A DNA stretch of 60,177 nt. It comes from a virus. The DNA is taken from positions 1 through 60,177 of IMG/VR virus record IMGVR_UViG_3300049197_000009. One strand, given 5' to 3'. Both the position numbers and the translations under genes were made by a program. The notes beneath the pieces are model-generated. The model had not been told where the DNA came from. It ran no database searches and saw only the letters and a list, made by a program, of their open reading frames with translations. Of this stretch, positions 1 to 60,177 are shown one piece after another. The stretch's first letter is position 1, and every line of letters starts with the position of its first letter.

Positions 1-126
1 AACTGCCGCGAATCACCTGCTTGCCGAAAAGGGCGATCAGGTATGGACCCCTGAAGACCAGACCAAGTTCGACGGCCTGCAAGCAGACATCCTCTCGGCC
101 AAAAACCAGATTAAGAACCTGGAAGC
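1..126. repeat. Terminal overlap, left copy
   Basis: Bases 1-126 are identical to 60051-60176; only the last base of the window (60177, A) differs from its partner (127, C). The capsid frame is continuous across the join, so this is best read as a circular assembly overlap rather than a biological terminal repeat. The unit genome would be 60,050 bp. Confidence 0.9.
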
Positions 127-1150
127 CATGCGCGAGCTGGAAGCGGAACAGTTCTTCAACGCCGCGCCGCCCAAGAAGCCGGAAGAAGGCGTCACCGTCG
201 ATGCGCTGGTCGCTGTTGCCATGTACCTGCGTCACGGTGCGAACGTGACCAACGAGCAGGCGATCCAAATCCGCAATGCGATGTCCACCACGACCACGAC
301 CGAAGGCGGCTACACCGTCCCGGCCGAAATCGCCGCGATGGTGATCGACAAGCTGAAGGCCTTCGGCGGTATGCGCGAAGTGGCAACCATCCTGACCACT
401 TCCAGCGGCAATTCGCTGAACTTCCCGACCAGCGACGGCACCAGCGAAGTGGGCGAAATCCTGGCAGAGAACATCGTCGCCACCGCTGGCGATGTGACCT
501 TCGGCACCATCGCGCTGCCGACCTACAAATACTCGTCCAAGCAGATCGCCCTGCCAATTGAGCTGATCCAAGACAGCGCGATTGACATCATCGCCTTCGT
601 CGTCAACCGCCTGGCAACCCGCATCGCCCGCATCCAGAACACGCACTTCACCACTGGCGCGGGCTCGACCCTGCCGGATGGCATCGTGCCGAAATCTGGC
701 GCCGGCAAAGTTGGCGCGAGCGGCCAGACCACCACCGTCATCTACGACGACCTGGTGGACCTGAAGCACGCCGTCAACCGCGCCTACCGCGCTAATGCCA
801 AGTTCATGATGAACGACACCAGTGTCGCCATCGTGTCGAAGCTGAAGGACACCACCGGTCGCCCGATCTGGGTTCCTTCGGTTGCTGAAGGCGTGCCAGA
901 CACCCTGCTGGGCAAGGCTGTTGTCACCAACGACGACGTTGCGGTGATGGCTGCTAGCGCGAAGTCGATCATTTTCGGCGACCTGTCGCAATACACCATC
1001 CGCGATGTGGCCAACACCACGCAGATGCGCCGTTTCGATGACTCGGCGTTTGCGCTGAAGGGTCAAGTCGGCTTCTGCGGCTGGCACCGTTCGGGCGGCA
1101 ACCTGCTTGAGCCAGCAGCCGTCAAGCACTACATCAACGCAGCTTCCTAA
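2..1150 (+). CDS. Major capsid protein, HK97 fold (3' part; 5' end at 60004)
   Basis: Shell protein of the icosahedral head. The frame is open from base 2 and joins the fragment at 60004-60177 to give 399 codons (398 aa). The joined protein starts with a charged helical region of about 100 residues, as in the HK97 delta (built-in scaffold) domain. Near joined residue 116 comes TTTTTEGGYTVP, typical of the start of the mature capsid protein, followed by the capsid core with the IALPTYKYSSKQIALP segment. The upstream portal and ClpP-like protease genes fit an HK97-style head in which the delta domain is removed by the protease. The cleavage site is inferred. Confidence 0.93.
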   Translation, partial: TAANHLLAEKGDQVWTPEDQTKFDGLQADILSAKNQIKNLEAMRELEAEQFFNAAPPKKPEEGVTVDALVAVAMYLRHGANVTNEQAIQIRNAMSTTTTTEGGYTVPAEIAAMVIDKLKAFGGMREVATILTTSSGNSLNFPTSDGTSEVGEILAENIVATAGDVTFGTIALPTYKYSSKQIALPIELIQDSAIDIIAFVVNRLATRIARIQNTHFTTGAGSTLPDGIVPKSGAGKVGASGQTTTVIYDDLVDLKHAVNRAYRANAKFMMNDTSVAIVSKLKDTTGRPIWVPSVAEGVPDTLLGKAVVTNDDVAVMAASAKSIIFGDLSQYTIRDVANTTQMRRFDDSAFALKGQVGFCGWHRSGGNLLEPAAVKHYINAAS

Positions 1151-1156
1151 GCGCCT

Positions 1157-1178
1157 GCGGCGGGTTTCGGCCCGCCGC
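1157..1178 (+). terminator. Hairpin after capsid gene
   Basis: Perfect 8-bp stem (GCGGCGGG with CCCGCCGC) and a TTTCGG loop, directly after the capsid stop codon. Only a short TTT follows, so it may be a weak terminator or an mRNA-stabilising hairpin that sets a high capsid mRNA level. Confidence 0.5.
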
Positions 1179-1201
1179 TTTCCCACACCTGAAAGAAATC
1201 A

Positions 1202-1378
1202 ATGGCAAAGACCACAAAAGCCCCAGAAGGCACCGTCAAGGCTCGCGTCCTTCTCAAGTGCTCATTCGGAGAGCCGAACGATGTTGTTGAGGTTGACGCC
1301 GAAATTGCCGCCACAAGTGCCGGCCAACTTGACGCCACCCCCGAAGCCGTCGCCTACGCGGAATCGCTCACTCAGTAG
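1202..1378 (+). CDS. Small hypothetical protein after capsid
   Basis: 58-residue protein (MAKTTKAPEGTVKARVLL...) in the head operon between the capsid gene and the gene at 1424. GAAAGAAA lies upstream of the ATG as a weak ribosome site. The sequence is acidic in its second half and rich in Val and Ala, with no membrane segment. Its place suggests a head-associated role such as decoration or completion, but I do not recognise a family. Confidence 0.65.
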   Translation: MAKTTKAPEGTVKARVLLKCSFGEPNDVVEVDAEIAATSAGQLDATPEAVAYAESLTQ

Positions 1379-1423
1379 TCCCCGCCCATCCGGGCAGCAA
1401 TCCCCAATACAACGAGGTAAAAA

Positions 1424-1921
1424 ATGGCAATCGTAGCCGCAGATATCGACTTCTTCCTTTCGGGCGGGTCGGGCAACAGTTCCGCAGCCGCGTCGCTCGG
1501 CGGCGCGCGCTCCACCTCCACCGAGGCAACGTCGGCAATTTTCGATGATGTCACCTCGGGCGAGTCCACCGCAGGCGATGTCGAATACCGCTGCGTCTAC
1601 GTGAAGAACAGCCACGGCTCGCTGTCGCTGACTTCCGCTGTCGCCTGGCTCCCTGCCAATACGCCAAGCTCCACGACCACCGTTGACATCGCTGTCGGCA
1701 CGTCGGCTGTGAATGGCACTGAGCAGACCGTCGCCAACGAATCGACCGCGCCAACTGGCGTTACCTGGGTGGCCGCTGCGACCTTGGGCGCTGGCGTCTC
1801 GCTCGGCACCATCCCGGCAGGTCAGCATCAGGCCGTATGGCTGCGCCGCACGATCACGGCTGGCACGACCGCCGCGACCGACACCTTCACGCTGCGCGCA
1901 ACTGGCGACACCGCTGCGTAA
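1424..1921 (+). CDS. Putative virion protein (Ser/Thr/Ala-rich)
   Basis: 165-residue protein, low in charge and rich in Ser, Thr, Ala and Gly, which fits an all-beta virion surface protein. It starts MAIVAADIDFFLSGGSGNS and includes VEYRCVYVKNSHG and a C-terminal HQAVWLRRTITAG segment that look like beta strands. ACGAGGT upstream of the ATG is a good ribosome site. Its stop overlaps the next ATG (TAATG), so the two are probably translated together. It could be a capsid decoration protein or a tether for the large proteins that follow; this is inferred from context. Confidence 0.7.
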   Translation: MAIVAADIDFFLSGGSGNSSAAASLGGARSTSTEATSAIFDDVTSGESTAGDVEYRCVYVKNSHGSLSLTSAVAWLPANTPSSTTTVDIAVGTSAVNGTEQTVANESTAPTGVTWVAAATLGAGVSLGTIPAGQHQAVWLRRTITAGTTAATDTFTLRATGDTAA

Positions 1922-3045
1922 TGCCTAACTACGTCGTTAGCGTCGGGCCTGGCGAAGTGCCGATCTATGGCGGGCAAGACGCGCCTGTGGTCGGCCTCCC
2001 GGCTTGGATCGGTTCGGCCGCGCTATGGGAGGTTATTGAGATCCCCGGGTCTTTGGGCGCTGATGGAGCGTCAATGATCGTGTGGGGAAGTCACGCAGTC
2101 GACCGTGAAAATAACGTCATCTACATTGGCGCAAACGGCGGACACGGAGATTCGTACGACAATCGATGGTCAAAGTTTAATATCGGCGCGGACTCGCCAG
2201 CGTGGGAGCGGTTAATTGATCCTACGCCTTTTGCCTCTGTCATCATTGACTCGGCATATTACTTGGATGGTCGCCCGAGTTCCCGCCACAACTACGACTA
2301 TTGCCATTACCTGAACGGCAAAGTTTATCTGACCACTTCGTACGGTCTTTGGGGTAATGGGAATCAGGGCAGCACGTTTGATGAGTACAACGTTGCGACC
2401 AACACGCTCGCACCGGCAGGTACGCACCCTTCGACCGCTGGACATGGTTACGGCAGCGCTGTCAACTATGTAAGCGGAAAAATCTTCTACAACACACTGC
2501 AACATTACGACCCGATTGCGAAGACGTACAGCGCGACCGGGTCCAGCAACGGCACCTCGATTCGATACCCGGTCGTGTACGACGAGGCTGACAATCAATA
2601 CTTCTGCCTTCAGTGGGGTGGCGGCGAGAGCTCACCGTCATCAAGCACATTGCAAGCGTCAAAAGTCAGCGCAACCACGCTGGCACAAACGAATGTGACG
2701 TTCAATGCAAGTGCTGCATATACCCAATTCCTGAGCGAGAAACTGGACCCGGTAAGCTCGACTGAATGTGTCGGCTACGTCGGCATGACCTATGACTCGG
2801 CCAATGATTGCTTCTACTGGTGCAGCGGGCGACCCGGTCGCACCGGGAATATCTACAAGATCACGAAGAGCGCCAACAACACTGATCCGTGGGACATGAC
2901 GCTTCCAGCGAAGACGGGCGTTTCATTGCCAGCAACGCCGGGTGCTGGGTTGAATGGCCGGATCAAGTTTTGGCCCGTCCTGGGCGGATTCACCATCGAT
3001 CCGGCGGGCGGCGGAAAAATCTACTTCGTTCGAACGGTTGCCTAA
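1921..3045 (+). CDS. Kelch-like beta-propeller virion protein
   Basis: 374 residues. The ATG at 1921 overlaps the previous stop by one base and is preferred to an upstream in-frame start at 1837, which would run deep into the preceding gene. Repeated blade-like segments are visible: VIYIGANGGHGDSYDNRWSKFN, PSSRHNYDYCHYLNGKVYLT, NYVSGKIFYNTLQHYDP, VYDEADNQYFCLQWGGG and DSANDCFYWCSGRPG. They resemble Kelch/galactose-oxidase beta-propellers, which bind glycans or proteins. I see no enzyme signature. Placed between capsid and head-tail connector genes, it is probably a surface adhesin on the head or a displaced tail fibre; the location on the virion is inferred. Confidence 0.7.
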   Translation: MPNYVVSVGPGEVPIYGGQDAPVVGLPAWIGSAALWEVIEIPGSLGADGASMIVWGSHAVDRENNVIYIGANGGHGDSYDNRWSKFNIGADSPAWERLIDPTPFASVIIDSAYYLDGRPSSRHNYDYCHYLNGKVYLTTSYGLWGNGNQGSTFDEYNVATNTLAPAGTHPSTAGHGYGSAVNYVSGKIFYNTLQHYDPIAKTYSATGSSNGTSIRYPVVYDEADNQYFCLQWGGGESSPSSSTLQASKVSATTLAQTNVTFNASAAYTQFLSEKLDPVSSTECVGYVGMTYDSANDCFYWCSGRPGRTGNIYKITKSANNTDPWDMTLPAKTGVSLPATPGAGLNGRIKFWPVLGGFTIDPAGGGKIYFVRTVA

Positions 3046-3111
3046 GTGGCGCTCGACTCAGGTAGTGCCTGCCGAATCGCAATAGCCCGATCAAATACTT
3101 AAGGTTAGAAA

Positions 3112-4230
3112 ATGCCCGGCATACTCTATTCAAATGACTTTGAAGCGGAAACAGACAGCACGCCTGTATCTGGATTCACCACTCAAGCCGGCGCGGCTAT
3201 GGTGGCTATGCTCGCGTCTGGCATTGGCCTTACGGTAGCTGGCGGGACGAAGGGTTTCGGGCGAAATTCGGACGGCGACTCCACGCTCTGGACTGGCGTA
3301 TCTGCGTTTGCCGATATGGCAATTCGTACTGCGCACAAAGTGCCATCGGTCGCCACGTCTGGCTTCGCCGTGATGTGTCACAATCTGCGAGGGCAGTCGG
3401 GTAGTAATGACGGCTACCGGGTTGTTATCCAGACCAACGGCACGGCATTGCGCACTAGCCTCGTTAGCTACTCAGGGGGCAGCACGACTCTGGCGAGCGG
3501 CGCATACGACGTTGCGCCATCGTCATCGGATATCGTGCAGTTCGAGTCCGAGGTTACGACTGTCGGTGGTCAGGCGGTTCTGAAAGCATGGCTGTGGATT
3601 GGTACAGGCGCGCGCCCAAGCACTCCGCATTGCACTTATACCGATACGGCGAACTTCTTCCCCACCGGCAGACCCGGCGTCCGCAACGTCAGCAGCAATA
3701 ACTGGACGCTTTGCGATAATCTCGTCATCACCGACGCTACAGTCGCTGCCGACACGTTCTACCCAGCAAGCTCGACTTCGGTTTCATCCGACCTGGCCGT
3801 TTCTTACGGAATTGTCGCAAGCATATCCTCCAATCTGGCGGTGAGCTACACGATTGACGCGGTTGGGCAAGTTTCGTCCAATCTCGCAGCGAGCTACGGC
3901 ATCGTCGGCTCGATCAGCAGCAGCTTGGCGGCTAGCTATTCCATCGCCGCGCCTACAGCAACCATCACCTTCGATGACCCGGCTAGCCCCGGCAATCCGC
4001 TCGACTTCGGAAAGAATACCGCTTCGTACTATTTCGATAGCGCCGCAGTAACGGTGTATTTCAATCTGGCGAGCACAAATGCGCTGATCGCAACCGCTTC
4101 GCTGACCACCAACGCAGATGCGACTTTGGACGCCTACGCAAATGCCGCCTTCGCATCCGGCACAAGCTACCGGTGCGTCTTTAAATTCGCTGATGGCAGC
4201 GAAGGAATGGTTACGCTGGCGGCTGCATGA
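3112..4230 (+). CDS. Lectin-like jelly-roll virion protein with SSxLAxSY repeats
   Basis: 372 residues. Residues 1-215 look like a concanavalin/LamG-type beta sandwich (NDFEAETD start, DGYRVVIQTNG, VLKAWLWIG and CDNLVITD strands). About residues 222-283 hold four 14-16-residue repeats of the form VSSDLAVSYGIV/ISSNLAVSYTID. The last 85 residues form an immunoglobulin-like domain (ITFDDPASPGNPLDF...). The repeats recur seven times in the next protein, so the two may pair or assemble through them. Its stop overlaps the next start by 4 bp (ATGA). Role inferred: glycan-binding virion surface protein. Confidence 0.68.
   Translation: MPGILYSNDFEAETDSTPVSGFTTQAGAAMVAMLASGIGLTVAGGTKGFGRNSDGDSTLWTGVSAFADMAIRTAHKVPSVATSGFAVMCHNLRGQSGSNDGYRVVIQTNGTALRTSLVSYSGGSTTLASGAYDVAPSSSDIVQFESEVTTVGGQAVLKAWLWIGTGARPSTPHCTYTDTANFFPTGRPGVRNVSSNNWTLCDNLVITDATVAADTFYPASSTSVSSDLAVSYGIVASISSNLAVSYTIDAVGQVSSNLAASYGIVGSISSSLAASYSIAAPTATITFDDPASPGNPLDFGKNTASYYFDSAAVTVYFNLASTNALIATASLTTNADATLDAYANAAFASGTSYRCVFKFADGSEGMVTLAAA
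3781..3948 (+). repeat. Coding repeats SSxLAxSY, set 1
   Basis: Four tandem units of 14-16 codons in the 372-aa protein, with variants SSDLAVSY, SSNLAVSY, SSNLAASY and SSSLAASY. The protein motif is better conserved than the DNA, so the repeats are under protein-level selection. Confidence 0.85.
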
Positions 4231-6950
4231 GTATTGCAACCTTCACCCTAAAGTCGGCAACCACGCAAGCGGCTGCGCCGTTCTCGCTGGGTCACGCCTT
4301 CGTTCAGGGTGATGTTCCGAGTGGATCGCAGTTGGTCGCTGGCTTTTCCGATATCCAGGTGGTGGCGAAGAATGCATGGCCGGACGGCTCGCTAAAATTT
4401 GCAGTGGTGTCAGGCCGCGCTGCGCTGACCGCTGACACGCCGCTGTCGGTCGTACTGTCGATTGGCGCGCCTGCTGGCGGTTCGGCGTTGACCACCGCGG
4501 ACTTGAAGGCCACTGGCGTGACTGCGGTGATCGACGCCGCCCCCTTCGGTTCGGTCTCGTGGGCAACGACCGACTGGGATAGCCCATTCGTGGCATGGGT
4601 GTCCGGGCCGAAGATGTCGTCCTGGATCTACCGAAAGCCTGTCGGCGCCGATGCGCACCTGGTAGGCTGGCTGGAAGTGCGACTATTCTCTGGCGGTGAA
4701 GTGGAAGTGCTGCCGTGGATCGAGAACTGCACCTTTACGGTGGCGTCGCCGGTCAATAAGAGTGCAACGTATTCGTTCACACTGGGCGGTACTTCTCGAT
4801 ATTCCGGCGCACTTGATCTGAAGCATCACAGCCGCACCCCGCTGATCAACGGCACTGCCCTGTCGTACTGGCTCGGCACGGCGCCCGGCGTCACGCCGCG
4901 CAACGACGTGGCGTACATGCAGGCGAGTGAACTGGTGCCGACCTACAGCGCCACCATGACCACGCTGGCCGGGCTGGTGACGACCTATGCGCCGTTCCAG
5001 GCCGGCAACTACAGCTACGACAGCGACGACATGACCAGTTCGGGCTATCAGGAGTCCATTGGCCTGCTGCCTGAATTCGACGTTGCTTATCTGGTTTGTA
5101 CAACCAATCATGAACTGCTGTACGGTTCGGTGCTGCGCAACGCCTATTCGGCTGGCCGGTACCCGATCCACTACCGCGAATCGTCAAGCAACCGCGCGCC
5201 GCGCTTCTCTACCAACGCTACCAAGGTGCTGGCGGGCGGCAGCGGAATTGCGCACACGGGCGCATCGACGGCGAGCAACTACACGCCAACACCATCGGGC
5301 GGCGTTGTGGCCGGCTGGGATACGGCGCACAGCCCAGCGGTTGGCTACCTGGCCGGCCTAATTACTGGGCATTGGTATCACATGGAAACCGTGCAGTTTG
5401 CCGTCACTGCAAATTGGTTCAATATCAACGATTACAACGCGCACGCCAATTCAAACGCGCGATTCATTTCGGACTATGGGTCCGTGCAGACGCGCGCTTC
5501 AGCATGGGGCTTCCGTTCGCTGGCGCACGCGCTGACGCTGACGCCTGACGACGACACCACGCTGCGCGACGAGTTCAAGGCGCTGGCAGAAACGCTGATC
5601 GATTATTTCCACACGACGTTTGTCGCACAGGCAAATAACCCGTTTGGCATCGTAGAGCCGGGCGAGGAATACGGCACGGTCGGCGGCAACCAGATGGGCT
5701 CGCCGTGGCAGCAAGATTTTCACACTGCCGCATATGGCTATGCGCTGGCGATGGAAATTCCGATCACTTCGCCAAGCCGCACCAAATTGTCCGCGTTCTT
5801 CCACTGGAAGGCGCAGAGCGTCGTTGGAAGGCTTGGCACGTCGGCGGACTTCTGGTACATCAACGCCACGCCGTACACGATCGCATTTGGCACGGTCACT
5901 TTGCCTGACTTCCAAGGCGGCACAGGCCCCTGGCTAGCAGACTGGGACGCGGTCTACGCGGCCAGCACGGCGACATGGTGGGGCTCGACAGAAGGTGTAC
6001 TGACCAGCGAATTTACCTCCGATGGTTGGGGTAAATCGCTGTGGGGCAACCTGCACCCGGCCATTGCCTACGCCGTGCGCCATGGCGTGACCGGTGCGGA
6101 GGCGGGCTACAACCGCATGATCTCGGCCAACAATTACGACGATATTCAAGCGACCTTCAACGTGTCGCCGGTCTGGAGCGTCGCTCCTGCCTCCATTGGC
6201 GAATCTACACCCGAGCGAACAATGCGAAAAACAGTTAGATGCGACACCGTAAGCCTGATTCCCGGCACCGTAGTTTGCGGCGACAGGGGGCACGGCGTGC
6301 TTGCCGCTGGCATCGCCTCTGGGTTCCCGATTGCGAGCCTGCTGGAAGATGAGGTTGATGTAAGCGATCCGGCCGGCACCGAGTACATGGTCCGCATCCT
6401 AACGATTCCGGTTGGCCTGGATATTCGGGTCGATGAAACCGGCGCTTACGTGGCAACGGGCGCGGATGGTACGTACATCGGGGACAAAGAGACGCTCCGA
6501 AGCGGCGTAGCCGATCCCGCCACCACGTACACGGTCAATATTGGCTTCACAGCTGTGAGCAGCGACCTCGCGGCGTCATACGCGATGTCGGGCCAGGTTA
6601 GCAGCAGCCTCGCCGCATCGTATGGCGTGCTGGCATCGATAAATAGCGACTTGGCCGCGACGTATTCGATGCTCGCTGCGGTGAGTGGTGATTTGGCTGG
6701 CTCATACCTGATCGATGCTCTGATCGCCTCAGTGAGTAGCGACCTGGCCGCATCCTACGCGGTTTCCGCGCGCATCAATTCCGATCTCGCCGCGACTTAC
6801 GCGATTTCCTCCGCAGTCAGTGCCAGCCTTGCCGCCTCATACGCAATCGACGCAGAAACGAACTACGTGCGCGCCCCATCTGGCGGCGGCTACCGCACGA
6901 AACGCAAGACCATAACCGGCAGGAACACCGCACAGGACGGCAACCGATGA
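4227..6950 (+). CDS. Large RIFT-barrel/lyase-like virion protein with SSDLAASY repeats
   Basis: 907 residues. The N-terminus contains AWPDGSLKFAVVSG, which resembles the RIFT-barrel domain of YetA/PcRGLX-type exo-rhamnogalacturonan lyases. The middle, about residues 270-640, has aromatic and helix-rich stretches (GHWYHMETVQFAVTANWF, WQQDFHTAAYGYALAM, WGNLHPAIAYAVRHG) like the helical toroid of polysaccharide lyases. Near residue 700 is a beta-rich segment, and residues 775-880 carry seven 14-17-residue SSDLAASY repeats. A host-capsule or cell-wall polysaccharide depolymerase or binder is a reasonable inference; catalytic residues cannot be assigned by eye. Confidence 0.65.
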   Translation: MSIATFTLKSATTQAAAPFSLGHAFVQGDVPSGSQLVAGFSDIQVVAKNAWPDGSLKFAVVSGRAALTADTPLSVVLSIGAPAGGSALTTADLKATGVTAVIDAAPFGSVSWATTDWDSPFVAWVSGPKMSSWIYRKPVGADAHLVGWLEVRLFSGGEVEVLPWIENCTFTVASPVNKSATYSFTLGGTSRYSGALDLKHHSRTPLINGTALSYWLGTAPGVTPRNDVAYMQASELVPTYSATMTTLAGLVTTYAPFQAGNYSYDSDDMTSSGYQESIGLLPEFDVAYLVCTTNHELLYGSVLRNAYSAGRYPIHYRESSSNRAPRFSTNATKVLAGGSGIAHTGASTASNYTPTPSGGVVAGWDTAHSPAVGYLAGLITGHWYHMETVQFAVTANWFNINDYNAHANSNARFISDYGSVQTRASAWGFRSLAHALTLTPDDDTTLRDEFKALAETLIDYFHTTFVAQANNPFGIVEPGEEYGTVGGNQMGSPWQQDFHTAAYGYALAMEIPITSPSRTKLSAFFHWKAQSVVGRLGTSADFWYINATPYTIAFGTVTLPDFQGGTGPWLADWDAVYAASTATWWGSTEGVLTSEFTSDGWGKSLWGNLHPAIAYAVRHGVTGAEAGYNRMISANNYDDIQATFNVSPVWSVAPASIGESTPERTMRKTVRCDTVSLIPGTVVCGDRGHGVLAAGIASGFPIASLLEDEVDVSDPAGTEYMVRILTIPVGLDIRVDETGAYVATGADGTYIGDKETLRSGVADPATTYTVNIGFTAVSSDLAASYAMSGQVSSSLAASYGVLASINSDLAATYSMLAAVSGDLAGSYLIDALIASVSSDLAASYAVSARINSDLAATYAISSAVSASLAASYAIDAETNYVRAPSGGGYRTKRKTITGRNTAQDGNR
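6556..6852 (+). repeat. Coding repeats SSDLAASY, set 2
   Basis: Seven tandem units of 14-17 codons near the C-terminus of the 907-aa protein (SSDLAASY, SSSLAASY, NSDLAATY, SGDLAGSY, SSDLAASY, NSDLAATY, SASLAASY). They share a motif with the set at 3781-3948. Confidence 0.88.
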
Positions 6951-7492
6951 GCTACAAACAAGTAACGGGACCGGAAGCATTGCCGGTCTCGATGGATGAC
7001 GTTCGCCTCGACCTTCGCGATCCCGATGTGGCATTGAATGGCCAGATCGAGTCGATCATCTATGCGGTTACGGCCGAAGTCGAGCACCGCTTGCAGCGCG
7101 CGCTGATCACGCAGACCCGCCGCGTGACTCTGGATGGTTTCCCGGAGTCGATCAAGTTGGACCTCGCGCCGGTTGTTTCGGTCGAATCGGTGAAGTTCTA
7201 CGATACGGCGGGTGCGCTGCAAACGCTCGACCCGCTCGACTACTACCAAGACTTGGTAACGGAGCCTGGCTACATCGTGCCGGCATCCGGTAAGGCATGG
7301 CCGGAAACGCTCGCTGACCAGCTCAACACTGTAACCGTGGACTATACCTGCGGCTATGGTGCGACGTACGAAAGCGTGCCGAAGGCGATTCAGGCCTACA
7401 TCCGCGCCCGCACGGTGCAGTTGTTCGATGATCCTGGCGCAAGCGAGGGCTTCCTCGGGCATTGCCTTGATGGCTTCGTGGTGTACTCATGA
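6947..7492 (+). CDS. Head-tail connector, gp6-like
   Basis: 181 residues, resembling the HK97 gp6-type adaptor that forms a ring under the portal. The pattern fits: N-terminal helices (VSMDDVRLDLRDPD, IESIIYAVTAEVEHRLQRAL), a central beta part (VVSVESVKFYDTAGALQTLDPLDYYQ) and C-terminal helices (VPKAIQAYIRARTVQLFDDPG). It overlaps the preceding stop and the following start by ATGA, opening the connector block gp6 - closure - gp10 - completion. Confidence 0.88.
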   Translation: MSYKQVTGPEALPVSMDDVRLDLRDPDVALNGQIESIIYAVTAEVEHRLQRALITQTRRVTLDGFPESIKLDLAPVVSVESVKFYDTAGALQTLDPLDYYQDLVTEPGYIVPASGKAWPETLADQLNTVTVDYTCGYGATYESVPKAIQAYIRARTVQLFDDPGASEGFLGHCLDGFVVYS

Positions 7493-7815
7493 AGGCATTT
7501 GCCGCGACGCTTCGGCACTTTGTCACGATCAACGCGCCCGGTACTGGCCGCCTTCCTTCTGGACAGCCTGTCGTCGGCTTGGTGGAATTTGACACGGCTT
7601 GGGCAAACATCGCCACCACTGGCGGGTTGGAAACGATCAAGGCCGGCGCGATCACTTCGACCGTGAAGGTGTCGATCCGCATGCGATATCGCCTGGACCT
7701 GACAAACGCGATGGAGATCGTGCACGGCACCGACACGTACAAGGTTCTGGCGGTACTGCCCGACACGAGCGGCAAGAAGCGGCACGTTGACCTGGTGTGT
7801 GAGCAGAATGTTTAA
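7489..7815 (+). CDS. Head closure (head-tail joining) protein
   Basis: 108-residue protein of the phage head-tail adaptor family (SPP1 gp16-like). It starts with RHFVTINAPG, typical of the family, and continues as a small beta barrel ending in RHVDLVCEQNV. It probably closes the portal channel after packaging. It is ATGA-coupled to the connector gene and overlaps the next gene by 8 bp. Confidence 0.88.
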   Translation: MKAFAATLRHFVTINAPGTGRLPSGQPVVGLVEFDTAWANIATTGGLETIKAGAITSTVKVSIRMRYRLDLTNAMEIVHGTDTYKVLAVLPDTSGKKRHVDLVCEQNV

Positions 7816-8326
7816 GTTCGACGCGACAGACCTCGTTGCTGGCATTAAAGAGGCGGTCGCGAAGATAGGAAGCGCGCTCGATGAGAGTACTTTGCGCGAG
7901 GCTGGCTTTGCCGGCGCGAAGGTCTTCCGCGAAGAGGCTAAGCGCAATGCTCTGGCGCACAAGAAAACTGGCGTCATCTACAGCAACATCATTGTCAAGC
8001 GCCTTGAAGAGGAATCGTCGGGCGCTTATCGACAGTCGTACCTTGTCACGGTTCGCAACGGCAAATTCGGAGCTGAGGGTGATGCGTTTTACTGGCGCTT
8101 CGTTGAGAAGGGCCACAAGTTCGTGCCGCGCAATAAGAAGGTCAGCAAGAAGACTGGCAAGACAATCGGATGGAAGGCGCATAGAGAGGCCGCCATTCTC
8201 GAATACGGCACTTCGTCAGTTCCTGCCTATCCGTTCATGCGCCCGGCGTACGACTCGAAAAAGATCGAGGCCGACGAGGCAATTCTATCGGTTCTGAAAG
8301 CGAAGATTGAAGGGCTCAAATTATGA
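7808..8326 (+). CDS. HK97-gp10-type neck protein
   Basis: 172 residues. The ATG at 7808 (MFKFDATDLVAGIKEAV) is chosen over an upstream in-frame TTG at 7787. The C-terminal AILEYGTSSVPAYPFMRPAYDS is the hallmark of the HK97 gp10 family, which lies at the head-tail interface or tail terminus. The gene fits the usual connector order and is ATGA-coupled to the next gene. Confidence 0.88.
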   Translation: MFKFDATDLVAGIKEAVAKIGSALDESTLREAGFAGAKVFREEAKRNALAHKKTGVIYSNIIVKRLEEESSGAYRQSYLVTVRNGKFGAEGDAFYWRFVEKGHKFVPRNKKVSKKTGKTIGWKAHREAAILEYGTSSVPAYPFMRPAYDSKKIEADEAILSVLKAKIEGLKL

Positions 8327-8679
8327 CCATGGAAGCGCAAATATTTGAAGCGCTGCGCGCCCTGGTTTCGGATCGCGTGATTCCTGACTTCGCCAACGAG
8401 GGCGAAACACTACCTTTTATCACCTACCAGGCGGTCGGCGGTTCCCCCGTTAATTACGTAGAGGGCGCAATCCCGAACCGCGAGAACACCCGTTTGCAAG
8501 TGAATGTATGGGCCGCCACGCGCGACGACGCATCCGCCCTTGGCAAGCAGGTCGAGGACGCCTTGCGCCTCACTGCTGCCCTACAAACAGAAGTCATCAC
8601 TGGCCGCATCGCGACTTACGACGAAGACACGAAGTATCGCGGAACCATGCAGGACTTCAGTATTTGGGTTGCCGTGTGA
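8323..8679 (+). CDS. Tail completion/terminator protein (DUF3168-like)
   Basis: 118 residues. MEAQIFEALRALVSDRVIPDF and the central LPFITYQAVGG match the DUF3168/gp17 tail completion family, which caps the tail tube for joining to the head. It is the last gene of the connector operon; three terminator-like hairpins follow. Confidence 0.87.
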   Translation: MTMEAQIFEALRALVSDRVIPDFANEGETLPFITYQAVGGSPVNYVEGAIPNRENTRLQVNVWAATRDDASALGKQVEDALRLTAALQTEVITGRIATYDEDTKYRGTMQDFSIWVAV

Positions 8680-8705
8680 TCGGCCTTAGTAACTAGAACA
8701 ACGCA

Positions 8706-8728
8706 GCCAGCGAATAGTTGGCTTTTTT
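8706..8728 (+). terminator. Terminator 1 before tail tube gene
   Basis: GCCAG stem, 7-nt loop, TTGGC, then six T. The stem is short, with one G-T pair. First of three tandem structures. Confidence 0.5.
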
Positions 8729-8730
8729 GT

Positions 8731-8747
8731 GCCCGCAAGGGCTTTTT
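8731..8747 (+). terminator. Terminator 2 before tail tube gene
   Basis: GCCC-GCAA-GGGC stem with a stable tetraloop, followed by five T. The left 10 bases (GCCCGCAAGG) can instead pair with CCTTGCGGGC at 8790-8799. Confidence 0.6.
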
Positions 8748-8753
8748 AAGCAG

Positions 8754-8784
8754 CCCGCTCCGAATCTTCGCAGCGGGTTTTTTT
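8754..8784 (+). terminator. Terminator 3 before tail tube gene
   Basis: CCCGCT stem, 12-nt loop, AGCGGG, then seven T: a clear intrinsic terminator form, 39 bases before the tail tube gene. It lies inside the longer inverted repeat 8731-8740/8790-8799. Confidence 0.7.
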
Positions 8785-8822
8785 ACGCCCCTTGCGGGCA
8801 TTTACTTTAAAGGAATATTTCC

Positions 8823-9470
8823 ATGGCGCAAGTACCGACTGGCACCGTCTTCCATATTGCATCCGCATATGGAAGCGCGGTGACCACCACCATCGTAACC
8901 AATGCAGCTGAGGCGGTCGTTACCGCTGCGGCGCACGGCTACAGCAACGGCGATTTCGTCGAAATCCTGTCCGGCTGGGGGCGCCTGAACAAGCGCGTCT
9001 TCCGCATCAAATCGGTCGCAACCAACACGATGGTGCTCGAAGGTGCCGATACCACCAGTACGACGTTCTTCTCGACCGGTACTGGCGTCGGCAGCGTGCG
9101 CAAGATTACGACCTTTACGCAAGTGAGCCAGGTCACCGCCGCGCAGTTCAGCGGCGGCGAGCCATCGGACGTTGAGTACAAATACGTCGAGTCCGACGTG
9201 AAGTACAAGATCAACGACGGCTTCGCAGCGACCAGCGGCACACTGACCCTGGATGCGGACAGCATCAGCACCGCAGGGTACACCGCCCTGAAGGCGCTGA
9301 CGGACGTGCAGACCGATACCTGCCTGAAGATGACGACCCGCTCCGGTTCGCTCGTTCTTCTGCCGTGCACTGCCGCGCTGAACGAGTCGATCAGCCTGCA
9401 AGACGGCCAGATCAACACCGTTACCGCCTCTTTCGCAGGCAACAACAGGAATACCAGGTATCAAAGCTAG
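8823..9470 (+). CDS. Major tail tube protein
   Basis: 215 residues. Tail tube subunit, recognised from its place just before the tail chaperones and from its sequence: N-terminal MAQVPTGTVFHIASAYGSA, FFSTGTGVGSVRKITTFTQVSQV, a middle SDVEYKYVESDVKYKINDG and a C-terminal INTVTASFAGNNRNTRYQS, as in siphovirus tube proteins. AAAGGAATATTTCC provides the ribosome site. It stands alone between terminator clusters, as expected for a highly expressed structural gene. Confidence 0.87.
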   Translation: MAQVPTGTVFHIASAYGSAVTTTIVTNAAEAVVTAAAHGYSNGDFVEILSGWGRLNKRVFRIKSVATNTMVLEGADTTSTTFFSTGTGVGSVRKITTFTQVSQVTAAQFSGGEPSDVEYKYVESDVKYKINDGFAATSGTLTLDADSISTAGYTALKALTDVQTDTCLKMTTRSGSLVLLPCTAALNESISLQDGQINTVTASFAGNNRNTRYQS

Positions 9471-9491
9471 TCCCTAGCTGATAAAATGGAC

Positions 9492-9525
9492 GAGCCCGCA
9501 AAGTGGTGGAACACGATGCGGGCTC
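9492..9525 (+). promoter_or_regulatory. Hairpin upstream of homing endonuclease
   Basis: Perfect 9-bp stem (GAGCCCGCA with TGCGGGCTC) and 16-nt loop, starting 22 bases after the tail tube stop. No T run follows, so it is more likely an mRNA-end or processing hairpin, or one that limits read-through expression of the endonuclease. Confidence 0.5.
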
Positions 9526-9550
9526 TAACCAATCAGCGTAAAGGCGCGTC

Positions 9551-10396
9551 ATGGCTAAAGTTAATTCTACAGCAGAAAAATATTACGGCGTTATCTACTG
9601 CATTGCGCACGTAGCGAGTGGCCGGGTCTACATCGGGCAGACTACTCGGACGGTCGAACTCCGATGGCGTCAACATCAATACTATGCCGCGACGACGCGT
9701 GTTTTCGGTTCCGCCATCCTTGAGTATGGCGCGGCGGCATTTCAGGTATCTCTGATCGCCACCGCCGAATGCAAGGCAGAGCTAGACAGGCTAGAGATTC
9801 AATTCATTAAAGAATATGACTCCGCCAATCGAGTAAATGGTTTCAACTGCGCCCTTGGTGGCGGGTCGGGCAAGCACTCCGACGAAACAAAGAAGCACAT
9901 ATCAAAAATTAAAATGGGACACCCGGTAAGTGCGGAGGCTAGACAGAAAATTTCGCTTTCGCAAATTGGCAGGACTGCGAAAGATTCAACGAAAGCGCTG
10001 CTGTCCGCAGCCAGGCTAGGCCGGAAGTTTTCACCTGAAACATGCCAGAGAATGGCCGCCGCCCAAATCGGTAAGAAACACACAGAGGAAGCCAGGAAGA
10101 AGCAATCAGAGGCCAGGAAGAAGACGTGGGAAGATCCTGCCTTGCGCGAAAAGGTCTACGCGGCTCAGATTGCTGGAAAAGCTAACCCGGAATACCGCGC
10201 TGCCGCCGCTGAAAAATCGCGGGCAATTTGGTCCGATCCTGATAAGCGTGCGGCAATGCTGAAAGCGCTTGAGGTGACACGGGAAGCTGGGAACGCAGTA
10301 AGAAAGGCTGTATGGGCCGATCCAATCAAGAAAGCCGCAAGGTTAGAAAAGATCGCCGCGACACGCGCATCAAAGAGAAGTTTAATAACTAGCTAG
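9551..10396 (+). CDS. GIY-YIG homing endonuclease with NUMOD3 repeats
   Basis: 281 residues. The GIY-YIG nuclease core is seen as YGVIYCI...GRVYIGQT (residues 12-33), with a conserved Arg in ELRWRQH and a Glu in the RLEIQF helix. Several NUMOD3-like DNA-binding repeats follow (SDETKKHISKIKMGHPVS, SPETCQRMAAAQIGKKHTEEARKK), then a basic tail with WEDP/WSDP/WADP units. It is a free-standing, Seg-type element: the tail tube gene upstream and the chaperone gene downstream both look intact, so it is not inside an intron. It would cut DNA of relatives lacking the insert and spread by repair. Confidence 0.9.
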   Translation: MAKVNSTAEKYYGVIYCIAHVASGRVYIGQTTRTVELRWRQHQYYAATTRVFGSAILEYGAAAFQVSLIATAECKAELDRLEIQFIKEYDSANRVNGFNCALGGGSGKHSDETKKHISKIKMGHPVSAEARQKISLSQIGRTAKDSTKALLSAARLGRKFSPETCQRMAAAQIGKKHTEEARKKQSEARKKTWEDPALREKVYAAQIAGKANPEYRAAAAEKSRAIWSDPDKRAAMLKALEVTREAGNAVRKAVWADPIKKAARLEKIAATRASKRSLITS

Positions 10397-10419
10397 TACC
10401 GCCATCGCGCGGAGCTAAA

Positions 10420-10452
10420 GCCAGTCCTGAGAAATCACGGCTGGCCTTTTTT
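10420..10452 (+). terminator. Terminator 1 after homing endonuclease
   Basis: GCCAGTC stem, 12-nt loop, GGCTGGC, C, then six T. Confidence 0.7.
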
Positions 10453-10479
10453 CGTCCCTCACTTAATTTCGTTGTCCTG

Positions 10480-10500
10480 CCTCGCTTCTGCGGGGCTTTT
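10480..10500 (+). terminator. Terminator 2 after homing endonuclease
   Basis: CCTCGC stem, TTCT loop, GCGGGG, then C and four T. Confidence 0.5.
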
Positions 10501-10513
10501 GCGCTTGTGCGCA

Positions 10514-10545
10514 ACCCGCTTGGTCGCACCTCGTCGGGTCTTTTT
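10514..10545 (+). terminator. Terminator 3 before tail chaperone
   Basis: ACCCG stem, 16-nt loop, CGGGT, C and five T. Last of three tandem hairpins in the 171-bp gap before the tail chaperone gene. Confidence 0.5.
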
Positions 10546-10567
10546 CACCAACTAGAAAGACAATATC

Positions 10568-10882
10568 ATGGCAAAGAAACTATCACTCAATATCGCCCCG
10601 ACTTTCAAGGGCATGGTCGCAATCCCGGTCCCTGGCGACAAAGCCGCAGACGTTGAATTCACCTTCAAGCACCGCGAGCGTCCGGACTTCAAAGAGTTCA
10701 TGGAAAACCTGCCTGGCCGCGACGATCTCGACGTGATCCTCGATGTCGTCAGCGCATGGGACTTGGACGACCCGTTCGACAAGGATGCGGTCGATAAGCT
10801 GCTCAAGCGCTACATGGGCTCGGCCCGCGCCATCCTGAATCACTACATCGAAGAATCAGCCGGGGTCCGAGTAAAAAACTAA
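10568..10882 (+). CDS. Tail assembly chaperone (G-like)
   Basis: 104 residues (MAKKLSLNIAPTFKGMVAIPVPG...). In siphoviruses this protein and its frameshifted longer form coat the tape measure protein and recruit tail tube subunits. Acidic, with no membrane segment. The last codons are GTA AAA AAC TAA, a canonical A AAA AAC slippery heptamer directly before the stop, so a fraction of ribosomes should shift -1 into the next reading frame. Confidence 0.9.
   Translation: MAKKLSLNIAPTFKGMVAIPVPGDKAADVEFTFKHRERPDFKEFMENLPGRDDLDVILDVVSAWDLDDPFDKDAVDKLLKRYMGSARAILNHYIEESAGVRVKN
10873..10879 (+). other. Programmed -1 ribosomal frameshift site (A AAA AAC)
   Basis: The heptamer is in the correct phase (codons AAA AAC in frame zero), immediately before the stop codon. 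After a -1 slip, reading resumes at 10879 and enters the frame of the ATG at 10900 with no stop between. The fusion would be 209 aa, analogous to lambda gpG-T. Confidence 0.9.
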
Positions 10883-10899
10883 GGCAGCTTGCACAGTCC

Positions 10900-11196
10900 A
10901 TGTATCAGTCGCTTCCCTCTGCGGAGGAGGCGGCTGCGGCGGGCTTCACACCCGAGGACTATGCAAGCGAGCCGGTAGATGTGTTCGCGGAGAACGCGAC
11001 GCCCTACGCGCTGTTCTGCTACATGCAGACACAGTGGACTTACTCGATGGCCGGCGCGATGGGCCTGAAATACGAAGTGATGCATCACAAGATGGATCGC
11101 ATGAAATTATCCGCCGAGGACTATGAAGACCTCGAAGCAGATATCAGGGTGATGGAGTTCGCCGCCCTTGAAGAAATGCACCGGAAGAAGACTTAA
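10900..11196 (+). CDS. Tail assembly chaperone, T-like frameshift extension
   Basis: 98 codons from the ATG at 10900, but more likely made as the C-terminal half of the -1 frameshift product, since the frame is open back to the slip site. The sequence (PSAEEAAAAGFTPEDYASEPVDVFAENATPYALFCYMQTQW...) resembles the DUF1799-type tail chaperone domain. It has a weak ribosome site of its own, which supports frameshift expression. Confidence 0.85.
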   Translation: MYQSLPSAEEAAAAGFTPEDYASEPVDVFAENATPYALFCYMQTQWTYSMAGAMGLKYEVMHHKMDRMKLSAEDYEDLEADIRVMEFAALEEMHRKKT

Positions 11197-11200
11197 CTAA

Positions 11201-11219
11201 ACCCGCTTCGGCGGGTTTT
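11201..11219 (+). terminator. Terminator before tape measure gene
   Basis: ACCCGC-TTCG-GCGGGT perfect stem with a very stable UUCG loop, followed by a short T run, between chaperone stop and tape measure start. A related, mutated copy is at 19105-19127. Confidence 0.65.
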
Positions 11220-11234
11220 CTATTGGGCTTGCCA

Positions 11235-14200
11235 ATGTCAGAAATTACCAACAGCGCGACGATCAAAGTCAGGGTCGATGGGAGTGAGGTCGAATCAGGC
11301 CTTGCTAAAATCGATGCTGCCGCCGCCAAGACTGGCAAGACAATCGGCGGACTTGGCGGAACCGATTCGTTTAAGCCACTTGGCGAGGGCGCTGAGAAGG
11401 CATCGAAGTCGGTTGAGATTGCAAGCCGAAACCTCATCGGCTCGATTCAGCGGCAGCAAGCCGCCCTTGAAGCTGGCGGTCGCTCGACTGCGGCGTATTA
11501 CGAAACCCTGGCAAAGAGCAAGGGCATCCCTGTTGCCGACATCGCGCCGTATTTGGCGAGCCTTAAGGCTGTCGAAGCCGCGCAGAAGGCCGCAACCGCC
11601 TCCGTTGGTGCGGGCGTGCCAGTCGTCCAAAAACTTGGCGTGTCGGCAGCGCAAACCGCAGCCGCCCTCCGTGGCGTGCCAGCGCAATTCACCGATATCA
11701 TCACCAGCCTTCAGGGCGGGCAAGCCCCGCTGACGGTCTTCCTGCAACAGGGCGGCCAGCTCAAGGATATGTTCGGCGGCGCAGGTAACGCCGCAAAGGC
11801 GCTTAGCGGATACGTCCTCGGCCTCATCAATCCATTCACGGTCGGCGCTGCCGCTGTTGGAGTGCTGGCGTACGCCTATAGTCAGGGCGCAGCGGAAGCG
11901 AAAGAGTTCAACAAACAGATCATCCTGACGAACAACGCTGCTGGTGCCACCGCAAGCAGCGCGGCATCGTCGGCCCGTGCAATCGCGCAGATCACCGGCA
12001 CCCAAGGCGCAGCCGCCGAGGCTGTCGCAGCCCTTCTTGCAACTGGACGTGTCGCGGCTAGCGATATGACTCGCTTCGGGGAAGTCGCAATCCGAATTCA
12101 GCGCGAGCTTGGGATTGAGGTAGCCGATACCGCGAAGCAGTTTGCCAATTTGCGCAACGATCCAGTCAAAGCGCTCAAAGAGCTCAACGATAGCTATCAC
12201 TTCGTAACCGCATCAACTTACGAGCAAATTAAAGCGCTTCATGATCAAGGTCGCGAAACCGAGGCTGGCATTGCGGCGCAACAGGCATATGCGAGCGCCT
12301 TTGATGATGTAACAAAACGCCTTGAGGCCAATGTCGGGAAGGTTGAAAAGGCTTGGCGCGGCGCTAAGGACTCGGCTAAAAGCGCATGGGATTCATTCCT
12401 CGACATTGGACGGGGTGACACCGAGTCCGGCAAGTTGAGTCTGCTATCGCAGCGCATCGCCAATAGGCAAGGAATGCTGAGCGACAGGCGTGCTCGTACA
12501 GGCGTCCAAGACGATGACGTAACGCGAACAGCGGAATCGGAACTGGCGGCAATGCGCCGAGAGCAGGAGTTGTTGCAGGCGAACGTGCGCGAGCAAAACC
12601 GTGCCAATGACGCCAAGGCCGCATCCGTTCAACTCGAAGCCGACAAAATCCGATGGATGGACCTTGGCGACCAGTATCTAAACAAAGAAGCAAAGATGCG
12701 CAAGGAGATTCTGGCCGCTCAGAATCTCGGGAAAACCGCGCATATCGATCAACTGGAAGTTGAAAAGCGCATTGCGGCAATCCGTGAGAAGTACACCACG
12801 AAAGCCCCCAAGCCGAAAAAGACTACCGACGAGTTCGCCCACTTGATGAATAAGATCAACGGCAAAGACCTTGGCGTTGATGCAGATTTCGAGAAGAACG
12901 TCGGCACCCTATCGTCAGCATATGCGTCTGGGCGAATTGGGCTTGAGTCGTACATGAGGTCGCTGGGCAACTACATCTCCCAGCAAAAATTTGCAATCGA
13001 TGGGGAAAAGGAGCGTCAAAAATCAATCGAAAATGTTCAAAAGGCCATCGCAGAGCGCGATTCCGAGGCTGCAACCTACCTTGCAAATCTGGACAAGGAA
13101 GTGCTCAGCAATGAGCGCCTGGTTCAATTGTTCGACAAGTCCAAACAGGCCATTGAACTTGAGACCATCGCGCGCCTTGAGAACGACCTAGCGAACCGTC
13201 AAGCGAACGAATACGACGAGAAAAAGGTCGCATCGCTTGAGCGTGAGATTGCCGCCCGCAAAGCTAATGCTGCGGCGCTTGGCGGCATCGACGCCAAAGA
13301 AGCGCTCAAGAAGGCTAGCGATGACTTGGATAAGTTCCTTGATCCAGCAAAGGCACAAAGCTTTGGCGATGCCTTGCGTGGCGCGTTCGGCAAGGCTGGC
13401 GACTCCTTAGTCAAGTTGACCTCGACTCTGCAATCCTACGGCATCAAGCAGGCCGAGATAGAGAAGCAGCGCGCGAACGCGGAGAAACTGCGGACTGCTG
13501 GCGGCAGCGAGGTGGAGTACCGCGAGCGCCTGGCGAAGCTTTCCAAGATGGATGTGCAAAATCGGCTTGCTGGTTATGGCGATATGACCGCCGCTGCCGC
13601 TGGTTTCTTCGATGAGCAAAGCCGTGGCTACAAAGCACTTCAGGCGGCATCACAAGTCTTTCACGCTGCCGAATTGGCGATGACGCTGGCAGAGTTGATC
13701 CCGAAAGGCATCAGTGCGGTTTTGACTCAAGGCAAAGGCGATCCATATTCTGCGTTCGCCCGCATGGCCGCTATGGCCGCCATCGTTACCGGCCTTGGCG
13801 TTGCTATTGGTGGCGTCGGCTCTGGGCCGGGGAAATCGGCTGCCGACGCGCAAAAGGCTCAAGGCACCGGAACCGTCCTTGGCGACATTGGCACAAAAAA
13901 CGTTGACGGCACTACCAGCTATAGCATTAAGTCCGACTCCATCATCAGGTCGCTCGCAGCACTTGAGAAAAACACGTACCAAAATCTAGACTATAGCGCT
14001 GGCATGCTATCTGCTCTGCGCAATATTGAATCGTCAATGGCCGGGCTTGGCAATCTTATTTCCCGCACGGACGGCCTAACCGAAGGCACTGGTTTCGGCA
14101 TCCTTACCGGACAAATATCTGGTAAGGGCGCGGCAACTGATGTCATCTCGAAGGTGATGACCGAGGTTACCAAGGGCCTGTTTGGCCCCGGTCTTGGCGA

Positions 14201-16472
14201 TAAAATCGCAGGCGCCATCAATAACCTCTGGGGCAAGACGACTCAATCAATCGTCGACTCTGGCATCAGCTTCGGCGGCTCACTCAACGCACTTCAGGCC
14301 GGTCAAGGTTTTAACCAGTACGCCAGCGTCGATACGACAAAATCGAGCTTCTTCGGCCTTGCGAAGAAGGTAACGAACAATGTGCAAACCCAAGGCCTCA
14401 GCACCGAACTGGCGAACCAGTTCGCTCTGATTTTTACCAACCTCGAAGAATCGCTCAAGCAGGCCGCTATTGGTATGGGTGTCGGCGCTGATTACGTGGC
14501 CAGCGCACTTGACAAGCTTGTCATTGATGTTTCAACACTGTCGCTCAAAGGCCTGAAAGGCGATGAGCTTACATCTGCATTGAATGCGGTTGTATCGAAG
14601 GCGCTCGACCAGATCAGCGCCGCCGCCTTCCCGGCGTTCCAGCAATTCCAAAAGGTGGGCGAGGGTTACGCTGAAACTGTACTTCGAATCGCCAACGATT
14701 TCGTCGCCATTGATACAGTGTTCGCATCGTTCGGCAAGACCTTCGGTCAAATCGGCTTGGAATCGGTTTCTGCCCGCGAGCGCCTAATCGAGATGGCCGG
14801 CGGCTTGGACAAATTTACTTCGCAGGGCGAATACTTCCTGACGAACTTCTTCACGGATGCCGAGCAGGCGGCTAAGCTGCGCGCCCGCATCGATCCTACG
14901 TTGTCGCAGTTCGGGCTGAGCACCGAAGGCGAGGGCGCTAGCAAGGCCTTCCGCGATGTCGTTGTCGGCCTCGATACCACGACCGAGGCAGGGGCAAGGG
15001 CTTACTCCTCATTGATGGCGATTGCCCCAGCCTTCAACGCTGTGATCAAGGCCGCCCAAGGCGCAGCCGATGAGCGCCGTGGATTGCAAGAGCAACTGGA
15101 CGCACTCACGCTCACCTCGACGCAGCGCCTTGAGCAGCAACGCAATGCCCTGCACGAGAGCAATCGCGCGCTGTTCGATAACATCCAGGCGATCAACGCT
15201 ACCGCTGCTGCAATCTCGTCCATCAAGGAGGCTGCTGGAACCTTGCTGGGTGGTGTGGACAATGCCCTTTCGGTGGTGCAGACGAGCGTTAATGCGGAGA
15301 AGGACGCCGAGAACAAGGCTAGGACGCTTCGCCTCAAGGCCGTTCAAGATGTGATCGACGTTGAAACGGCGGCGCTGCAAAAGTACAAGACGCTTTCGGA
15401 CGCCCTGCGATCCTCTCTCGATCAGATTTCAGTGCCAGGCAATGCCAGAGGCGACCGCGCCGCCGCACAGGCGCAGATTCAGACTGCACTGGCGATTGCT
15501 CGCGCTGGCGGCGGTCTGCCGACAACCGAAGGCCTTCGCGGCGCGTTGTCTACGCTTTCGCGCGATTCTTCAAGCCTGTTCTCCAATCTGGTTGACTTCC
15601 AGATCGATGCCGCCCGCACGCGCACCGCCTTGGGTGATCTTGCCGACCTCACCGATGGCCAGATCAGTATTGAGGAGCAAACGCTAAGGACGCTGAACGC
15701 ACAAAAAGACGCTATCGATAGGGCTAGCAACGCCGAAATTGAGCGTCTCAGCGCAATCTATTCCGAAGCGCAGAAGCAGGTTAATTTCCTCAAGGGGATT
15801 GACGCCAATACAAAGTCGGTTGCAGAGGCGATGATTGGCTTGGCTGATGCGATTAAAGCGGCGCAGGCAAACCCTGTTGTGACAGGGACGCCAGCCATTT
15901 CGCAAGCGTACAAGGATTATCTTGGCCGCGCTCCTGATGCCACCGGGCTCGAGTTTTTCACGAATCAGGCAGCAGGCGGCGTTCCAATCGCCGACATCGT
16001 AAGCCAGATCGCGAATAGCGCAGAGGCTAAGGCTCAAAGCCTGTTCCAAGACGTGCTTGGTCGTGCCGGTGATGCTGCTGGTGTTCAGTATTGGACGCAG
16101 GCGTTGGCTAGCGGGATGTCGCTGGAAACGGCTCGCATGCTGTTTATGCAGAGCGACGAGTACAAGAAGCTTCACCCGCTTAGCTCTGGCACCAACAGTG
16201 TCCCAAGGGACCGCATTGCCCTCATTCACGAGGGTGAGCGCGTCATCCCTCCAGCCGATAACCGCGAGCTGATGTTGAGGCTTCGCAATCCAAGCGGAAA
16301 CAACGAGGCACTTGTATCTGAGATTCGCGCGTTGCGTGCGGAGCTCGCCGCGTCTAATTCATCCAGGGGGGCCGAGGGAGTAGCTATCGCACAGAACACT
16401 CGTAAAACGCTAGCCGTTCTTGAGCGACTCATGCCGGATGGCGATGCACTGCAAACGAGGGCTATTGCATGA
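11235..16472 (+). CDS. Tail tape measure protein with C-terminal DUF4214-like repeats
   Basis: 1,745 residues from the ATG at 11235 (MSEITNSATIKVRVDGSEVESGL), preferred to an in-frame TTG at 11223. It sets tail length and probably helps DNA entry. N-terminal 400 residues resemble lambda-H-type tape measures (PLTVFLQQGGQLKDMFGG, GQETEAGIAAQQAYA-like segment). There are long coiled-coil stretches and Gly/Ala-rich hydrophobic segments near residues 205-220 and 850-880. Near residue 1560 are two units, YLGRAPDATGLEFF and VLGRAGDAAGVQYW, resembling DUF4214. The C-terminal VPRDRIALIHEGERVIPPADNREL is common at the ends of tape measures. At about 0.15 nm per residue the tail would be near 260 nm (rule of thumb). 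Confidence 0.93.
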   Translation: MSEITNSATIKVRVDGSEVESGLAKIDAAAAKTGKTIGGLGGTDSFKPLGEGAEKASKSVEIASRNLIGSIQRQQAALEAGGRSTAAYYETLAKSKGIPVADIAPYLASLKAVEAAQKAATASVGAGVPVVQKLGVSAAQTAAALRGVPAQFTDIITSLQGGQAPLTVFLQQGGQLKDMFGGAGNAAKALSGYVLGLINPFTVGAAAVGVLAYAYSQGAAEAKEFNKQIILTNNAAGATASSAASSARAIAQITGTQGAAAEAVAALLATGRVAASDMTRFGEVAIRIQRELGIEVADTAKQFANLRNDPVKALKELNDSYHFVTASTYEQIKALHDQGRETEAGIAAQQAYASAFDDVTKRLEANVGKVEKAWRGAKDSAKSAWDSFLDIGRGDTESGKLSLLSQRIANRQGMLSDRRARTGVQDDDVTRTAESELAAMRREQELLQANVREQNRANDAKAASVQLEADKIRWMDLGDQYLNKEAKMRKEILAAQNLGKTAHIDQLEVEKRIAAIREKYTTKAPKPKKTTDEFAHLMNKINGKDLGVDADFEKNVGTLSSAYASGRIGLESYMRSLGNYISQQKFAIDGEKERQKSIENVQKAIAERDSEAATYLANLDKEVLSNERLVQLFDKSKQAIELETIARLENDLANRQANEYDEKKVASLEREIAARKANAAALGGIDAKEALKKASDDLDKFLDPAKAQSFGDALRGAFGKAGDSLVKLTSTLQSYGIKQAEIEKQRANAEKLRTAGGSEVEYRERLAKLSKMDVQNRLAGYGDMTAAAAGFFDEQSRGYKALQAASQVFHAAELAMTLAELIPKGISAVLTQGKGDPYSAFARMAAMAAIVTGLGVAIGGVGSGPGKSAADAQKAQGTGTVLGDIGTKNVDGTTSYSIKSDSIIRSLAALEKNTYQNLDYSAGMLSALRNIESSMAGLGNLISRTDGLTEGTGFGILTGQISGKGAATDVISKVMTEVTKGLFGPGLGDKIAGAINNLWGKTTQSIVDSGISFGGSLNALQAGQGFNQYASVDTTKSSFFGLAKKVTNNVQTQGLSTELANQFALIFTNLEESLKQAAIGMGVGADYVASALDKLVIDVSTLSLKGLKGDELTSALNAVVSKALDQISAAAFPAFQQFQKVGEGYAETVLRIANDFVAIDTVFASFGKTFGQIGLESVSARERLIEMAGGLDKFTSQGEYFLTNFFTDAEQAAKLRARIDPTLSQFGLSTEGEGASKAFRDVVVGLDTTTEAGARAYSSLMAIAPAFNAVIKAAQGAADERRGLQEQLDALTLTSTQRLEQQRNALHESNRALFDNIQAINATAAAISSIKEAAGTLLGGVDNALSVVQTSVNAEKDAENKARTLRLKAVQDVIDVETAALQKYKTLSDALRSSLDQISVPGNARGDRAAAQAQIQTALAIARAGGGLPTTEGLRGALSTLSRDSSSLFSNLVDFQIDAARTRTALGDLADLTDGQISIEEQTLRTLNAQKDAIDRASNAEIERLSAIYSEAQKQVNFLKGIDANTKSVAEAMIGLADAIKAAQANPVVTGTPAISQAYKDYLGRAPDATGLEFFTNQAAGGVPIADIVSQIANSAEAKAQSLFQDVLGRAGDAAGVQYWTQALASGMSLETARMLFMQSDEYKKLHPLSSGTNSVPRDRIALIHEGERVIPPADNRELMLRLRNPSGNNEALVSEIRALRAELAASNSSRGAEGVAIAQNTRKTLAVLERLMPDGDALQTRAIA

Positions 16473-17368
16473 AGATTATCCAGCCCACAACCCTAACGAC
16501 GGCAATGCTGGTCAGTAGCACCGTCCCGGAAGCCGACTATCCGGCGTGGTCTGCCGGTACGGCGTATTCGGTCGCAGATAAGGTGATTCGCACTAGCACC
16601 CACCGCATCTATCAACGACTGGTTGCTGGGACTACCGCCACAGCACCGGAAAGCGATGCGGTCAACTGGCTTGACATCGCCCCGACGAATCGATGGGCCA
16701 AGTACGACGACAAGGTGGGTACGGTCACGACCGCAGCCACCACCATGACGGACGTGCTGACTGCTGGCAGCGTGGGCGGCATCGCCCTCTTTGAGCTTGT
16801 CGGGCGTACTGGTGTGGTCTCGATGAAAGATGCGCCGGGCGGCACGACGGTCTACAGCCGCACGCTCGATCTGGACGGCACGATTGTGCTGGACGTGTTC
16901 GACTGGTTCTTTGCCGACTACGAGCAATTGTCGGACATCGTTTTGACCGACCTCCCGGCGCAGTTCACTAGCGCGGAGCTCACGGTAACGATTACCGCGA
17001 CTAGTGGAAACGTGTCGTGCGGCGTGTGTAAGCCCGGCCTGGTAATAGACATTGGAAACACGCTCGCAGGCGCCAAGGTCGGCATCATCAACTATGACGG
17101 CAAAGACACCGATGTATTCGGAAATGTCTACATCGTGTCGCGCACTTTCAGCAAGCGCGGGTCGTTCGATGTCGTCACGCAGAAGGCGAGCTTCAACAGA
17201 ATTTTCCGCCGCCTCGCCGCGCTCCGTGGAACGCCGTGCATCTACGTCGGAACCGAGTCCGCAGGCATGGAGCCGCTGCTGATTTACGGATTCTTCCGAG
17301 ACTTCAGTATCGATGTTGCCTACTTCTCCCATCACCACTGCTCCCTTGAAATCGAAGGACTTATCTAA
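16469..17368 (+). CDS. Tail tip protein with chitin-binding-like N-terminus
   Basis: 299 residues, ATGA-coupled to the tape measure gene. Residues 20-70 (DYPAWSAGTAYSVADKVIRTSTHRIYQRL) resemble a CBM5/12-type W-xxG-xxY-xxGDxV carbohydrate-binding module. The rest is beta-rich and ends ESAGMEPLLIYGFFRDFSIDV...CSLEIEGLI. Its place directly after the tape measure suggests the distal tail/baseplate hub. Confidence 0.7.
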   Translation: MKIIQPTTLTTAMLVSSTVPEADYPAWSAGTAYSVADKVIRTSTHRIYQRLVAGTTATAPESDAVNWLDIAPTNRWAKYDDKVGTVTTAATTMTDVLTAGSVGGIALFELVGRTGVVSMKDAPGGTTVYSRTLDLDGTIVLDVFDWFFADYEQLSDIVLTDLPAQFTSAELTVTITATSGNVSCGVCKPGLVIDIGNTLAGAKVGIINYDGKDTDVFGNVYIVSRTFSKRGSFDVVTQKASFNRIFRRLAALRGTPCIYVGTESAGMEPLLIYGFFRDFSIDVAYFSHHHCSLEIEGLI

Positions 17369-18219
17369 TGTCGCTTACACCACTTCCGCCACTTGATCGG
17401 ACCTCGGTCGGTTTTCGAGCCTCGCTTGACAATTTCTTCCTAGTTCTACTGCCAGCATTTTGCACTGAGTTTAACTCGGCGCTCGCGAGCATCATTACTT
17501 ACGTGGCCACATGCACCACAAAGGCTGCGGATGCATCGGCCAGTCAGGCTGCAGCCGCCATCAGCGAGGCCAATGCGGCCGGTTCAGCCTCCGCAGCAGC
17601 AGCGGGTGCTGGCGTTGCTCTTTGGGTTTCCGGGACTAGCTATACGGCCTACTCTAGTGTCGTCGTTTCGCCACTAGACCATCGAAGCTATCGCCGCATC
17701 ATTTCCGGTGCCGGGACTACAGACCCAAGCGTCGATACAACGAATTGGATACTCATTTCTTGGGGCGTATTCCCAGCGATAAAGGTCAGCGACCACAAGG
17801 CAAACAATACGGCGGGCGACTCCTTAACCGCGACGGACCTCACTCAAACGCGAGTGCTTAACACCGTCGACTACAACACAATCTCCGGGGCTTCGCTCGC
17901 GTCCAATGAGATAACGTTGCCAGCCGGGACGTACGATGTCTATGGTCGCGTGCCTTTTTGGTCCGCTGATTGGGCAAAAGTTTTCTTGTACAACACAGCT
18001 GACGCGGCCTATGTGATAGATGGCGGGAATAGCCGAGCAACCGGCGCTAGCTCGGCAGCGGCGGATTCCTTTATTACCGGTCGCTTCACCATCACAACTT
18101 CAAAGACTTTCAAAATCCGGTACTACGTCGCGACTGGTGGTGGCTCGCGCGGCGGGTACCAAATCAACTGCGGGCGGGATGAAATTTACACCGAAATTAC
18201 TTTCACCAAGGTGGCCTAG
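17368..18219 (+). CDS. Tail fibre protein
   Basis: 283 residues, overlapping the preceding stop by one base (TAATG). N-terminal part with helices for virion attachment, then an Ala/Ser-rich trimeric coiled-coil-like stretch (residues 48-80, KAADASASQAAAAISEANAAGSAS). A second carbohydrate-binding-like segment follows (LWVSGTSYTAYSSVVVSPLDHRSYRRI), then a C-terminal beta sandwich (VLNTVDYNTISG...EITLPAGTYDVYGRVPFWSADWAKVFLYN...IYTEITF) resembling C1q/TNF-like fibre heads. Probable receptor-binding fibre; very short compared with lambda J. Confidence 0.75.
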   Translation: MSLTPLPPLDRTSVGFRASLDNFFLVLLPAFCTEFNSALASIITYVATCTTKAADASASQAAAAISEANAAGSASAAAAGAGVALWVSGTSYTAYSSVVVSPLDHRSYRRIISGAGTTDPSVDTTNWILISWGVFPAIKVSDHKANNTAGDSLTATDLTQTRVLNTVDYNTISGASLASNEITLPAGTYDVYGRVPFWSADWAKVFLYNTADAAYVIDGGNSRATGASSAAADSFITGRFTITTSKTFKIRYYVATGGGSRGGYQINCGRDEIYTEITFTKVA

Positions 18220-18645
18220 ATGCGATACGTAACCTACGATGAGGCAGGCAATCTGACCGGCAGCTACCTGCAAGATGTTCACCCCGACCACCTGAGCCAC
18301 TACATTCCGGTATCGGATGAGATCGGCTTGAACTGGACGGCGTACAAGGCTAATGTCGTGCGCAATGGCGTTGAGCCAGCGCCGCCCGTTGTGCCGCCTG
18401 TTGTTGTTCCTGATGAAGTCACGCGCCGCCGTGGCTTGCAAGCGCTCTTGATTAGTGGCGTGACCGAGGCGATGATCGAGGCTGCAATCGAGGCGGCATT
18501 GACCGGCCTTGAGTGCGAGCTTGCCCTGATCGAGTTCCGCACATCGCAAACGTTCGAGCGCAATCGCCCCCTGGTGCTCGCCATCGGCGGCGCGATGGGC
18601 CTTGACCTGGACGAATTATTCACCCTTGCCGCGAGCCTGCCATGA
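18220..18645 (+). CDS. Tail-associated protein (possible fibre assembly)
   Basis: 141 residues, starting directly after the fibre stop. N-terminal MRYVTYDEAGNLTGSYLQDVHPDHLSHYI, a Pro/Val-rich linker (PAPPVVPPVVVP) and a helical C-terminus (RRRGLQALLISGVTEAMIEAAIEA...EFRTSQTFERNRPLV). This split design, directly downstream of a fibre gene, is seen in fibre assembly chaperones and attached tail proteins. Function inferred from position. Confidence 0.6.
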   Translation: MRYVTYDEAGNLTGSYLQDVHPDHLSHYIPVSDEIGLNWTAYKANVVRNGVEPAPPVVPPVVVPDEVTRRRGLQALLISGVTEAMIEAAIEAALTGLECELALIEFRTSQTFERNRPLVLAIGGAMGLDLDELFTLAASLP

Positions 18646-19142
18646 GGCCGGGCCGCGTCGTTGTTAGGTTCACGACCAAGGGCCACATCGGCAGCAGGAT
18701 CGCTGCCAAACTTTCGCAGTCGCGCGAGTTCAATCACTGCATGCTGATTGACGGCGACATGGTATCGGAGGCTGTGACGTGGGGTGGAACGCGGTACGTG
18801 AAGACGGACATAGCCATGCGCGGCGTGAAGAAGTTTCAGGACATGGTAGTGATCGTCCCAAACATAGAGGCCATGCGCACATTCCTGCGCGACCAGTACG
18901 GCAAGGGCTATGACTGGCTTGGCGCTATCGGATTGCCGATCCTGCGCTCGGAGGCGTGGCAGGACGATGACCGCTGGTGGTGCAGCGAAATCATTCTCGC
19001 GGCGCTTGGCGCTGGCGGCAATTGGATTCTTGATCCCGCTGAATTGCGAAGGGTGACTCCGAACGATCTGCGGCAAGTGCAGCTTGCGAAACTTCCCTAC
19101 AACCAACCCGCTTCGGCGAGTTTTTTTACGGCCAGCCAATGA
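18642..19142 (+). CDS. NlpC/P60-like (permuted papain-fold) peptidase
   Basis: 166 residues, ATGA-coupled. The papain-like signature of YiiX/NlpC-type amidases is visible: His32 in FNHCMLIDG, YDWLGAIGLPI (residues 90-100) and the nucleophile Cys114 in RWWCSEIILAALG. It could cleave peptidoglycan cross-links, as a tail-tip hydrolase during DNA entry or as a second lysis enzyme. The C-terminal codons overlap a degraded terminator hairpin (19105-19127). Confidence 0.75.
   Translation: MRPGRVVVRFTTKGHIGSRIAAKLSQSREFNHCMLIDGDMVSEAVTWGGTRYVKTDIAMRGVKKFQDMVVIVPNIEAMRTFLRDQYGKGYDWLGAIGLPILRSEAWQDDDRWWCSEIILAALGAGGNWILDPAELRRVTPNDLRQVQLAKLPYNQPASASFFTASQ
19105..19127 (+). terminator. Degraded terminator inside the 3' end of the amidase gene
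   Basis: AACCCGC-TTCG-GCGAGTT with seven T. It matches the hairpin at 11201 except for one C-A mismatch in the stem. It is translated as part of the peptidase C-terminus and precedes the holin start by 12 bases. Confidence 0.55.
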
Positions 19143-19384
19143 CCAAAATCGACAGTTCGGAAGCGACCAGCTATGCAGGCGCCTTGGTATCAATCGTCGC
19201 ATCCCTGACGCTGACTGACATCGGCGTGATCATCGGTATCACGACGGCAATCGCCACCTTCTGGCTGAATAAGTCCTACTCGTCGCGCCGCGACCGACGA
19301 GAGCAGGAGGAGCACGACGCGCGCATGCGGCTGCTGAATGCCGGAATCAACCCATATAAGGCGGACCATGAAACTGATCGATGA
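19139..19384 (+). CDS. Holin (class II-like)
   Basis: 81 residues, ATGA-coupled. Two hydrophobic segments, YAGALVSIVASLTL (residues 12-25) and IGVIIGITTAIATFWLN (28-44), then a strongly charged tail (SSRRDRREQEEHDARMRLL). This matches small holins of the P21/HP1 type, which open the inner membrane at the lysis time. First of two membrane proteins before the endolysin. Confidence 0.82.
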   Translation: MTKIDSSEATSYAGALVSIVASLTLTDIGVIIGITTAIATFWLNKSYSSRRDRREQEEHDARMRLLNAGINPYKADHETDR

Positions 19385-19589
19385 TTGGCGCAGGGTGGTC
19401 AAGAAGGCGTGGAGCTCGCGCCTTATCGTGATCGCGTTTGTGCTGACGGCAGTAGAGGTGATTCTGCCATTCTTCAATGAGGATATCCCGCGCGGCCTGT
19501 TTGCGGCGCTGTCGGGCCTTGCCGTCGCTGGCGCGTTTGTAGCCCGCCTGGTGGCGCAGAAAGAGTTCAATGGCGACCGCACGCAATAA
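19368..19589 (+). CDS. Second lysis membrane protein (holin/antiholin-like)
   Basis: 73 residues from the ATG at 19368, chosen for its AAGGCGG ribosome site. An amphipathic N-terminus (MKLIDDWRRVVKKAWSSR) is followed by two membrane segments (LIVIAFVLTAVEVILPFF and GLFAALSGLAVAGAFVAR). It overlaps both holin and endolysin genes. Such a second small membrane protein in a lysis cassette is often an antiholin or alternative holin; which one is not shown by sequence. Confidence 0.75.
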   Translation: MKLIDDWRRVVKKAWSSRLIVIAFVLTAVEVILPFFNEDIPRGLFAALSGLAVAGAFVARLVAQKEFNGDRTQ

Positions 19590-20055
19590 TTGGCTGGTCG
19601 GCTCTGTGGCGGCCGTTACGCTGGCCGGCGCGGCACTGTGGGAGGGCAAGCGCAACGATCCTCACATTCCAGTGCCAGGCGACCGCCTGACCGTTTGTTA
19701 CGGCGAAACCAACGTCGAGATGCGGCACTACAGCAACGCCGAGTGCCTGGCTATGCTGAAGACATCCCTGGTCGAATACGGCAATGGCGTGCTCTCGTGC
19801 GTCAACGTGCCGATCAACGAGAACCAGCACGCAGCCTACACGCTATTCGCTTACAACTTGGGCGTGTCGACGTTTTGCAAGTCGATGTCCGTACGTATGC
19901 TCAATGCAGGCCGCGCCGAGGAATCGTGCAAGTGGCTGGCCATCGACCTCAATACCGGACGCCCGAACTATTCCACCTCGGGCGGCGTGTACTACCGTGG
20001 CCTGCAAAACCGCCGCATCTACGAGCGCGATCTGTGCTTGAAAGGGCTGAAATGA
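19570..20055 (+). CDS. SAR endolysin, GH24 lysozyme
   Basis: 161 residues. A weakly hydrophobic Gly/Ala-rich N-terminus (WLVGSVAAVTLAGAALW, residues 8-24) acts as a signal-anchor-release segment. GH24 catalytic region: Glu25 in WEGKR, then VPGDRLTVCYGET with Asp38 and Thr41. Extra Cys residues (43, 59, 77, 88, 107, 130) may control activity through disulfide exchange, as in P1/P21 SAR lysins. Cleaves peptidoglycan glycan strands once released from the membrane. ATGA-coupled to the spanin gene. Confidence 0.9.
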   Translation: MATARNNWLVGSVAAVTLAGAALWEGKRNDPHIPVPGDRLTVCYGETNVEMRHYSNAECLAMLKTSLVEYGNGVLSCVNVPINENQHAAYTLFAYNLGVSTFCKSMSVRMLNAGRAEESCKWLAIDLNTGRPNYSTSGGVYYRGLQNRRIYERDLCLKGLK

Positions 20056-20408
20056 ATCCGACTGCAATCTTCGCAGCAATCATCCTGTGGGGCGCGAGCA
20101 TCGCCGGAACATTCTTCTATGGCCAAGGCGTAGGCAAAGACGGCGAGATCGCCAAGCAGGCCCAAATTGAGAAAGCCATCACAGACACGCGCGAAGCCGC
20201 GCGCCTAGGAGCAGCAGATGAAATCGCAAAAATCAAAGTGCGGCACACAACAGTGCAGGGCAAAGTCGAAACTGTCATTCGTGACAATCCTGTTTATCGG
20301 GACTGCTTGCATAGCCCTGACAGCGTGCGCCTCATTAACGAAGCCCTCACCGGCAGGGGTGGACCCGCAAGTGGTGGCGAGTTGCCCGGAGTTGTCGCCC
20401 CTAAGTGA
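20052..20408 (+). CDS. Inner-membrane spanin (Rz-like)
   Basis: 118 residues; the ATG at 20052 overlaps the endolysin stop (ATGA). N-terminal membrane segment AIFAAIILWGASIAGTFFYG, then a periplasmic helical region (KQAQIEKAITDTREAARLGAADEIAKIKVRH) ending in YRDCLHSPDSVRLINEAL, a motif common in Rz proteins. It pairs with the lipoprotein encoded inside its 3' half to fuse inner and outer membranes in the last lysis step. Confidence 0.88.
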   Translation: MNPTAIFAAIILWGASIAGTFFYGQGVGKDGEIAKQAQIEKAITDTREAARLGAADEIAKIKVRHTTVQGKVETVIRDNPVYRDCLHSPDSVRLINEALTGRGGPASGGELPGVVAPK

Positions 20409-20508
20409 TGCCTCGTTCGGCGCCACAACGTCGAAGTTGGTCGAGGTGGCTGGCATCTACCGAGTCTGTCGCACGGCGGCGCTCGCCGAGAAGAAGTCAG
20501 CGAAGTGA
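20218..20508 (+). CDS. Outer-membrane spanin lipoprotein (Rz1-like)
   Basis: 96 residues, beginning inside the Rz-like gene in another frame and running 100 bp past it, the classic overlapping Rz/Rz1 arrangement. N-terminal signal peptide (SKLSFVTILFIGTACIALTAC) with lipobox LTAC at the end. The mature protein contains TKPSPAGVDPQVVASCPELSPL. Confidence 0.87.
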   Translation: MKSQKSKCGTQQCRAKSKLSFVTILFIGTACIALTACASLTKPSPAGVDPQVVASCPELSPLSDASFGATTSKLVEVAGIYRVCRTAALAEKKSAK

Positions 20509-20515
20509 TCGCGCC

Positions 20516-20938
20516 ATGACAACCATCGTCGCAAATCGCAAAGGCATGGCCGCCGACCGGCGCGGGACTAGCAATCCCGTCTTCAAGATGACGAAGCTAT
20601 TTCGCGTCAACGGGTCGATCATCGGCATCACCGGAAACGTTGAGCAAGCCCTGCGCTTTGTCGAGTGGCGGCGCACGCCTGAGGGTAAGCCCACATTCAA
20701 CGAGGCGTCGAACATCGAAGTCCTCGAACTGACGGCAGACGGTCGAATAATCTACTGGGGAGCGGAAATGGTCGGCATACCGATTGAGAACGAGTTCTAC
20801 GCGCTTGGAACTGGCGCTATGGCGGCAATGGGCGCGATGAGCATGGGTGCGTCACCGAAGCGCGCCGTGGCCGTGGCGGCGCTGTGGGATGCTGCTACCG
20901 GCCCTGATGTGCAGGTTATGACGCTGGGCGGCAAATGA
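20516..20938 (+). CDS. HslV/proteasome-like Ntn hydrolase
   Basis: 140 residues from the ATG at 20516 (MTTIVANRKGMAADRR), chosen because removing Met leaves Thr2 as the N-terminal nucleophile, exactly as in HslV and proteasome beta subunits. Further matches to that fold: AADRR, KLFRVNGSIIGITGN, IEVLELTADGRIIYWG and FYALGTGAMAAMGAMSMGASPKRAVAVAALWDAATG. Predicted self-compartmentalised peptidase subunit; no ATPase partner is encoded here, so it may use a host unfoldase or act alone. It lies between lysis genes and a metallophosphoesterase, and its stop overlaps the next start. Confidence 0.8.
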   Translation: MTTIVANRKGMAADRRGTSNPVFKMTKLFRVNGSIIGITGNVEQALRFVEWRRTPEGKPTFNEASNIEVLELTADGRIIYWGAEMVGIPIENEFYALGTGAMAAMGAMSMGASPKRAVAVAALWDAATGPDVQVMTLGGK

Positions 20939-22131
20939 AGCCACCGACACACATAGACCCGCGCCTTGAGGAATGGGCGACGCCGACCCAGCTGAAGTAT
21001 ATCGCCGCCATCCGCGAGCATGGAAGTGGGCAGAAGGCAGCAAGGGCGCTCGGGCTTGCCAGTAATGCGGTTAATGGTGCAATCGAGCGCTTGAGGCGCG
21101 AAGCGGCGCGACATGGGTATTCGCCTGATCATGCAATGACCCGCACCGTGCCGGATGGGTACATCGTTAAAGGCGTATCCACCTATTACGACAAGGAAGG
21201 CAAGCCATCGGCGCAATGGGTCAAGAGCGCAGTTGATACTGAGCGCCAGCGGGAGATAATGCAGGCGGCGTTTGCGGCGATGTCCGAGGAATTACCGCGC
21301 GTTGAGCCTATCGCCGCGCCAGCCATCACTAACGAAAGTCTTGCTAACCTTTACACTTTGACCGACAGCCATGTTGGTATGCTAGCAAGTAAGTCCGAGA
21401 ATCTAGACCCTGACGGAAGTTGGGATTTGCGCATTGCCGAGCGCGTACTTGCCGGATGCTTCGAGCACATGGTTGATTCGTCGCCAGCCGCGCGCGTCGG
21501 GATAGTGGCGCAGCTAGGTGACTGGATGCACAGTGATGGCATGGGCATGATTTCAGGCGTCACACCCACGTCAGGCCATATGCTCGACCAAGACGGGCGC
21601 TTCCCAAAGGTCGTCAAGGCCGCCATACGCATCCTGCGCCGCGTCGTTGACTACGCCCTCACCAAGCACGAGGTGGTGATTGTCCTGATGGCGGAAGGGA
21701 ATCACGACATGGCGTCTAGCGTTTGGCTGCGCGCCATGTTCCAGGCGCTCTACGAGAACGAGCCGCGCGTACAGGTGATCGACTCCGATCTGCCGTACTA
21801 CGTCTACCAGCACGGCCAAACGATGCTCGCTTGGCACCATGGCCACCTGTCGAAAAATGGGCAGCTACCCATCCTGTTCGCTTCGCAGTTCCCGAAGGTG
21901 TGGGGCGAAACGACCAAGCGGTACGCCCACACCGGCCATCGCCACCACGTTGAGGAGAAGGAACATTCCGGCATGAAGGTGATCCAGCATAGCACCTTGG
22001 CTTCGCGTGATGCCTACGCTTCGCGCGGCGGCTGGATGAGTGAGCGAGAATGCACGTCGATCACATATCACCGACTGTACGGGCAGGTCGCACGCAATAC
22101 GGTAACACCTGAAATGCTGGCCGCCGCATGA
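20935..22131 (+). CDS. Calcineurin-like metallophosphoesterase with HTH N-terminus
   Basis: 398 residues. N-terminal 60 residues form a helix-turn-helix (TQLKYIAAIREHGSGQKAARALGLASNAVNGAIERL) like those in terminase small subunits. The catalytic domain has all metal-binding motifs: TDSHVG (Asp144, His146), LGDW (Asp196), GNHD (Asn257, His258), HHGH (301-304) and HTGHRHH (335-338). Likely a nuclease or phosphodiesterase brought to DNA by the HTH. ATGA-coupled to the Ntn hydrolase and the next gene. Confidence 0.88.
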   Translation: MKPPTHIDPRLEEWATPTQLKYIAAIREHGSGQKAARALGLASNAVNGAIERLRREAARHGYSPDHAMTRTVPDGYIVKGVSTYYDKEGKPSAQWVKSAVDTERQREIMQAAFAAMSEELPRVEPIAAPAITNESLANLYTLTDSHVGMLASKSENLDPDGSWDLRIAERVLAGCFEHMVDSSPAARVGIVAQLGDWMHSDGMGMISGVTPTSGHMLDQDGRFPKVVKAAIRILRRVVDYALTKHEVVIVLMAEGNHDMASSVWLRAMFQALYENEPRVQVIDSDLPYYVYQHGQTMLAWHHGHLSKNGQLPILFASQFPKVWGETTKRYAHTGHRHHVEEKEHSGMKVIQHSTLASRDAYASRGGWMSERECTSITYHRLYGQVARNTVTPEMLAAA

Positions 22132-22322
22132 CCATCCAACCACGCCGCCAATGCTCCTGTGGCCTCATGCCCATCGTAGAGCGCCGCAAGACACCGTTTG
22201 CCACCTCGGTGCAGGTCAAGTGCCGCTGCGGCCGCCACGGGGCTGCAATCCTCTACACAAAGCCGAAAGACGAGGCGTGGGCGGTTAGCTGCGCTGTGGA
22301 TGGCTGGGACTTGGACCTGTAG
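22128..22322 (+). CDS. Small zinc-ribbon-like protein
   Basis: 64 residues with two C-x-C pairs (Cys9/Cys11 and Cys32/Cys34) spaced as in a small zinc ribbon. ATGA-coupled to the phosphoesterase gene and last gene of the late operon. Function unknown. Confidence 0.65.
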   Translation: MTIQPRRQCSCGLMPIVERRKTPFATSVQVKCRCGRHGAAILYTKPKDEAWAVSCAVDGWDLDL

Positions 22323-22323
22323 T

Positions 22324-22340
22324 GTTCATGTTTCATGAAC
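22324..22340. promoter_or_regulatory. Perfect inverted repeat at the end of the late operon
   Basis: GTTCATG-TTT-CATGAAC, 7-bp arms, two bases after the last late stop codon, between convergent genes. It lacks a T run; it could be a protein-binding dyad or part of a weak terminator. Confidence 0.4.
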
Positions 22341-22384
22341 GTCGGCTAAACTTGAACGGCTGGGGCTTTAAATCTATTGGCGCT

Positions 22385-22618
22385 CTAAGTCGCTGAGCCT
22401 GGCCGCACTTCCGCAATCGACCTTCCAAACCGCCGTTTGTACTCGTCAAAATAGATGCCCGAGCTATCGCCCCATTCAATGACCTCGTTGATCTGCTTCA
22501 TTAAGTGATCATCGCTCATCGCCATTGCGCCACGCACAGCTTTGGCGCGAGAGATTACCGCCAGAACCACGATGCCGATCATTATCAGAGCGGCCAATGC
22601 AATTTTCAATTCGATCAT
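22385..22618 (-). CDS. Small membrane protein, possible lysogenic conversion gene
   Basis: 77 residues with one N-terminal membrane segment (IALAALIMIGIVVLAVIS), then a soluble part (DDHLMKQINEVIEWGDSSGIYFDEYKRRFGRSIAEV). It has its own promoter (22641-22669) and a GAGG ribosome site, and sits between the late genes and attP: typical of moron genes expressed from the prophage. Family unknown. Confidence 0.65.
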   Translation of the reverse strand: MIELKIALAALIMIGIVVLAVISRAKAVRGAMAMSDDHLMKQINEVIEWGDSSGIYFDEYKRRFGRSIAEVRPGSAT

Positions 22619-22640
22619 ACGGCACCTCGTAATTTAGTTA

Positions 22641-22669
22641 TTTATCAATGTTAGCCGTCTGCTTGGCAA
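22641..22669 (-). promoter_or_regulatory. Promoter for the leftward membrane-protein gene
   Basis: On the minus strand: -35 TTGCCA (22669-22664), 17-bp spacer, -10 GATAAA (22646-22641). Confidence 0.55.
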
Positions 22670-22681
22670 ATTGGTAGCTAT

Positions 22682-22711
22682 TTGTTCAATTCCAGCATTT
22701 GGCGCTACACT
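22682..22711 (+). promoter_or_regulatory. Promoter for the rightward gene at 22718
   Basis: -35 TTGTTC (22682-22687), 18-bp spacer, -10 TACACT (22706-22711). The ATG lies 6 bases after the -10 box, so the message would be leaderless. Confidence 0.5.
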
Positions 22712-22717
22712 GTTCGC

Positions 22718-23017
22718 ATGTACAGTGTCAAACAACTTCGCCGCCACGGCGCGCGCCTCAGCGACCGTCAAATCCACTCCGAGCCAGCCGTCGCCAGCCA
22801 CCTCACCATGGCAATGGTCGGCAGCGCCTACGAACTCAAGCTGCACGCCGAGAACGACGGTTCGAGCCGGGAGCCGCTCATCCCAATCCTCTACGATGCC
22901 CGCCTGATATCCATGCACGGCGACAAGATGCTGTTTCGTGGCTTGGAGCGGCGTGGCGGACAGGATGAGGCAACCTGGTTGCAGGAATGGTCGGTGAAGG
23001 TTTCAAGTGACAAGTAA
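22718..23017 (+). CDS. Hypothetical protein next to attP
   Basis: 99 residues from the ATG at 22718 (MYSVKQLRRHGARLSDRQIHSEP...). Basic, mixed alpha/beta, no membrane segment. An upstream in-frame TTG exists (22682) but is inside the putative -35 box. It converges on the integrase gene and would lie at one end of the integrated prophage; a lysogenic conversion role is inferred. I do not recognise the fold. Confidence 0.65.
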   Translation: MYSVKQLRRHGARLSDRQIHSEPAVASHLTMAMVGSAYELKLHAENDGSSREPLIPILYDARLISMHGDKMLFRGLERRGGQDEATWLQEWSVKVSSDK

Positions 23018-23026
23018 CAACACTCA

Positions 23027-23052
23027 AAACTTTGGCGAAATTTTGGCGAAAA
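23027..23052. repeat. 26-bp direct repeat, copy 1 (att region)
   Basis: Identical to 23221-23246. Each copy holds two TTTGGCGAAA units 11 bp apart. Copy 2 is coding (integrase C-terminus), copy 1 is not. Confidence 0.9.
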
Positions 23053-23141
23053 CTCAGCCGCCACTAGACCACCACACACCATGCAAATCTTCTAACTTGT
23101 TGATTTTGCTAGGTCTGTAGTGGTCTGTGGTGCCGTTGGAT

Positions 23142-23169
23142 GGTGCGGGGCCTCGGAATCGAACTAAGT
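23142..23169 (-). other. attP: attP core: 3' end of a tRNA gene
   Basis: On the minus strand this reads as the 3' part of a tRNA: T-loop TTCGATT, T-stem strand CCGAG, acceptor strand GCCCCGC, discriminator A and CCA. The T-stem 5' strand (CTTAG) no longer pairs perfectly, so identity with the host tRNA probably begins near the T-loop. It lies 19 bases beyond the integrase stop, the usual attP position. Integration into the 3' end of a host tRNA gene is therefore predicted. Confidence 0.8.
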
Positions 23170-23187
23170 CATCACTTCGAAGTAGCC

Positions 23188-24399
23188 CTACTGTCCATTG
23201 ACGATTGATCCTGAGTCCTGAAACTTTGGCGAAATTTTGGCGAAAAATGCAGCCGACTGCGCCCGCGTCTTCTCGTCGCTACCCTGCTCGATCCATCGTC
23301 CGTAATGCCGATTCAGCATCTCGGTATTCTTGTGGCCCATTTGCTTTGCAACGTACAAAGCATTCTCCCCCGCGCTCAAAAGCGTGCTCGCGAAGGTGTG
23401 GCGCGTTTGGTACGGATTGCGATACCGGACCTTTGCTTTGCGCAGGATTATCACCCAGCGTTGCCGCATCGCCTTATCAGTACTCCACTCCGCATCTGTT
23501 CCAGGATCATGGAACACGACTCCACCGGCCAGCGCCGTAAATTGCTGCTGCGCCTTCAATGCATCATATGCCGCCTGCCGCATATCGATATTCCGATTGC
23601 CCGCTGCAGTCTTCGCCTCCTCCTTGATAACGCCGGCGACCTTGACGCGCTCAACCCGTATCTTCAGATTGAGCCAGTCGATAGACTCCCAGCGAAGCGC
23701 CATTAGCTCGCTCGGCCGCATGCCGGTTGCAAAGGCAAACTGGATTAGATTCTTCTTTTGACCATCGGCAACTTTTAGTATTGCATCTATCTCTTTCATG
23801 TCCAGCGGGTCTGGCTCGAAATCGCTTTTCCTCTGCTCCTTAGACATGATCTTGGTCAGTTTTACTCGGTCGAGCGGATTCGATTCAATGAGGTCATCGT
23901 TGACCGCCTGAACTAGGGCATTGCTAAGCGGCTGCAGCATGTTGCGGGCCGTCTTGATCTTGAACGTGAAAGTTCCGAGCCAGGCGCGAAGTAGGGGAGG
24001 GGTTAAATCCCGGATCGGCGTCTTATCCCATTGCTTGAACAGGTAGACTTCGCAGGCGATCCGATAGGTCTTGGCTGTCATTGGCGACAGCGTACGCTCA
24101 GCGATTCTCAGCTGCTCACGCAGAAGATCGCCAACTAAGACGCGAGACGGCGCTGCGCCGAACTTGCCCGCATTCTTGGAATTGGGAAAGTACTCGATGT
24201 ACTTAAACGTACCTTTTTCTATGGCGTTGAGGATTTCACCCCGCAGCCGTATCGCGTAATTGGTGTTCGACTTCGTATGCGCAAGTGATAGTGTCTCTCG
24301 GCACTCCATCCCTCGATACATGAACTTGATTCTTATCGATTCCGATTTGGCGCCCTTGGCCAGCTCTATGCCCGGCGATACTGTGCTCGTACTTCCCAT
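23188..24399 (-). CDS. int: Tyrosine-family integrase
   Basis: 403 residues from the ATG at 24399, which has GTGGA upstream; an in-frame ATG at 24438 is also possible. N-terminal arm-binding domain (IRIKFMYRGMECRETLSLAHTKSN), SAM-like core-binding domain in the middle, and catalytic domain with the first Arg in TGMRPSELMALRW, then NPYQTRHTFAS (second Arg; the usual first His is Tyr here), the last His in QMGHKNTEML and the nucleophile Tyr in NRHYGRW. Catalyses attP x attB recombination. It lies last in the leftward early operon beside attP. Confidence 0.93.
   Translation of the reverse strand: MGSTSTVSPGIELAKGAKSESIRIKFMYRGMECRETLSLAHTKSNTNYAIRLRGEILNAIEKGTFKYIEYFPNSKNAGKFGAAPSRVLVGDLLREQLRIAERTLSPMTAKTYRIACEVYLFKQWDKTPIRDLTPPLLRAWLGTFTFKIKTARNMLQPLSNALVQAVNDDLIESNPLDRVKLTKIMSKEQRKSDFEPDPLDMKEIDAILKVADGQKKNLIQFAFATGMRPSELMALRWESIDWLNLKIRVERVKVAGVIKEEAKTAAGNRNIDMRQAAYDALKAQQQFTALAGGVVFHDPGTDAEWSTDKAMRQRWVIILRKAKVRYRNPYQTRHTFASTLLSAGENALYVAKQMGHKNTEMLNRHYGRWIEQGSDEKTRAQSAAFFAKISPKFQDSGSIVNGQ
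23221..23246. repeat. 26-bp direct repeat, copy 2 (integrase 3' end)
   Basis: Same 26 bases as 23027-23052, 194 bp apart. Encodes FFAKISPKF of the integrase. Confidence 0.9.
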
Positions 24400-24575
24400 T
24401 TTTCCACCCATTTTTCGACTTCGTGGAGGTTGACCCATATCCTACCGTCAACCACTTTACACTGTTCGCCGTCCAGCCACTTGCCGGCCTTTCTGCGAGC
24501 GTTGACGGAATCGACGCTATCGCCCGACAGTTCGGCGTATTTTTCCACCTTTACCCATGATAGTGAATGCGTCAT
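24366..24575 (-). CDS. Excisionase-like DNA-binding protein
   Basis: 69 residues starting MTHSLSWVKVEKYAELSGDSVDSVNARRKAGKWLDGEQCKVVDGRIWVNLHEVEKWV, a winged-helix excisionase/AlpA pattern. GGAGAGGAA is a strong ribosome site. It overlaps the integrase start and is ATGA-coupled to the upstream gene. It should bend attP/attL DNA and steer the integrase toward excision. Confidence 0.82.
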   Translation of the reverse strand: MTHSLSWVKVEKYAELSGDSVDSVNARRKAGKWLDGEQCKVVDGRIWVNLHEVEKWVEKWEVRAQYRRA

Positions 24576-25486
24576 TTCCTCTCCTTGCAATTGCAAATCT
24601 TCCCGAAGGCGGTTCCGGTGTCGCCGCAGATTCCGCAGCCATCGCCTATCTTTGCAGCTGGCCCAACATGACGAGATGGCGCAGCCCACAGCGATCTGAC
24701 TTCGAACTCGTCGGCGAGCGCGTGCACCCGATCTTCCTGTGCGTTTTTCAGCGACCACGACTCGCCAACCTTACGCCATTGCCAGCCAACCAGCTCTCCC
24801 CTCACTTCGACAACGGACGGCTGATGCAGCACACCCACCACCTCATCCGGCTCTTTCAGGACCGCAGCTGCGAGCGCGCCAAACTCAGCGCACCATCCCC
24901 ACTTGTCCAGGCCCTCGCGCAGGCGGCGCAGCTTGTCGGCGTCGGTGCTCATGCTGGCTGGCGTGGAAGGTGGGGCGGCACGGGCCGCTTCAAGTTCTGC
25001 TGTCAACTGTGCATTGGCTGCGCGCTCGGATGCCAGCGTGTTGACGGCCTCGGCGTTCTTCGCGGCTTCCTTCTGCACTTCCGTCAACTGCCCGCGCAGC
25101 GCGGCAACCAGCGACTTATAGGCTGACTCCTGCTTAGGATGCATGTCCGATGGTGCTACTACTGGCGACTGTGCAATAGCCCCCAGCCTTGCCGTGGCCG
25201 CACGATTCTTCTGTTGCTGCTCGGCCTGGTACGCTGGCGATGCGATCTGGCTCGTGCCGAATTGTGCTGCTGGCGACGGTGCGGCACGCCGGTTCCAGTC
25301 CGCGACCATAGTTGCGCGCTGCTCGGCGGTCGCCGGGACTACCAGCGTGTCTTCTTCGATGAAGATGCAACTATCGTCGTGGTCGCCTTGCAGCCGGTGC
25401 CAGTCGCGATTGCTGCTGATCCGCATGGCGCAGTTGCAAAACGGGCAGTTCGCAAGCTCGACGCTCTCTGTGGGGGATTGGTTCAT
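24572..25486 (-). CDS. Lar-like zinc-finger protein with coiled coil
   Basis: 304 residues. N-terminal CPFCNCAMRI with a later DDSC and NRRA resembles the restriction-alleviation (Lar-like) zinc domain. A coiled coil follows (about residues 120-165, LVAALRGQLTEVQKEAAKNAEAVNTLASERAANAQLTAELEAA), then a domain with WGWCAEFGALAAAVLKEPDEVVGVLH and a C-terminal zinc knuckle CGICGDTG...CNCKERK. Possibly modular early host-takeover protein; function not established. Confidence 0.65.
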   Translation of the reverse strand: MNQSPTESVELANCPFCNCAMRISSNRDWHRLQGDHDDSCIFIEEDTLVVPATAEQRATMVADWNRRAAPSPAAQFGTSQIASPAYQAEQQQKNRAATARLGAIAQSPVVAPSDMHPKQESAYKSLVAALRGQLTEVQKEAAKNAEAVNTLASERAANAQLTAELEAARAAPPSTPASMSTDADKLRRLREGLDKWGWCAEFGALAAAVLKEPDEVVGVLHQPSVVEVRGELVGWQWRKVGESWSLKNAQEDRVHALADEFEVRSLWAAPSRHVGPAAKIGDGCGICGDTGTAFGKICNCKERK

Positions 25487-26466
25487 GCTGGCTCCATTTC
25501 TTTCGTGCGCACGTAGGCTGCTGTGCTTTCCTCGGTCTTGGTCTGACGACGATATTCATCCCACGGCGTCTTCTTGTAGGTCCGCGTGATCACCCAGCGC
25601 TGAAAGCATTTCAGATCCTGGCGCTTGTCGTTGTAGACCATCGGGTATGGATCAATCCCAAGGGCCACCATCTTATTGAACCGCTGCCAGATTCGATCCC
25701 AATTTTCCAGCGGGTCGTAGCCGATCAGCATGTAAGCCATCAAGTTTGTCGGCGGGATGCCGGCCATCGCCAAGCGTTCAACGCCAGTGAAAAAGATCCT
25801 CTCGTCCTTTAGGTTGTCCCATGCCGTGTACAGGCGACGACGGGAAAATTTGGTGTCGCTATACTTGATCGTGGCGAGCGCCTGGGCCGCTTCGTCCGTG
25901 ATCAGGCGCGTGTTGATGCCTTGCGAGAAACACACCTTGAACCCGCCCTCGCGAATCTCGTCCACCACCGCGCGATAGTTCGGCTGGCCGAAGAAGTCGT
26001 TGTCCAGTAGATGGATGTGCCTTGGGTAGGGATCGCCACGCCAGATCTGTGCGATTGTGCCGGTCGAGCGGTTTTTGCCCTCCTTCTGTGGCACAACACA
26101 AAACTTGCACTTGAGGCGACAGCCCCGTTGCGTGAACCCGATAGACGCGTCGAACTTGTCATAGCCCTCATAATCGTAGAACTCGTAATCGCCGATAATC
26201 TGCTCGATGGTCGCAGCTCCGCCCGTGCCGGTGCCGCCTACGATCGCGCCGGGCCACTGGCGGAGGAAACGGTCAAGGCGCTCCCGGCTAAAGGAGAAGA
26301 TGCAGGAACCGTAGACAGCGTCGTATTGCGCATCCTCGAACAGGTCGCGTTCGATATGGCGGGTGATGTGCACGCTGTCGCCCTGGGCCTTGTGCCAGTG
26401 TGCGAGGCGCATCAGGGCGACGTTCGGCAGGGCACCGTCGATCTGCGTGATCCGCACGCGGCTCAT
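25483..26466 (-). CDS. Radical SAM protein
   Basis: 327 residues. [4Fe-4S] cluster motif C-x3-C-x2-C at Cys116, Cys120 and Cys123 (GCRLKCKFC), followed by a TIM-barrel-like region (HIHLLDNDFFG, GFKVCFSQGINTRLI, IPPTNLMAYMLIGYDP). N-terminal 90 residues (VRITQIDGALPNVALMRLAHWHKAQGD) resemble the Rossmann-like cobalamin-binding domains that precede many radical SAM enzymes. Cleaves S-adenosylmethionine to make a radical; substrate unknown, with nucleic acid or nucleotide modification a possibility. ATGA-coupled to both neighbours. Confidence 0.85.
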   Translation of the reverse strand: MSRVRITQIDGALPNVALMRLAHWHKAQGDSVHITRHIERDLFEDAQYDAVYGSCIFSFSRERLDRFLRQWPGAIVGGTGTGGAATIEQIIGDYEFYDYEGYDKFDASIGFTQRGCRLKCKFCVVPQKEGKNRSTGTIAQIWRGDPYPRHIHLLDNDFFGQPNYRAVVDEIREGGFKVCFSQGINTRLITDEAAQALATIKYSDTKFSRRRLYTAWDNLKDERIFFTGVERLAMAGIPPTNLMAYMLIGYDPLENWDRIWQRFNKMVALGIDPYPMVYNDKRQDLKCFQRWVITRTYKKTPWDEYRRQTKTEESTAAYVRTKEMEPA

Positions 26467-26789
26467 GGCTTTTCCCCAGTAGTGCCGAATAAGTCGCCCG
26501 TCTTGTCATCCTTAACCGGCACCGGCTTGCCTTCTTCGACGTAGGCGGTGCAGCACGGTGCGCCGTTCTTGTCGTAGGTCCATTCGGCCGGATATTCAGG
26601 ATCATCGACGTTGTACAGGTAGGTTTTGCCGATGATTTCGCACACGCGGTTGTCGTCGCATTCCTCCAGCGGCAGGCCCTTGAGCATGCCGTGGTCACGC
26701 TCGCAGGTGCCGCACCAGTCGGCAACGAAGCATTCGCCCTCTGACCCGTTGCTAGGCCGGTAGCGCTTGATTGGGATGGCGCCGCTCAC
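26463..26789 (-). CDS. Cys-rich protein, paralogue of the gene at 45888
   Basis: 108 residues with WCGTCERDHGMLKGLPLEECDDNRVCEII near residues 25-53, almost identical to a segment of the protein at 45888-46250 on the other arm. Four or more conserved Cys and one His suggest metal binding. Neighbour of the radical SAM gene (ATGA overlap). Confidence 0.75.
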   Translation of the reverse strand: MSGAIPIKRYRPSNGSEGECFVADWCGTCERDHGMLKGLPLEECDDNRVCEIIGKTYLYNVDDPEYPAEWTYDKNGAPCCTAYVEEGKPVPVKDDKTGDLFGTTGEKP

Positions 26790-28186
26790 GTCGCCTCCTT
26801 CAGCGATGCGGCAACCAGGGCGGCAATATCGTCGTAGCGCACGAACTGCCCGGCGCTGAGATTCAGCACGAGCGATCCCATGTCCAGGCTATAGCGGTTC
26901 AGGCCGGTGATGACATAGGGCAGGTTGAAACGCCCCTGCTCGGGCGGTGCTGGCTGTGCTTGGGTGGTCTTGAGGGCGCGGATCGAGTCGGCACCACGAA
27001 TGCACTCGTCCTGCTCGGCCATATGCCCCACGGCGAAGTGTTGCCCGGCACGTTCAACCATGCAACGGGCCGCTTCTTCCAGCGCCGCATTGCGCGCAGC
27101 CGCATTAAATTCACCCACAAGGCGGTCGCGGGCTTTTCGTGCGTCGGTCAGCAAGTCGAGTGGCGCGGCCTCTGGCTGGGAGGCTTGGTGAGCGGCGAGC
27201 GACATGGCGACGTTCGTTAATGCTTCGTGATCGGTCTTGCCTTCGCCCTTGTAGGACATGCCGGTCGAGTCTGTCAGAAGCCAGAACGTATGCGCCTCAC
27301 CATTTAGCCGGTAGTCGTTGTGCACGGCGACGGTCAGGCCCATGCCGCGCAACTCGACAAGCAGCGCAGTTGCATCGCTCGGCGTAGCTGGGGCGGCAGC
27401 AGGGCCATTGACCTCGCTGGCGATGGCGTTGACCTCTTTGGCGATGTCCAATGCCTCTCGCTGGAATTTCACCAAGCCGCGCAGCCTGGCGATTTCCACG
27501 TTCTTCGGCGCTACTTGAGCGGCAGTGTGGGCGTTGATGTGGGCAACGACATCATCGTGTCGTTCCTTGCGGCAGAAATCTGCTGCCATACGCATCAGAA
27601 GATTGCGAAACTCCGGTGTATCCACGCTCCCCACACTCGCTGCCACATCTATGGGTGCAGCCGGGGTGGCGTAGACGGGAATATACTTGGCGCTGCCTTC
27701 GTAGCCCATGGACCGACTCACATCCTTGATGGTTTTCAGTTCGGCTTCATCGCGGGCGAAATTTTGTGTCTGCACGCCGTCGATAAATTGGACGTAGCCA
27801 TATGGCTTCGCCGCTTCCGTCTTGCTATTGGCGAGGGTGCTGACGTGGGCGGCGAGCAGGTCGGCCTGATCTTTTGCAATCTCTTTCCAGTAATTAAGCT
27901 CATCGGGGATCGCCTCTGCTGCCAGTACAGGGGCGGTGGGGGTGGCTAAAAGCTTGATAAGTTCAGCAAATGCCTCGTTGCGCAAAACAACATCGTTCTC
28001 CCCCATCCAATGGCGTACTTTGCCTTCCACATCACCCGTCTCCTTGCTGGCGAGGGCGATGGCAGAGAGGGCGTAGCCTTGAAGTTGTTCGTCGCTATGG
28101 CCGATAAATTCTTCAACACCATTGTTCAGGTACTTGACGACATCTTTCTTAGGCAGCGGTGGCAATACTGGATTGGTGATGTTCAT
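26786..28186 (-). CDS. Large early hypothetical protein (modular)
   Basis: 466 residues from the ATG at 28186, which has AAAGGAAC as ribosome site; the longer frame upstream overlaps the neighbour. It appears modular: PKPYGYVQF-type segment (residues 140-190), a central helical part with [35 protein letters not shown], then [24 protein letters not shown], and a C-terminus with [13 protein letters not shown]. Such mosaic proteins of small conserved blocks are frequent in leftward early operons. Function unknown. Confidence 0.6.
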
Positions 28187-28485
28187 TGGGTGTTCCTTTG
28201 GGCTGATTTCAAGTCTGCAAGTTCGGCTTTCACAAGCGCCAGTTCCGCCTCGGTCGATTTCCACTTGGAGATAAATTCGCGGGTGGTCAGCACCATCGCG
28301 TCGATGTGGTGGCGCTTGTCGCGGATCATGCCGTCGTAGGCGCACAGTTCGCGCTGCCAAGCGTTGGCGTACATATCAGCATCGCGGTTCGCCGCTATCA
28401 CCAACTTCTTCTGGCGCTCGATTTCCTGCCGCAGCAAGCTCATGTCTGCCATTGCCGCCTGCTCGACCCTCTCGAAGGCGCTCAT
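28183..28485 (-). CDS. Coiled-coil early protein
   Basis: 100 residues; ATGA overlaps on both sides fix the start at 28485. Almost entirely helical: [31 protein letters not shown] and [20 protein letters not shown]. Function unknown. Confidence 0.65.
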
Positions 28486-28961
28486 GGCTGCCCTTTCCTT
28501 GCCAGCGCGGCGCGAAGGTCGGCGATTTCGGCCTGCATTTCCTCGATCTGATATGCAGGCTGTAACCACTTGAAATCCAATTCCGGCAACTGTTTTCTTA
28601 CGCGCTCCTGCCATGTCGGCACATCGGCTTGCTCGGTAGCGGGGTAGGTGTAGAGTGGAACTGACGTTACAGGGAATGTCTTGCTGTAGTCGCGCCCTGG
28701 GATGCCGAAGGGTTTCTGCTTGCTGAATGTCAGGGCTAAGCGCGGCTCGTTGCCCTTGATGCCCTCCGTGTTGTCCATTGTATGCAGCCACGCCACCGCC
28801 TCCGATACTTGGGCTGCTGGCCTGGCGTTCCAGGCGGCTTGGAAGCCCTTCTGGAATGCGATGCGGTCTGCCTTGGCGCGCTCAAGGATGGACGTGTGCG
28901 GACTATCCGGCGTCGGGTAGGCTTCGTCCATTGCGGCGCGCATTGCGGTCAGGTCGGTCAT
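28482..28961 (-). CDS. Early hypothetical protein
   Basis: 159 residues. N-terminal [29 protein letters not shown], a central [10 protein letters not shown] and a C-terminal helix ([21 protein letters not shown]). VPLYTYP-type segments recur in phage early proteins. ATGA-coupled on both sides. Confidence 0.62.
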
Positions 28962-29461
28962 GGGGATTCCTTTGGTGCAAATGGGTGGTACTTCTTTACA
29001 GCCTCTTTGCGAGCGGCAATCGCGTCGTTAATGTCGTCAAACGTACCAACCTGGATCTGCTTCATGCGAACCGCAATTCGGGCCACCCATTTCCTACTTT
29101 TCTTACTCCAAATAACCCCAACATGACCCGACCAGTACGGCCCGTTAAGCCGACGATTTTGCATATTTTCCGAGGCGTCAGCTTCCCGTAAATTCTCAAT
29201 TCGATTGTCATTCCTCACATGATTTATGTGGTCAAGCGAAGTTTTTGGATAAGTCCCATATACATGCAGCCAAATCAGACGATGCGCTAAATGATCCCCG
29301 CCCAGAATCACGATTTTTATGTACCCATGGCTGGTAATTGAACCTGCCAAACTGCCCTTCTTTACTCTTCCATGACCATCGCGATAGCGCAGCCCGCCCG
29401 CCACAGCGTCATAATCGAAAATTGATCTAACTTCATCGCAGGTGAGAATAACTTTAGCCAT
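28958..29461 (-). CDS. HNH endonuclease with AP2-like domain
   Basis: 167 residues from the ATG at 29461; an in-frame GTG at 29467 lies closer to the ribosome site GAGG. HNH core: LAHRLIWLHVYGTYPKTSLDHINHVRNDNRIENLREADASENMQNR. C-terminal AP2-type DNA-binding segment: GVIWSKKSRKWVARIAVRMKQIQVGTFDDINDAI. A homing-type free-standing nuclease inserted in the left operon; distant paralogue of 39314-39808. Confidence 0.88.
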   Translation of the reverse strand: MAKVILTCDEVRSIFDYDAVAGGLRYRDGHGRVKKGSLAGSITSHGYIKIVILGGDHLAHRLIWLHVYGTYPKTSLDHINHVRNDNRIENLREADASENMQNRRLNGPYWSGHVGVIWSKKSRKWVARIAVRMKQIQVGTFDDINDAIAARKEAVKKYHPFAPKESP

Positions 29462-30113
29462 TGCCACCGTCCTCTGCTGGTGATGGTGGGGCGGTGTAAA
29501 GTGTGCGATGCTCGATGCCGAGTGCAGCCCATGCTGCCAGTTCGCTTTCCTTGCAATCGGACCAGTTCTTGACGCCGTTTTCAGTCTCGTTCAAGAATTG
29601 ATGAACAGGCACGCCTTTCGCTGCTTCGTCGGCGTGCGGCTGGGGAGTGGCAGCGAGTGCTTTTGACACGATATGATCGCGCTGATTCTTGCGAGGATGT
29701 CGGGCGCAATCCATCAACGCCGCTTCCAGCACCGCCACGCGCTCGGCCAATTGAGCGCGGTCGGCAATGGTAGATTCCGCCATGGTCTTGAGTAGATCCT
29801 TGTGAATCGTGTCAGCCTCGGCAAGCGCCTGACGCCATTTCGCGTCGCCGTGTGCGCGCATCTGCTCGGCACTGTAGTAGTCGTAGCAGCCCTTTACGTA
29901 CGCGGGCGGTGGCAGTTCCTCGTAGCACTCTGCTACTGGCTGGGCGGGGAGAGAGGTCAGCGCATCATTAATCGCAGCATTCGCCGCATCCACCAGGCAC
30001 AGCGGATACTCGCCCGCAGGAAGGTCCGCAGCAAGCGCGCCAAGCGACAGATCGAAGACCTTCACGCCAGCGGTCTCGATGACCTTGAGCATTGCCATGT
30101 ATTCGTTAGCCAT
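29454..30113 (-). CDS. Early hypothetical protein
   Basis: 219 residues from the ATG at 30113 (AGG 6 bases upstream); an in-frame ATG at 30125 lacks a ribosome site. Central helical segment (DTIHKDLLKTMAESTIADRAQLAERVAVLEAALMDCARHP). C-terminal KNWSDCKESELAAWAALGIEHRTLYTAPP ends in a LYTAPP motif seen in many phage early proteins. Function unknown. Confidence 0.62.
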   Translation of the reverse strand: MANEYMAMLKVIETAGVKVFDLSLGALAADLPAGEYPLCLVDAANAAINDALTSLPAQPVAECYEELPPPAYVKGCYDYYSAEQMRAHGDAKWRQALAEADTIHKDLLKTMAESTIADRAQLAERVAVLEAALMDCARHPRKNQRDHIVSKALAATPQPHADEAAKGVPVHQFLNETENGVKNWSDCKESELAAWAALGIEHRTLYTAPPSPAEDGGNG

Positions 30114-30336
30114 TTGCTGCCTCATATAAAGTGATGTCCTTGATATCGATGCACTGCGGATTGCCGGTCAGGTAAGCTTCGGTCTCGACGCGGCCACCAG
30201 CGAGGCGCGAGGTGATTACCTGGATGTATCCGACTTTGCCATCCCAAATCACCGGATGGGCAGAATGAAGGCACTTATGCAGCACTGCCGCGTGCTTGTA
30301 GGTCTCGGGGTCGAGTGGGGCGTATTCGATGGTCAT
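30106..30336 (-). CDS. Small early hypothetical protein
   Basis: 76 residues, MTIEYAPLDPETYKHAAVLHKCLHS...; ATGA overlap with the upstream stop sets the start at 30336. Mixed alpha/beta, no motifs recognised. Confidence 0.62.
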   Translation of the reverse strand: MTIEYAPLDPETYKHAAVLHKCLHSAHPVIWDGKVGYIQVITSRLAGGRVETEAYLTGNPQCIDIKDITLYEAANG

Positions 30337-31019
30337 GCCTTCGCCCCGTCGGCCATCGCAATCCGATACTCGGCCTTGAAAGCATCGCGCTCGGACTGTG
30401 GGCGACCGCGCCATTCGGCGTCGCCTTTGACGCGCGCATCGAAGCGCCAGTAAGCGAACTCTGCGGGATCGTCGTCAGGCGGTGATGTCGCTGGCGACGG
30501 CGGGCGCGGAAGCACTACCTGGCCGGCGTCGAGAGCGTGACGAATGGCGGCGTTGGCGATACGCTTGAATGCAATAATCTCCTGCTTAGCGCTGACCGAC
30601 CCACCGGCGTAATACGCAGAGCACAGTTGTCCCACATTCATCGCGGATTCTGGATATGACGGCTTAGGAAGCGGCCAACAGCAACCATCCAAATTGAATG
30701 CGCCGGGCGCAACCTTAAACCTATTGCCGGTCTTGTATCCGATCAGCTCGTCGCCCGCGAACACTGGCTTGCCCTCGCAGAAGCCGAGGGGGAGCATGAC
30801 GAGGTCCTTTGCTTGCGGATCGTCTGTTCTGGCAGTGTAATTTCCAACAGTCGTCCAGAGTTCGACGCTATCTTCCGAACCCGAGATGCCAACGAGAGGA
30901 TAATCATCATTTTTGCAATCCCACTTAAGAACGGTTGCCTCTTGACCACTGCGGCAGCAATACGGCGCCCCAGCCTTGGCAGCGGCAAGATCGAAAGGGC
31001 GGGTGTGTTCTGGTTTCAT
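30333..31019 (-). CDS. Early hypothetical protein
   Basis: 228 residues. N-terminus MKPEHTRPFDLAAAKAGAPYCCRSGQEATVLKWDCKNDDYPLVG resembles a small beta domain recurring in phage early proteins; LVMLPLGFCEGKPVFAGDELIG follows. C-terminal FDARVKGDAEWRGRPQSERDAFKAEYRIAMADGA. Function unknown. Confidence 0.62.
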   Translation of the reverse strand: MKPEHTRPFDLAAAKAGAPYCCRSGQEATVLKWDCKNDDYPLVGISGSEDSVELWTTVGNYTARTDDPQAKDLVMLPLGFCEGKPVFAGDELIGYKTGNRFKVAPGAFNLDGCCWPLPKPSYPESAMNVGQLCSAYYAGGSVSAKQEIIAFKRIANAAIRHALDAGQVVLPRPPSPATSPPDDDPAEFAYWRFDARVKGDAEWRGRPQSERDAFKAEYRIAMADGAKA

Positions 31020-31031
31020 GGCGGTCCTTGG

Positions 31032-31448
31032 TCAGTAATTCGGCCGTTCAACAAACTTCACTTCGTTCTGCGCGCCCCATGCCGCCACGTACTCAATCAG
31101 GCTGGCCATGCGGCGGATTGACATCGCAGCAGAGCTCTCTCTTAAATTCACGAATTCGCCGGTAAGCCCCGCTACCACGTCCGCACCTTCGCCGGTTTCA
31201 ATCGAATGGGCGGATATGAGTAAAATTTTCCACTGCCCGAGAGTTAGTGTCCTCGTCCCATGCTTCATCTGTTTGGCTATGTCGCCGCACATGCTGTGAA
31301 ATTTCGCGTTCTGCACAAGCAGACGATCTGGCGGTCCGACCCGTACATGGTCGCCAACCTCAAGCAAATCGATCTGCTGCTTGATGTACAGGCGGTTGCT
31401 TGGGCTGACGATCAGGAGGCGCTTTTGCGTCAAGGTGGCGCTCCCCAT
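31032..31448 (-). CDS. NinB-like recombination protein
   Basis: 138 residues from the ATG at 31448, which overlaps the upstream gene by 19 bp. AKFHSMCGDIAKQ...TLTLGQWKILLISAHSIE...GEFVNLRESSAAMSIRRMASLIEYVAAWGAQNEVKF matches the lambda NinB pattern (DNA-binding recombination mediator that can replace RecFOR functions). It sits next to exonuclease and Erf genes, completing a phage recombination module. Confidence 0.78.
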   Translation of the reverse strand: MGSATLTQKRLLIVSPSNRLYIKQQIDLLEVGDHVRVGPPDRLLVQNAKFHSMCGDIAKQMKHGTRTLTLGQWKILLISAHSIETGEGADVVAGLTGEFVNLRESSAAMSIRRMASLIEYVAAWGAQNEVKFVERPNY

Positions 31449-31636
31449 GCTGGACAGTTCGCGCCATCGGTCGGCTGTACCCATATGCGCGATACCATCA
31501 CCGTGCAGGCGCTTGGAACGTCGGTTACTGTTGGTTCCGCGCGGCAGCGCGCGGTTGTGTCGCGCCTGAATCTTCCAGTCGGAGTTAGACCCCAATCGCT
31601 CGCATGCTTGCAAGTGCCGCAGCATCGGTCAGCCAT
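31430..31636 (-). CDS. Small zinc-finger-like protein
   Basis: 68 residues from the ATG at 31636, which overlaps the upstream TGA. CCGTCKHASDW near the N-terminus, a later Cys (TTARC) and the C-terminal DGANCPAWGAPP give four or more Cys able to bind zinc. Overlaps the NinB-like gene. Confidence 0.65.
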   Translation of the reverse strand: MADRCCGTCKHASDWGLTPTGRFRRDTTARCRAEPTVTDVPSACTVMVSRIWVQPTDGANCPAWGAPP

Positions 31637-32868
31637 CACGCCACCGCCAGCGTTTCAAAGTCCGCTTCGAGCAACCAGGCAAGCGCGGTGTTGCGATCCA
31701 CAGCAAGCCCATTGGCGATGACCATGACCAGCGTTTCGGCATCGGGAGCGGACTGGCCGTCATCACCGGTATCGAGGAAAAAGAGTTCGCCGTTTGCTTC
31801 CGGCTCTGGCGGGGCTTCGGCGGCAACTCGCGCCGCCTCATCAAACGCCGCATTCATCACCAATGCAACCGGGTGATCGATTTCGCGCAGCGCAGCGGCT
31901 TGTTGAGTGGCGATGGCTTCGGCCTTCTCGGCTTCCAGCTTCGCGCGCTCATCCGCAATCTGCTTCGCCTGCTTCTCAAGCTGGCGCTTCGTATCAGCGG
32001 CTACGCGGTCACGCTCGACCTGTTCAGCCTTGGCGCGGCGCTCGGCTTCTTCTGCAACCTCCGCAAGGCGCGCTTGCTCTTTCTGGATAGCGAGGCGCTC
32101 GGCTGCGGCTGCGGCGTCCTGTGCGGCCTTTGCGACGGCTAGCTCGGCCTGTTGACGGGCAAGCTCCTTGCGCTCTGCGGCGATGCGATCCTGTTCGGCG
32201 GCGACAGCGGCAAGCCGGGCGGCTTCGGCCTTCTCGGCAGCGTCGGCGGCACCGAACAATTCTTCCAGCCGCAGCGCGGTTTCGCAAACGGCTTTGCGCG
32301 CATCGTCGGTGAAGTCCGCAAAGGTCTCGGCTTCTACCTCCGTGCTGGCCAGCGTTTCGAGTAGCACCTTGATGGTTGCGGATGAGTTGCCAGTGGCGGC
32401 TAGGGCGAGGTCGCGGATGGCTTGTATTTTGGCCTGCAAGCCTTCGATGCGGGCGCGCTCGGCAGCCACCTTGACAAGCCGCTCGGTCTCTTTGCGGCCT
32501 TCCTCGGCCTTGATATCGGCGTCGAATAGTAGTTCCAGCGGCGTGATCAGTTCCTCCACGCCGTCGAAGCCAGATTCCAGCAGTTTTCCAATCTTGGTGA
32601 TCGGCTCCTTGCGGGCCTTGCGCTCCTTGTCGGCATCGACGCGCAGATCGCGGAACAGGGCGCGGGCCTTGATGGCGACTTGCATGCCTGCCGTGGTCTT
32701 GATGTCGTAGTCGATGGCGCGCACGCTGTCGATGGCCGATGCAAGCTTGGCCTTGAACGGCTGGTAGACCTCGGCGGCGTACTTCTCGGGCGACAGCGTG
32801 ACAACGGCTATCGCATCGACTGCGCTTTGTGTGATGGCTTGCAGCTCGGTTTTGGTCTCGGCGTTCAT
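31636..32868 (-). CDS. Coiled-coil protein of the recombination module (DUF1351-like)
   Basis: 410 residues from the ATG at 32868, which overlaps the exonuclease stop. Residues 45-130 resemble DUF1351-type proteins (KYAAEVYQPFKAKLASAIDSVRAIDYDIKTTAGMQVAIKARALFRDLRVDADKERKARKEPI). A long Ala/Glu/Lys coiled coil follows (about 215-350). The C-terminus is acidic. Such proteins are commonly encoded beside phage exonuclease and annealing genes; precise role unknown. Confidence 0.72.
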   Translation of the reverse strand: MNAETKTELQAITQSAVDAIAVVTLSPEKYAAEVYQPFKAKLASAIDSVRAIDYDIKTTAGMQVAIKARALFRDLRVDADKERKARKEPITKIGKLLESGFDGVEELITPLELLFDADIKAEEGRKETERLVKVAAERARIEGLQAKIQAIRDLALAATGNSSATIKVLLETLASTEVEAETFADFTDDARKAVCETALRLEELFGAADAAEKAEAARLAAVAAEQDRIAAERKELARQQAELAVAKAAQDAAAAAERLAIQKEQARLAEVAEEAERRAKAEQVERDRVAADTKRQLEKQAKQIADERAKLEAEKAEAIATQQAAALREIDHPVALVMNAAFDEAARVAAEAPPEPEANGELFFLDTGDDGQSAPDAETLVMVIANGLAVDRNTALAWLLEADFETLAVA

Positions 32869-33596
32869 GCGGCCTCTCGATGTTCTAGTTTGATTTGGGC
32901 TACCAGGTCCATTAGGTAGTTGTGAGCAACGGCGCACTTGGCGTCAAGTTTTTGCTCTAACGCTGGGTCGCGCTTGTAAGTGATGCTGGTAATGCGTAGC
33001 GCCGGGTCGATGTGGCTGACTTCATGCAGTTCGGGTTGCTCCCACTTGCGCAGATCGTCCGGTGTGTCGAGCATGATGAAAGCCACTTCATGCTCGTGAA
33101 CGTCTGGCCAGAGCTTCATATAGCTGACGCCCTGCCACATATAGAGCGGATCGTGCGCCTCGGAACTCAGGGCCGGGAACGTTGACAAGTCCCATGCGAC
33201 CTTGGTATCGATGGTCTTGACGCCTGGTTCGTAGATATCGCACTCGCCGGTCAAGTATTGGCTCACGCGCCGCTCAGTGTTCTTTGCGTAGCTCTTGAAT
33301 CGCATCTTGTTGATAAAGGCGATTGCCTCATCTTCAAGCAGCAGACCCTTGTCCATAAACTTGGTCGTTACCACCTTGTGATAGCCAAACACAAACTCCT
33401 TGGCGAGGCCCATCAAATAGGACTTCGCGCCGGCCGACAGGGATAACTCTTTGTACGGGAGAAGGCGTTCAGTGTCGGCGGCAGACTTGCGCGACTTGCT
33501 TGCGATATCTCGCAGATCGGGCGGCAGAATGGCGAGATCGACCGATTGTGCGTCGCTCATCAGAAGGCCGACGCTGGATGGATGGAAGCGAATCAT
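32865..33596 (-). CDS. Phage exonuclease, PD-(D/E)XK type
   Basis: 243 residues. Nuclease core seen as RRVSQYLTGECDIYEPGVKTIDTKVAWDLSTFP (Glu/Asp and D-x-K) followed by YMWQGVSYMKLW, as in YqaJ/lambda-exo-type nucleases. It would resect dsDNA ends to give single strands for the Erf protein encoded immediately upstream (4-bp overlap). Confidence 0.8.
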   Translation of the reverse strand: MIRFHPSSVGLLMSDAQSVDLAILPPDLRDIASKSRKSAADTERLLPYKELSLSAGAKSYLMGLAKEFVFGYHKVVTTKFMDKGLLLEDEAIAFINKMRFKSYAKNTERRVSQYLTGECDIYEPGVKTIDTKVAWDLSTFPALSSEAHDPLYMWQGVSYMKLWPDVHEHEVAFIMLDTPDDLRKWEQPELHEVSHIDPALRITSITYKRDPALEQKLDAKCAVAHNYLMDLVAQIKLEHREAA

Positions 33597-34345
33597 TTTG
33601 CCTTCGAGTCCATATCAGCAAGGACAACCAGTTGATCGGTGGTCAGGGCGTAGTAGTCACGCATTTCCTTCGTGGTGTAGTCGCCAGCGGCAATAGAGGC
33701 AACCGCCTGATCGAAGCGCTTGCTGTTGAGCGGCTCCTTGACTGGTGGCGCTTGCGGAGTGTCGCGCACTTGGCCATGCCCAGCGCCGTCATCGTCCGGC
33801 ATATCACTGGTCGCGAGGCCGCAGGCGCCCAAGAGGCTGTAGCGCTGGAGGTAGGTGATCGCGGAGGAAATCTGCTGAATGCCGTTCTTCTTTCCGGAGT
33901 TGTCCGGTGGCGCTTCCAAAGACGTGGACTTGCTATGGCCCAACTTGTGCGTAAGCGTACAGGTGACAACGATCATGCCGCTCTCAGGCTGCTTCGTGTC
34001 CCAGTCGTGACTGATGCCGTTCGCCGCAAGCAGGCCAATCACAGCCTCGCAGATGCCGCCGAGTGTGGCGTGGTTATAGCTCGTACCGGAGAACGAAACA
34101 TTTTTCTCCTTGTAGATTGTCGGCGCGGTCTTTTTGAACTCGGCCATAGCCTCAACGAAAGCCATGCGTGCCTTGTTGGCCTCGTGGCGCTCTTGCAGTT
34201 CCATAAGCTTTTCCAGGCGGTCCAAATCCGCGCCGCTATCCAACGCATAGCGAAGTAGATCAGCGGGGCCGACAGATTGGCTTGGGGCACCAAGCGGCGT
34301 TTCGGCGCGAACCACCATTTGACCGTTTTCGATTACTTCACTCAT
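33593..34345 (-). CDS. erf: Erf-family single-strand annealing protein
   Basis: 250 residues; the ATG at 34345 is chosen because AGGA lies 6 bases upstream, while it abuts the ATG at 34351. Erf signature: MAFVEAMAEFKKTAPTIYKEKNVSFSGTSYNHATLGGICEAVIGLLAANGISHDWDTKQ and ITYLQRYSLLGACGLATSDMPDDDG. It anneals complementary single strands; with the exonuclease and NinB-like protein it forms the phage recombination system. Confidence 0.92.
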   Translation of the reverse strand: MSEVIENGQMVVRAETPLGAPSQSVGPADLLRYALDSGADLDRLEKLMELQERHEANKARMAFVEAMAEFKKTAPTIYKEKNVSFSGTSYNHATLGGICEAVIGLLAANGISHDWDTKQPESGMIVVTCTLTHKLGHSKSTSLEAPPDNSGKKNGIQQISSAITYLQRYSLLGACGLATSDMPDDDGAGHGQVRDTPQAPPVKEPLNSKRFDQAVASIAAGDYTTKEMRDYYALTTDQLVVLADMDSKAK

Positions 34346-34353
34346 TGTCATTC

Positions 34354-34446
34354 CTATAGTTTGAAATACTTGATTGCCAGGTACAGCGCGTTCTTGCGCT
34401 CGAACCCGTATCCGCGCCAGCGCCGGTATTGGGTGATCAGCTTCAT
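34354..34446 (-). CDS. Very small basic protein
   Basis: 30 residues, MKLITQYRRWRGYGFERKNALYLAIKYFKL. ATGA overlap with the upstream stop and position 8 bp from the Erf gene support it. The RRWR...ALYLAIKYFK pattern resembles tiny conserved phage early proteins. Confidence 0.6.
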   Translation of the reverse strand: MKLITQYRRWRGYGFERKNALYLAIKYFKL

Positions 34447-34661
34447 TTCTTAATCTCGTCGTACGCGGTCATCTGGCGGCCACGGCGGTCAAGGTCGGCG
34501 TACTTGTCAACCTTCTTGGCGATCTGGTCGCGCAACTTTTCTTCGTCGCGCTGGTCCTGGTGCTGCGCGCCGCCGAGGCAGGCAATCACGACGAAGGCTC
34601 CGAGCAGGCCAAGAGCGAAGCCGAGCAGGCTAGGCAGGGCTTCTTCTTCGCGGCGGGTCAT
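34443..34661 (-). CDS. Small membrane protein
   Basis: 72 residues from the ATG at 34661 (ATGA overlap). One membrane segment (LLGFALGLLGAFVVIACLGG), then a charged helix (DQRDEEKLRDQIAKKVDKYADLDRRGRQ). Confidence 0.65.
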   Translation of the reverse strand: MTRREEEALPSLLGFALGLLGAFVVIACLGGAQHQDQRDEEKLRDQIAKKVDKYADLDRRGRQMTAYDEIKK

Positions 34662-34900
34662 GGCGCGCTCCGTGGCTTTCTCGCGAGGCCGCGCCACATG
34701 AATTCGTACTTGCTAAGTTGTTCGGTTGCGGTTGCGTCTACCTTGTCGGGCGCACTGCCGCAGCAGATTGTCCAATTCACGCCATTAAAGTAGTAGAAAG
34801 GGAATGGCAAAATCCTCCCGTTCAGCGCACGGCGCTCATAGATTCCGACGCGGTTCGGCTTTACGTCAGGTGGAAACCACGGCGTCAATTTCGCGCTCAT
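34658..34900 (-). CDS. Small early hypothetical protein
   Basis: 80 residues. TPWFPPDVKPNRVGIYERR...YYFNGVNWTICC is a compact beta-rich domain of a type repeated across phage early regions (TPWFPPxVKPxRxGxY). Function unknown. Confidence 0.68.
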   Translation of the reverse strand: MSAKLTPWFPPDVKPNRVGIYERRALNGRILPFPFYYFNGVNWTICCGSAPDKVDATATEQLSKYEFMWRGLARKPRSAP

Positions 34901-35007
34901 ACCACCACCCCCAACAAGCCATCAAGCAGGCCGCACGCCAGCACGATCAAAAGAAGGATCGCGATTGCGTGGCGATTCTCGCGGCTGGTAGTTACTTGCT
35001 GATCCAT
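34897..35007 (-). CDS. Tiny membrane peptide
   Basis: 36 residues, MDQQVTTSRENRHAIAILLLIVLACGLLDGLLGVVV, one membrane segment. It has a strong AGGAGG ribosome site and a 4-bp overlap with the next gene. Confidence 0.65.
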   Translation of the reverse strand: MDQQVTTSRENRHAIAILLLIVLACGLLDGLLGVVV

Positions 35008-35144
35008 GTTGCCTCCTGTTGGTTGAAGTGGTAAATCGGGCTACCTTCATCGCTACGTACGGCTAGGGATCTCTGAAGTTAATCTTCGCCCTGAGCCTTA
35101 ACGGGGTCGGGTACTATCCGCCCAAATCCAGTCATGCGACCACC

Positions 35145-35214
35145 ACAAGAGAGAACCCGGAGACTGGCTCAACTGGCCGGGGCGCTTCGCTGATTTGCCC
35201 GGACTCTCTCTTGT
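35145..35214 (-). ncRNA. Structured intergenic element in the PL operon
   Basis: 10-bp perfect inverted repeat (ACAAGAGAGA with TCTCTCTTGT) closing a 50-nt G+C-rich internal region that can itself fold (ACCCGG/CCCGGA). It lies in the 238-bp gap between the genes at 35007 and 35246, so leftward PL transcripts would contain it. It could be an RNA regulatory element, antitermination or processing site. Confidence 0.4.
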
Positions 35215-35245
35215 AGCCACCCCTTACGAGGGTGAGGCGAACTAC

Positions 35246-35581
35246 TCACATGCCATGCTGCTCTGCGAGGCGCGCGAGGCGGCGATGCTCCATGTGCGCC
35301 AGATGGGCCTTGTGCGCTTCCAGTCGTTCAGTGGTTGCCATGCGCGTTGCGCGGGAGGCGGCGAGGCCTGCGCCATACGGCGTGAAGTTGCTCGACGCTA
35401 CGCCCTTGATGCCAGTGCTGAAAGCGTGACCGGTTTCACTGCGGGCCTGACGCTGCTTAGCGCGCGACGATGCGCCGCTACCGCCTGCCTTCACGTCCTT
35501 GTTGATATCTTTCAACGCCAGATTGGCGATGTTGCGGCGGGCCTTGTAATCGCTGAAGCTCTCGTTCTCGTTGCGCTGCAT
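35246..35581 (-). CDS. Basic early protein
   Basis: 111 residues, rich in Arg, Lys and His (SSRAKQRQARSETGH; HKAHLAHMEHRRLARLAEQHGM). CCGGAGTAGCAC gives the ribosome site. Near the front of the leftward operon, where lambda has N; an RNA- or DNA-binding role, possibly antitermination, is conceivable but unproven. Confidence 0.6.
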   Translation of the reverse strand: MQRNENESFSDYKARRNIANLALKDINKDVKAGGSGASSRAKQRQARSETGHAFSTGIKGVASSNFTPYGAGLAASRATRMATTERLEAHKAHLAHMEHRRLARLAEQHGM

Positions 35582-35776
35582 GTGCTACTCCGGTTGGTTA
35601 AGTGGTTCCGCGCTCGCCCATCGGGCCGACTGCGCGGAGAGTCGGGGCTACCGCCCAAAGGGTCTGATTTCCTGACCTGACCAAGGCAAGCGCCACAGAT
35701 GAAAGTGGATGGCGGCGCGCACTCCTACTGCCGCTACCGCCTCATGGGCGGCTTGCGTGGTGCTGTGGTGGCGCTG
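35582..35776. other. Intergenic 195 bp in PL operon
   Basis: No convincing ORF on either strand. G+C-rich with short inverted repeats; probably untranslated leader for the basic protein gene. Confidence 0.4.
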
Positions 35777-35989
35777 TTAGATCGCGCAGTAGACCAGCGC
35801 GCCCGCATCGACATACGATTTGATGGTGCGTTGCATTTCCAATTCGGGGACGCGAAATCCGACCAATCCAAGCATGTCGCCGTTAGGCAGATAGTTCGTG
35901 CCTCGAAACTGCTCGATAACGTACCCGCCGTTTGGCCAGCACACTAAGCGTTGACCGTTGCGCCCGAAATGCCCTTGCGTTATGTCCAT
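35777..35989 (-). CDS. Small early hypothetical protein
   Basis: 70 residues, MDITQGHFGRNGQRLVCWPNGGYVIEQFRGTNYLPNGDML...; GGA ribosome site upstream. Beta-rich; no family recognised. Confidence 0.6.
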   Translation of the reverse strand: MDITQGHFGRNGQRLVCWPNGGYVIEQFRGTNYLPNGDMLGLVGFRVPELEMQRTIKSYVDAGALVYCAI

Positions 35990-36037
35990 GATCGGTATTC
36001 CTTTCGGTAGTCGCGCCGCCAGCGGCGGCGCTGTTAG

Positions 36038-36304
36038 TTAAGCCGCCAGCCCGTCGCAATCGAAGCGCGCAATCTGGTAGTTGATCTGGCTCTCGCGCCG
36101 CGCCGTCGCAATCGAGCGATCGGCAAACTCGTTCATCGCGTCGTAAGCCTTGCCAGGAATCAGCGCGCCGATGCTGCGCTTGTCGCCGCACAGGGCCACG
36201 TCTTGAACATCCGCCTCGCCGTCGAAGTCGCCGTACAGGTCAACCACGATATCCATGTACTTGTAGCCAGAGGCGAGCAGCTTGTAGGTCGAGTTGATGT
36301 TCAT
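36038..36304 (-). CDS. First gene of the leftward early operon
   Basis: 88 residues from the ATG at 36304 (MNINSTYKLLASGYKYMDIVVDLYGDF...), about 28 bases downstream of the predicted PL start. An in-frame ATG at 36367 is within the -35 box and rejected. Acidic to neutral, helical C-terminus; not N-like in composition. Confidence 0.65.
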   Translation of the reverse strand: MNINSTYKLLASGYKYMDIVVDLYGDFDGEADVQDVALCGDKRSIGALIPGKAYDAMNEFADRSIATARRESQINYQIARFDCDGLAA

Positions 36305-36338
36305 GGTGTTCTCGGTGTGTTTGTTGAGGCGATGAGTA

Positions 36339-36367
36339 ATTATCGGTGTTCCAATATTCAATGTCAA
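36339..36367 (-). promoter_or_regulatory. Leftward early promoter PL
   Basis: On the minus strand: -35 TTGACA (36367-36362), 17-bp spacer, -10 GATAAT (36344-36339). Operator a overlaps the -10 box and operator b touches the -35 box, as at PR. Confidence 0.8.
36342..36355. promoter_or_regulatory. Operator a (OL)
   Basis: ATCGG-TGTT-CCAAT, 14-bp dyad. One of four related sites; centre 25 bp from operator b. Confidence 0.75.
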
Positions 36368-36380
36368 TAGGGATACCGAT
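36367..36380. promoter_or_regulatory. Operator b (OL)
   Basis: ATAGG-GATA-CCGAT, 14-bp dyad related to operators a, c and d. Confidence 0.72.
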
Positions 36381-36447
36381 ATTTCTTCGATATTTCTGAT
36401 AAAATGAGTCCGTTGCTATGAATTAGTGGTCACGCTGGGAGTTGCGG

Positions 36448-37029
36448 ATGAAAGTGCGGAATTACCTAGAGGCAAAGTACGGAGTCGGAAATGCAACGAC
36501 GTTGCTCTATTGCGAGGCGAAGGCGTTTGGCATTCAGTACCCACCGGCGAGCGGCTGGCTCCGCCTGCACGGAGACATCGAGATTGATTCAGGGATGGCA
36601 AGGCGGCTGCGAGCGGCTTTGGAAAAGAGCGACAAACCATCGGCAAAGGATGGTCTTCGGGTGTTGGATATTGCGTGGCTGGAGCTTAAATCTTCGCCCG
36701 ACGCCACAGGCGATCTATTTCTTCAGTCAAAAGCCTGGAAGCGGCTGCGCATTCAGGCGCTCAACAAGTATGGCCGGAAGTGCCAATGTTGCGGCGCTAG
36801 TCCGTCCACCGGGGCCGTGCTGAACGTGGATCATGTCCTACCGCGCCGCCTGTTCCCGGCTTTAGCCTTGCATCTGGATAATCTGCAGGTGCTATGCGGT
36901 GATTGCAACGAGGGTAAGGGAAATTGGGATATGACCGATTCCCGGCCTGGCGCACGATTGCAGCCCGTTCGAGCGGTGCGAGCAATGCGCGCCCGCCTTA
37001 CTGGCGGCGGGATGGGGCGCGCCAACTAA
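36448..37029 (+). CDS. HNH endonuclease in the immunity region
   Basis: 193 residues from the ATG at 36448 (GGGAG 7 bases upstream); the TTG at 36442 is rejected. N-terminal 90 residues of unknown fold, with IEIDSGMARRLRAALEKSD. HNH domain with two C-x2-C knuckles: CQCCGASPSTGAVLNVDHVLPRRLFPALALHLDNLQVLCGDCNEGKGNWD. Placed between OL and the repressor gene and reading opposite to PL, where lambda carries rex. Could be a superinfection-exclusion nuclease or a homing-type element. Confidence 0.82.
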   Translation: MKVRNYLEAKYGVGNATTLLYCEAKAFGIQYPPASGWLRLHGDIEIDSGMARRLRAALEKSDKPSAKDGLRVLDIAWLELKSSPDATGDLFLQSKAWKRLRIQALNKYGRKCQCCGASPSTGAVLNVDHVLPRRLFPALALHLDNLQVLCGDCNEGKGNWDMTDSRPGARLQPVRAVRAMRARLTGGGMGRAN

Positions 37030-37250
37030 GTCCGATCTAGCAGTAGCCGAAGCATTCCCTTGATCTCGTCGGCCAGCCGCCTCATTTCTTCCATGTGTTC
37101 CGTTTGTAGTCTTGCAAGTATCTCAGCGTTCAGCGACCGACCGTTGTGTTCTGCCGACGCTCTAAGTTGATCCCGTAGCTCGCTCGGCAATCGGAGTGCC
37201 GTCTGTACATAATCTACCTGTTTCGCTTTTTGTTTGGGCGGTTTCGTCAT
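37026..37250 (-). CDS. Arc-type ribbon-helix-helix repressor
   Basis: 74 residues. VDYVQTALRLPSELRDQLRASAEHNGRSLNAEILARLQTEHMEEM is the Arc/MetJ ribbon-helix-helix pattern (strand residues QTALRLP contact DNA). Convergent with the HNH gene (4-bp overlap) and divergent from the gene at 37435; the dyads at 37294-37306 and 37375-37390 are candidate sites for it. Confidence 0.85.
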   Translation of the reverse strand: MTKPPKQKAKQVDYVQTALRLPSELRDQLRASAEHNGRSLNAEILARLQTEHMEEMRRLADEIKGMLRLLLDRT

Positions 37251-37293
37251 CGCCCGATTTTTTCACGGGCCACCGTGCCAAAGTGTGAACTGT

Positions 37294-37306
37294 TTCCATT
37301 ATGGAA
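37294..37306. promoter_or_regulatory. Dyad upstream of the Arc-type gene
   Basis: TTCCAT-T-ATGGAA, 44 bp upstream of the repressor start. Candidate autoregulatory operator. Confidence 0.45.
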
Positions 37307-37374
37307 GCGGCAATGTGAGAATTCGTTACTTTTCAGTGGGTAAATTAGGCATAAAAGATACCTTTATTCTAATT

Positions 37375-37390
37375 GTAGGATCATTCCTAC
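37375..37390. promoter_or_regulatory. Dyad upstream of the gene at 37435
   Basis: GTAGGA-TCAT-TCCTAC, perfect 6-bp arms, 45 bp upstream of the start. Surrounding DNA is A+T-rich and probably contains the promoter. Confidence 0.5.
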
Positions 37391-37434
37391 GGTGGTACAT
37401 TAGCTAGTGAATAATTTTACGGACGTACACTTAT

Positions 37435-37641
37435 ATGAATGTTGAGCAACAGTTGTTGAAGTCGTTTTATGCGTCTGATGGCAGGGGAAGGTTGGCAATA
37501 CTGGAATACGCCGCCAGCATGGCCGAGGACTGGCCTGATCTCGGTCTAGGTCTAGGGCAGATCATCGCCGACCCGGCTTGCCTCCCTGGTAGCGAGCTTG
37601 ATAATCTCGAACCGCCCCCTATCGTCGGTCCGTCGAAATAG
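37435..37641 (+). CDS. Small protein resembling the repressor C-terminus
   Basis: 68 residues. Residues 6-36 (QLLKSFYASDGRGRLAILEYAASMAEDWPDL) resemble the last 30 residues of the repressor on the opposite strand (GLLDLFRRTDDRGRFEIIKLATREAS). It has no HTH, so it might interact with the repressor or be an orphan dimerisation domain. Its last 90 bp overlap the repressor gene antisense. No good ribosome site is visible. Confidence 0.6.
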   Translation: MNVEQQLLKSFYASDGRGRLAILEYAASMAEDWPDLGLGLGQIIADPACLPGSELDNLEPPPIVGPSK

Positions 37642-37926
37642 ATCAAGAAGTCCAGCCTCATCCTCGTACGCAAGAATCATTCGAGCCTGCCGCCCAGAAA
37701 ATGCCGCAGCATCGTTTGTGGCTCGCGGTAGCCCCTTCCCGGTCTCAAGCCAAAGCGCATTGACGCCGCATGCAGCAGCGATTGACGCAATCAGCGTAGT
37801 CGCGTGAGACACCCCGGTCTCCAACTCCGACAGTGAGCCTTGAGCCATCCCGACCCTCTTAGCTAGTTGCTTCTGAGTCAGCTTCGCAGCCTTGCGAGCC
37901 TCTCTTATTCTTGTTCCTATAGACAT
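37552..37926 (-). CDS. Short HTH phage repressor (CI/C-like)
   Basis: 124 residues from the ATG at 37926. HTH at residues 6-60 (IREARKAAKLTQKQLAKRVGMAQGSLSELETGVSHATTLIASIAAACGVN). No LexA/CI-type peptidase domain, so it is not expected to self-cleave after RecA activation; an antirepressor or other signal may induce. C-terminal GLLDLFRRTDDRGRFEIIKLATREA likely gives dimer contacts. Divergent from the Cro-like gene with operators c and d between. Confidence 0.87.
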   Translation of the reverse strand: MSIGTRIREARKAAKLTQKQLAKRVGMAQGSLSELETGVSHATTLIASIAAACGVNALWLETGKGLPRATNDAAAFSGRQARMILAYEDEAGLLDLFRRTDDRGRFEIIKLATREASRVGDDLP

Positions 37927-37950
37927 AACGATATTATCCGTTGCAATTAA

Positions 37951-37964
37951 ATTGGTATTCCGAT
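37951..37964. promoter_or_regulatory. Operator c (OR)
   Basis: ATTGG-TATT-CCGAT, 14-bp dyad; its last base is the first of the PR -35 box. Confidence 0.77.
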
Positions 37965-37992
37965 TGACAGCAAATATCGGAGTGCCTATAAT
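37964..37992 (+). promoter_or_regulatory. Rightward early promoter PR
   Basis: Perfect sigma-70 consensus: TTGACA (37964-37969), 17-bp spacer, TATAAT (37987-37992). The ATG of the Cro-like gene begins 8 bases after the last -10 base, so the transcript is predicted to be leaderless. Confidence 0.9.
37976..37989. promoter_or_regulatory. Operator d (OR)
   Basis: ATCGG-AGTG-CCTAT, 14-bp dyad inside the PR spacer and -10 box; centre exactly 25 bp from operator c. Confidence 0.75.
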
Positions 37993-37999
37993 TTGACTC

Positions 38000-38203
38000 A
38001 TGAACATTCCTTTCACTATCTCAGGCTTGCGAAAAGCCGGTCTTACCCAAGCGCAAATCGGTGATGCGGTCGGCCTGAAGCAGTCGAGCATCAGCGAGAT
38101 GGAGGCTGGTAAGTGCGGCGTCACACGCCCAACGCACGGCCTCGTAACTGGCCTGGCATCACTGGCGAAAAAATACCTGATCGCCACCGAGCCACCGCCT
38201 TGA
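38000..38203 (+). CDS. Cro-like HTH protein
   Basis: 67 residues; HTH in residues 8-40 (GLRKAGLTQAQIGDAVGLKQSSISEMEAGK), followed by a short C-terminus. First gene from PR and divergent from the repressor: the cro position. It should bind the same operators and favour lytic growth. No ribosome site precedes the ATG, in keeping with leaderless translation. Confidence 0.85.
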   Translation: MNIPFTISGLRKAGLTQAQIGDAVGLKQSSISEMEAGKCGVTRPTHGLVTGLASLAKKYLIATEPPP

Positions 38204-38256
38204 CACCTCTCAATCAACCCGCAACACGTTCCAACTTTCCCCCACAGGAGCTAAAA

Positions 38257-38508
38257 GTGAAACCAGCAACCCGAACCATCGTAGTTAAAAGCTTGCTCAA
38301 CCCTGACGAATTTCTCGATTTTGAGCGGGCCTGCGCAACCAGTGATGTGCCACAAAGCCGCATCCTCCGCGACCTCGCCACCAGTTGGTCGCGATGGATG
38401 AATCGTACAACCAGATCGCGGCGACGAGAAAGGCCCGGCGCTGGCCAACACATGGCCATGTTTCCGAGCCGTCGCGGCGGCGCGCCAACCCCTCCAATGC
38501 GGCTTTGA
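38257..38508 (+). CDS. Ribbon-helix-helix-like small regulator
   Basis: 83 residues from a GTG at 38257, chosen for ACAGGAG 6 bases upstream. N-terminal TRTIVVKSLLNPDEFLDFERACATSDVPQSRILRDLATSWSRWM resembles ribbon-helix-helix DNA-binding proteins; the rest is basic and Pro-rich. Confidence 0.65.
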   Translation: MKPATRTIVVKSLLNPDEFLDFERACATSDVPQSRILRDLATSWSRWMNRTTRSRRRERPGAGQHMAMFPSRRGGAPTPPMRL

Positions 38509-38548
38509 TCGCGTAGGGAAGGGCGCCTAACCAACATAGGGAGGCCAT

Positions 38549-38725
38549 TTGAGTTTGAAAGAGAACGCGCTTCAGAGGTTGGTCGAGTATCGCGCTGCAC
38601 ACCTGGTTGTAAAAACTGCGCCCGAGGGAAAGAAATCTCAGGCGATCAGGCAGCGCGAGAAAGCCCATAGCGATTTGCTGCTAGCGGCAGAACTCTACGA
38701 AAAGCACGTCAAGCCTGATCGCTGA
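38549..38725 (+). CDS. Small hypothetical protein (TTG start)
   Basis: 58 residues from a TTG at 38549 with GGGAGG just upstream: SLKENALQRLVEYRAAHLVV... Helical and charged. Support is the ribosome site and its fit between neighbours. Confidence 0.5.
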   Translation: MSLKENALQRLVEYRAAHLVVKTAPEGKKSQAIRQREKAHSDLLLAAELYEKHVKPDR

Positions 38726-38797
38726 AAGGAAGCATGGACACCAACATACGACTTCGCCAGCCGCACGAGCTGGCCAACCAAAACGAAGGGGATGAAG

Positions 38798-39046
38798 ATG
38801 ACACAGTACAACCCGAATCAACTGCTGGACACGATGCTCGACAATCTGTGCTTGAAGAATGATGCGGCGCTGTCGCGTGCGCTGGATGTGGCGCCACCTG
38901 TTATCTCGAAGGTAAGGCACCACCGCTTGCCGGTCGGCGCATCGATGCTGATCCGTATGCACGAAGTGACCGACATCCCGATCCGCGACCTCCGCGCCTT
39001 GATGGGCGACGTTGCACCGAAATTCCGCGCCGCTGCACTCGGCTGA
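38798..39046 (+). CDS. CII/HTH-like early regulator
   Basis: 82 residues from the ATG at 38798 (AAGGGG 6 bases upstream; the ATG at 38792 is in frame too). LLDTMLDNLCLKNDAALSRALDVAPPVISKVRHHRLPVGASMLIRMHEVTDIPIRDLRALMGD is a helix-turn-helix protein related to phage Cro/CII-type regulators. A 42-codon ORF from 38734 overlaps its start and may be a leader. Confidence 0.72.
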   Translation: MTQYNPNQLLDTMLDNLCLKNDAALSRALDVAPPVISKVRHHRLPVGASMLIRMHEVTDIPIRDLRALMGDVAPKFRAAALG

Positions 39047-39054
39047 CAAAACAA

Positions 39055-39081
39055 AAGGCCGGATGTCAGATATCCGGCCTT
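39055..39081. terminator. Hairpin after the HTH gene
   Basis: Perfect 10-bp stem (AAGGCCGGAT with ATCCGGCCTT) and 7-nt loop. On the minus strand a T-rich run (TTTTGTTTTG) follows, so it should terminate leftward transcripts best; on the plus strand no T run extends beyond the stem. Confidence 0.6.
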
Positions 39082-39098
39082 CACAAAACGAGGAACAC

Positions 39099-39311
39099 AT
39101 GAACCGCATTGTATCCGATTTTAGCCAGTCCGCGCCGCACGTCCGTGCGCCATCTCACACTTCGGCGTTTTCGTCCGAGGCAATCGCTGATGGCCTGCTG
39201 GCCGACATGCAAGCACTGATCGCAGATCGCACCGCTCGCCAGCGCTACTACCGGGATCACCAGTTCTGCATAGCGGAAGCTGCGGGCGAAGTTGTGGCGA
39301 GGGAGGTATAA
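39099..39311 (+). CDS. Small early hypothetical protein
   Basis: 70 residues from the ATG at 39099 (GAGGA upstream). MNRIVSDFSQSAPHVRAPSHTSAFSSEAIADGLLADMQALIADRTARQRYYRDHQFC...; helical C-terminal half. Function unknown. Confidence 0.62.
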   Translation: MNRIVSDFSQSAPHVRAPSHTSAFSSEAIADGLLADMQALIADRTARQRYYRDHQFCIAEAAGEVVAREV

Positions 39312-39313
39312 AA

Positions 39314-39808
39314 ATGCTCGCTCCAATCAATGTCAAAGATATGAAGGTGAGGCTGTCTTATGACGGCGAGACTGGGATATTCACTTACAAAAATGGGAGA
39401 AAATCGGGCCAACGCGCTGGCTGTTTGAACGGGCAAGGTTATCGCCGTTTGTGTATTCGATCAACATATATTGCCGAGCATCGGGCGGCATGGGCGATGC
39501 ACTATGGTTCCTTTCCAGGCGAAATTCTTGATCACATTAACGGGATCAAGAGTGACAACAGAATTTGCAACCTGCGCTTAGCAACGCCATCTCAAAATGT
39601 CGCCAACCGTGGGCTGAAATCCAACAACACGAGTGGGCTAAAGGGGATAACTAAGCTGCCGCATGGTCGCTGGCAGGCGCAAATTCGAATAGACGGAAAA
39701 TCAAAGTACCTAGGCTCCTTTGATACCAAGGAAGACGCTGCGGCAGCATACGCAGTGGTGGCTGGGCGTGCCTTTGGTGAGTTCCACAATTCAGGGATTG
39801 CATCATGA
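39314..39808 (+). CDS. HNH endonuclease with AP2-like domain
   Basis: 164 residues. HNH core IAEHRAAWAMHYGSFPGEILDHINGIKSDNRICNLRLATPSQNVANR, then an AP2-type segment GLKGITKLPHGRWQAQIRIDGKSKYLGSFDTKEDAAAAYAVVAGRAFGEFHNSG. Free-standing homing-type nuclease; distant paralogue of 28958-29461. ATGA-coupled to the next gene. Confidence 0.9.
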   Translation: MLAPINVKDMKVRLSYDGETGIFTYKNGRKSGQRAGCLNGQGYRRLCIRSTYIAEHRAAWAMHYGSFPGEILDHINGIKSDNRICNLRLATPSQNVANRGLKSNNTSGLKGITKLPHGRWQAQIRIDGKSKYLGSFDTKEDAAAAYAVVAGRAFGEFHNSGIAS

Positions 39809-40230
39809 CCAAGCCACTCCAATCCATCCACGCCACCCGCGTCCCAAGCAATCACACCGCATCATATCGCGCCTCCGAGCACATCTACGAGCGCGGCCCG
39901 ACCCTCGCCGCTGACCTGTTCGCCGCTGGCTATTTCGGCGCGAAGAAATTCAATCGCAACGCCACGCTTGAACGCGCCATCGCAAGCGGCTGGTTGATCG
40001 AGTGCGACGACAAGATCGACATCAGCCCGTTCGCCCGAAAGCACTTCGACCAGATCGAGCGGCCCGAGACGCCAAAGCAGAAGGGTGAGATCGCAGCCAA
40101 GCGCGAGTACAACGCCTACTTGCAGCCGCCGCTGTCGAAGCGATATCTCACGAGCTCGCGCGGAACCCGTGACGATGCGCCTACCTGGTCGCATCGCGGC
40201 TCCGATCATCACTTCTTTACGCAGGCGTGA
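39805..40230 (+). CDS. Early hypothetical protein
   Basis: 141 residues. ASYRASEHIYERGPTLAADLFAAGYFGAKKFNRNATLERAIASGWLIECDDKIDISPFARKHFD is probably a winged-helix domain. Basic tail with RYLTSSRGTRDDAPTWSHR. Function unknown. Confidence 0.65.
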   Translation: MTKPLQSIHATRVPSNHTASYRASEHIYERGPTLAADLFAAGYFGAKKFNRNATLERAIASGWLIECDDKIDISPFARKHFDQIERPETPKQKGEIAAKREYNAYLQPPLSKRYLTSSRGTRDDAPTWSHRGSDHHFFTQA

Positions 40231-40232
40231 CT

Positions 40233-40514
40233 ATGGATACGTTCAAGGTTGGCGAGGTGGCTGTTACGCAAAACTCCGAAACAGGCACCCTTAGTAATGG
40301 AAGTGAAGTTCTGATTATCGGCGGGCTCAATAACTATCAACTAGTGAAGCACGGGGATATTGTTGTTTTCGGCTACGAAGTGCAGTCAAGCGACGGCGCA
40401 TTCTGGCTCGCTAAGCCAAATCAACTCCGCAAGATACGCCCGCCCGCGACCGGTCTCGAATCCATTCTGGCACTTTTTAAGCCAATGCCGCAGCGCGAAG
40501 GGGTGGCGGCATGA
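40233..40514 (+). CDS. Small beta-rich early protein
   Basis: 93 residues from the ATG at 40233 (AGG 8 bases upstream). MDTFKVGEVAVTQNSETGTLSNGSEVLIIGGL... looks like a small SH3-like barrel; C-terminal LRKIRPPATGLESILALFKPMPQREG. ATGA-coupled to the next gene. Confidence 0.65.
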   Translation: MDTFKVGEVAVTQNSETGTLSNGSEVLIIGGLNNYQLVKHGDIVVFGYEVQSSDGAFWLAKPNQLRKIRPPATGLESILALFKPMPQREGVAA

Positions 40515-40912
40515 GTGCCATCGAAATCGAAGAATTAAAGGCGCTCGCACTCGCGGCATCGCCAGGACCGTGGGGAACCGCGTTTGATCGCTACATCATT
40601 CCCGCCTCGCACCTAGGGCGAAGAATCGGCGGCAGCACAAATCCACATGATGATTTCGAGAACTTTGCTCATGTGATTGCAGAGGCGCGTTGCAAGTACC
40701 TCCCGATCCGCGCCAATGCGACGTACATCGCCGCCGCCAACCCTGCTGTAGTCCTTGTGCTGCTGGCCGATCTCGCCGCCGCCCGCGCGTTACTGGCCGA
40801 CATTGCGGATAACGAGACCAGGCATCAGGACGCTTTCGATGCTGGGGAAGATGACTGCCCACCAGCGGGCTTTGCTGAACGCATCCGCGCACTGCTGAAA
40901 GATGGTGCGTGA
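40511..40912 (+). CDS. Ead/Ea22-like protein
   Basis: 133 residues. IEELKALALAASPGPW at the N-terminus and RANATYIAAANPAVVLVLLADLAAARALLADIADNE in the middle are typical of the Ead/Ea22 family, widespread in lambdoid early regions and of uncertain function. Confidence 0.75.
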   Translation: MSAIEIEELKALALAASPGPWGTAFDRYIIPASHLGRRIGGSTNPHDDFENFAHVIAEARCKYLPIRANATYIAAANPAVVLVLLADLAAARALLADIADNETRHQDAFDAGEDDCPPAGFAERIRALLKDGA

Positions 40913-41118
40913 TGGAATTCAACGCCCGAGAACTGAGGATGTACGAGGCACTGAAGCGCATCGCCTCGTACGACAGCGTGGAGCGCATCAAACGCGATGC
41001 AGGGAAGCGTTACGGCCTGCTTAACGATGAAGCTGTTGAAATGGCTTACGAGAACGTCATAGCCGAGGCTACAGCCGCTACACGCGGCATGCATGGCCCG
41101 AAGGCGAAAAAACCATGA
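40912..41118 (+). CDS. Small helical hypothetical protein
   Basis: 68 residues from the ATG at 40912, overlapping the previous TGA. MEFNARELRMYEALKRIASYDSVERIKRDAGKRYGL...; helical, charged. Confidence 0.62.
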   Translation: MEFNARELRMYEALKRIASYDSVERIKRDAGKRYGLLNDEAVEMAYENVIAEATAATRGMHGPKAKKP

Positions 41119-41285
41119 CCCGCCACCTCCTAGCACTCCTCGTCTCGCTCATGGGCATTCCGCTGATGCACTTGCTCGGCCCGCTCGGCGTGTTCCTGGT
41201 AGGAGCGGCCACCATTCTTGTTGCCAGCCTCTACGCCGCAAAACTCTGCTGGACTTGCCCACTCTGGAAGGAGAATCAGAAATGA
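41115..41285 (+). CDS. Small membrane protein
   Basis: 56 residues, two membrane segments (LLALLVSLMGIPLMHLL and GVFLVGAATILVASLYAA). 4-bp overlaps with both neighbours. Confidence 0.65.
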   Translation: MTRHLLALLVSLMGIPLMHLLGPLGVFLVGAATILVASLYAAKLCWTCPLWKENQK

Positions 41286-41521
41286 CTCATATCCGCGTTC
41301 ATATGTATGACACCGGAGAGGCGCGGCTAATCGGCATTGCGCAGATTTGGACCGTAATGCCAGCCACGTTCCCATCCGCGAAGTCTGTCGTTGCTATTGG
41401 CGCGTCGCTTAGCTGGTTCGTGCGCGAAACCGTGGAGGAAATTGAAGCGCTTCTACTGGCCGCAGCGGAGCCGCATTGGTCCAAAGCTTTTGTCAACGGC
41501 GCTGTGGCGATTACTGCATGA
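41282..41521 (+). CDS. Small hypothetical protein
   Basis: 79 residues, MTHIRVHMYDTGEARLIGIAQIW...; ATGA overlaps at both ends fix the start. Mixed alpha/beta; family unknown. Confidence 0.62.
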   Translation: MTHIRVHMYDTGEARLIGIAQIWTVMPATFPSAKSVVAIGASLSWFVRETVEEIEALLLAAAEPHWSKAFVNGAVAITA

Positions 41522-41721
41522 GCGCCCCGACCGCAATCGCTGCCCATATGGCCGAACTGCGCACAGAGAACGAAGCACTTCGGCGCGCAAACATTGACCT
41601 GAGCAACGAGCTCGCGCGGCGCATGTCGCAGATCACCACGCTGAACCGCGAGATTGCCGTGATGCGCGCAATGCAAGTCGTGGTCGATGCGCGAGCAATG
41701 GTGCAATGCAACCGCTTGTGA
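41518..41721 (+). CDS. Short coiled-coil protein
   Basis: 67 residues; heptad pattern in MAELRTENEALRRANIDLSNELARRMSQITTLNREIAVMR. ATGA-coupled. Confidence 0.65.
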   Translation: MSAPTAIAAHMAELRTENEALRRANIDLSNELARRMSQITTLNREIAVMRAMQVVVDARAMVQCNRL

Positions 41722-41727
41722 GGCCGT

Positions 41728-42084
41728 ATGCCCAACTTCACTACACCCGAGGCAATCGAAATGATGAACAAGATTGAAGCGATTATCCGCGAACGATGCG
41801 GCGCGAACAGTTACCAGCTTGGCGAGGCGCTATTTCGCTCGCCGGCTACCGTCTGCGGCTACTTAAACGAAATGTGGAAACAGGGCCGCATCACGATGCA
41901 GATCGTCGCCACGAACAAAGCCCCGGCGTTTTGGGTGGCTGGGTCTGATCCGAGCGCGCGTAGGAAACCGAATACCTCGGTGGAATGCCAAGTCACGGTA
42001 AAGACCTGGCCGCCGCATCACAAGCGCGGCGTGCTCGAATGCCTGTGGTGGGGTGTGCCGGCCGCAATGGTGGTGAATCAATGA
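41728..42084 (+). CDS. Winged-helix-like protein
   Basis: 118 residues. IEAIIRERCGANSYQLGEALFRSPATVCGYLNEMWKQGRITMQIVATNKAPAFWVAG resembles a winged helix with a beta hairpin. ATGA-coupled to the next gene. Confidence 0.65.
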   Translation: MPNFTTPEAIEMMNKIEAIIRERCGANSYQLGEALFRSPATVCGYLNEMWKQGRITMQIVATNKAPAFWVAGSDPSARRKPNTSVECQVTVKTWPPHHKRGVLECLWWGVPAAMVVNQ

Positions 42085-42245
42085 ATGGCGCGGGTACGAC
42101 TAGCCACAAGCTGACCCCGCACACGGTCAACATCGGCATGACGACGAAGATGCGCCAGTGCGTGGCTTGTCGCATCCGAAGGTCGATAACTCAATTCGCA
42201 GGCGATTGCCCGAAGTGCATTCGTTGCCAAAGGCGTGGCGCATGA
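42081..42245 (+). CDS. Small zinc-finger protein
   Basis: 54 residues. Four Cys near the C-terminus (CVACRIRRSITQF...CPKCIRC) in C-x2-C pairs suggest a zinc knuckle. ATGA overlaps on both sides. Confidence 0.65.
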   Translation: MNGAGTTSHKLTPHTVNIGMTTKMRQCVACRIRRSITQFAGDCPKCIRCQRRGA

Positions 42246-42646
42246 AAAGGTCAGGGTTCAACGCCCGAACTAGCGGCCTAAAACCCGCCTCGTTCAAGCG
42301 CAGCGAGCGCAAGGAAGCGACCGCCGTCAAGCGCATGAAGACTTCGCGCCCGAAGATGACGCCGATACGCAAGAGCGCCAAGGACGAGGATTGCACGCTG
42401 CACTTCCCATGTTGCAATTTCGATCCGGCGACGACCGTGTGGGCGCACTCGAACAGCCACCTAGACGGCAAGGGCGCGGGCATCAAGGCGCGCGACGAAG
42501 AGGGCTGCTACGCCTGTAGTGCATGTCACTCGTGGCTCGATGGCGGCTACGCGGGCCACATGGAGCGCAGCCTGGTTGACAGCTATTTCAACAATGCCAG
42601 GCGAGTTAGCCAAGGCATCTTGCGCGCAAAGGGGCTAATCGAATGA
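42242..42646 (+). CDS. DUF1364-like nuclease-domain protein
   Basis: 134 residues from the ATG at 42242. Basic N-terminus, then RKSAKDEDCTLHFPCCNFDPATTVWAHSNSHLDGKGAGIKARDEEGCYACSACHSWLDG, matching the DUF1364 pattern (HNH-related, Cys/His-rich; found near NinG in lambdoid phages). Likely nuclease for recombination or branched DNA; substrate unknown. Confidence 0.78.
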   Translation: MKRSGFNARTSGLKPASFKRSERKEATAVKRMKTSRPKMTPIRKSAKDEDCTLHFPCCNFDPATTVWAHSNSHLDGKGAGIKARDEEGCYACSACHSWLDGGYAGHMERSLVDSYFNNARRVSQGILRAKGLIE

Positions 42647-42936
42647 TCAAGTACCGCCTTACCCAATGCGCAGCCGCCCCAATCGAGCCCGTTGAAGTCA
42701 TCAGCGAGACCGCAACGGCTTACCTGATCCGAGAACAGTGCAAAGGTGCCGCCCGCATCCGCAACGAGCGCAAGAAGTCGTTGATGCACAGCTACCACGA
42801 GTCGTGGCCCGCAGCGCACGCCGCCCTGGTTGAGTCGGCGGAACGCAAGGTAAGCACTGCAAACAAGGTGCTTGCCGAAACCAAAGAGCGCCTTGCAATC
42901 GTCAAGGCCATGAAACAACCGGCTGCAAAGCCATAA
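42643..42936 (+). CDS. Small protein, paralogue of 43789-44070
   Basis: 97 residues. The C-terminal two-thirds (YHESWPAAHAALVESAERKVSTANKVLAETKERLAIVKAMK) aligns with the protein at 43789. N-terminal beta hairpin, C-terminal long helix. Function unknown. Confidence 0.68.
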   Translation: MIKYRLTQCAAAPIEPVEVISETATAYLIREQCKGAARIRNERKKSLMHSYHESWPAAHAALVESAERKVSTANKVLAETKERLAIVKAMKQPAAKP

Positions 42937-42949
42937 CAAGGGGAATGCA

Positions 42950-43792
42950 ATGACAAGTACAGGAGCGGTATCGCTAAAGGTAATGGCGGAGAAGAAGGAG
43001 GCGGGTGTATCGAAGACGACGAACTTCGCAGTCGATCCGCGCATCATGGAAGTGGAGGAAGGGTTTAACGGACGCCCGATTGATCCGGCACACGTGCGCG
43101 CAATTGCGGACTCGCTGATTGGCGGGGCCACGCTGCCGCCGCTCGAAGTGCGCGTCGAGAACGGTCGCGTGATCGTGGTTGATGGACATCACCGCCGTGA
43201 GGGCGCTTTGCTGGCGATCAGCGAAGGCGCTGAAATCGTCGCACTCGACTGCCGCCAATTCCGGGGCAATGACGCCGACCGCGTGATGCTAATGATCACC
43301 AGCCAGCAGGGCTTGCCAATGACGCCGCTGCAATTGGGCGTCCAGTACCGCAAGATGCTCGGCTTCGGCTGGACCGCATCACAGATCGCCAAGCGCTGCG
43401 GCAAATCCGCGAACCACGTCAACGACATGATCGCGCTGGCCGAATCGAACAGCGATGTTCAAGGCATGGTCACACGCGGCGAAGTCTCCGCAACTACCGC
43501 GCTGAAGGTCGTCAAAGCCAAGGGCCAGGATGCAGGCAAGGCGCTCGCCGGCCACTTGGAGGCAGCCAAGGCAGCAGGCAAAGCCAAAGTCACGCCACAG
43601 GTCGTCGCTGGCTGGCCAAAGCAGGATCGCGTCGCGTCTATCAAGGCGGAAATCGCTGCCGAGGACTTCGTCAAGGCCATTAAGCGCGAGATTGCGACGA
43701 GTGGTGAGGAGCGCGTCGAGGATTCCTGTCCGGCTTACGCTGACCTGGTTGCGTATCTGCGCGGGACGGCGAAGCAGTTGGAGGCGGCATGA
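42950..43792 (+). CDS. ParB/Srx-like DNA-binding protein
   Basis: 280 residues. ParB-type N-terminal domain with GRPIDPAHVRAIADSLIGGATLPPLEVRVENGRVIVVDGHHRREGAL (the GHHRR box binds nucleotide in ParB), then a helix-turn-helix (WTASQIAKRCGKSANHVNDMIALAESNSDVQGMVTRGEVSATTALKVV). No ParA is encoded, so chromosome-type partitioning is unlikely; a phage regulator or ParB-like nuclease is more probable. Confidence 0.85.
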   Translation: MTSTGAVSLKVMAEKKEAGVSKTTNFAVDPRIMEVEEGFNGRPIDPAHVRAIADSLIGGATLPPLEVRVENGRVIVVDGHHRREGALLAISEGAEIVALDCRQFRGNDADRVMLMITSQQGLPMTPLQLGVQYRKMLGFGWTASQIAKRCGKSANHVNDMIALAESNSDVQGMVTRGEVSATTALKVVKAKGQDAGKALAGHLEAAKAAGKAKVTPQVVAGWPKQDRVASIKAEIAAEDFVKAIKREIATSGEERVEDSCPAYADLVAYLRGTAKQLEAA

Positions 43793-44070
43793 GCGCACCA
43801 ATCAGAAAGTACAAAACCAACTTCTCAAGGAATCGAATTGAGCAAGTTGCAGTTGATCGCGAAACAAAAACCTCAGTTTTCATTGGAACTACTCGCTGCG
43901 CCAAAGTCGGTTCCTACGCCGCATATCACGATTCCTGGGATGAGGCGCACGCGTTCCTAATGTCGAGTGCCGAAAGTGAAGTTGGACAGGCTCGCCTACG
44001 CCTGGAAACAGCAAACGGCAAACTCGGCAACATCAAAGGCATGAAAGCACCTCAAGGAGATACGGCATGA
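43789..44070 (+). CDS. Small protein, paralogue of 42643-42936
   Basis: 93 residues. YHDSWDEAHAFLMSSAESEVGQARLRLETANGKLGNIKGMK parallels the protein at 42643; the ParB-like gene lies between the two copies. ATGA-coupled on both sides. Confidence 0.68.
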   Translation: MSAPIRKYKTNFSRNRIEQVAVDRETKTSVFIGTTRCAKVGSYAAYHDSWDEAHAFLMSSAESEVGQARLRLETANGKLGNIKGMKAPQGDTA

Positions 44071-44426
44071 GCAACATCACCACCTTTCAACAGCGCGTCC
44101 AAGAGCGCATCGCTGAAACCATTGCAGACCTCGTGCCGGAAGAGGACCTCGCCAAGATGGTTGCGGAACAGGTCGCGCACTTTCAGCGCCACACGCTGCC
44201 GGAACTGATCAAGACCGAGATCACGAAGCAAATGGCTGAGGCGATCAAAGTGGAATTCAGCAAGCCTGAGTACAGGCCCGTCTACAACCAATTCACTGGG
44301 AGCGGCGCGAGCGAGGCCGTCACCAAACTCATCACCGAAAACGCCGGGGCAATTCTTCACAACATGCTGGGCGGCGCGATTCAGCAAACGGTGTACCAGA
44401 TGCAGCAAAACCTGCCGCGATATTAA
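44067..44426 (+). CDS. Helical early hypothetical protein
   Basis: 119 residues. QQRVQERIAETIADLVPEEDLAKMVAEQVAHFQRHTLPELIKTEITKQMAEAIKVEF is amphipathic helix throughout. Function unknown. Confidence 0.62.
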   Translation: MSNITTFQQRVQERIAETIADLVPEEDLAKMVAEQVAHFQRHTLPELIKTEITKQMAEAIKVEFSKPEYRPVYNQFTGSGASEAVTKLITENAGAILHNMLGGAIQQTVYQMQQNLPRY

Positions 44427-44485
44427 AAGTCGGACCTCGGAAGGTTGCACCCGACCGAGATCCTGTCAAAACCTCAGGGGAAGTT

Positions 44486-44521
44486 ATGAGTAAAGAAATG
44501 ATAGCAGAGGTGCGGTTATGA
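44486..44521 (+). CDS. 11-codon leader peptide of the methyltransferase pair
   Basis: MSKEMIAEVRL, preceded by CAGGGGAA and ending in ATGA with the methyltransferase start. Probably a translational-coupling leader rather than a functional peptide. Confidence 0.4.
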   Translation: MSKEMIAEVRL

Positions 44522-45189
44522 CTATTGAAAAGGTAGTTATAGGGGGGGGCACGATGTATCGCGCTGATTGCAAGGATGTGCTGCCGCTCATTGGCAAAGT
44601 AGACGCCGTAATTTCCGATCCTCCTTATGGCCTTGGAAAGCGCATGCAGGGTGGCACCTGGGGCGCCAAACAAGAATTTAAGGAAATGGTCGTTTGGGAC
44701 AACGCTCCGCCGACCGTCGATTTCCTGCTCTCGCTGGCGGCGCTGGCCGATACGTGCGTGTTCTGGGGCGGGAACTATTACGGACTGCCACCAACCCGCT
44801 GCTGGCTCGTATGGGACAAGCAAAACGCGGTACCAACGATGGCCGACTGTGAATTGGCGTGGACCAGCCTTGACGCTAATACGAAGCGAAAAAGCCATCC
44901 AGTAGGCCGAGTCTTGCACGGGCATCCATCAGAGAAACCATTGCCAATCATGGCATGGACGCTCCAAGTAGTGAGGGCGTCCGGTACCGTATTTGACCCG
45001 TACATGGGAAGCGGAACTACCGGCGTAGCGGCAATCGAGGCTGGATGCGAATTCATCGGCATTGAGCGCGACCCGAAGTATTTCGACATCGCCTGCAAGC
45101 GCATCGAGCAAGCCGTCGCACAGGGCCAGTTATTCGCGCCTGCGCCGCCGAAACAAGTGCAGCTTGATGCGTTTTTGGAGGCCTTATGA
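44518..45189 (+). CDS. DNA methyltransferase 1 (N6-adenine/N4-cytosine, beta class)
   Basis: 223 residues. Catalytic motif IV DPPYG (Asp34-Tyr37) precedes the SAM-binding motif VFDPYMGSGTTGVAAIEAG (residues 158-176), the order of the beta class. Target-recognition region is short. It ends QLFAPAPPKQVQLDAFLEAL, nearly repeated in the next gene. Near the start, GTTATA is followed by eight G (44542-44549) in frame, encoding IGGGTM. A second ATG (44554) lies just after the G run. Could protect phage DNA from host restriction. Confidence 0.9.
   Translation: MTIEKVVIGGGTMYRADCKDVLPLIGKVDAVISDPPYGLGKRMQGGTWGAKQEFKEMVVWDNAPPTVDFLLSLAALADTCVFWGGNYYGLPPTRCWLVWDKQNAVPTMADCELAWTSLDANTKRKSHPVGRVLHGHPSEKPLPIMAWTLQVVRASGTVFDPYMGSGTTGVAAIEAGCEFIGIERDPKYFDIACKRIEQAVAQGQLFAPAPPKQVQLDAFLEAL
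44542..44549 (+). repeat. Poly-G(8) tract in methyltransferase 1
   Basis: Eight consecutive G, codons 9-11 of the gene. At this length the frame is open; gain or loss of one G would shift it. It also lies 4 bases upstream of an internal in-frame ATG and could act as a ribosome site. Confidence 0.85.
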
Positions 45190-45208
45190 CCGACAACAGA
45201 ATCATTGT

Positions 45209-45217
45209 GGGGGGGGG
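45209..45217 (+). repeat. Poly-G(9) tract in methyltransferase 2
   Basis: Nine consecutive G after the ATG at 45186 that overlaps the previous stop. At nine G the ORF from 45186 ends at 45236; at eight G it would read straight into the methyltransferase. Confidence 0.85.
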
Positions 45218-45222
45218 CTACC

Positions 45223-45891
45223 ATGTTGAACTGTGACTGCATGGACTACCTCAAGACGTGCGCAGATAAGTCATTCGATCTAGCCATAGTTGACCCGCCT
45301 TATGGGATCAATATTGGTGACAACAAGGCCGGCATGGGTCGCCGCAAAGGCAATAAGCGCGCCGAGTACAAGATGGGAGATTGGGACTCATCACCGCCCG
45401 AGCAGGCCTACTTTGACGAGGTTCGCCGCGTAAGTGTGAACCAGATCGTATGGGGTGCAAATCACTTCATCGATATGCTTCCGCGCCGTTCGCCGTGCTG
45501 GATCGTGTGGGACAAGCTGTTCTCGAATGAGGTCAGTTTTGCCGCCGTTGAACTTGCCTGGACATCATTCGGCACGACTGCAAAGAAATTCTCTATGTCG
45601 CCGCTGCAGGACTCGCGAATCCACCCAACGCAAAAGCCGGTGAAACTCTACCAATGCCTGCTGGCGACCTACGCTAAGCCGGGCCAACGCATCCTCGACA
45701 CACACCTCGGTAGCGGCTCAAGCGCCATCGCCGCGAATGAATACGGCTGCGAGTTTGTTGGATGCGAACTGGATGGCCACTACTTCGCGGCGGCCTGTGA
45801 GCGCATCGCTGAGGCGTACAGCCAAGTAGCGCTATTCGCGCCAGACATCCCAAAGCAAATCCAACTCGACGCATTCTCGGAGGCTCCATGA
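45223..45891 (+). CDS. DNA methyltransferase 2 (tandem paralogue)
   Basis: 222 residues from the ATG at 45223 (MLNCDCMDYLKTCADKSFDLAIVDPPYG). Motif IV DPPYG, then SAM-binding ILDTHLGSGSSAIAANEYG near the C-terminus, as in methyltransferase 1. The original start is probably the ATGA-coupled ATG at 45186, whose frame (MTDNRIIVGGG) is broken by a ninth G. With the present sequence, translation depends on the ATG at 45223 with GGGGG as ribosome site, or is off. It ends VALFAPDIPKQIQLDAFSEAP, close to its paralogue. Confidence 0.88.
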   Translation: MLNCDCMDYLKTCADKSFDLAIVDPPYGINIGDNKAGMGRRKGNKRAEYKMGDWDSSPPEQAYFDEVRRVSVNQIVWGANHFIDMLPRRSPCWIVWDKLFSNEVSFAAVELAWTSFGTTAKKFSMSPLQDSRIHPTQKPVKLYQCLLATYAKPGQRILDTHLGSGSSAIAANEYGCEFVGCELDGHYFAAACERIAEAYSQVALFAPDIPKQIQLDAFSEAP

Positions 45892-46250
45892 GCGCGGTCA
45901 CTATTCGCATCTACCCGGATTCTTTGGCCGCAATGAACATCGAGCGCGCCGGGGCTAAATACCGTCCGGGAAACGGAACCGAGGGCGAACTATTCATCGA
46001 GAGTTGGTGCGGCCAGTGCGAGCGCGACCATGGAATGATGAAAGGCCTGCCGCTCGAAGAGTGTGACGACAACCAAGTCTGCGACATCATCGCGCGAACC
46101 TTCGCATTCAGCGTCAACGACCCGAACTATCCAGATGATTGGCAGTACGGCGCTGATGGGCAGCCGCGTTGTCACTCGTTTGTTGAGGCGGGCCACGCCA
46201 TCCCGATTAAGGATGAATTAACGGTTGATATGTTTTTGGAGGCTCCATGA
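45888..46250 (+). CDS. Cys-rich protein, paralogue of the gene at 26463
   Basis: 120 residues. WCGQCERDHGMMKGLPLEECDDNQVCDIIARTFAFSVNDPNYPDDW mirrors the protein beside the radical SAM gene. Conserved Cys/His suggest metal binding. Directly follows the methyltransferases (ATGA overlap); its C-terminus DMFLEAP echoes the methyltransferase ends. Confidence 0.75.
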   Translation: MSAVTIRIYPDSLAAMNIERAGAKYRPGNGTEGELFIESWCGQCERDHGMMKGLPLEECDDNQVCDIIARTFAFSVNDPNYPDDWQYGADGQPRCHSFVEAGHAIPIKDELTVDMFLEAP

Positions 46251-46465
46251 CAACGAAAACCCAATGCCAGCAAGTAGCCGACTATCTGCGCACTGGCGCA
46301 CCGCTGACGCCACTGGAAGCCCTTAGCCGGTTCGGGTGTAACCGTCTGGCCGCGCGCGTGGACGAGCTTCGCCACAGCGGCATGAATATCATCACAACCA
46401 TGATCGAGGTCGCCGGCGTCCACGGAAAATCTCGCGTCGCCCAATACACATTGGAGGCGCAATGA
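46247..46465 (+). CDS. Helix-turn-helix domain protein
   Basis: 72 residues. TQCQQVADYLRTGAPLTPLEALSRFGCNRLAARVDELRHSGMNIITTMIEV...GKSRVAQYTL is a winged-helix domain common in phage early regions, probably DNA-binding. ATGA-coupled on both sides. Confidence 0.78.
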   Translation: MTTKTQCQQVADYLRTGAPLTPLEALSRFGCNRLAARVDELRHSGMNIITTMIEVAGVHGKSRVAQYTLEAQ

Positions 46466-46887
46466 ACGAATCCGACATCCGTACCAAGCGCCGCATCGAG
46501 GCCATCAAAGCGGCCATTGCCGACCGTGGCATGACCGCCAACGAGATTTCCGATGCAATCTACATGAACCGCGTATCGGGCAACCAGTACACGCGCTACC
46601 TGCTTGACCAAGGCCGCGTCCACATTATCGACTGGCGCCGCAACGCACACACGCTGGCCGCTGTGTACCTATGGGGCGCTGGCGAGAGCAAGCCACGACC
46701 GATCCCGCTAACTCGCGTCGAGGAAAATCGCAACTTCCGTGAGCGCATCAAGAAAGACCCCGTACGGCACGCGCTGTACCTGGCTCGACTGAGGGCGCGG
46801 GATCGGGCGAATAAAGCTGCCAAGACGCCACAGGGCTGGGCGTCGGCGCTGTTTGTGGGGATGCGTGTGGAGGCGTCGAATGCGTGA
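46462..46887 (+). CDS. Early hypothetical protein with HTH-like N-terminus
   Basis: 141 residues. RRIEAIKAAIADRGMTANEISDAIYMNRVSGNQYTRYLLDQGRVHIIDW looks like a winged helix, followed by a basic region (REN...FRERIKKDPVRHALYLARLRARDRANKAAK). Perhaps accessory to replication, as it precedes the initiator gene by an 8-bp overlap. Confidence 0.65.
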   Translation: MNESDIRTKRRIEAIKAAIADRGMTANEISDAIYMNRVSGNQYTRYLLDQGRVHIIDWRRNAHTLAAVYLWGAGESKPRPIPLTRVEENRNFRERIKKDPVRHALYLARLRARDRANKAAKTPQGWASALFVGMRVEASNA

Positions 46888-47776
46888 CTACGCGAAAGTA
46901 GCCCCGCAGTTCTGGACGGGGAAGACCGGCAAAGCCCTCAAGACAGCAGGCCAGGAAGCAACAATCGTCGCTATGTACCTGATGACGAGCCCTCATGCCA
47001 ACATGATCGGGGTGTATCACTGCCCTGTCGCGTACATAGCCATAGACACCGGCTTGAGCTTGGAAGGGGCTTCCAAGGGGCTTGCAAGCGCCATCGAAGC
47101 GGATTTTTGCACCTACGAGGAGGAGAGCGACTACATCTTCGTCCACGAGTTCGCCGCGTACCAGATCGGCGAGGAGATGGAGCGCAAGGACAAGCGCTGC
47201 GCCGGGGTCTGGAATGAGTTATCCAAAATCCCACGCAACCAATGTTGGTATGGGTTCGTTGAGCGTTACGGCTCCGTTTTCCACTTGCCAGATGAGGAAG
47301 AATTGGCAAGCCCCTTGCAAGGGGCTTCTAAGCCCCTACGAAGCCAGAAACAGAAACAAGAACAGAAACAAGAACAGAAACAAGAACAGAAACAAGAACA
47401 GAAACAGGAGCAAGAGCAGGAACAGAATAAATTGTCTGATTCCGATTCGATCTTCGCGGATGCGTGGGCTGCGTACCCAAAGCGCCCCGGTTCCAGTAAG
47501 GCCGATTCCCTGAAGGCTTGGAATGCCCGCATCAAGGACGGAATCGACCCGCTGCTAATCCTCGATGGCGTCACCCGCTACGCCGCGTACGTGGCGCACA
47601 ACGGGACGGAATCGAAATTCATCAAGCAGCCGGCAACCTTCTTCGGGCCAGGGAATCACTTTGAAAGCGATTGGACGATTCCTGATCGAGCAGGGGGCGG
47701 GATGCTTGGTAAGGCTGGCCAAGCCACGGCGGCGGCGGCTAAGCGCTGGCTACAGGAGGGCGGCGATGCTACCTAA
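46880..47776 (+). CDS. Replication initiator (O-like)
   Basis: 298 residues from the ATG at 46880. N-terminal 155 residues resemble winged-helix replication proteins (YAKVAPQFWTGKTGKALKTAGQEATIVAMYLMTSPHANMIGVYHCPVAYIAIDTGL). A Gln/Lys/Glu repeat linker follows (residues 153-182), then a C-terminal domain (FADAWAAYPKRPGSSKADSLKAWNARI...FIKQPATFFGPGNHFESDW) common in phage initiators and DnaT-like proteins. Repeats inside the gene (AAGGGGCTT units, 12-bp repeats, A+T-rich DNA) suggest that the origin lies within it, as in lambda O. Confidence 0.82.
   Translation: MRDYAKVAPQFWTGKTGKALKTAGQEATIVAMYLMTSPHANMIGVYHCPVAYIAIDTGLSLEGASKGLASAIEADFCTYEEESDYIFVHEFAAYQIGEEMERKDKRCAGVWNELSKIPRNQCWYGFVERYGSVFHLPDEEELASPLQGASKPLRSQKQKQEQKQEQKQEQKQEQKQEQEQEQNKLSDSDSIFADAWAAYPKRPGSSKADSLKAWNARIKDGIDPLLILDGVTRYAAYVAHNGTESKFIKQPATFFGPGNHFESDWTIPDRAGGGMLGKAGQATAAAAKRWLQEGGDAT
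47064..47083. repeat. AAGGGGCTT motifs, cluster 1
   Basis: Two exact copies at 47064-47072 and 47075-47083, 11 bp apart, with a degenerate third starting at 47086. They encode GASKGL of the initiator. Confidence 0.75.
47308..47338. repeat. AAGGGGCTT motifs, cluster 2 with 20-bp palindrome
   Basis: Inverted copy 47308-47316, direct copy 47319-47327 and near-perfect inverted copy 47330-47338, each starting 11 bp after the last. The first two form a perfect 20-bp palindrome (47308-47327). Confidence 0.8.
47351..47422 (+). repeat. 12-bp tandem repeats (CAGAAACAAGAA)
   Basis: Four exact 12-bp copies (47351-47398) and two degenerate ones, encoding QKQE units in the initiator linker. A short A+T-rich stretch follows. 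Possible origin iterons or a slippage-prone linker. Confidence 0.85.
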
Positions 47777-48413
47777 CGACAAGAAGCGCTTTGTCACGCT
47801 GCTGACCGGTATCGCGGACTACTACGCCAAAGAAATATCAATCGGCGTCATCGGTCTGTACTGGGAAGGCCTGCGCCAGTACGACATCGAGGCGGTTGAG
47901 AAAGCGCTTTGGCAGCACACACAGAACCCGGACAGCGGGCAGTGGATGCCGAAGATCGCGGATGTGACCAAGATGCTCATCGGGCGCACCGCAGACCAAG
48001 CCGCGATTGCCTGGACAAAGGTTGACACCGCCGTGCGCCGCGTCGGCAGCTACGCCGATGTGGTTTTTGATGACTCGATCATCCATCGCGTTTTGGTCGA
48101 TATGGGCGGCTGGCTGTCGCTGGCGATGAAGACCGAGGACGAATGGCCGTTCATTGCCCGCGACTTTGAAAACCGGTATCGGGGCTACAAGATGCGCGGC
48201 GAGGTGCCGGATTACCTACCGGTGCTGATCGGCCTTGCTAACGCGCACAACGGCAAGGAGGGGATGCAGCGGCTCCCGCCTGTGCTCGTTGGCGACCAAG
48301 AGCTAGCGCGCCGCGTGATGGCGGGCGGTTCGGATACAGCGCTGCTCGCAATGCGGCCGGCATCGAACGTCATGCCTGCTATCGAACAACTCACAAACGA
48401 GAGGGCAGCATGA
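47766..48413 (+). CDS. Second replication protein (DUF6475-like)
   Basis: 215 residues from the ATG at 47766, overlapping the initiator end by 11 bp. LLTGIADYYAKEISIGVIGLYWEGLRQYDIEAVEKALWQHTQNPDSGQWMPKIADVTKML resembles the zinc-free loader/DUF6475 family encoded directly after phage initiators. Likely brings the host replicative helicase (the P or DnaC role); inferred from position. ATGA-coupled to the next gene. Confidence 0.75.
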   Translation: MLPNDKKRFVTLLTGIADYYAKEISIGVIGLYWEGLRQYDIEAVEKALWQHTQNPDSGQWMPKIADVTKMLIGRTADQAAIAWTKVDTAVRRVGSYADVVFDDSIIHRVLVDMGGWLSLAMKTEDEWPFIARDFENRYRGYKMRGEVPDYLPVLIGLANAHNGKEGMQRLPPVLVGDQELARRVMAGGSDTALLAMRPASNVMPAIEQLTNERAA

Positions 48414-48679
48414 ACCTCTACGCCATCGCCTTCATCGCCTCCTTTGGCTACGTAGGTCTCAAATCGGTTCAGCAGCTTAACGTTGTCCACCGCAAGTACA
48501 TCTGGATCGTGCCGGTCTCGATGCTCATGGCCGCCGTCGAAGTCTTCGTCGTTGCATCGGTGGCGAAATTCGGCTGGGGGTGGCTCGTGTTTTGGGTCGG
48601 CCTTGGCTCCGGGCTCGGCTCGCTCTGCGCAACCTGGGCGCATTCAAAATTCAGCACCAAGGAGGTTTCGCATGCTTGA
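48410..48679 (+). CDS. Small membrane protein
   Basis: 89 residues with three predicted membrane segments (LYAIAFIASFGYVGL, YIWIVPVSMLMAAVEVFVVASV, WLVFWVGLGSGLGSLCATW). Function unknown. Confidence 0.65.
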   Translation: MNLYAIAFIASFGYVGLKSVQQLNVVHRKYIWIVPVSMLMAAVEVFVVASVAKFGWGWLVFWVGLGSGLGSLCATWAHSKFSTKEVSHA

Positions 48680-48800
48680 CCAGAACCACGAAAGGCGGAC
48701 CGGCGCATTCTGCGGCCCCGCCACGGCGTTTGCAGCATCGCGCGGCTATGTCGCCTCATCCGCACCGATTCAAACGCCGCCAAGAGGCCCTTATGCATAA
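48672..48800 (+). CDS. Small hypothetical protein
   Basis: 42 residues, MLDQNHERRTGAFCGPATAFAASRGYVASSAPIQTPPRGPYA. Overlaps both neighbours by 8 bp, as expected in this compact operon. AAGGAGG lies 8 bases before the ATG. Confidence 0.55.
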   Translation: MLDQNHERRTGAFCGPATAFAASRGYVASSAPIQTPPRGPYA

Positions 48801-49137
48801 ATCAATTCAAGCGCTGGGCCGCCTCAAGACCGGCTCGATGAACAAGACTGAGGCGATGTATGCCGGTAGGCTCGAATGCCGCAAGTACGACGGCGAGGTG
48901 CTTTGGTATCGCTTCGAGGGCATGAAGTTTCGCTTGGCAGACAACACGTTCTATACGCCCGACTTTGCAGTGATGCTCGCGAGCGGGGCTCTTGAGGCAC
49001 ACGAAGTCAAAGGCTTCTGGACCGACGACGGAAGGGCGAAAATCAAGATCGCCGCCGATATGTACCCGATCCGGTTTATCGCAGTGCAGCAGTTGCCGAA
49101 GAAGCTTGGCGGCGGCTGGAAGACGGAGGAATTTTGA
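48793..49137 (+). CDS. DUF1064-type nuclease/resolvase-like protein
   Basis: 114 residues from the ATG at 48793. MNKTEAMYAGRLECRKYDGEVLWYRFEGMKFRLADNTFYTPDFAVMLASGALEAHEVKGFWTDDGRAKIKIAADMYP has the DUF1064 pattern: Glu, then TPDF, then E-V-K, a PD-(D/E)XK nuclease core. Probable processing of branched DNA before packaging. Confidence 0.82.
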   Translation: MHKSIQALGRLKTGSMNKTEAMYAGRLECRKYDGEVLWYRFEGMKFRLADNTFYTPDFAVMLASGALEAHEVKGFWTDDGRAKIKIAADMYPIRFIAVQQLPKKLGGGWKTEEF

Positions 49138-49358
49138 TGGCCATCACCAAAAAGCGGATCGAAAGAGACATCGCGCAAGCCGAGCAGAATACCAAGAACG
49201 CGATCGAGAGGCTGCGTGAACTGGCGGACCGGTTGGAGGGCGGGTCGATTCGCATGGCGGGCATGACGATGCATAGCGACGGGCTTAATTTTGGCATGAG
49301 TTTTGACGGCGTGCATGCCACAGCTATCCCAAAAGTGAAAGTTGGCCGCGATGGCTAA
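49137..49358 (+). CDS. Small hypothetical protein
   Basis: 73 residues from the ATG at 49137. Helical N-terminus (KKRIERDIAQAEQNTKNAIERLRELADRLEGG), beta C-terminus. 1-bp overlap with the upstream stop. Confidence 0.62.
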   Translation: MAITKKRIERDIAQAEQNTKNAIERLRELADRLEGGSIRMAGMTMHSDGLNFGMSFDGVHATAIPKVKVGRDG

Positions 49359-49776
49359 ATCGAAATCGCCCCGCAAAGCCTACGTGCGCAAGCCGTGCGT
49401 CCTACCCCTCAACATGCGCCGCGATATCGCCTTTGAAATGCCTGGCTATCAAGCCAGCCTTGCGCTCGGCCAGCCGCATTTCTGCGAACAGCACGTCTAC
49501 GACTTGCTATCAAACGCCGACATGGTTCGCCGCATCGCGCCGGATGGCCACGAAATTCTGACGGTGGCGCAGGCGATGGTCTACGCGGTCGCGGAGATTC
49601 AGCGACGCCACATGGACACCGGCAAGCTTGGCGTGAACGGCGACGAGTTCCGCGTGTTGCGCGAGGGCGTCGGTAAGACGATGGACTACCTGCGCACCGT
49701 TTCAAACATCGCAATAGATCGGGCTGCGCGTGCGGCGCTGAAGGAGTTTAACGAGACAGGAGCGTTACGGGTATGA
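49351..49776 (+). CDS. Early hypothetical protein
   Basis: 141 residues from the ATG at 49351. Basic N-terminus (KSKSPRKAYVRKPCVLPLNMRR), helical C-terminus with FRVLREGVGKTMDYLRTVSNIAIDRAARAAL. Recurs, to my knowledge, in phage right-arm regions without known role. ATGA-coupled. Confidence 0.62.
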   Translation: MAKSKSPRKAYVRKPCVLPLNMRRDIAFEMPGYQASLALGQPHFCEQHVYDLLSNADMVRRIAPDGHEILTVAQAMVYAVAEIQRRHMDTGKLGVNGDEFRVLREGVGKTMDYLRTVSNIAIDRAARAALKEFNETGALRV

Positions 49777-49994
49777 ATGCGCTTACCTACCTCAACAACC
49801 TGCGGCCCGCGATTCCGTATTCCACCGAGAAGCCATGCACCATCGCCAGCAATGGCGAATTGCGCCGCTGGATGGCTGGCAGCGCGGTCCTGATCAACGG
49901 CGAGCCGGTCACGTGGGATGAGCCTATCGACTTTCCTGTGCATTCCCTGGTGTTCTTCCCTAAGAGCGCTCAACGCAAAACCACTTTGGTCTGA
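49773..49994 (+). CDS. Small hypothetical protein
   Basis: 73 residues: MNALTYLNNLRPAIPYSTEKPCTIASNGELRRWMAGSAVLINGEPVTWDEPIDFPVHSLVFFPKSAQRKTTLV. Compact beta-rich fold with a TIASNGELRRWMxxGAVLING pattern shared by other phage proteins. Confidence 0.65.
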   Translation: MNALTYLNNLRPAIPYSTEKPCTIASNGELRRWMAGSAVLINGEPVTWDEPIDFPVHSLVFFPKSAQRKTTLV

Positions 49995-50003
49995 AAGGCC
50001 AGT

Positions 50004-50216
50004 ATGACTTTTGAATCCCGCTACGATGAATGGTTACAAGCCAATACCGTCAAGTATCGCTCTTTCGACATCACGCATGGCTCAGTAAGGGATGCAAGCG
50101 GAAACAGCCTCATGATGTCGTATTGCCCACTCTGTCCGACGCAAGAGCAGATTGATTCGCTCAATGCTGACGCCAAACTTTGGATTGATGAGCGATTGGC
50201 AAAGGCAGCGGCATGA
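50004..50216 (+). CDS. Small hypothetical protein
   Basis: 70 residues, MTFESRYDEWLQANTVKYRSFDITHG...SYCPLCPTQEQID; one C-x2-C pair. ATGA-coupled to the next gene. Confidence 0.58.
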   Translation: MTFESRYDEWLQANTVKYRSFDITHGSVRDASGNSLMMSYCPLCPTQEQIDSLNADAKLWIDERLAKAAA

Positions 50217-50407
50217 AAGAAAAAGACCTCACCAAAGCCGAGCGCTACCAGCTCATGCTGTACCGCGCCGGCAAGCCAAAAACCGAGGCGTTACCGCAAG
50301 AGGCCTACCGCGATCCGGCCGATACCGTGCTGTTTGAATCGGAGCGTCTGGAACGCGAGAAGGCGCGAGTGAAACGCAAAGCCCTTCGGAAAAGCGAACG
50401 CGATTGA
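50213..50407 (+). CDS. Small charged protein
   Basis: 64 residues, MKEKDLTKAERYQLMLYRAGKPKTEALPQEAYRDPAD...LEREKARVKRKALRKSERD. Highly basic tail. Last gene before promoter A. Confidence 0.6.
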   Translation: MKEKDLTKAERYQLMLYRAGKPKTEALPQEAYRDPADTVLFESERLEREKARVKRKALRKSERD

Positions 50408-50421
50408 CGATGAAAATAAAG

Positions 50422-50462
50422 TCCGCGTGCGCGTGAAACTCATCAACGCAGGCAGGTAAAAT
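50422..50462 (+). promoter_or_regulatory. Promoter A with 13-bp upstream element
   Basis: TCCGCGTGCGCGT (50422-50434), then 22 bases, then -10 TAAAAT (50457-50462). A poor -35 match (TGAAAC) would sit 17 bp upstream of the -10. The same element and spacing occur at promoter B. Drives the Q-like gene. Confidence 0.72.
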
Positions 50463-50482
50463 GCGGCAACTTAGGAGGGCTG

Positions 50483-51016
50483 ATGAGTTTTGCCGACAGG
50501 TACACGAGAAGTCTGAATTCATCGAATCTGATGGATGATTCGTTCCACCATCAGACCGAGGCGCTACAGGCTGCAGCCCACGCCGACCGAGCGGCGCGTG
50601 AAATCGGCTCACTCCTGTCCCGCGTGAAGAATGCCAACGTGTACCGCAAGGCGCACGAGGGCGATACGCAGGCGTTGGCGTCGCTCCTGACGAAATGGCG
50701 CGCGATTGTCCAGAGCAAGGGTATGGAGCGTAAGTGGGTCAAGGCTGGCGATCTGGCCTTCGCCGGACGAATTTTCGAGCGCGTTGCTGACCGCTCGCTC
50801 GCGCATTGGCTGGATGGGAAATGCCCCATCTGCCACGGCTCCAAGGTCAATGAGGATCGCAGGACGTGCGCGCCGTGCTTTGGGACAGGCGAGGCGCTGA
50901 TTGAGGGTGTATCGGGCATGGAGCGCAATCTGATCCTCGACATGGTCTCCGAACTTAACGGCCTAGAATCGAGCCACGCTGGCGCCGCAAATGCACTGCT
51001 TAGGAGGGAAGAATGA
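50483..51016 (+). CDS. Zinc-binding Q-like antitermination/late regulator
   Basis: 177 residues with a very strong TTAGGAGG ribosome site. A helical N-terminus and a zinc-binding CPICHGSKVNEDRRTCAPCFGTGEAL (two C-x2-C-x-G knuckles) resemble lambdoid antitermination proteins of the Q type. It has its own promoter and lies about 1.4 kb upstream of the late promoter-leader-terminator unit, the expected Q position. Assignment rests on the zinc motif and context. Confidence 0.7.
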   Translation: MSFADRYTRSLNSSNLMDDSFHHQTEALQAAAHADRAAREIGSLLSRVKNANVYRKAHEGDTQALASLLTKWRAIVQSKGMERKWVKAGDLAFAGRIFERVADRSLAHWLDGKCPICHGSKVNEDRRTCAPCFGTGEALIEGVSGMERNLILDMVSELNGLESSHAGAANALLRREE

Positions 51017-51366
51017 GTGCGATCGAATACGATGATGAGGCATGCTCTTGCTGCCGTATGACGATGGCGCAATCTCGCCTACTTGCCGCCGCCTCAAACC
51101 AAGCGCGCCCCAAGCGAACCGACGAAAACACCATTTCCGATATCACTGTGGCGGAGGAAAAGCGCCTGCGCCTCGACTTGGCCATCGAGAAGCGCAAAAC
51201 GCTTGAACTGCAACGTGTCTACGATGAACGTGGCAAGCAGATTGCGCGCCTTGAGGCTGCGCTTGCGCCAAGAAAGAACCTGGAACTTGCGGATGACGAT
51301 CCGATCAGCATTCACCTGCAAAGCCTTGGATTGAAGCCAGAGCCTGCACCGAAAGAGCCATCATGA
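51013..51366 (+). CDS. Coiled-coil protein with Cys cluster
   Basis: 117 residues. ACSCCRMTM near the N-terminus, then a coiled coil (EEKRLRLDLAIEKRKTLELQRVYDERGKQIARLEAALA). ATGA-coupled to the Q-like gene. Confidence 0.63.
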   Translation: MSAIEYDDEACSCCRMTMAQSRLLAAASNQARPKRTDENTISDITVAEEKRLRLDLAIEKRKTLELQRVYDERGKQIARLEAALAPRKNLELADDDPISIHLQSLGLKPEPAPKEPS

Positions 51367-51545
51367 CCATCCACTTCACCTGGTGGACCATCCCCACCAT
51401 CATCACCGCACTCGGGCTGTACTGGCCATTCTGGATGAGCCGCAAGGATGATGGCCTGTTCGCTGGCATTAGCCTGCTGTTCTACGCGGCCCCGGCGCTG
51501 GCCGTGATCTCGATTACTTGGGGCTTGGCGGCGGTGTTTAAGTGA
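51363..51545 (+). CDS. Small membrane protein
   Basis: 60 residues with two membrane segments (WTIPTIITALGLYWPFWM and GISLLFYAAPALAVISITWGL). ATGA-coupled upstream, GTGA-coupled downstream. Confidence 0.65.
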   Translation: MTIHFTWWTIPTIITALGLYWPFWMSRKDDGLFAGISLLFYAAPALAVISITWGLAAVFK

Positions 51546-51661
51546 GCGCGGGCGTCTACACTGTCGGCGGCTTCATGGATGACTTCGGCAACTGGACCGC
51601 GCCCCACACGCTGCCGTCATATATGGCGCGGCGCGGCTACTTTACGGGAGAATGGACGTGA
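51542..51661 (+). CDS. Small hypothetical protein (GTG start)
   Basis: 39 residues from a GTG overlapping the previous TGA: SAGVYTVGGFMDDFGNWTAPHTLPSYMARRGYFTGEWT. Confidence 0.5.
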   Translation: MSAGVYTVGGFMDDFGNWTAPHTLPSYMARRGYFTGEWT

Positions 51662-51864
51662 CCTTAGACGAAATCCGCGCCGCCAAGATTGAAATGGAAG
51701 AGGCGATCTTTAAATCCGTATCGGCCGCACAGAAGCGCTTTGAGGAAAGCACCTCGTTGCTCGTGCAGGCGGTGGATATGAACTTCATCCACCATGACTA
51801 TGTAGGTGGCAGGAGGAAGACCGTTCTGTCGAGCGTGAAGTGTGAGGTGGACCCGTGGCAGTGA
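51652..51864 (+). CDS. Small helical protein
   Basis: 70 residues. LDEIRAAKIEMEEAIFKSVSAAQKRFEESTSLLVQAVDMNFI is helical. ACGGGAGA upstream. Confidence 0.62.
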   Translation: MDVTLDEIRAAKIEMEEAIFKSVSAAQKRFEESTSLLVQAVDMNFIHHDYVGGRRKTVLSSVKCEVDPWQ

Positions 51865-52214
51865 CTATACCGGCTGGCGCGAAGCTTTACATGCTAAAGC
51901 AGGAGTTTCGTGATCTGGTCAATGTTCTTGATTTACCTCGCTCAGCTTGGGTTCTGATAGGGAGTGTGCCATCACATCCACCCGCCAATGCTCGCATCCT
52001 GGTATCGCGGAACAAGCGAGAGGGCTATTACGGCGGCAAGCGGCGCCAGTTTAAGGAAGTTAAAACCTTAAGCGACGGGCATCACGTCTTCCGCCTGATC
52101 TCAGTTAAGCGTGTGCGCTGGTTAAAATCGATTTCGCTACGAGTCTTATATAGCAACGCCTCAATGCGCCGTTTTGAATGCTCACTCGCTAATTATGGAG
52201 GAGTATTACCATGA
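51855..52214 (+). CDS. Early hypothetical protein (GTG start)
   Basis: 119 residues from a GTG at 51855 (GAGG 7 bases upstream); the GTG at 51861 is an alternative. Basic, beta-rich: RILVSRNKREGYYGGKRRQFKEVKTLSDGHHVFRLISVKRVRWLK. Function unknown. Confidence 0.58.
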   Translation: MAVTIPAGAKLYMLKQEFRDLVNVLDLPRSAWVLIGSVPSHPPANARILVSRNKREGYYGGKRRQFKEVKTLSDGHHVFRLISVKRVRWLKSISLRVLYSNASMRRFECSLANYGGVLP

Positions 52215-52375
52215 GAGAAAAATTCGACAATTTCAAAGCTGCCCTTGAGGCGCTGTGCCGCGAGCACAAGGTGCTGCTATGGTGCGACGATTTCGGTTAT
52301 GTCCTCATCGGCAATCTCCCGGATGGGTACAATCCCCTTGTCTTCGATTTGTTGGACGAAACGGAAGGCCAATAA
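52211..52375 (+). CDS. Small acidic protein
   Basis: 54 residues, MREKFDNFKAALEALCREHKVLLWCDDFGYVLIGNLPDGYNPLVFDLLDETEGQ. Strong GGAGGAG ribosome site and ATGA overlap. Last gene before the late promoter. Confidence 0.65.
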   Translation: MREKFDNFKAALEALCREHKVLLWCDDFGYVLIGNLPDGYNPLVFDLLDETEGQ

Positions 52376-52382
52376 AATAAAT

Positions 52383-52423
52383 TCCGCGTGCGCGTAACTT
52401 TTCGCCAGCCAAGTCTTTATAAT
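52383..52423 (+). promoter_or_regulatory. Late promoter B with 13-bp upstream element
   Basis: TCCGCGTGCGCGT (52383-52395), 22-bp gap, perfect -10 TATAAT (52418-52423). Same element and spacing as promoter A. It is followed by an untranslated leader and an intrinsic terminator, then by the late genes, like lambda pR'-tR'. Confidence 0.78.
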
Positions 52424-52429
52424 GTGCGT

Positions 52430-52587
52430 TGTGTTTAAATCTTCCGCGATTCGTTCGGCGTAAGCCGCGATGCCAAGGATTCCAGAGTAGTGCAAGCCAT
52501 CAAGAGTTGCTTTTGCTCGCACTAAAATACGTAGTACCTCGCAGATAGCGAGGACGAACACAGAACCCCGCCAAGTGCGGGGTTTTT
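52430..52587 (+). ncRNA. Late leader RNA (pR'-tR'-like)
   Basis: Predicted transcript from promoter B to the terminator at 52566, about 155 nt, without a convincing ORF. Contains a hairpin CCTCGC-AGATA-GCGAGG (52537-52553) just before the terminator hairpin. Probably a short leader unless antiterminated. Confidence 0.55.
52566..52587 (+). terminator. Terminator of the late leader
   Basis: CCCCGC-CAAGT-GCGGGG with five T: a strong intrinsic terminator between late promoter and late genes, so an antiterminator is needed for late expression. Confidence 0.85.
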
Positions 52588-52806
52588 GCTTTTAGGCGCA
52601 TCCGAATGCGGAATCCAAGGCAGGCATGCCAGCGGACAAGCGGATGGAGCGCCACAGCTTTCCAGATAGACGCTCATGTGGGTGCGCATCCTGCTAGTGC
52701 GAGACGCGCCGTGCGACCCGGCATTCTGGAATGGAAGTCACCGTTCTCAATGCGTGTGGGAGTTGTGGCGAGGGTCACGAGAACAATGCTACTCAGCGAG
52801 GCAGCC
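52588..52806 (+). other. Late-leader region after terminator
   Basis: 219 bp with no well-supported gene. A possible 38-codon ORF (52731-52847, containing ACGSCGEGHEN) overlaps the next gene but has a poor ribosome site. Other frames give Arg-rich, unlikely proteins. Confidence 0.4.
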
Positions 52807-52953
52807 ATGTACCAGACCACGAAACCCTCACCGCAGGCTGTGCGTGACTGGATGCGCCGCGAGGTAGCCGCGAAGACCCCGCCGCCGACGCCTGAGCGCA
52901 TTCGGGAGCAGCTTGGCTGGAACCTGATTAAAGATGACAAACCACGCCACTAA
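52807..52953 (+). CDS. Small hypothetical protein
   Basis: 48 residues from the ATG at 52807 (GCGAGG upstream): MYQTTKPSPQAVRDWMRREVAAKTPPPTPERIREQLGWNLIKDDKPRH. The ending resembles small phage proteins that lie before terminase genes. Confidence 0.62.
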   Translation: MYQTTKPSPQAVRDWMRREVAAKTPPPTPERIREQLGWNLIKDDKPRH

Positions 52954-53101
52954 GCCGGTCAAGCTGATCAACCGCTCGGCAGCAAAGGCTGTCCGTGAGA
53001 TTGAGACCGACGCCGCGCCCGATCAGCAAGAGGTGCTTGAGCAGTTCGACGCTGAGACTGTGCGAGCATTTCAACAGATGATTGCGAGTGAGCATGACTG
53101 A
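52934..53101 (+). CDS. Small hypothetical protein
   Basis: 55 residues: MTNHATKPVKLINRSAAKAVREIETDAAPDQQEVLEQFDAETVRAFQQMIASEHD. Acidic C-terminal helix; overlaps the preceding gene by 20 bp. Confidence 0.58.
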   Translation: MTNHATKPVKLINRSAAKAVREIETDAAPDQQEVLEQFDAETVRAFQQMIASEHD

Positions 53102-53383
53102 TGGAATTGGCGGCGCATAGCCGCAACCGCGCATCACCAAGACCGCTCCTTGCGAGTGGCCGAGCGGGTTCTCGCTCGACTGTGATAGGCGACTTACCGA
53201 ACGGAAGGCCCGCAACACGAAGGGCATCGGGTAGTTGGGCATGGCGAACCCTTAACGCATCAGACAGCCTCCCACCGAGAAAACTTAAGCAGTACCTACT
53301 AGGACGCCGCTCACAAGGCCGCGCGCTTGACCTAGGCCGGACGCTATACCCGGCAACCCCGCCCCATCAGACAAAGGACCACC
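53102..53383. other. Non-coding 282-bp region
   Basis: No plausible gene; the only long frame is Arg/Ser-rich and looks like a chance ORF. Many short G+C-rich inverted repeats. CGGCGCATAGCC (53111-53122) recurs at 53797-53808 in the next non-coding stretch. May hold RNA structure or DNA-processing signals. Confidence 0.4.
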
Positions 53384-53626
53384 ATGCACTACCGTAATGG
53401 CCGTGAAGCAAAGAACGGCGACAAGATCGTAAAACTCGAAGGCGGCAAGGTTGTCTCGTTCGGCGTGCTGCACAGCGCAGTTCCTGGCAACGACTACTGC
53501 AACGGCAATATCGCAGTGATCCAGCCAGCATCCGACTATGCCTGCATGTGCGACTGCCTCCACGTCGATGATGTTGCCGAAGTGCTGGCAGCGCAGGGCT
53601 TGGACAAGCGCCCCGAGGGAAAGTAG
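53384..53626 (+). CDS. Small hypothetical protein
   Basis: 80 residues: MHYRNGREAKNGDKIVKLEGGKVVSFGVLHSAVPGNDYCNGNIAVIQPASDYACMCDCLHVDDVAEVLAAQGL. SH3-like start (GREAKNGDKIV) and a small Cys cluster. AAGGACC upstream. Function unknown. Confidence 0.65.
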   Translation: MHYRNGREAKNGDKIVKLEGGKVVSFGVLHSAVPGNDYCNGNIAVIQPASDYACMCDCLHVDDVAEVLAAQGLDKRPEGK

Positions 53627-53901
53627 TAGATCAACCCCGCTTCGCAAGAGGCGGCACATCACGGGGCATTAGTAGGCCTTCGATGGCTAGCTGTGCGCAC
53701 GGTGCGCTAGTGCTCGCGTGATGTGATCCCGCAAAACCCGTGATGAAACGTTGCAAGCCTATCGGGGCCACAAGCTGCGCCGTCAAAGGAGTAACACGGC
53801 GCATAGCCTCACCGGCTTAACCGGTGGCCAGACGCATGGCGATTCTAACGGGCTATGGATTGGGGGTTCCCGGTCGGCCCTTAACCTGAGTCGTCATGCC
53901 T
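53627..53901. other. Non-coding 275-bp region before tRNA-His
   Basis: No gene seen. Two good hairpins: GCGCCGT...ACGGCGC (53777-53802 region) and ACCGG-CTTAA-CCGGT near 53811-53825. Probably untranslated late mRNA with processing sites near the tRNA. Confidence 0.4.
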
Positions 53902-53976
53902 GTGGTTATAGCTCAATGGTTAGAGTCGCGGCTTGTGATGCCGCTTATCTGGGTTCGATTCCCAGTAGCCACCCCA
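53902..53976 (+). tRNA. tRNA-His (anticodon GTG)
   Basis: Full cloverleaf: acceptor GTGGTTA/TAGCCAC, D arm GCTC-AATGGTTA-GAGT, anticodon arm GCGGC-TTGTGAT-GCCGC with anticodon GTG, T arm CTGGG-TTCGATT-CCCAG, discriminator C73 and encoded CCA. The base before the acceptor (position -1) is T, not the G that bacterial tRNA-His genes normally encode for histidyl-tRNA synthetase recognition. Confidence 0.93.
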
Positions 53977-54012
53977 AAACGCAACGCTGGGCGTACGCCA
54001 GCACCAAATACG

Positions 54013-54048
54013 AAAGCCCCGACAGTTCACGCTGGCCGGGGCTTTTTT
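54013..54048 (+). terminator. Terminator after tRNA-His
   Basis: 9-bp stem AAAGCCCCG/CGGGGCTTT with 15-nt loop and a run of six T. Confidence 0.75.
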
Positions 54049-54141
54049 GCTTTCAATGCGCAGCCTAGGCTTGCTACCGAACGCCGATTCGTCATCGGCT
54101 GGCAGCGCACCCATTTCAAGACGACCTATGACGGAGGGAAT

Positions 54142-54657
54142 ATGCAACAGCTTATCGTAGTTGACACCGATGTGCATCAGGACCAAGACGGCCGCTTCTG
54201 CTTGAATGACTTGCACCGCGCCGCAATGCTCAAGGGCACAGCGACAAGCAACCAGCGCCCCGGCAACTTCATGAAGCGGCAGGAGACTATCGACCTGATC
54301 GCGGCCATGGAAAAGAGATGCTACCCCGGTAGCATCACTCCCGTCCGCACGGTGAAGGGAAACACTCCCGGCATCCGGCAGGGTACGTTTGTCACCAAGC
54401 CGCTGATCTACGCATACGCGATGTGGATTGACGCCGACTTCCACCTGGATGTGATCGAGGCGTTCGACCGTGGCGGCGCGGTACAGCAAGACCTGTGGAT
54501 GCAGATGCAAGCACTAGTCGCCAAAGAGGTCAATTCGCAAGTCCGCGCAACATTTGGCTCGCACCTGATGTTGAAGCGCAAGCGTGAGATTCCACCGCTG
54601 CGCGATGAGCGTGCCTTGCTGGAAGCCGCGATTCAACCATCGCTGCTTACACACTAA
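54142..54657 (+). CDS. KilA-N domain protein
   Basis: 171 residues from the ATG at 54142 (GGAGGGAA upstream); the longer frame upstream runs through the tRNA. DQDGRFCLNDLHRAAMLKG...RPGNFMKRQETIDLIAAME, GIRQGTFVTKPLIYAYAMWIDADFHLDVIEAFD is the KilA-N DNA-binding domain. Often an antirepressor or regulator in temperate phages; here it is placed in the late region. Confidence 0.85.
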   Translation: MQQLIVVDTDVHQDQDGRFCLNDLHRAAMLKGTATSNQRPGNFMKRQETIDLIAAMEKRCYPGSITPVRTVKGNTPGIRQGTFVTKPLIYAYAMWIDADFHLDVIEAFDRGGAVQQDLWMQMQALVAKEVNSQVRATFGSHLMLKRKREIPPLRDERALLEAAIQPSLLTH

Positions 54658-54664
54658 GGCAACC

Positions 54665-54886
54665 ATGAGCATCCGCACAAAGAAGGTCATCAAGCTGTCG
54701 TCCATGCCATCACGCTCGCCGGCTGGCTTTGGCATCCTGTGGTGGCTGCTACTCGACCGCCTGAATGCACCGAGCTGGGCATATGGCGTGCTGTGGACGA
54801 TAGTCGCGCTGCTGGCTGTGGCGTTCATTGCAAGCTGGTGGACTGAGAAGCCCTGCGACGTTCCTGGCTTTGGTGAGGCTAAGTAG
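54665..54886 (+). CDS. Small membrane protein
   Basis: 73 residues from the ATG at 54665. Two membrane segments (GFGILWWLLLDRL, YGVLWTIVALLAVAFIASW). Function unknown. Confidence 0.62.
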   Translation: MSIRTKKVIKLSSMPSRSPAGFGILWWLLLDRLNAPSWAYGVLWTIVALLAVAFIASWWTEKPCDVPGFGEAK

Positions 54887-55096
54887 ATGGCGCGGCGTCC
54901 GATGTGCTTTTCGAGCCCTCAGCCTATGCCGGGCATTCGCGCCGCACTCCTGAGCATCACCGAGTCACGCAAAGCCCTGGAGCGCGGTGAGGCAGCGTGG
55001 AATCGAACTCAGCTTGAGGATGCAATCAGGTCGGCCGAATACTTCATTGCGACAGCGCGCTCATCGATGGAGATGCAGCCGCCTCACGAAGCATGA
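54887..55096 (+). CDS. Small hypothetical protein
   Basis: 69 residues with helical C-terminus (IRAALLSITESRKALERGEAAWNRTQLEDAIRSAEYFIATARSSMEM). ATGA-coupled to the HNH gene. Confidence 0.6.
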   Translation: MARRPMCFSSPQPMPGIRAALLSITESRKALERGEAAWNRTQLEDAIRSAEYFIATARSSMEMQPPHEA

Positions 55097-55452
55097 AGCT
55101 CACCACCCTCAAGACCAGCCTTCAGACGCTCAAGCCTAGCCGCCCTGGCATCGGATCAAACCTAAGCGCCGCCCAAGAGACCCAGCGCCTACGAGGCAGC
55201 GCAGCAGTAAAGCGTCGCGCCTCCTTCCTGACCGAGCATCCCTACTGCGCCGAGTGCGAGATGGAAGGGCGAGTAACCCCATCCACAGTACCGGACCACA
55301 GACAGCCGCTATGGGCTGGTGGTGCCGATGACCTGATTAGCAATGGCCAAGCCCTGTGCGCTGTCCACCATGGCAAGAAGACCAAGTGCGAGGCTCGCAT
55401 GAGGGCTGGCGGCGGGTGGATGGCGACGGCTTGCTTCTGTCGGCAGCATTAG
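55093..55452 (+). CDS. HNH endonuclease beside terminase
   Basis: 119 residues. HNH core: HPYCAECEMEGRVTPSTVPDHRQPLWAGGADDLISNGQALCAVHHGKKTKCEARMR. An HNH gene directly upstream of HK97-type terminase genes is a known feature of cos-type phages, where it assists terminase in DNA maturation (HK97 gp74). Confidence 0.9.
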   Translation: MKLTTLKTSLQTLKPSRPGIGSNLSAAQETQRLRGSAAVKRRASFLTEHPYCAECEMEGRVTPSTVPDHRQPLWAGGADDLISNGQALCAVHHGKKTKCEARMRAGGGWMATACFCRQH

Positions 55453-55663
55453 CAGAGACCGCAGGAAGCGACGAGTATCACGAACGGTAGATGCATCGAA
55501 GCGTTTGAGAGCGTGGCACTGAGAGGCTGTGGGCGAGGCGCAGTGGCATTCGGTATGGAAGTTAGCCACACCCCTCCGGGGGATGCAATCTTCACAACCT
55601 CGACGCCAGGAAACCGCGTGGTTCCGCACGTACAGAATAAATCCCCCTTTGAGGAATATGTTA
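55453..55663. other. Candidate cos region
   Basis: 211 bp without a gene between HNH nuclease and small terminase. Contains CCCCTCCGGGGG (55571-55582) and several short inverted repeats. In HK97-like phages cos usually lies here. The exact cut cannot be set by eye. Confidence 0.45.
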
Positions 55664-56122
55664 ATGGCTTTAACAGGCAGGAAACGCGTGTTCGCGGATG
55701 CCGTTTTGGCCGGTCTCACGAATAAGAAAGCGGCAATCAAGGCCCAATACAGTGAGGCGACTGCATCTGCTGCCGGGTCGCGCCTTGTTAAAGACAAACA
55801 GGTCGCGGAATACCTGGCAATGAAGCGCGCCGCCTCGGAAGCCGGGTCGGCAGCACCAGTGTCAGCCCCGACGACTCAGCCCACTACCGATGGCAAGCAA
55901 TTCGACCCGCGCCCGATGCTGGAGCAGATCGCACTCGGCTTGGTCGAGGTGTCGGCGCAGCAGTACAAGGCGTTGACCGCGTTGCTGCCGTACACGAACG
56001 TGAAACTCGGTGAGGGCGGCAAGAAAGATGCTGCTGGCGCAAAGGCTAAGGAGGCGGGCGCGGGCAAGTTTGGCTCCGCCGCGCCGCCGAGATTGGCAGC
56101 AGTCGGCGGCAGGAAGACCTAA
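55664..56122 (+). CDS. Terminase small subunit
   Basis: 152 residues from the ATG at 55664 (GAGGA 8 bases upstream; the in-frame ATG at 55658 is too close to it). MALTGRKRVFADAVLAGLTNKKAAIKAQYSEATASAAGSRLVKDKQVAEYLAMKRA is the HTH DNA-recognition domain of HK97-type small terminases. Recognises the packaging site and hands DNA to the large subunit; overlaps its start by 1 bp. Confidence 0.88.
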   Translation: MALTGRKRVFADAVLAGLTNKKAAIKAQYSEATASAAGSRLVKDKQVAEYLAMKRAASEAGSAAPVSAPTTQPTTDGKQFDPRPMLEQIALGLVEVSAQQYKALTALLPYTNVKLGEGGKKDAAGAKAKEAGAGKFGSAAPPRLAAVGGRKT

Positions 56123-57804
56123 TGCCAACCTGGTCAACCTCGTGCCCGGATTGGGCGGCGCGGCTGGTTGCGGGCGAATCAATCATCCCGCCGCCGATCT
56201 TCCCGGAGCAGGCCGAGCAGGCGCTTGCCATCTTCAAGCAACTCAAGATTGTGGATGCGCCTGGCAGTCCAACGTTTGGCGAGTCCTGCGCCGAGTGGGT
56301 GTTTGACCTGGTGCGCTGCATCTTTGGCGCATACGACGCCGATAGCGGTCGCCGGCTGATCGTTGAATTCTTCGTGCTGATCCCGAAGAAGAACAGCAAG
56401 AGCACGATTGCGGCCGGAATCATGATGACGGCGCTTATCCTGAACTGGCGGCAGTCTGCCGAGTTCTCGGTCCTGGCGCCTACGGTTGAGGTGGCGAACA
56501 ACGCCTACGCCCCGGCGCGCGACATGGTTCAGAAGGACGAGGAGCTAGAGGCGCTCATGCACGTCCAGAGTCATGTGAAGACGATTACCCACAAGAACAG
56601 TAACGCGATCCTCAAGGTGTTGGCTGCCGACCAGAACACGGTGGGCGGCAAGAAGTCAGTCGGGACGCTGGTGGATGAGCTCCACCTGTTCGGCAAGATT
56701 TCTAGCGCGGAGAATATGTTCCGCGAGGCGCTTGGCGGTCTTGCTTCTCGCCCTGAGGGCTTTGTTATCTGGCTCTCGACCCAATCGGACGAGCCGCCAG
56801 CCGGGGTCTTCAAGCAGAAGTTGGAATACGCCCGCAAGGTGCGCGATGGTGAAATCATCGACCCGGCTTTCGTGCCGATCATCTTCGAGCACCCGCCAGA
56901 GATGGTGACGTCGGGCGCGTGCCTGAAGCTTGAAAACATGCGGCTCGTGAATCCGAACATGGGCTATTCGGTGGACGAATCGTTCCTTGAGCGCGAGTTC
57001 AAGAAGGCCGAGGAAGCCGGGCCGGGTTCGTTCAATGGCTTCATGGCCAAGCATGCCAACGTCGAGATCGGCCTGAACCTCCGCTCCGACCGCTGGGCCG
57101 GTGCCGACTTCTGGCAAGCCCAAACCGAAGCCTGCCTGACGCTCGATGAAATCCTAGCGCGAAGCGAAGTGGTCACGATTGGCGTAGACGGCGGCGGCCT
57201 GGATGACTTGCTTGGCCTTGGCTTGATTGGCCGCGAGCGCGACACCCGCCGCTGGCTCACCTGGTCGCACGCTTGGGCGCACAAGATTGTATTGGAGCGC
57301 CGCAAGGACATTGCCCCGAGGTTGCTCGACTTTGAGCGGGACGGCGATTTGACCATTGTTGACCGCCCTGGCGATGACGTGACCGCAGTTGCAGACATCA
57401 TCTGCCGCGTGCGCGACATGGACCTGCTGCCCGAGAAGTTGGCAATCGGCGTCGATGCCGCAGGCATTGGCGACATTGTGGACGAGATCACCACCGAGGA
57501 ACGCGGCATCACGCCAGAGCAGATCGTTGCAATCTCGCAGGGCTGGAAATTAAATGGAGCCATCAAGACCACCGAGCGCAAGTTAGCTGGCGGGGAAATG
57601 GCGCACGGCGAGTCGGACATGATGAATTGGTGCGTGGGTAACGCCCGCATCGTCCAGAACGGCAACGCAATCTCAATTACTAAGCAGGCTTCCGGCACGG
57701 CCAAGATCGATCCGCTCATGGGGCTGTTCGACGCAGCCTCTTTGATGGCACTGAACCCGGAAGCATCAGCAGGAATAATCACGCAGGGGTACGTTTCCTT
57801 ATGA
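56122..57804 (+). CDS. terL: Terminase large subunit
   Basis: 560 residues. ATPase: Walker A-like LIPKKNSKST (near residue 90) and Walker B TLVDELHLF (near 185). Nuclease domain with GVDGGGLDD (near 354) and a later GVDAAGIGD. HK97-type (Terminase_1) motor that pumps DNA into the prohead and cuts concatemers. ATGA-coupled to the portal gene. Confidence 0.95.
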   Translation: MPTWSTSCPDWAARLVAGESIIPPPIFPEQAEQALAIFKQLKIVDAPGSPTFGESCAEWVFDLVRCIFGAYDADSGRRLIVEFFVLIPKKNSKSTIAAGIMMTALILNWRQSAEFSVLAPTVEVANNAYAPARDMVQKDEELEALMHVQSHVKTITHKNSNAILKVLAADQNTVGGKKSVGTLVDELHLFGKISSAENMFREALGGLASRPEGFVIWLSTQSDEPPAGVFKQKLEYARKVRDGEIIDPAFVPIIFEHPPEMVTSGACLKLENMRLVNPNMGYSVDESFLEREFKKAEEAGPGSFNGFMAKHANVEIGLNLRSDRWAGADFWQAQTEACLTLDEILARSEVVTIGVDGGGLDDLLGLGLIGRERDTRRWLTWSHAWAHKIVLERRKDIAPRLLDFERDGDLTIVDRPGDDVTAVADIICRVRDMDLLPEKLAIGVDAAGIGDIVDEITTEERGITPEQIVAISQGWKLNGAIKTTERKLAGGEMAHGESDMMNWCVGNARIVQNGNAISITKQASGTAKIDPLMGLFDAASLMALNPEASAGIITQGYVSL

Positions 57805-59114
57805 CGAACAAAGCAACGTGGGATGATGTCAAGCGCCGCGCCTCGGTACAGGGTTCGCCAATCCTGACCAACTGGAAGGCAGAGCGTGAAGCGGCCCGCG
57901 TGTCGAACGAGGTGACGTATAGCGACAGCGTCATGGAGTCGTTCGGCATTTCGGCGGGCGGCACATCCGTCTCTGCCGCTTCGTCAATGCAAGTCTCCGC
58001 TGTGGCCGCGTGCGTGGCGAAGATCAGCGGCGCAATCGTCAACATGCCGATTCACGAGTATTCGCTTGACGGCGGCGAGATTCCGGCGCGCATGCCGCGC
58101 AGTGAATTGTGGTATCTGCTAAACGAATCACCGTCGCCGCTGTACACCGCAGCCTCGATGTGGGAGGGCGTCAGCATGGCGCAACTTCTGCGAGGTGACA
58201 GCTATGGATTGATTCGCCGCCGCCTCAATGGATCGTTCCGCGAAATCCTGCCACTGCCTTGGGGTAGTGTGTCACCGGTTCGCACGCCTGGCAATGGGGT
58301 CCGCTACTACGTCAACCTTCCTTCCCACGGCATCACAACGTGGTTTGACCCGTCGGATATCCTGCATTTCCCCGGCCTTGGCTTCGATGACGAGACGATG
58401 CGCTCGATGTCGGTGATCCAGTTCGGCGCCCGCAACGCCATCGGCAACGCCATTGCGATGGATGAATACAGCGGCAAGTTCTTCGAGAACGGCGCGAACC
58501 CGTCGATTGTCTTGCAGTCGGAGTCGAAGATGAGCCAGCAGCAGATAACGGACATGCAGGTCGCCTTCCGCAATCGCTATTCTGGCTTGGCCAACGCTCA
58601 CCGGAACCCGTTGGTTTTGACTCAGGGCGTGACAGCTAAAGAATTGAGCCTGAGCGCCGACGACGCCCAGCTGCTTGAGGCGCGCAAGTTCCAGGTTGGC
58701 GACATTGCCCGCGCCTTTGGCGTGCCGGCGCACATGATCGGCGAATCGACCGGGCAGACCTCATGGGGCACCGGCCTTGAGACCAACAGTCGCGCCTTCA
58801 TTCAGTACACGGTGCAAACCTGGCTGAAGAAGATTGAGCAAGAGTTGAACCGCAAGCTATACCCGCGAAACACTGGCCGATTCCTTGAGTTCCACCGCGA
58901 ATCGCTGTACGAGAGCGACGTGAAAGCGCAGGCCGATTACTTCCGCGCCGCGCTTGGCGGCCCTGGCGCAGGCGATGGCTGGATGTCCGTTGACGACGTT
59001 CGCCGCATCAAGCGCATGCCACCAATTGAAGGCGGCGGCGAATACTACCGCGCCCCACGAGACCCCGGCAAGCCTGCCGACAAACCAAATCCTGAAAGCA
59101 CGCCCGCAGAATGA
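57801..59114 (+). CDS. Portal protein
   Basis: 437 residues, HK97 gp3 family: SAASSMQVSAVAACVAKISGAIVNMPIH near the N-terminus, ELWYLLNESPSPLYTAASMWEGV, then DILHFPGLG and FGVPAHMIGESTGQTSWGTGLE. Forms the dodecameric ring at the packaging vertex. ATGA overlaps with terminase and protease genes. Confidence 0.95.
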   Translation: MTNKATWDDVKRRASVQGSPILTNWKAEREAARVSNEVTYSDSVMESFGISAGGTSVSAASSMQVSAVAACVAKISGAIVNMPIHEYSLDGGEIPARMPRSELWYLLNESPSPLYTAASMWEGVSMAQLLRGDSYGLIRRRLNGSFREILPLPWGSVSPVRTPGNGVRYYVNLPSHGITTWFDPSDILHFPGLGFDDETMRSMSVIQFGARNAIGNAIAMDEYSGKFFENGANPSIVLQSESKMSQQQITDMQVAFRNRYSGLANAHRNPLVLTQGVTAKELSLSADDAQLLEARKFQVGDIARAFGVPAHMIGESTGQTSWGTGLETNSRAFIQYTVQTWLKKIEQELNRKLYPRNTGRFLEFHRESLYESDVKAQADYFRAALGGPGAGDGWMSVDDVRRIKRMPPIEGGGEYYRAPRDPGKPADKPNPESTPAE

Positions 59115-59920
59115 GCAAAATCCTTCAGCTGTTCCGCGACAACGCGGCTCGACCAAAGCAGCCGGTCAACTTGGTGCGCAACGCATCCGAGGCGTCGCTG
59201 TACATCTATGACGTGATTGACTCGTACTGGGGCGTGAGCGCCATGCAAGTAACTGAAGCGGTGGCCGAGGCTGGCGACGCGGAAGTGCTTCACGTCTACA
59301 TCAACTCCCCTGGTGGGTCGGTCTTCGAGGGACGCGCAATCATGGCCGCCCTGTCGCGCTTCAAGGGTAAGACCATCGCCCACGTTGATAGCCTGTGCGC
59401 GAGCGCCGCAACCAGTGTCGCACTGGCCTGCAACGAGGTCGAAATGTCGCAAGGGGCCTTCTTCATGGTGCATAACGCCAGCGCGATGGCTTGGGGCGAC
59501 AAGACCGCGATGCGCGAAACCGCTGATCTACTGGAGCAGATTGAAGGCTCTATCGTCAACGATTACACGACCAAGACTGGCAAGGAAAAGGACGAGATTG
59601 TCGCGATGATGGATGAGGAAACGTGGATGAGCGCCGATCAAGCGCTTGAGCATGGATTCATCGACAGCATTACCCCCTCGCCAGTCAAGACCGGCGCAGC
59701 CAATGTCGCGAACGTCGCGGCATGGAACCTCGCAGCGTACGACAAAGCCCCGGCAGCCCTGACCGCGCCCACACCCGATCCCATTCCCGAGCCGGCGGCC
59801 GCACCAGTTGCAGCCGCCGAGCCGGAACCCGCGCCTGAGCCTGTCATTGAGCCGCCCTCTCCAATTCCATCCATGACCCAGGCGAACAAGAATCGTCTCG
59901 CACTCACCCTAGCACTGTAA
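59111..59920 (+). CDS. ClpP-like prohead protease (S14)
   Basis: 269 residues. ClpP-type fold: VLHVYINSPGGSVFEGRAIMAALSRFKG, catalytic Ser in LCASAATSVALAC and His in GAFFMVHNA. An Ala/Pro/Glu-rich linker (about 215-250) leads to the C-terminal end. Expected to remove the capsid delta domain and other scaffold after prohead assembly. Confidence 0.92.
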   Translation: MSKILQLFRDNAARPKQPVNLVRNASEASLYIYDVIDSYWGVSAMQVTEAVAEAGDAEVLHVYINSPGGSVFEGRAIMAALSRFKGKTIAHVDSLCASAATSVALACNEVEMSQGAFFMVHNASAMAWGDKTAMRETADLLEQIEGSIVNDYTTKTGKEKDEIVAMMDEETWMSADQALEHGFIDSITPSPVKTGAANVANVAAWNLAAYDKAPAALTAPTPDPIPEPAAAPVAAAEPEPAPEPVIEPPSPIPSMTQANKNRLALTLAL

Positions 59921-59963
59921 CGCTTCTCGCGTACGCCCGCCGAGGTCGGACACCTCAACAACT

Positions 59964-59986
59964 GGGAGCCATTTGGCTCCCTTTTT
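59964..59986 (+). terminator. Terminator before capsid gene
   Basis: GGGAGCC-ATTT-GGCTCCC with five T, 17 bases before the capsid start. It should set different levels for protease and capsid mRNA. Confidence 0.75.
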
Positions 59987-60003
59987 CATTTGAAAGGCCA
60001 TAA

Positions 60004-60177
60004 ATGGCTGCTACTATCCAAGCCCTCCGCGAGAAGATCCAGACTCTCGCAACTGCCGCGAATCACCTGCTTGCCGAAAAGGGCGATCAGGTATGGACCC
60101 CTGAAGACCAGACCAAGTTCGACGGCCTGCAAGCAGACATCCTCTCGGCCAAAAACCAGATTAAGAACCTGGAAGCA
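60004..60177 (+). CDS. Major capsid protein, 5' part
   Basis: First 58 codons (MAATIQALREKIQTLATAANHLLAEKGDQVW...), continued at base 2 of the window through the circular join. Preceded by GAAAGGCC. Helical, charged: the delta/scaffold region. Confidence 0.92.
   Translation, partial: MAATIQALREKIQTLATAANHLLAEKGDQVWTPEDQTKFDGLQADILSAKNQIKNLEA
60051..60176. repeat. Terminal overlap, right copy
   Basis: Identical to bases 1-126; base 60177 differs from base 127. Confidence 0.9.

Follow-up and report, generated by a model that had tools for sequence, protein, structure and literature searches.

Paired 14-bp operators of a putative lambda-like early switch in a 60-kb phage genome and its viral relatives

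We describe an early control element that, judged by its sequence, is real, well conserved and widespread. It lies in a viral window (the whole 60,177-nt stretch of DNA analysed here), a whole phage genome whose ends share 126 bp and which is probably circular. The element very probably serves as an early lysis–lysogeny switch, in which a short XRE repressor would act on paired 14-bp operators at the promoters PR and PL. A sequence-only reading had taken the paired sites for OL and OR of a lambda-like switch. That assignment stands in that nearly all loci compared carry an inverted OL of the same sequence class as their OR, and in that the class follows helix 3 of CI; it departs from lambda in having two sites per operator, an outer OR site over the -35 of PRM, and a repressor with no S24 domain. 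It rests on a PR layout shared among relatives together with a same-class OL that was found independently.

Results

Two operator pairs on the two early promoters

The elements of the switch in the window are as follows.

36038–36304, minus strand: first open reading frame under PL, 88 aa, with no family match
36339–36367, minus strand: PL promoter, TTGACA-N17-GATAAT (-35 TTGACA at 36367–36362, -10 GATAAT at 36344–36339)
36342–36355: OL inner operator, ATCGGTGTTCCAAT (minus strand reads ATTGGAACACCGAT), overlapping the PL spacer and -10
36367–36380: OL outer operator, ATAGGGATACCGAT (minus strand reads ATCGGTATCCCTAT), ending on the first base of the PL -35
37552–37926, minus strand: CI-like XRE repressor, 124 aa, one HTH_3 domain (Pfam E 5e-11) and a helical C-terminal tail
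37951–37964: OR outer operator, ATTGGTATTCCGAT, ending on the first base of the PR -35 and covering the putative PRM -35 (37961–37956)
37964–37992, plus strand: PR promoter, TTGACA-N17-TATAAT
37976–37989: OR inner operator, ATCGGAGTGCCTAT, overlapping the PR spacer and -10
38000–38203, plus strand: Cro-like HTH protein, 67 aa (HTH_31, E 2.7e-6; PHROG 6831, a phage regulator family, E 1.3e-13), with helix 3 LKQSSISEMEAG

The four dyads that had been reported at 36342, 36367, 37951 and 37976 are exact to the base, and all are present as ATYGG-N4-CCNAT, although two of the four fit that pattern on one strand only. The described geometry was likewise borne out: both pairs are 25 bp apart centre to centre, and at PL and PR alike the inner site begins 12 bases past the outer one and extends 3 bases into the -10. 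Both promoters read TTGACA-N17-(G/T)ATAAT as claimed, and across 60 kb no other sigma-70 promoter agrees with the consensus in 11 or more of its 12 bases at 17-bp spacing. The placement of the OL sites relative to PL is that seen in relatives. Each operator in the window has two good sites, not three; OR alone offers a weak candidate for another, described below.

This arrangement is not due to chance. The genome-wide search proposed with the first reading yielded one extra copy only, and so no crowd of random ones: ATNGG-N4-CCNAT has five matches in the 60-kb genome, four of them forming the two pairs on PL and PR, and the fifth, at 18927, is solitary and lies within an open reading frame (18642–19142). 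Dinucleotide shuffles of the window (n = 300) gave a mean of 0.68 sites per shuffle and a maximum of 4, and none of the 300 contained a pair of sites 23–26 bp apart.

Among solved sequences, the repressor is nearest to 434 Cro and 434 repressor, and the HTH in its structural model overlays 434 Cro at 1.0 Å; this model is confident in the HTH only, and the tail was not used for inference. Its closest relatives in the phage collection are the CI proteins of D3, JBD44, F10 and their kin (51–58% identity over the HTH). A Pfam search found no S24 peptidase domain in it.

Several other genes lie nearby. An HNH endonuclease gene (36448–37029, rightward; Pfam E 4e-7) is placed between OL and the repressor gene, and an Arc-like gene (37026–37250, minus strand) diverges from a small open reading frame (37435–37641, plus strand) that converges on the repressor gene and overlaps its 3' end. 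Between the Arc-like gene and the small frame is a perfect inverted repeat, GTAGGA-TCAT-TCCTAC (37375–37390), with TACGGTGGTACA and TACGGACGTACA close to it; this may be a second, Arc-like control region.

The layout and a matching OL recur among relatives

We collected loci in which a dyad pair on a -35/-10 adjoins genes for an XRE and a Cro-like protein. Exact scans for the operator–promoter module turned up 20 stretches among viral contigs, and searches with the repressor and Cro gave many further loci; the set, found by protein or pattern search, comes almost wholly from viral contigs. Counting the window, 36 distinct viral switch loci have the PR layout in common; they were chosen partly by PR symmetry, PL having played no part in the selection. 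The distance from the cI ATG to the outer operator is 24 bases in 35 of the 36; in the sole exception, L138, the start was probably called too early by our script.

OL was sought by running each locus's own OR half-sites against its repressor-side flank. An inverted, same-class pair on a promoter was found in 33 of the 36 loci, about 0.8–2.7 kb away on the repressor side and scoring 18–20 of 20, compared with best scores of 12–16 in shuffled flanks (13 loci tested, 40 shuffles). The search found no OL in L131, which has less than 1 kb of flank, or in L129 and L050, which have at least 3.4 kb. A scan of genome contigs for the pattern gave three matches, of which only L037, from an Alcaligenaceae bacterium, has paired sites; a second pair lies 3.5 kb from the first in that genome (G001:C4). 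A set of further Cro-like loci (L140–L196) has another type of Cro, and there the gene is preceded by ATCGGTTTGGCTAT and ATCGGAAAACCTAT pairs.

PRM and the expected direction of autoregulation

Two further elements were located beside the start of cI.

37933–37938, minus strand: putative PRM -10, GATAAT, ending six bases before the cI ATG; also present in most relatives and in D3
37919–37932: weak candidate for a third site, ATAGACATAACGAT, spanning the start codon of cI and matching 6 of 8 fixed positions

The message that lambda makes from PRM for cI is leaderless, and from the GATAAT six bases before the ATG we infer the same for the window. Counting with +1 at the A of the cI ATG, and with the PRM start taken from sequence only, the OR sites have their centres at -31.5 (outer) and -56.5 (inner). 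Because the outer site lies over the PRM -35, autorepression is to be expected, not lambda-like activation, and we predict that the repressor autorepresses PRM.

A lambda-like arrangement, in which repressor at OR would switch on its own promoter and PRM would lie elsewhere, is somewhat unlikely. The poor -35 of the putative PRM (GGAATA) would suit a weak promoter in need of an activator, but activating CI in lambda sits at about -42, against -31.5 and -56.5 for the two OR sites of the window. D3, which has the same GATAAT and six-base leader, places its OR2 at -43.5 on the same reckoning, and the gap of 24 bases between the ATG and the outer site is fixed in all but one locus.

We considered a third operator at the cI start and rejected it. 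The candidate, at the -32 position, is better kept in relatives (mean 6.37 of 8) than in the window, but half of that score comes from cI codons, and the same holds for the -44 position (5.89). Separately, L095, L116, L188 and their kin have a near-site another 24 bp outward, and on the reverse strand of L013 a third exact site lies 32 bp from one site of the OL pair, a distance equal to that of the candidate at the cI start.

Operator class follows helix 3 of CI and not Cro

Co-variation of operators and recognition helices, a check suggested along with the first reading, was seen throughout: class follows CI helix 3 in all 36 loci, through few events. Where helix 3 ends in SELE the class is ATNGG (22 of 22 loci), and where it is KQSTISDLE, or once KQSSISDLE, the class is ACCGG (12 of 12). 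The remaining helices are SQSAISQLE in L098, with ATAAG at both OL and OR, and AQGTIADLE in L129, with ATCGA. On the HTH tree these classes require three changes, the minimum possible, so that the co-variation reflects few independent changes, ACCGG being a single clade. OL tracks OR, with ACCGG, ATAAG and ATNGG each self-paired and cross-class half-sites giving lower OL scores.

Operator class does not track Cro sequence. Between L128 (ACCGG) and L130 (ATNGG), identity is 91% for Cro but only 59% for the CI HTH domain; L121 and L123 show a similar contrast, and across the class-differing pairs L119/L123 and L128/L130 the ranges are 87–91% for Cro and 59–61% for the CI HTH. The latter two pairs look as if Cro had moved between immunity types. 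These pairs also favour the possibility that the four sites are operators of the repressor only, Cro acting mainly elsewhere (for example at the weak cI-start site) or being blind to class, as does a conserved CCGAT half-site that abuts the cI start in most relatives. We regard this as unlikely, given that CI and Cro use common sites in lambda-like switches and that, in alignments, Cro helix 3 (KQSSISEME) resembles CI helix 3 (AQGSLSELE), with a glutamine kept in both; in 434 repressor this glutamine contacts base pair 1. Our preferred reading has the Cro-like protein probably binding the paired sites, which is its weakest step. That the dyads serve some other host or phage regulator, such as the Arc-like protein, and overlap the promoters incidentally is highly improbable: further DNA-binding proteins are indeed encoded nearby in the window, but from locus to locus the operator class shifts in step with CI helix 3, OL and OR vary jointly, and the only extra copy of the motif is isolated in an open reading frame.

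Comparison with D3, lambda and 434

The operators had been described as a new sequence. As a new kind they are not, since Pseudomonas phage D3, whose CI N-terminal domain is 53% identical over residues 1–73, carries annotated operators of this type, likewise 14 bp long, and since the motif recurs in many viruses. The record (NC_002484) lists ATGGGCACTCCCAT, ATGAGTATTCCCCT and ATGAGTATTCCCAT, spaced at 24 bp, as three putative operators, and our reading of them rests on that GenBank annotation and on the sequence; PseuP_222 carries ATCGGTATTCCCAT. D3 resembles the window in its divergent cI and cro, in the form ATGRG-N4-CCCAT of its operators, for which the window has the matching 14-bp ATNRG-N4-CCNAT dyad with a related CI HTH, and in its GATAAT six bases before the cI ATG. 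It differs in having three OR sites at 24 bp, where the window has two at 25 bp, with OR2 close to the activating position, a full-length CI (223 aa) and a Cro of another subfamily (VDQSTVSGWVRG). To judge from these sequences, the window operators are a two-site variant related to those of D3.

Of the features of a lambdoid switch, the window has cI and cro in divergent orientation with dyad operators that overlap PR and, beyond cI, a second early promoter, PL, that carries a matching operator. As in lambda, cI lies between divergent early promoters, cro comes first under PR, the dyads are about 24–25 bp apart (a cooperative-type spacing) and the cI message is putatively leaderless. The window lacks three sites per operator, CI at about -42 for activation of PRM, and a RecA-cleavable CI with an S24 domain; its sites are 14 bp and lambda's 17 bp, its outer OR site covers the PRM -35, and its repressor is short. 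A total below six is not without precedent, as 933W has five operator sites in all (PMC3317979).

The repressor and Cro of phage 434 are the closest solved sequences and folds, and they share with the window the 14-bp operators and the invariant glutamine that opens helix 3. In 434 the half-site is ACAA, CI is full-length and cleavable, and the operators have three sites, all of which differ from the window.

Route of induction

The relatives' repressors are either of the S24 type (229–242 aa; for example L130, L136 and L119) or of the short type, and this label changes four to six times on bootstrap trees. The window repressor and the S24 repressor of L130 share 81% identity in the HTH. A repressor with no S24 domain implies induction by another route. 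In Gifsy phages, repressors are not cleaved in induction, and an antirepressor gene outside the immunity region is under LexA control (PMC3121763); the window resembles them in its predicted uncleaved repressor.

This precedent prompted a search for LexA boxes. CTGTA-N6-TACAG is present in 10 of the 14 short-repressor phages and in none of the 22 S24 phages (Fisher 4e-6), in counts that leave out the window, draw on contigs of unnamed host and include some fragmentary records. Collapsing the L188-type clade to a single entry leaves 5 of 9 short-repressor relatives with a box (7e-4). The exact form was fixed after a first set, and a second set, new bar two records, agreed. We treat the correlation as an exploratory lead, not a result. 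Of four genes tested after such boxes in relatives, two are SRAP genes and two have no family match, so the correlation alone does not show antirepressors. Boxes precede SRAP genes in the short-repressor relatives L209 and L211 and a 224-aa orphan in L212, also of the short type.

In the window, a weaker LexA-box-like sequence, CTGTTCGCATGTACAG (22710–22725), runs across the start codon (ATG at 22718) of an orphan open reading frame of 99 aa (22718–23017, plus strand), with the integrase gene's 3' end some 170 bp away. The box is kept in a 94% identical homologue (L199), is present as CTGTACGCATGTACAG in L201 and is absent from six others. A LexA-driven antirepressor at this position was rejected, as most homologues have no box and the phage of the closest one has no related repressor. 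Distant from the immunity region, the window also encodes a KilA-N domain protein (53896–54657; Pfam E 5e-15), and such proteins are frequently annotated as antirepressors.

Discussion

The mechanism that we propose is as follows. Repressor dimers would bind the 14-bp operators, of which PR and PL have two each, covering the -35 edge, the spacer and the -10 of each promoter and so keeping the phage silent. The repressor would probably be translated from a leaderless message starting at the GATAAT promoter, and would restrict its own synthesis and not activate PRM. The Cro-like protein made from PR would probably act at the same four sites. In the SOS response the repressor would probably escape cleavage and be removed otherwise, for example by an antirepressor.

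For the family as a whole, a broader account is possible but tentative: operators may evolve with CI while Cro stays nearly unchanged across immunity classes, the S24 domain may have been gained or lost repeatedly with the operators untouched, and short-repressor phages may compensate through a LexA-controlled gene.

These loci form a natural set of switches that keep a single fixed layout across four or more operator classes and can be put to several uses. First, the set allows a test of the rules by which HTH repressors read their sites. Second, it allows one to ask whether Cro must match CI. Third, the fixed two-site layout, with an operator over the -35 of the cI promoter, would be a switch without the positive feedback of lambda. 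Finally, the same operators occur with S24 or with short repressors, and may thus reveal how the induction signal changes while immunity stays.
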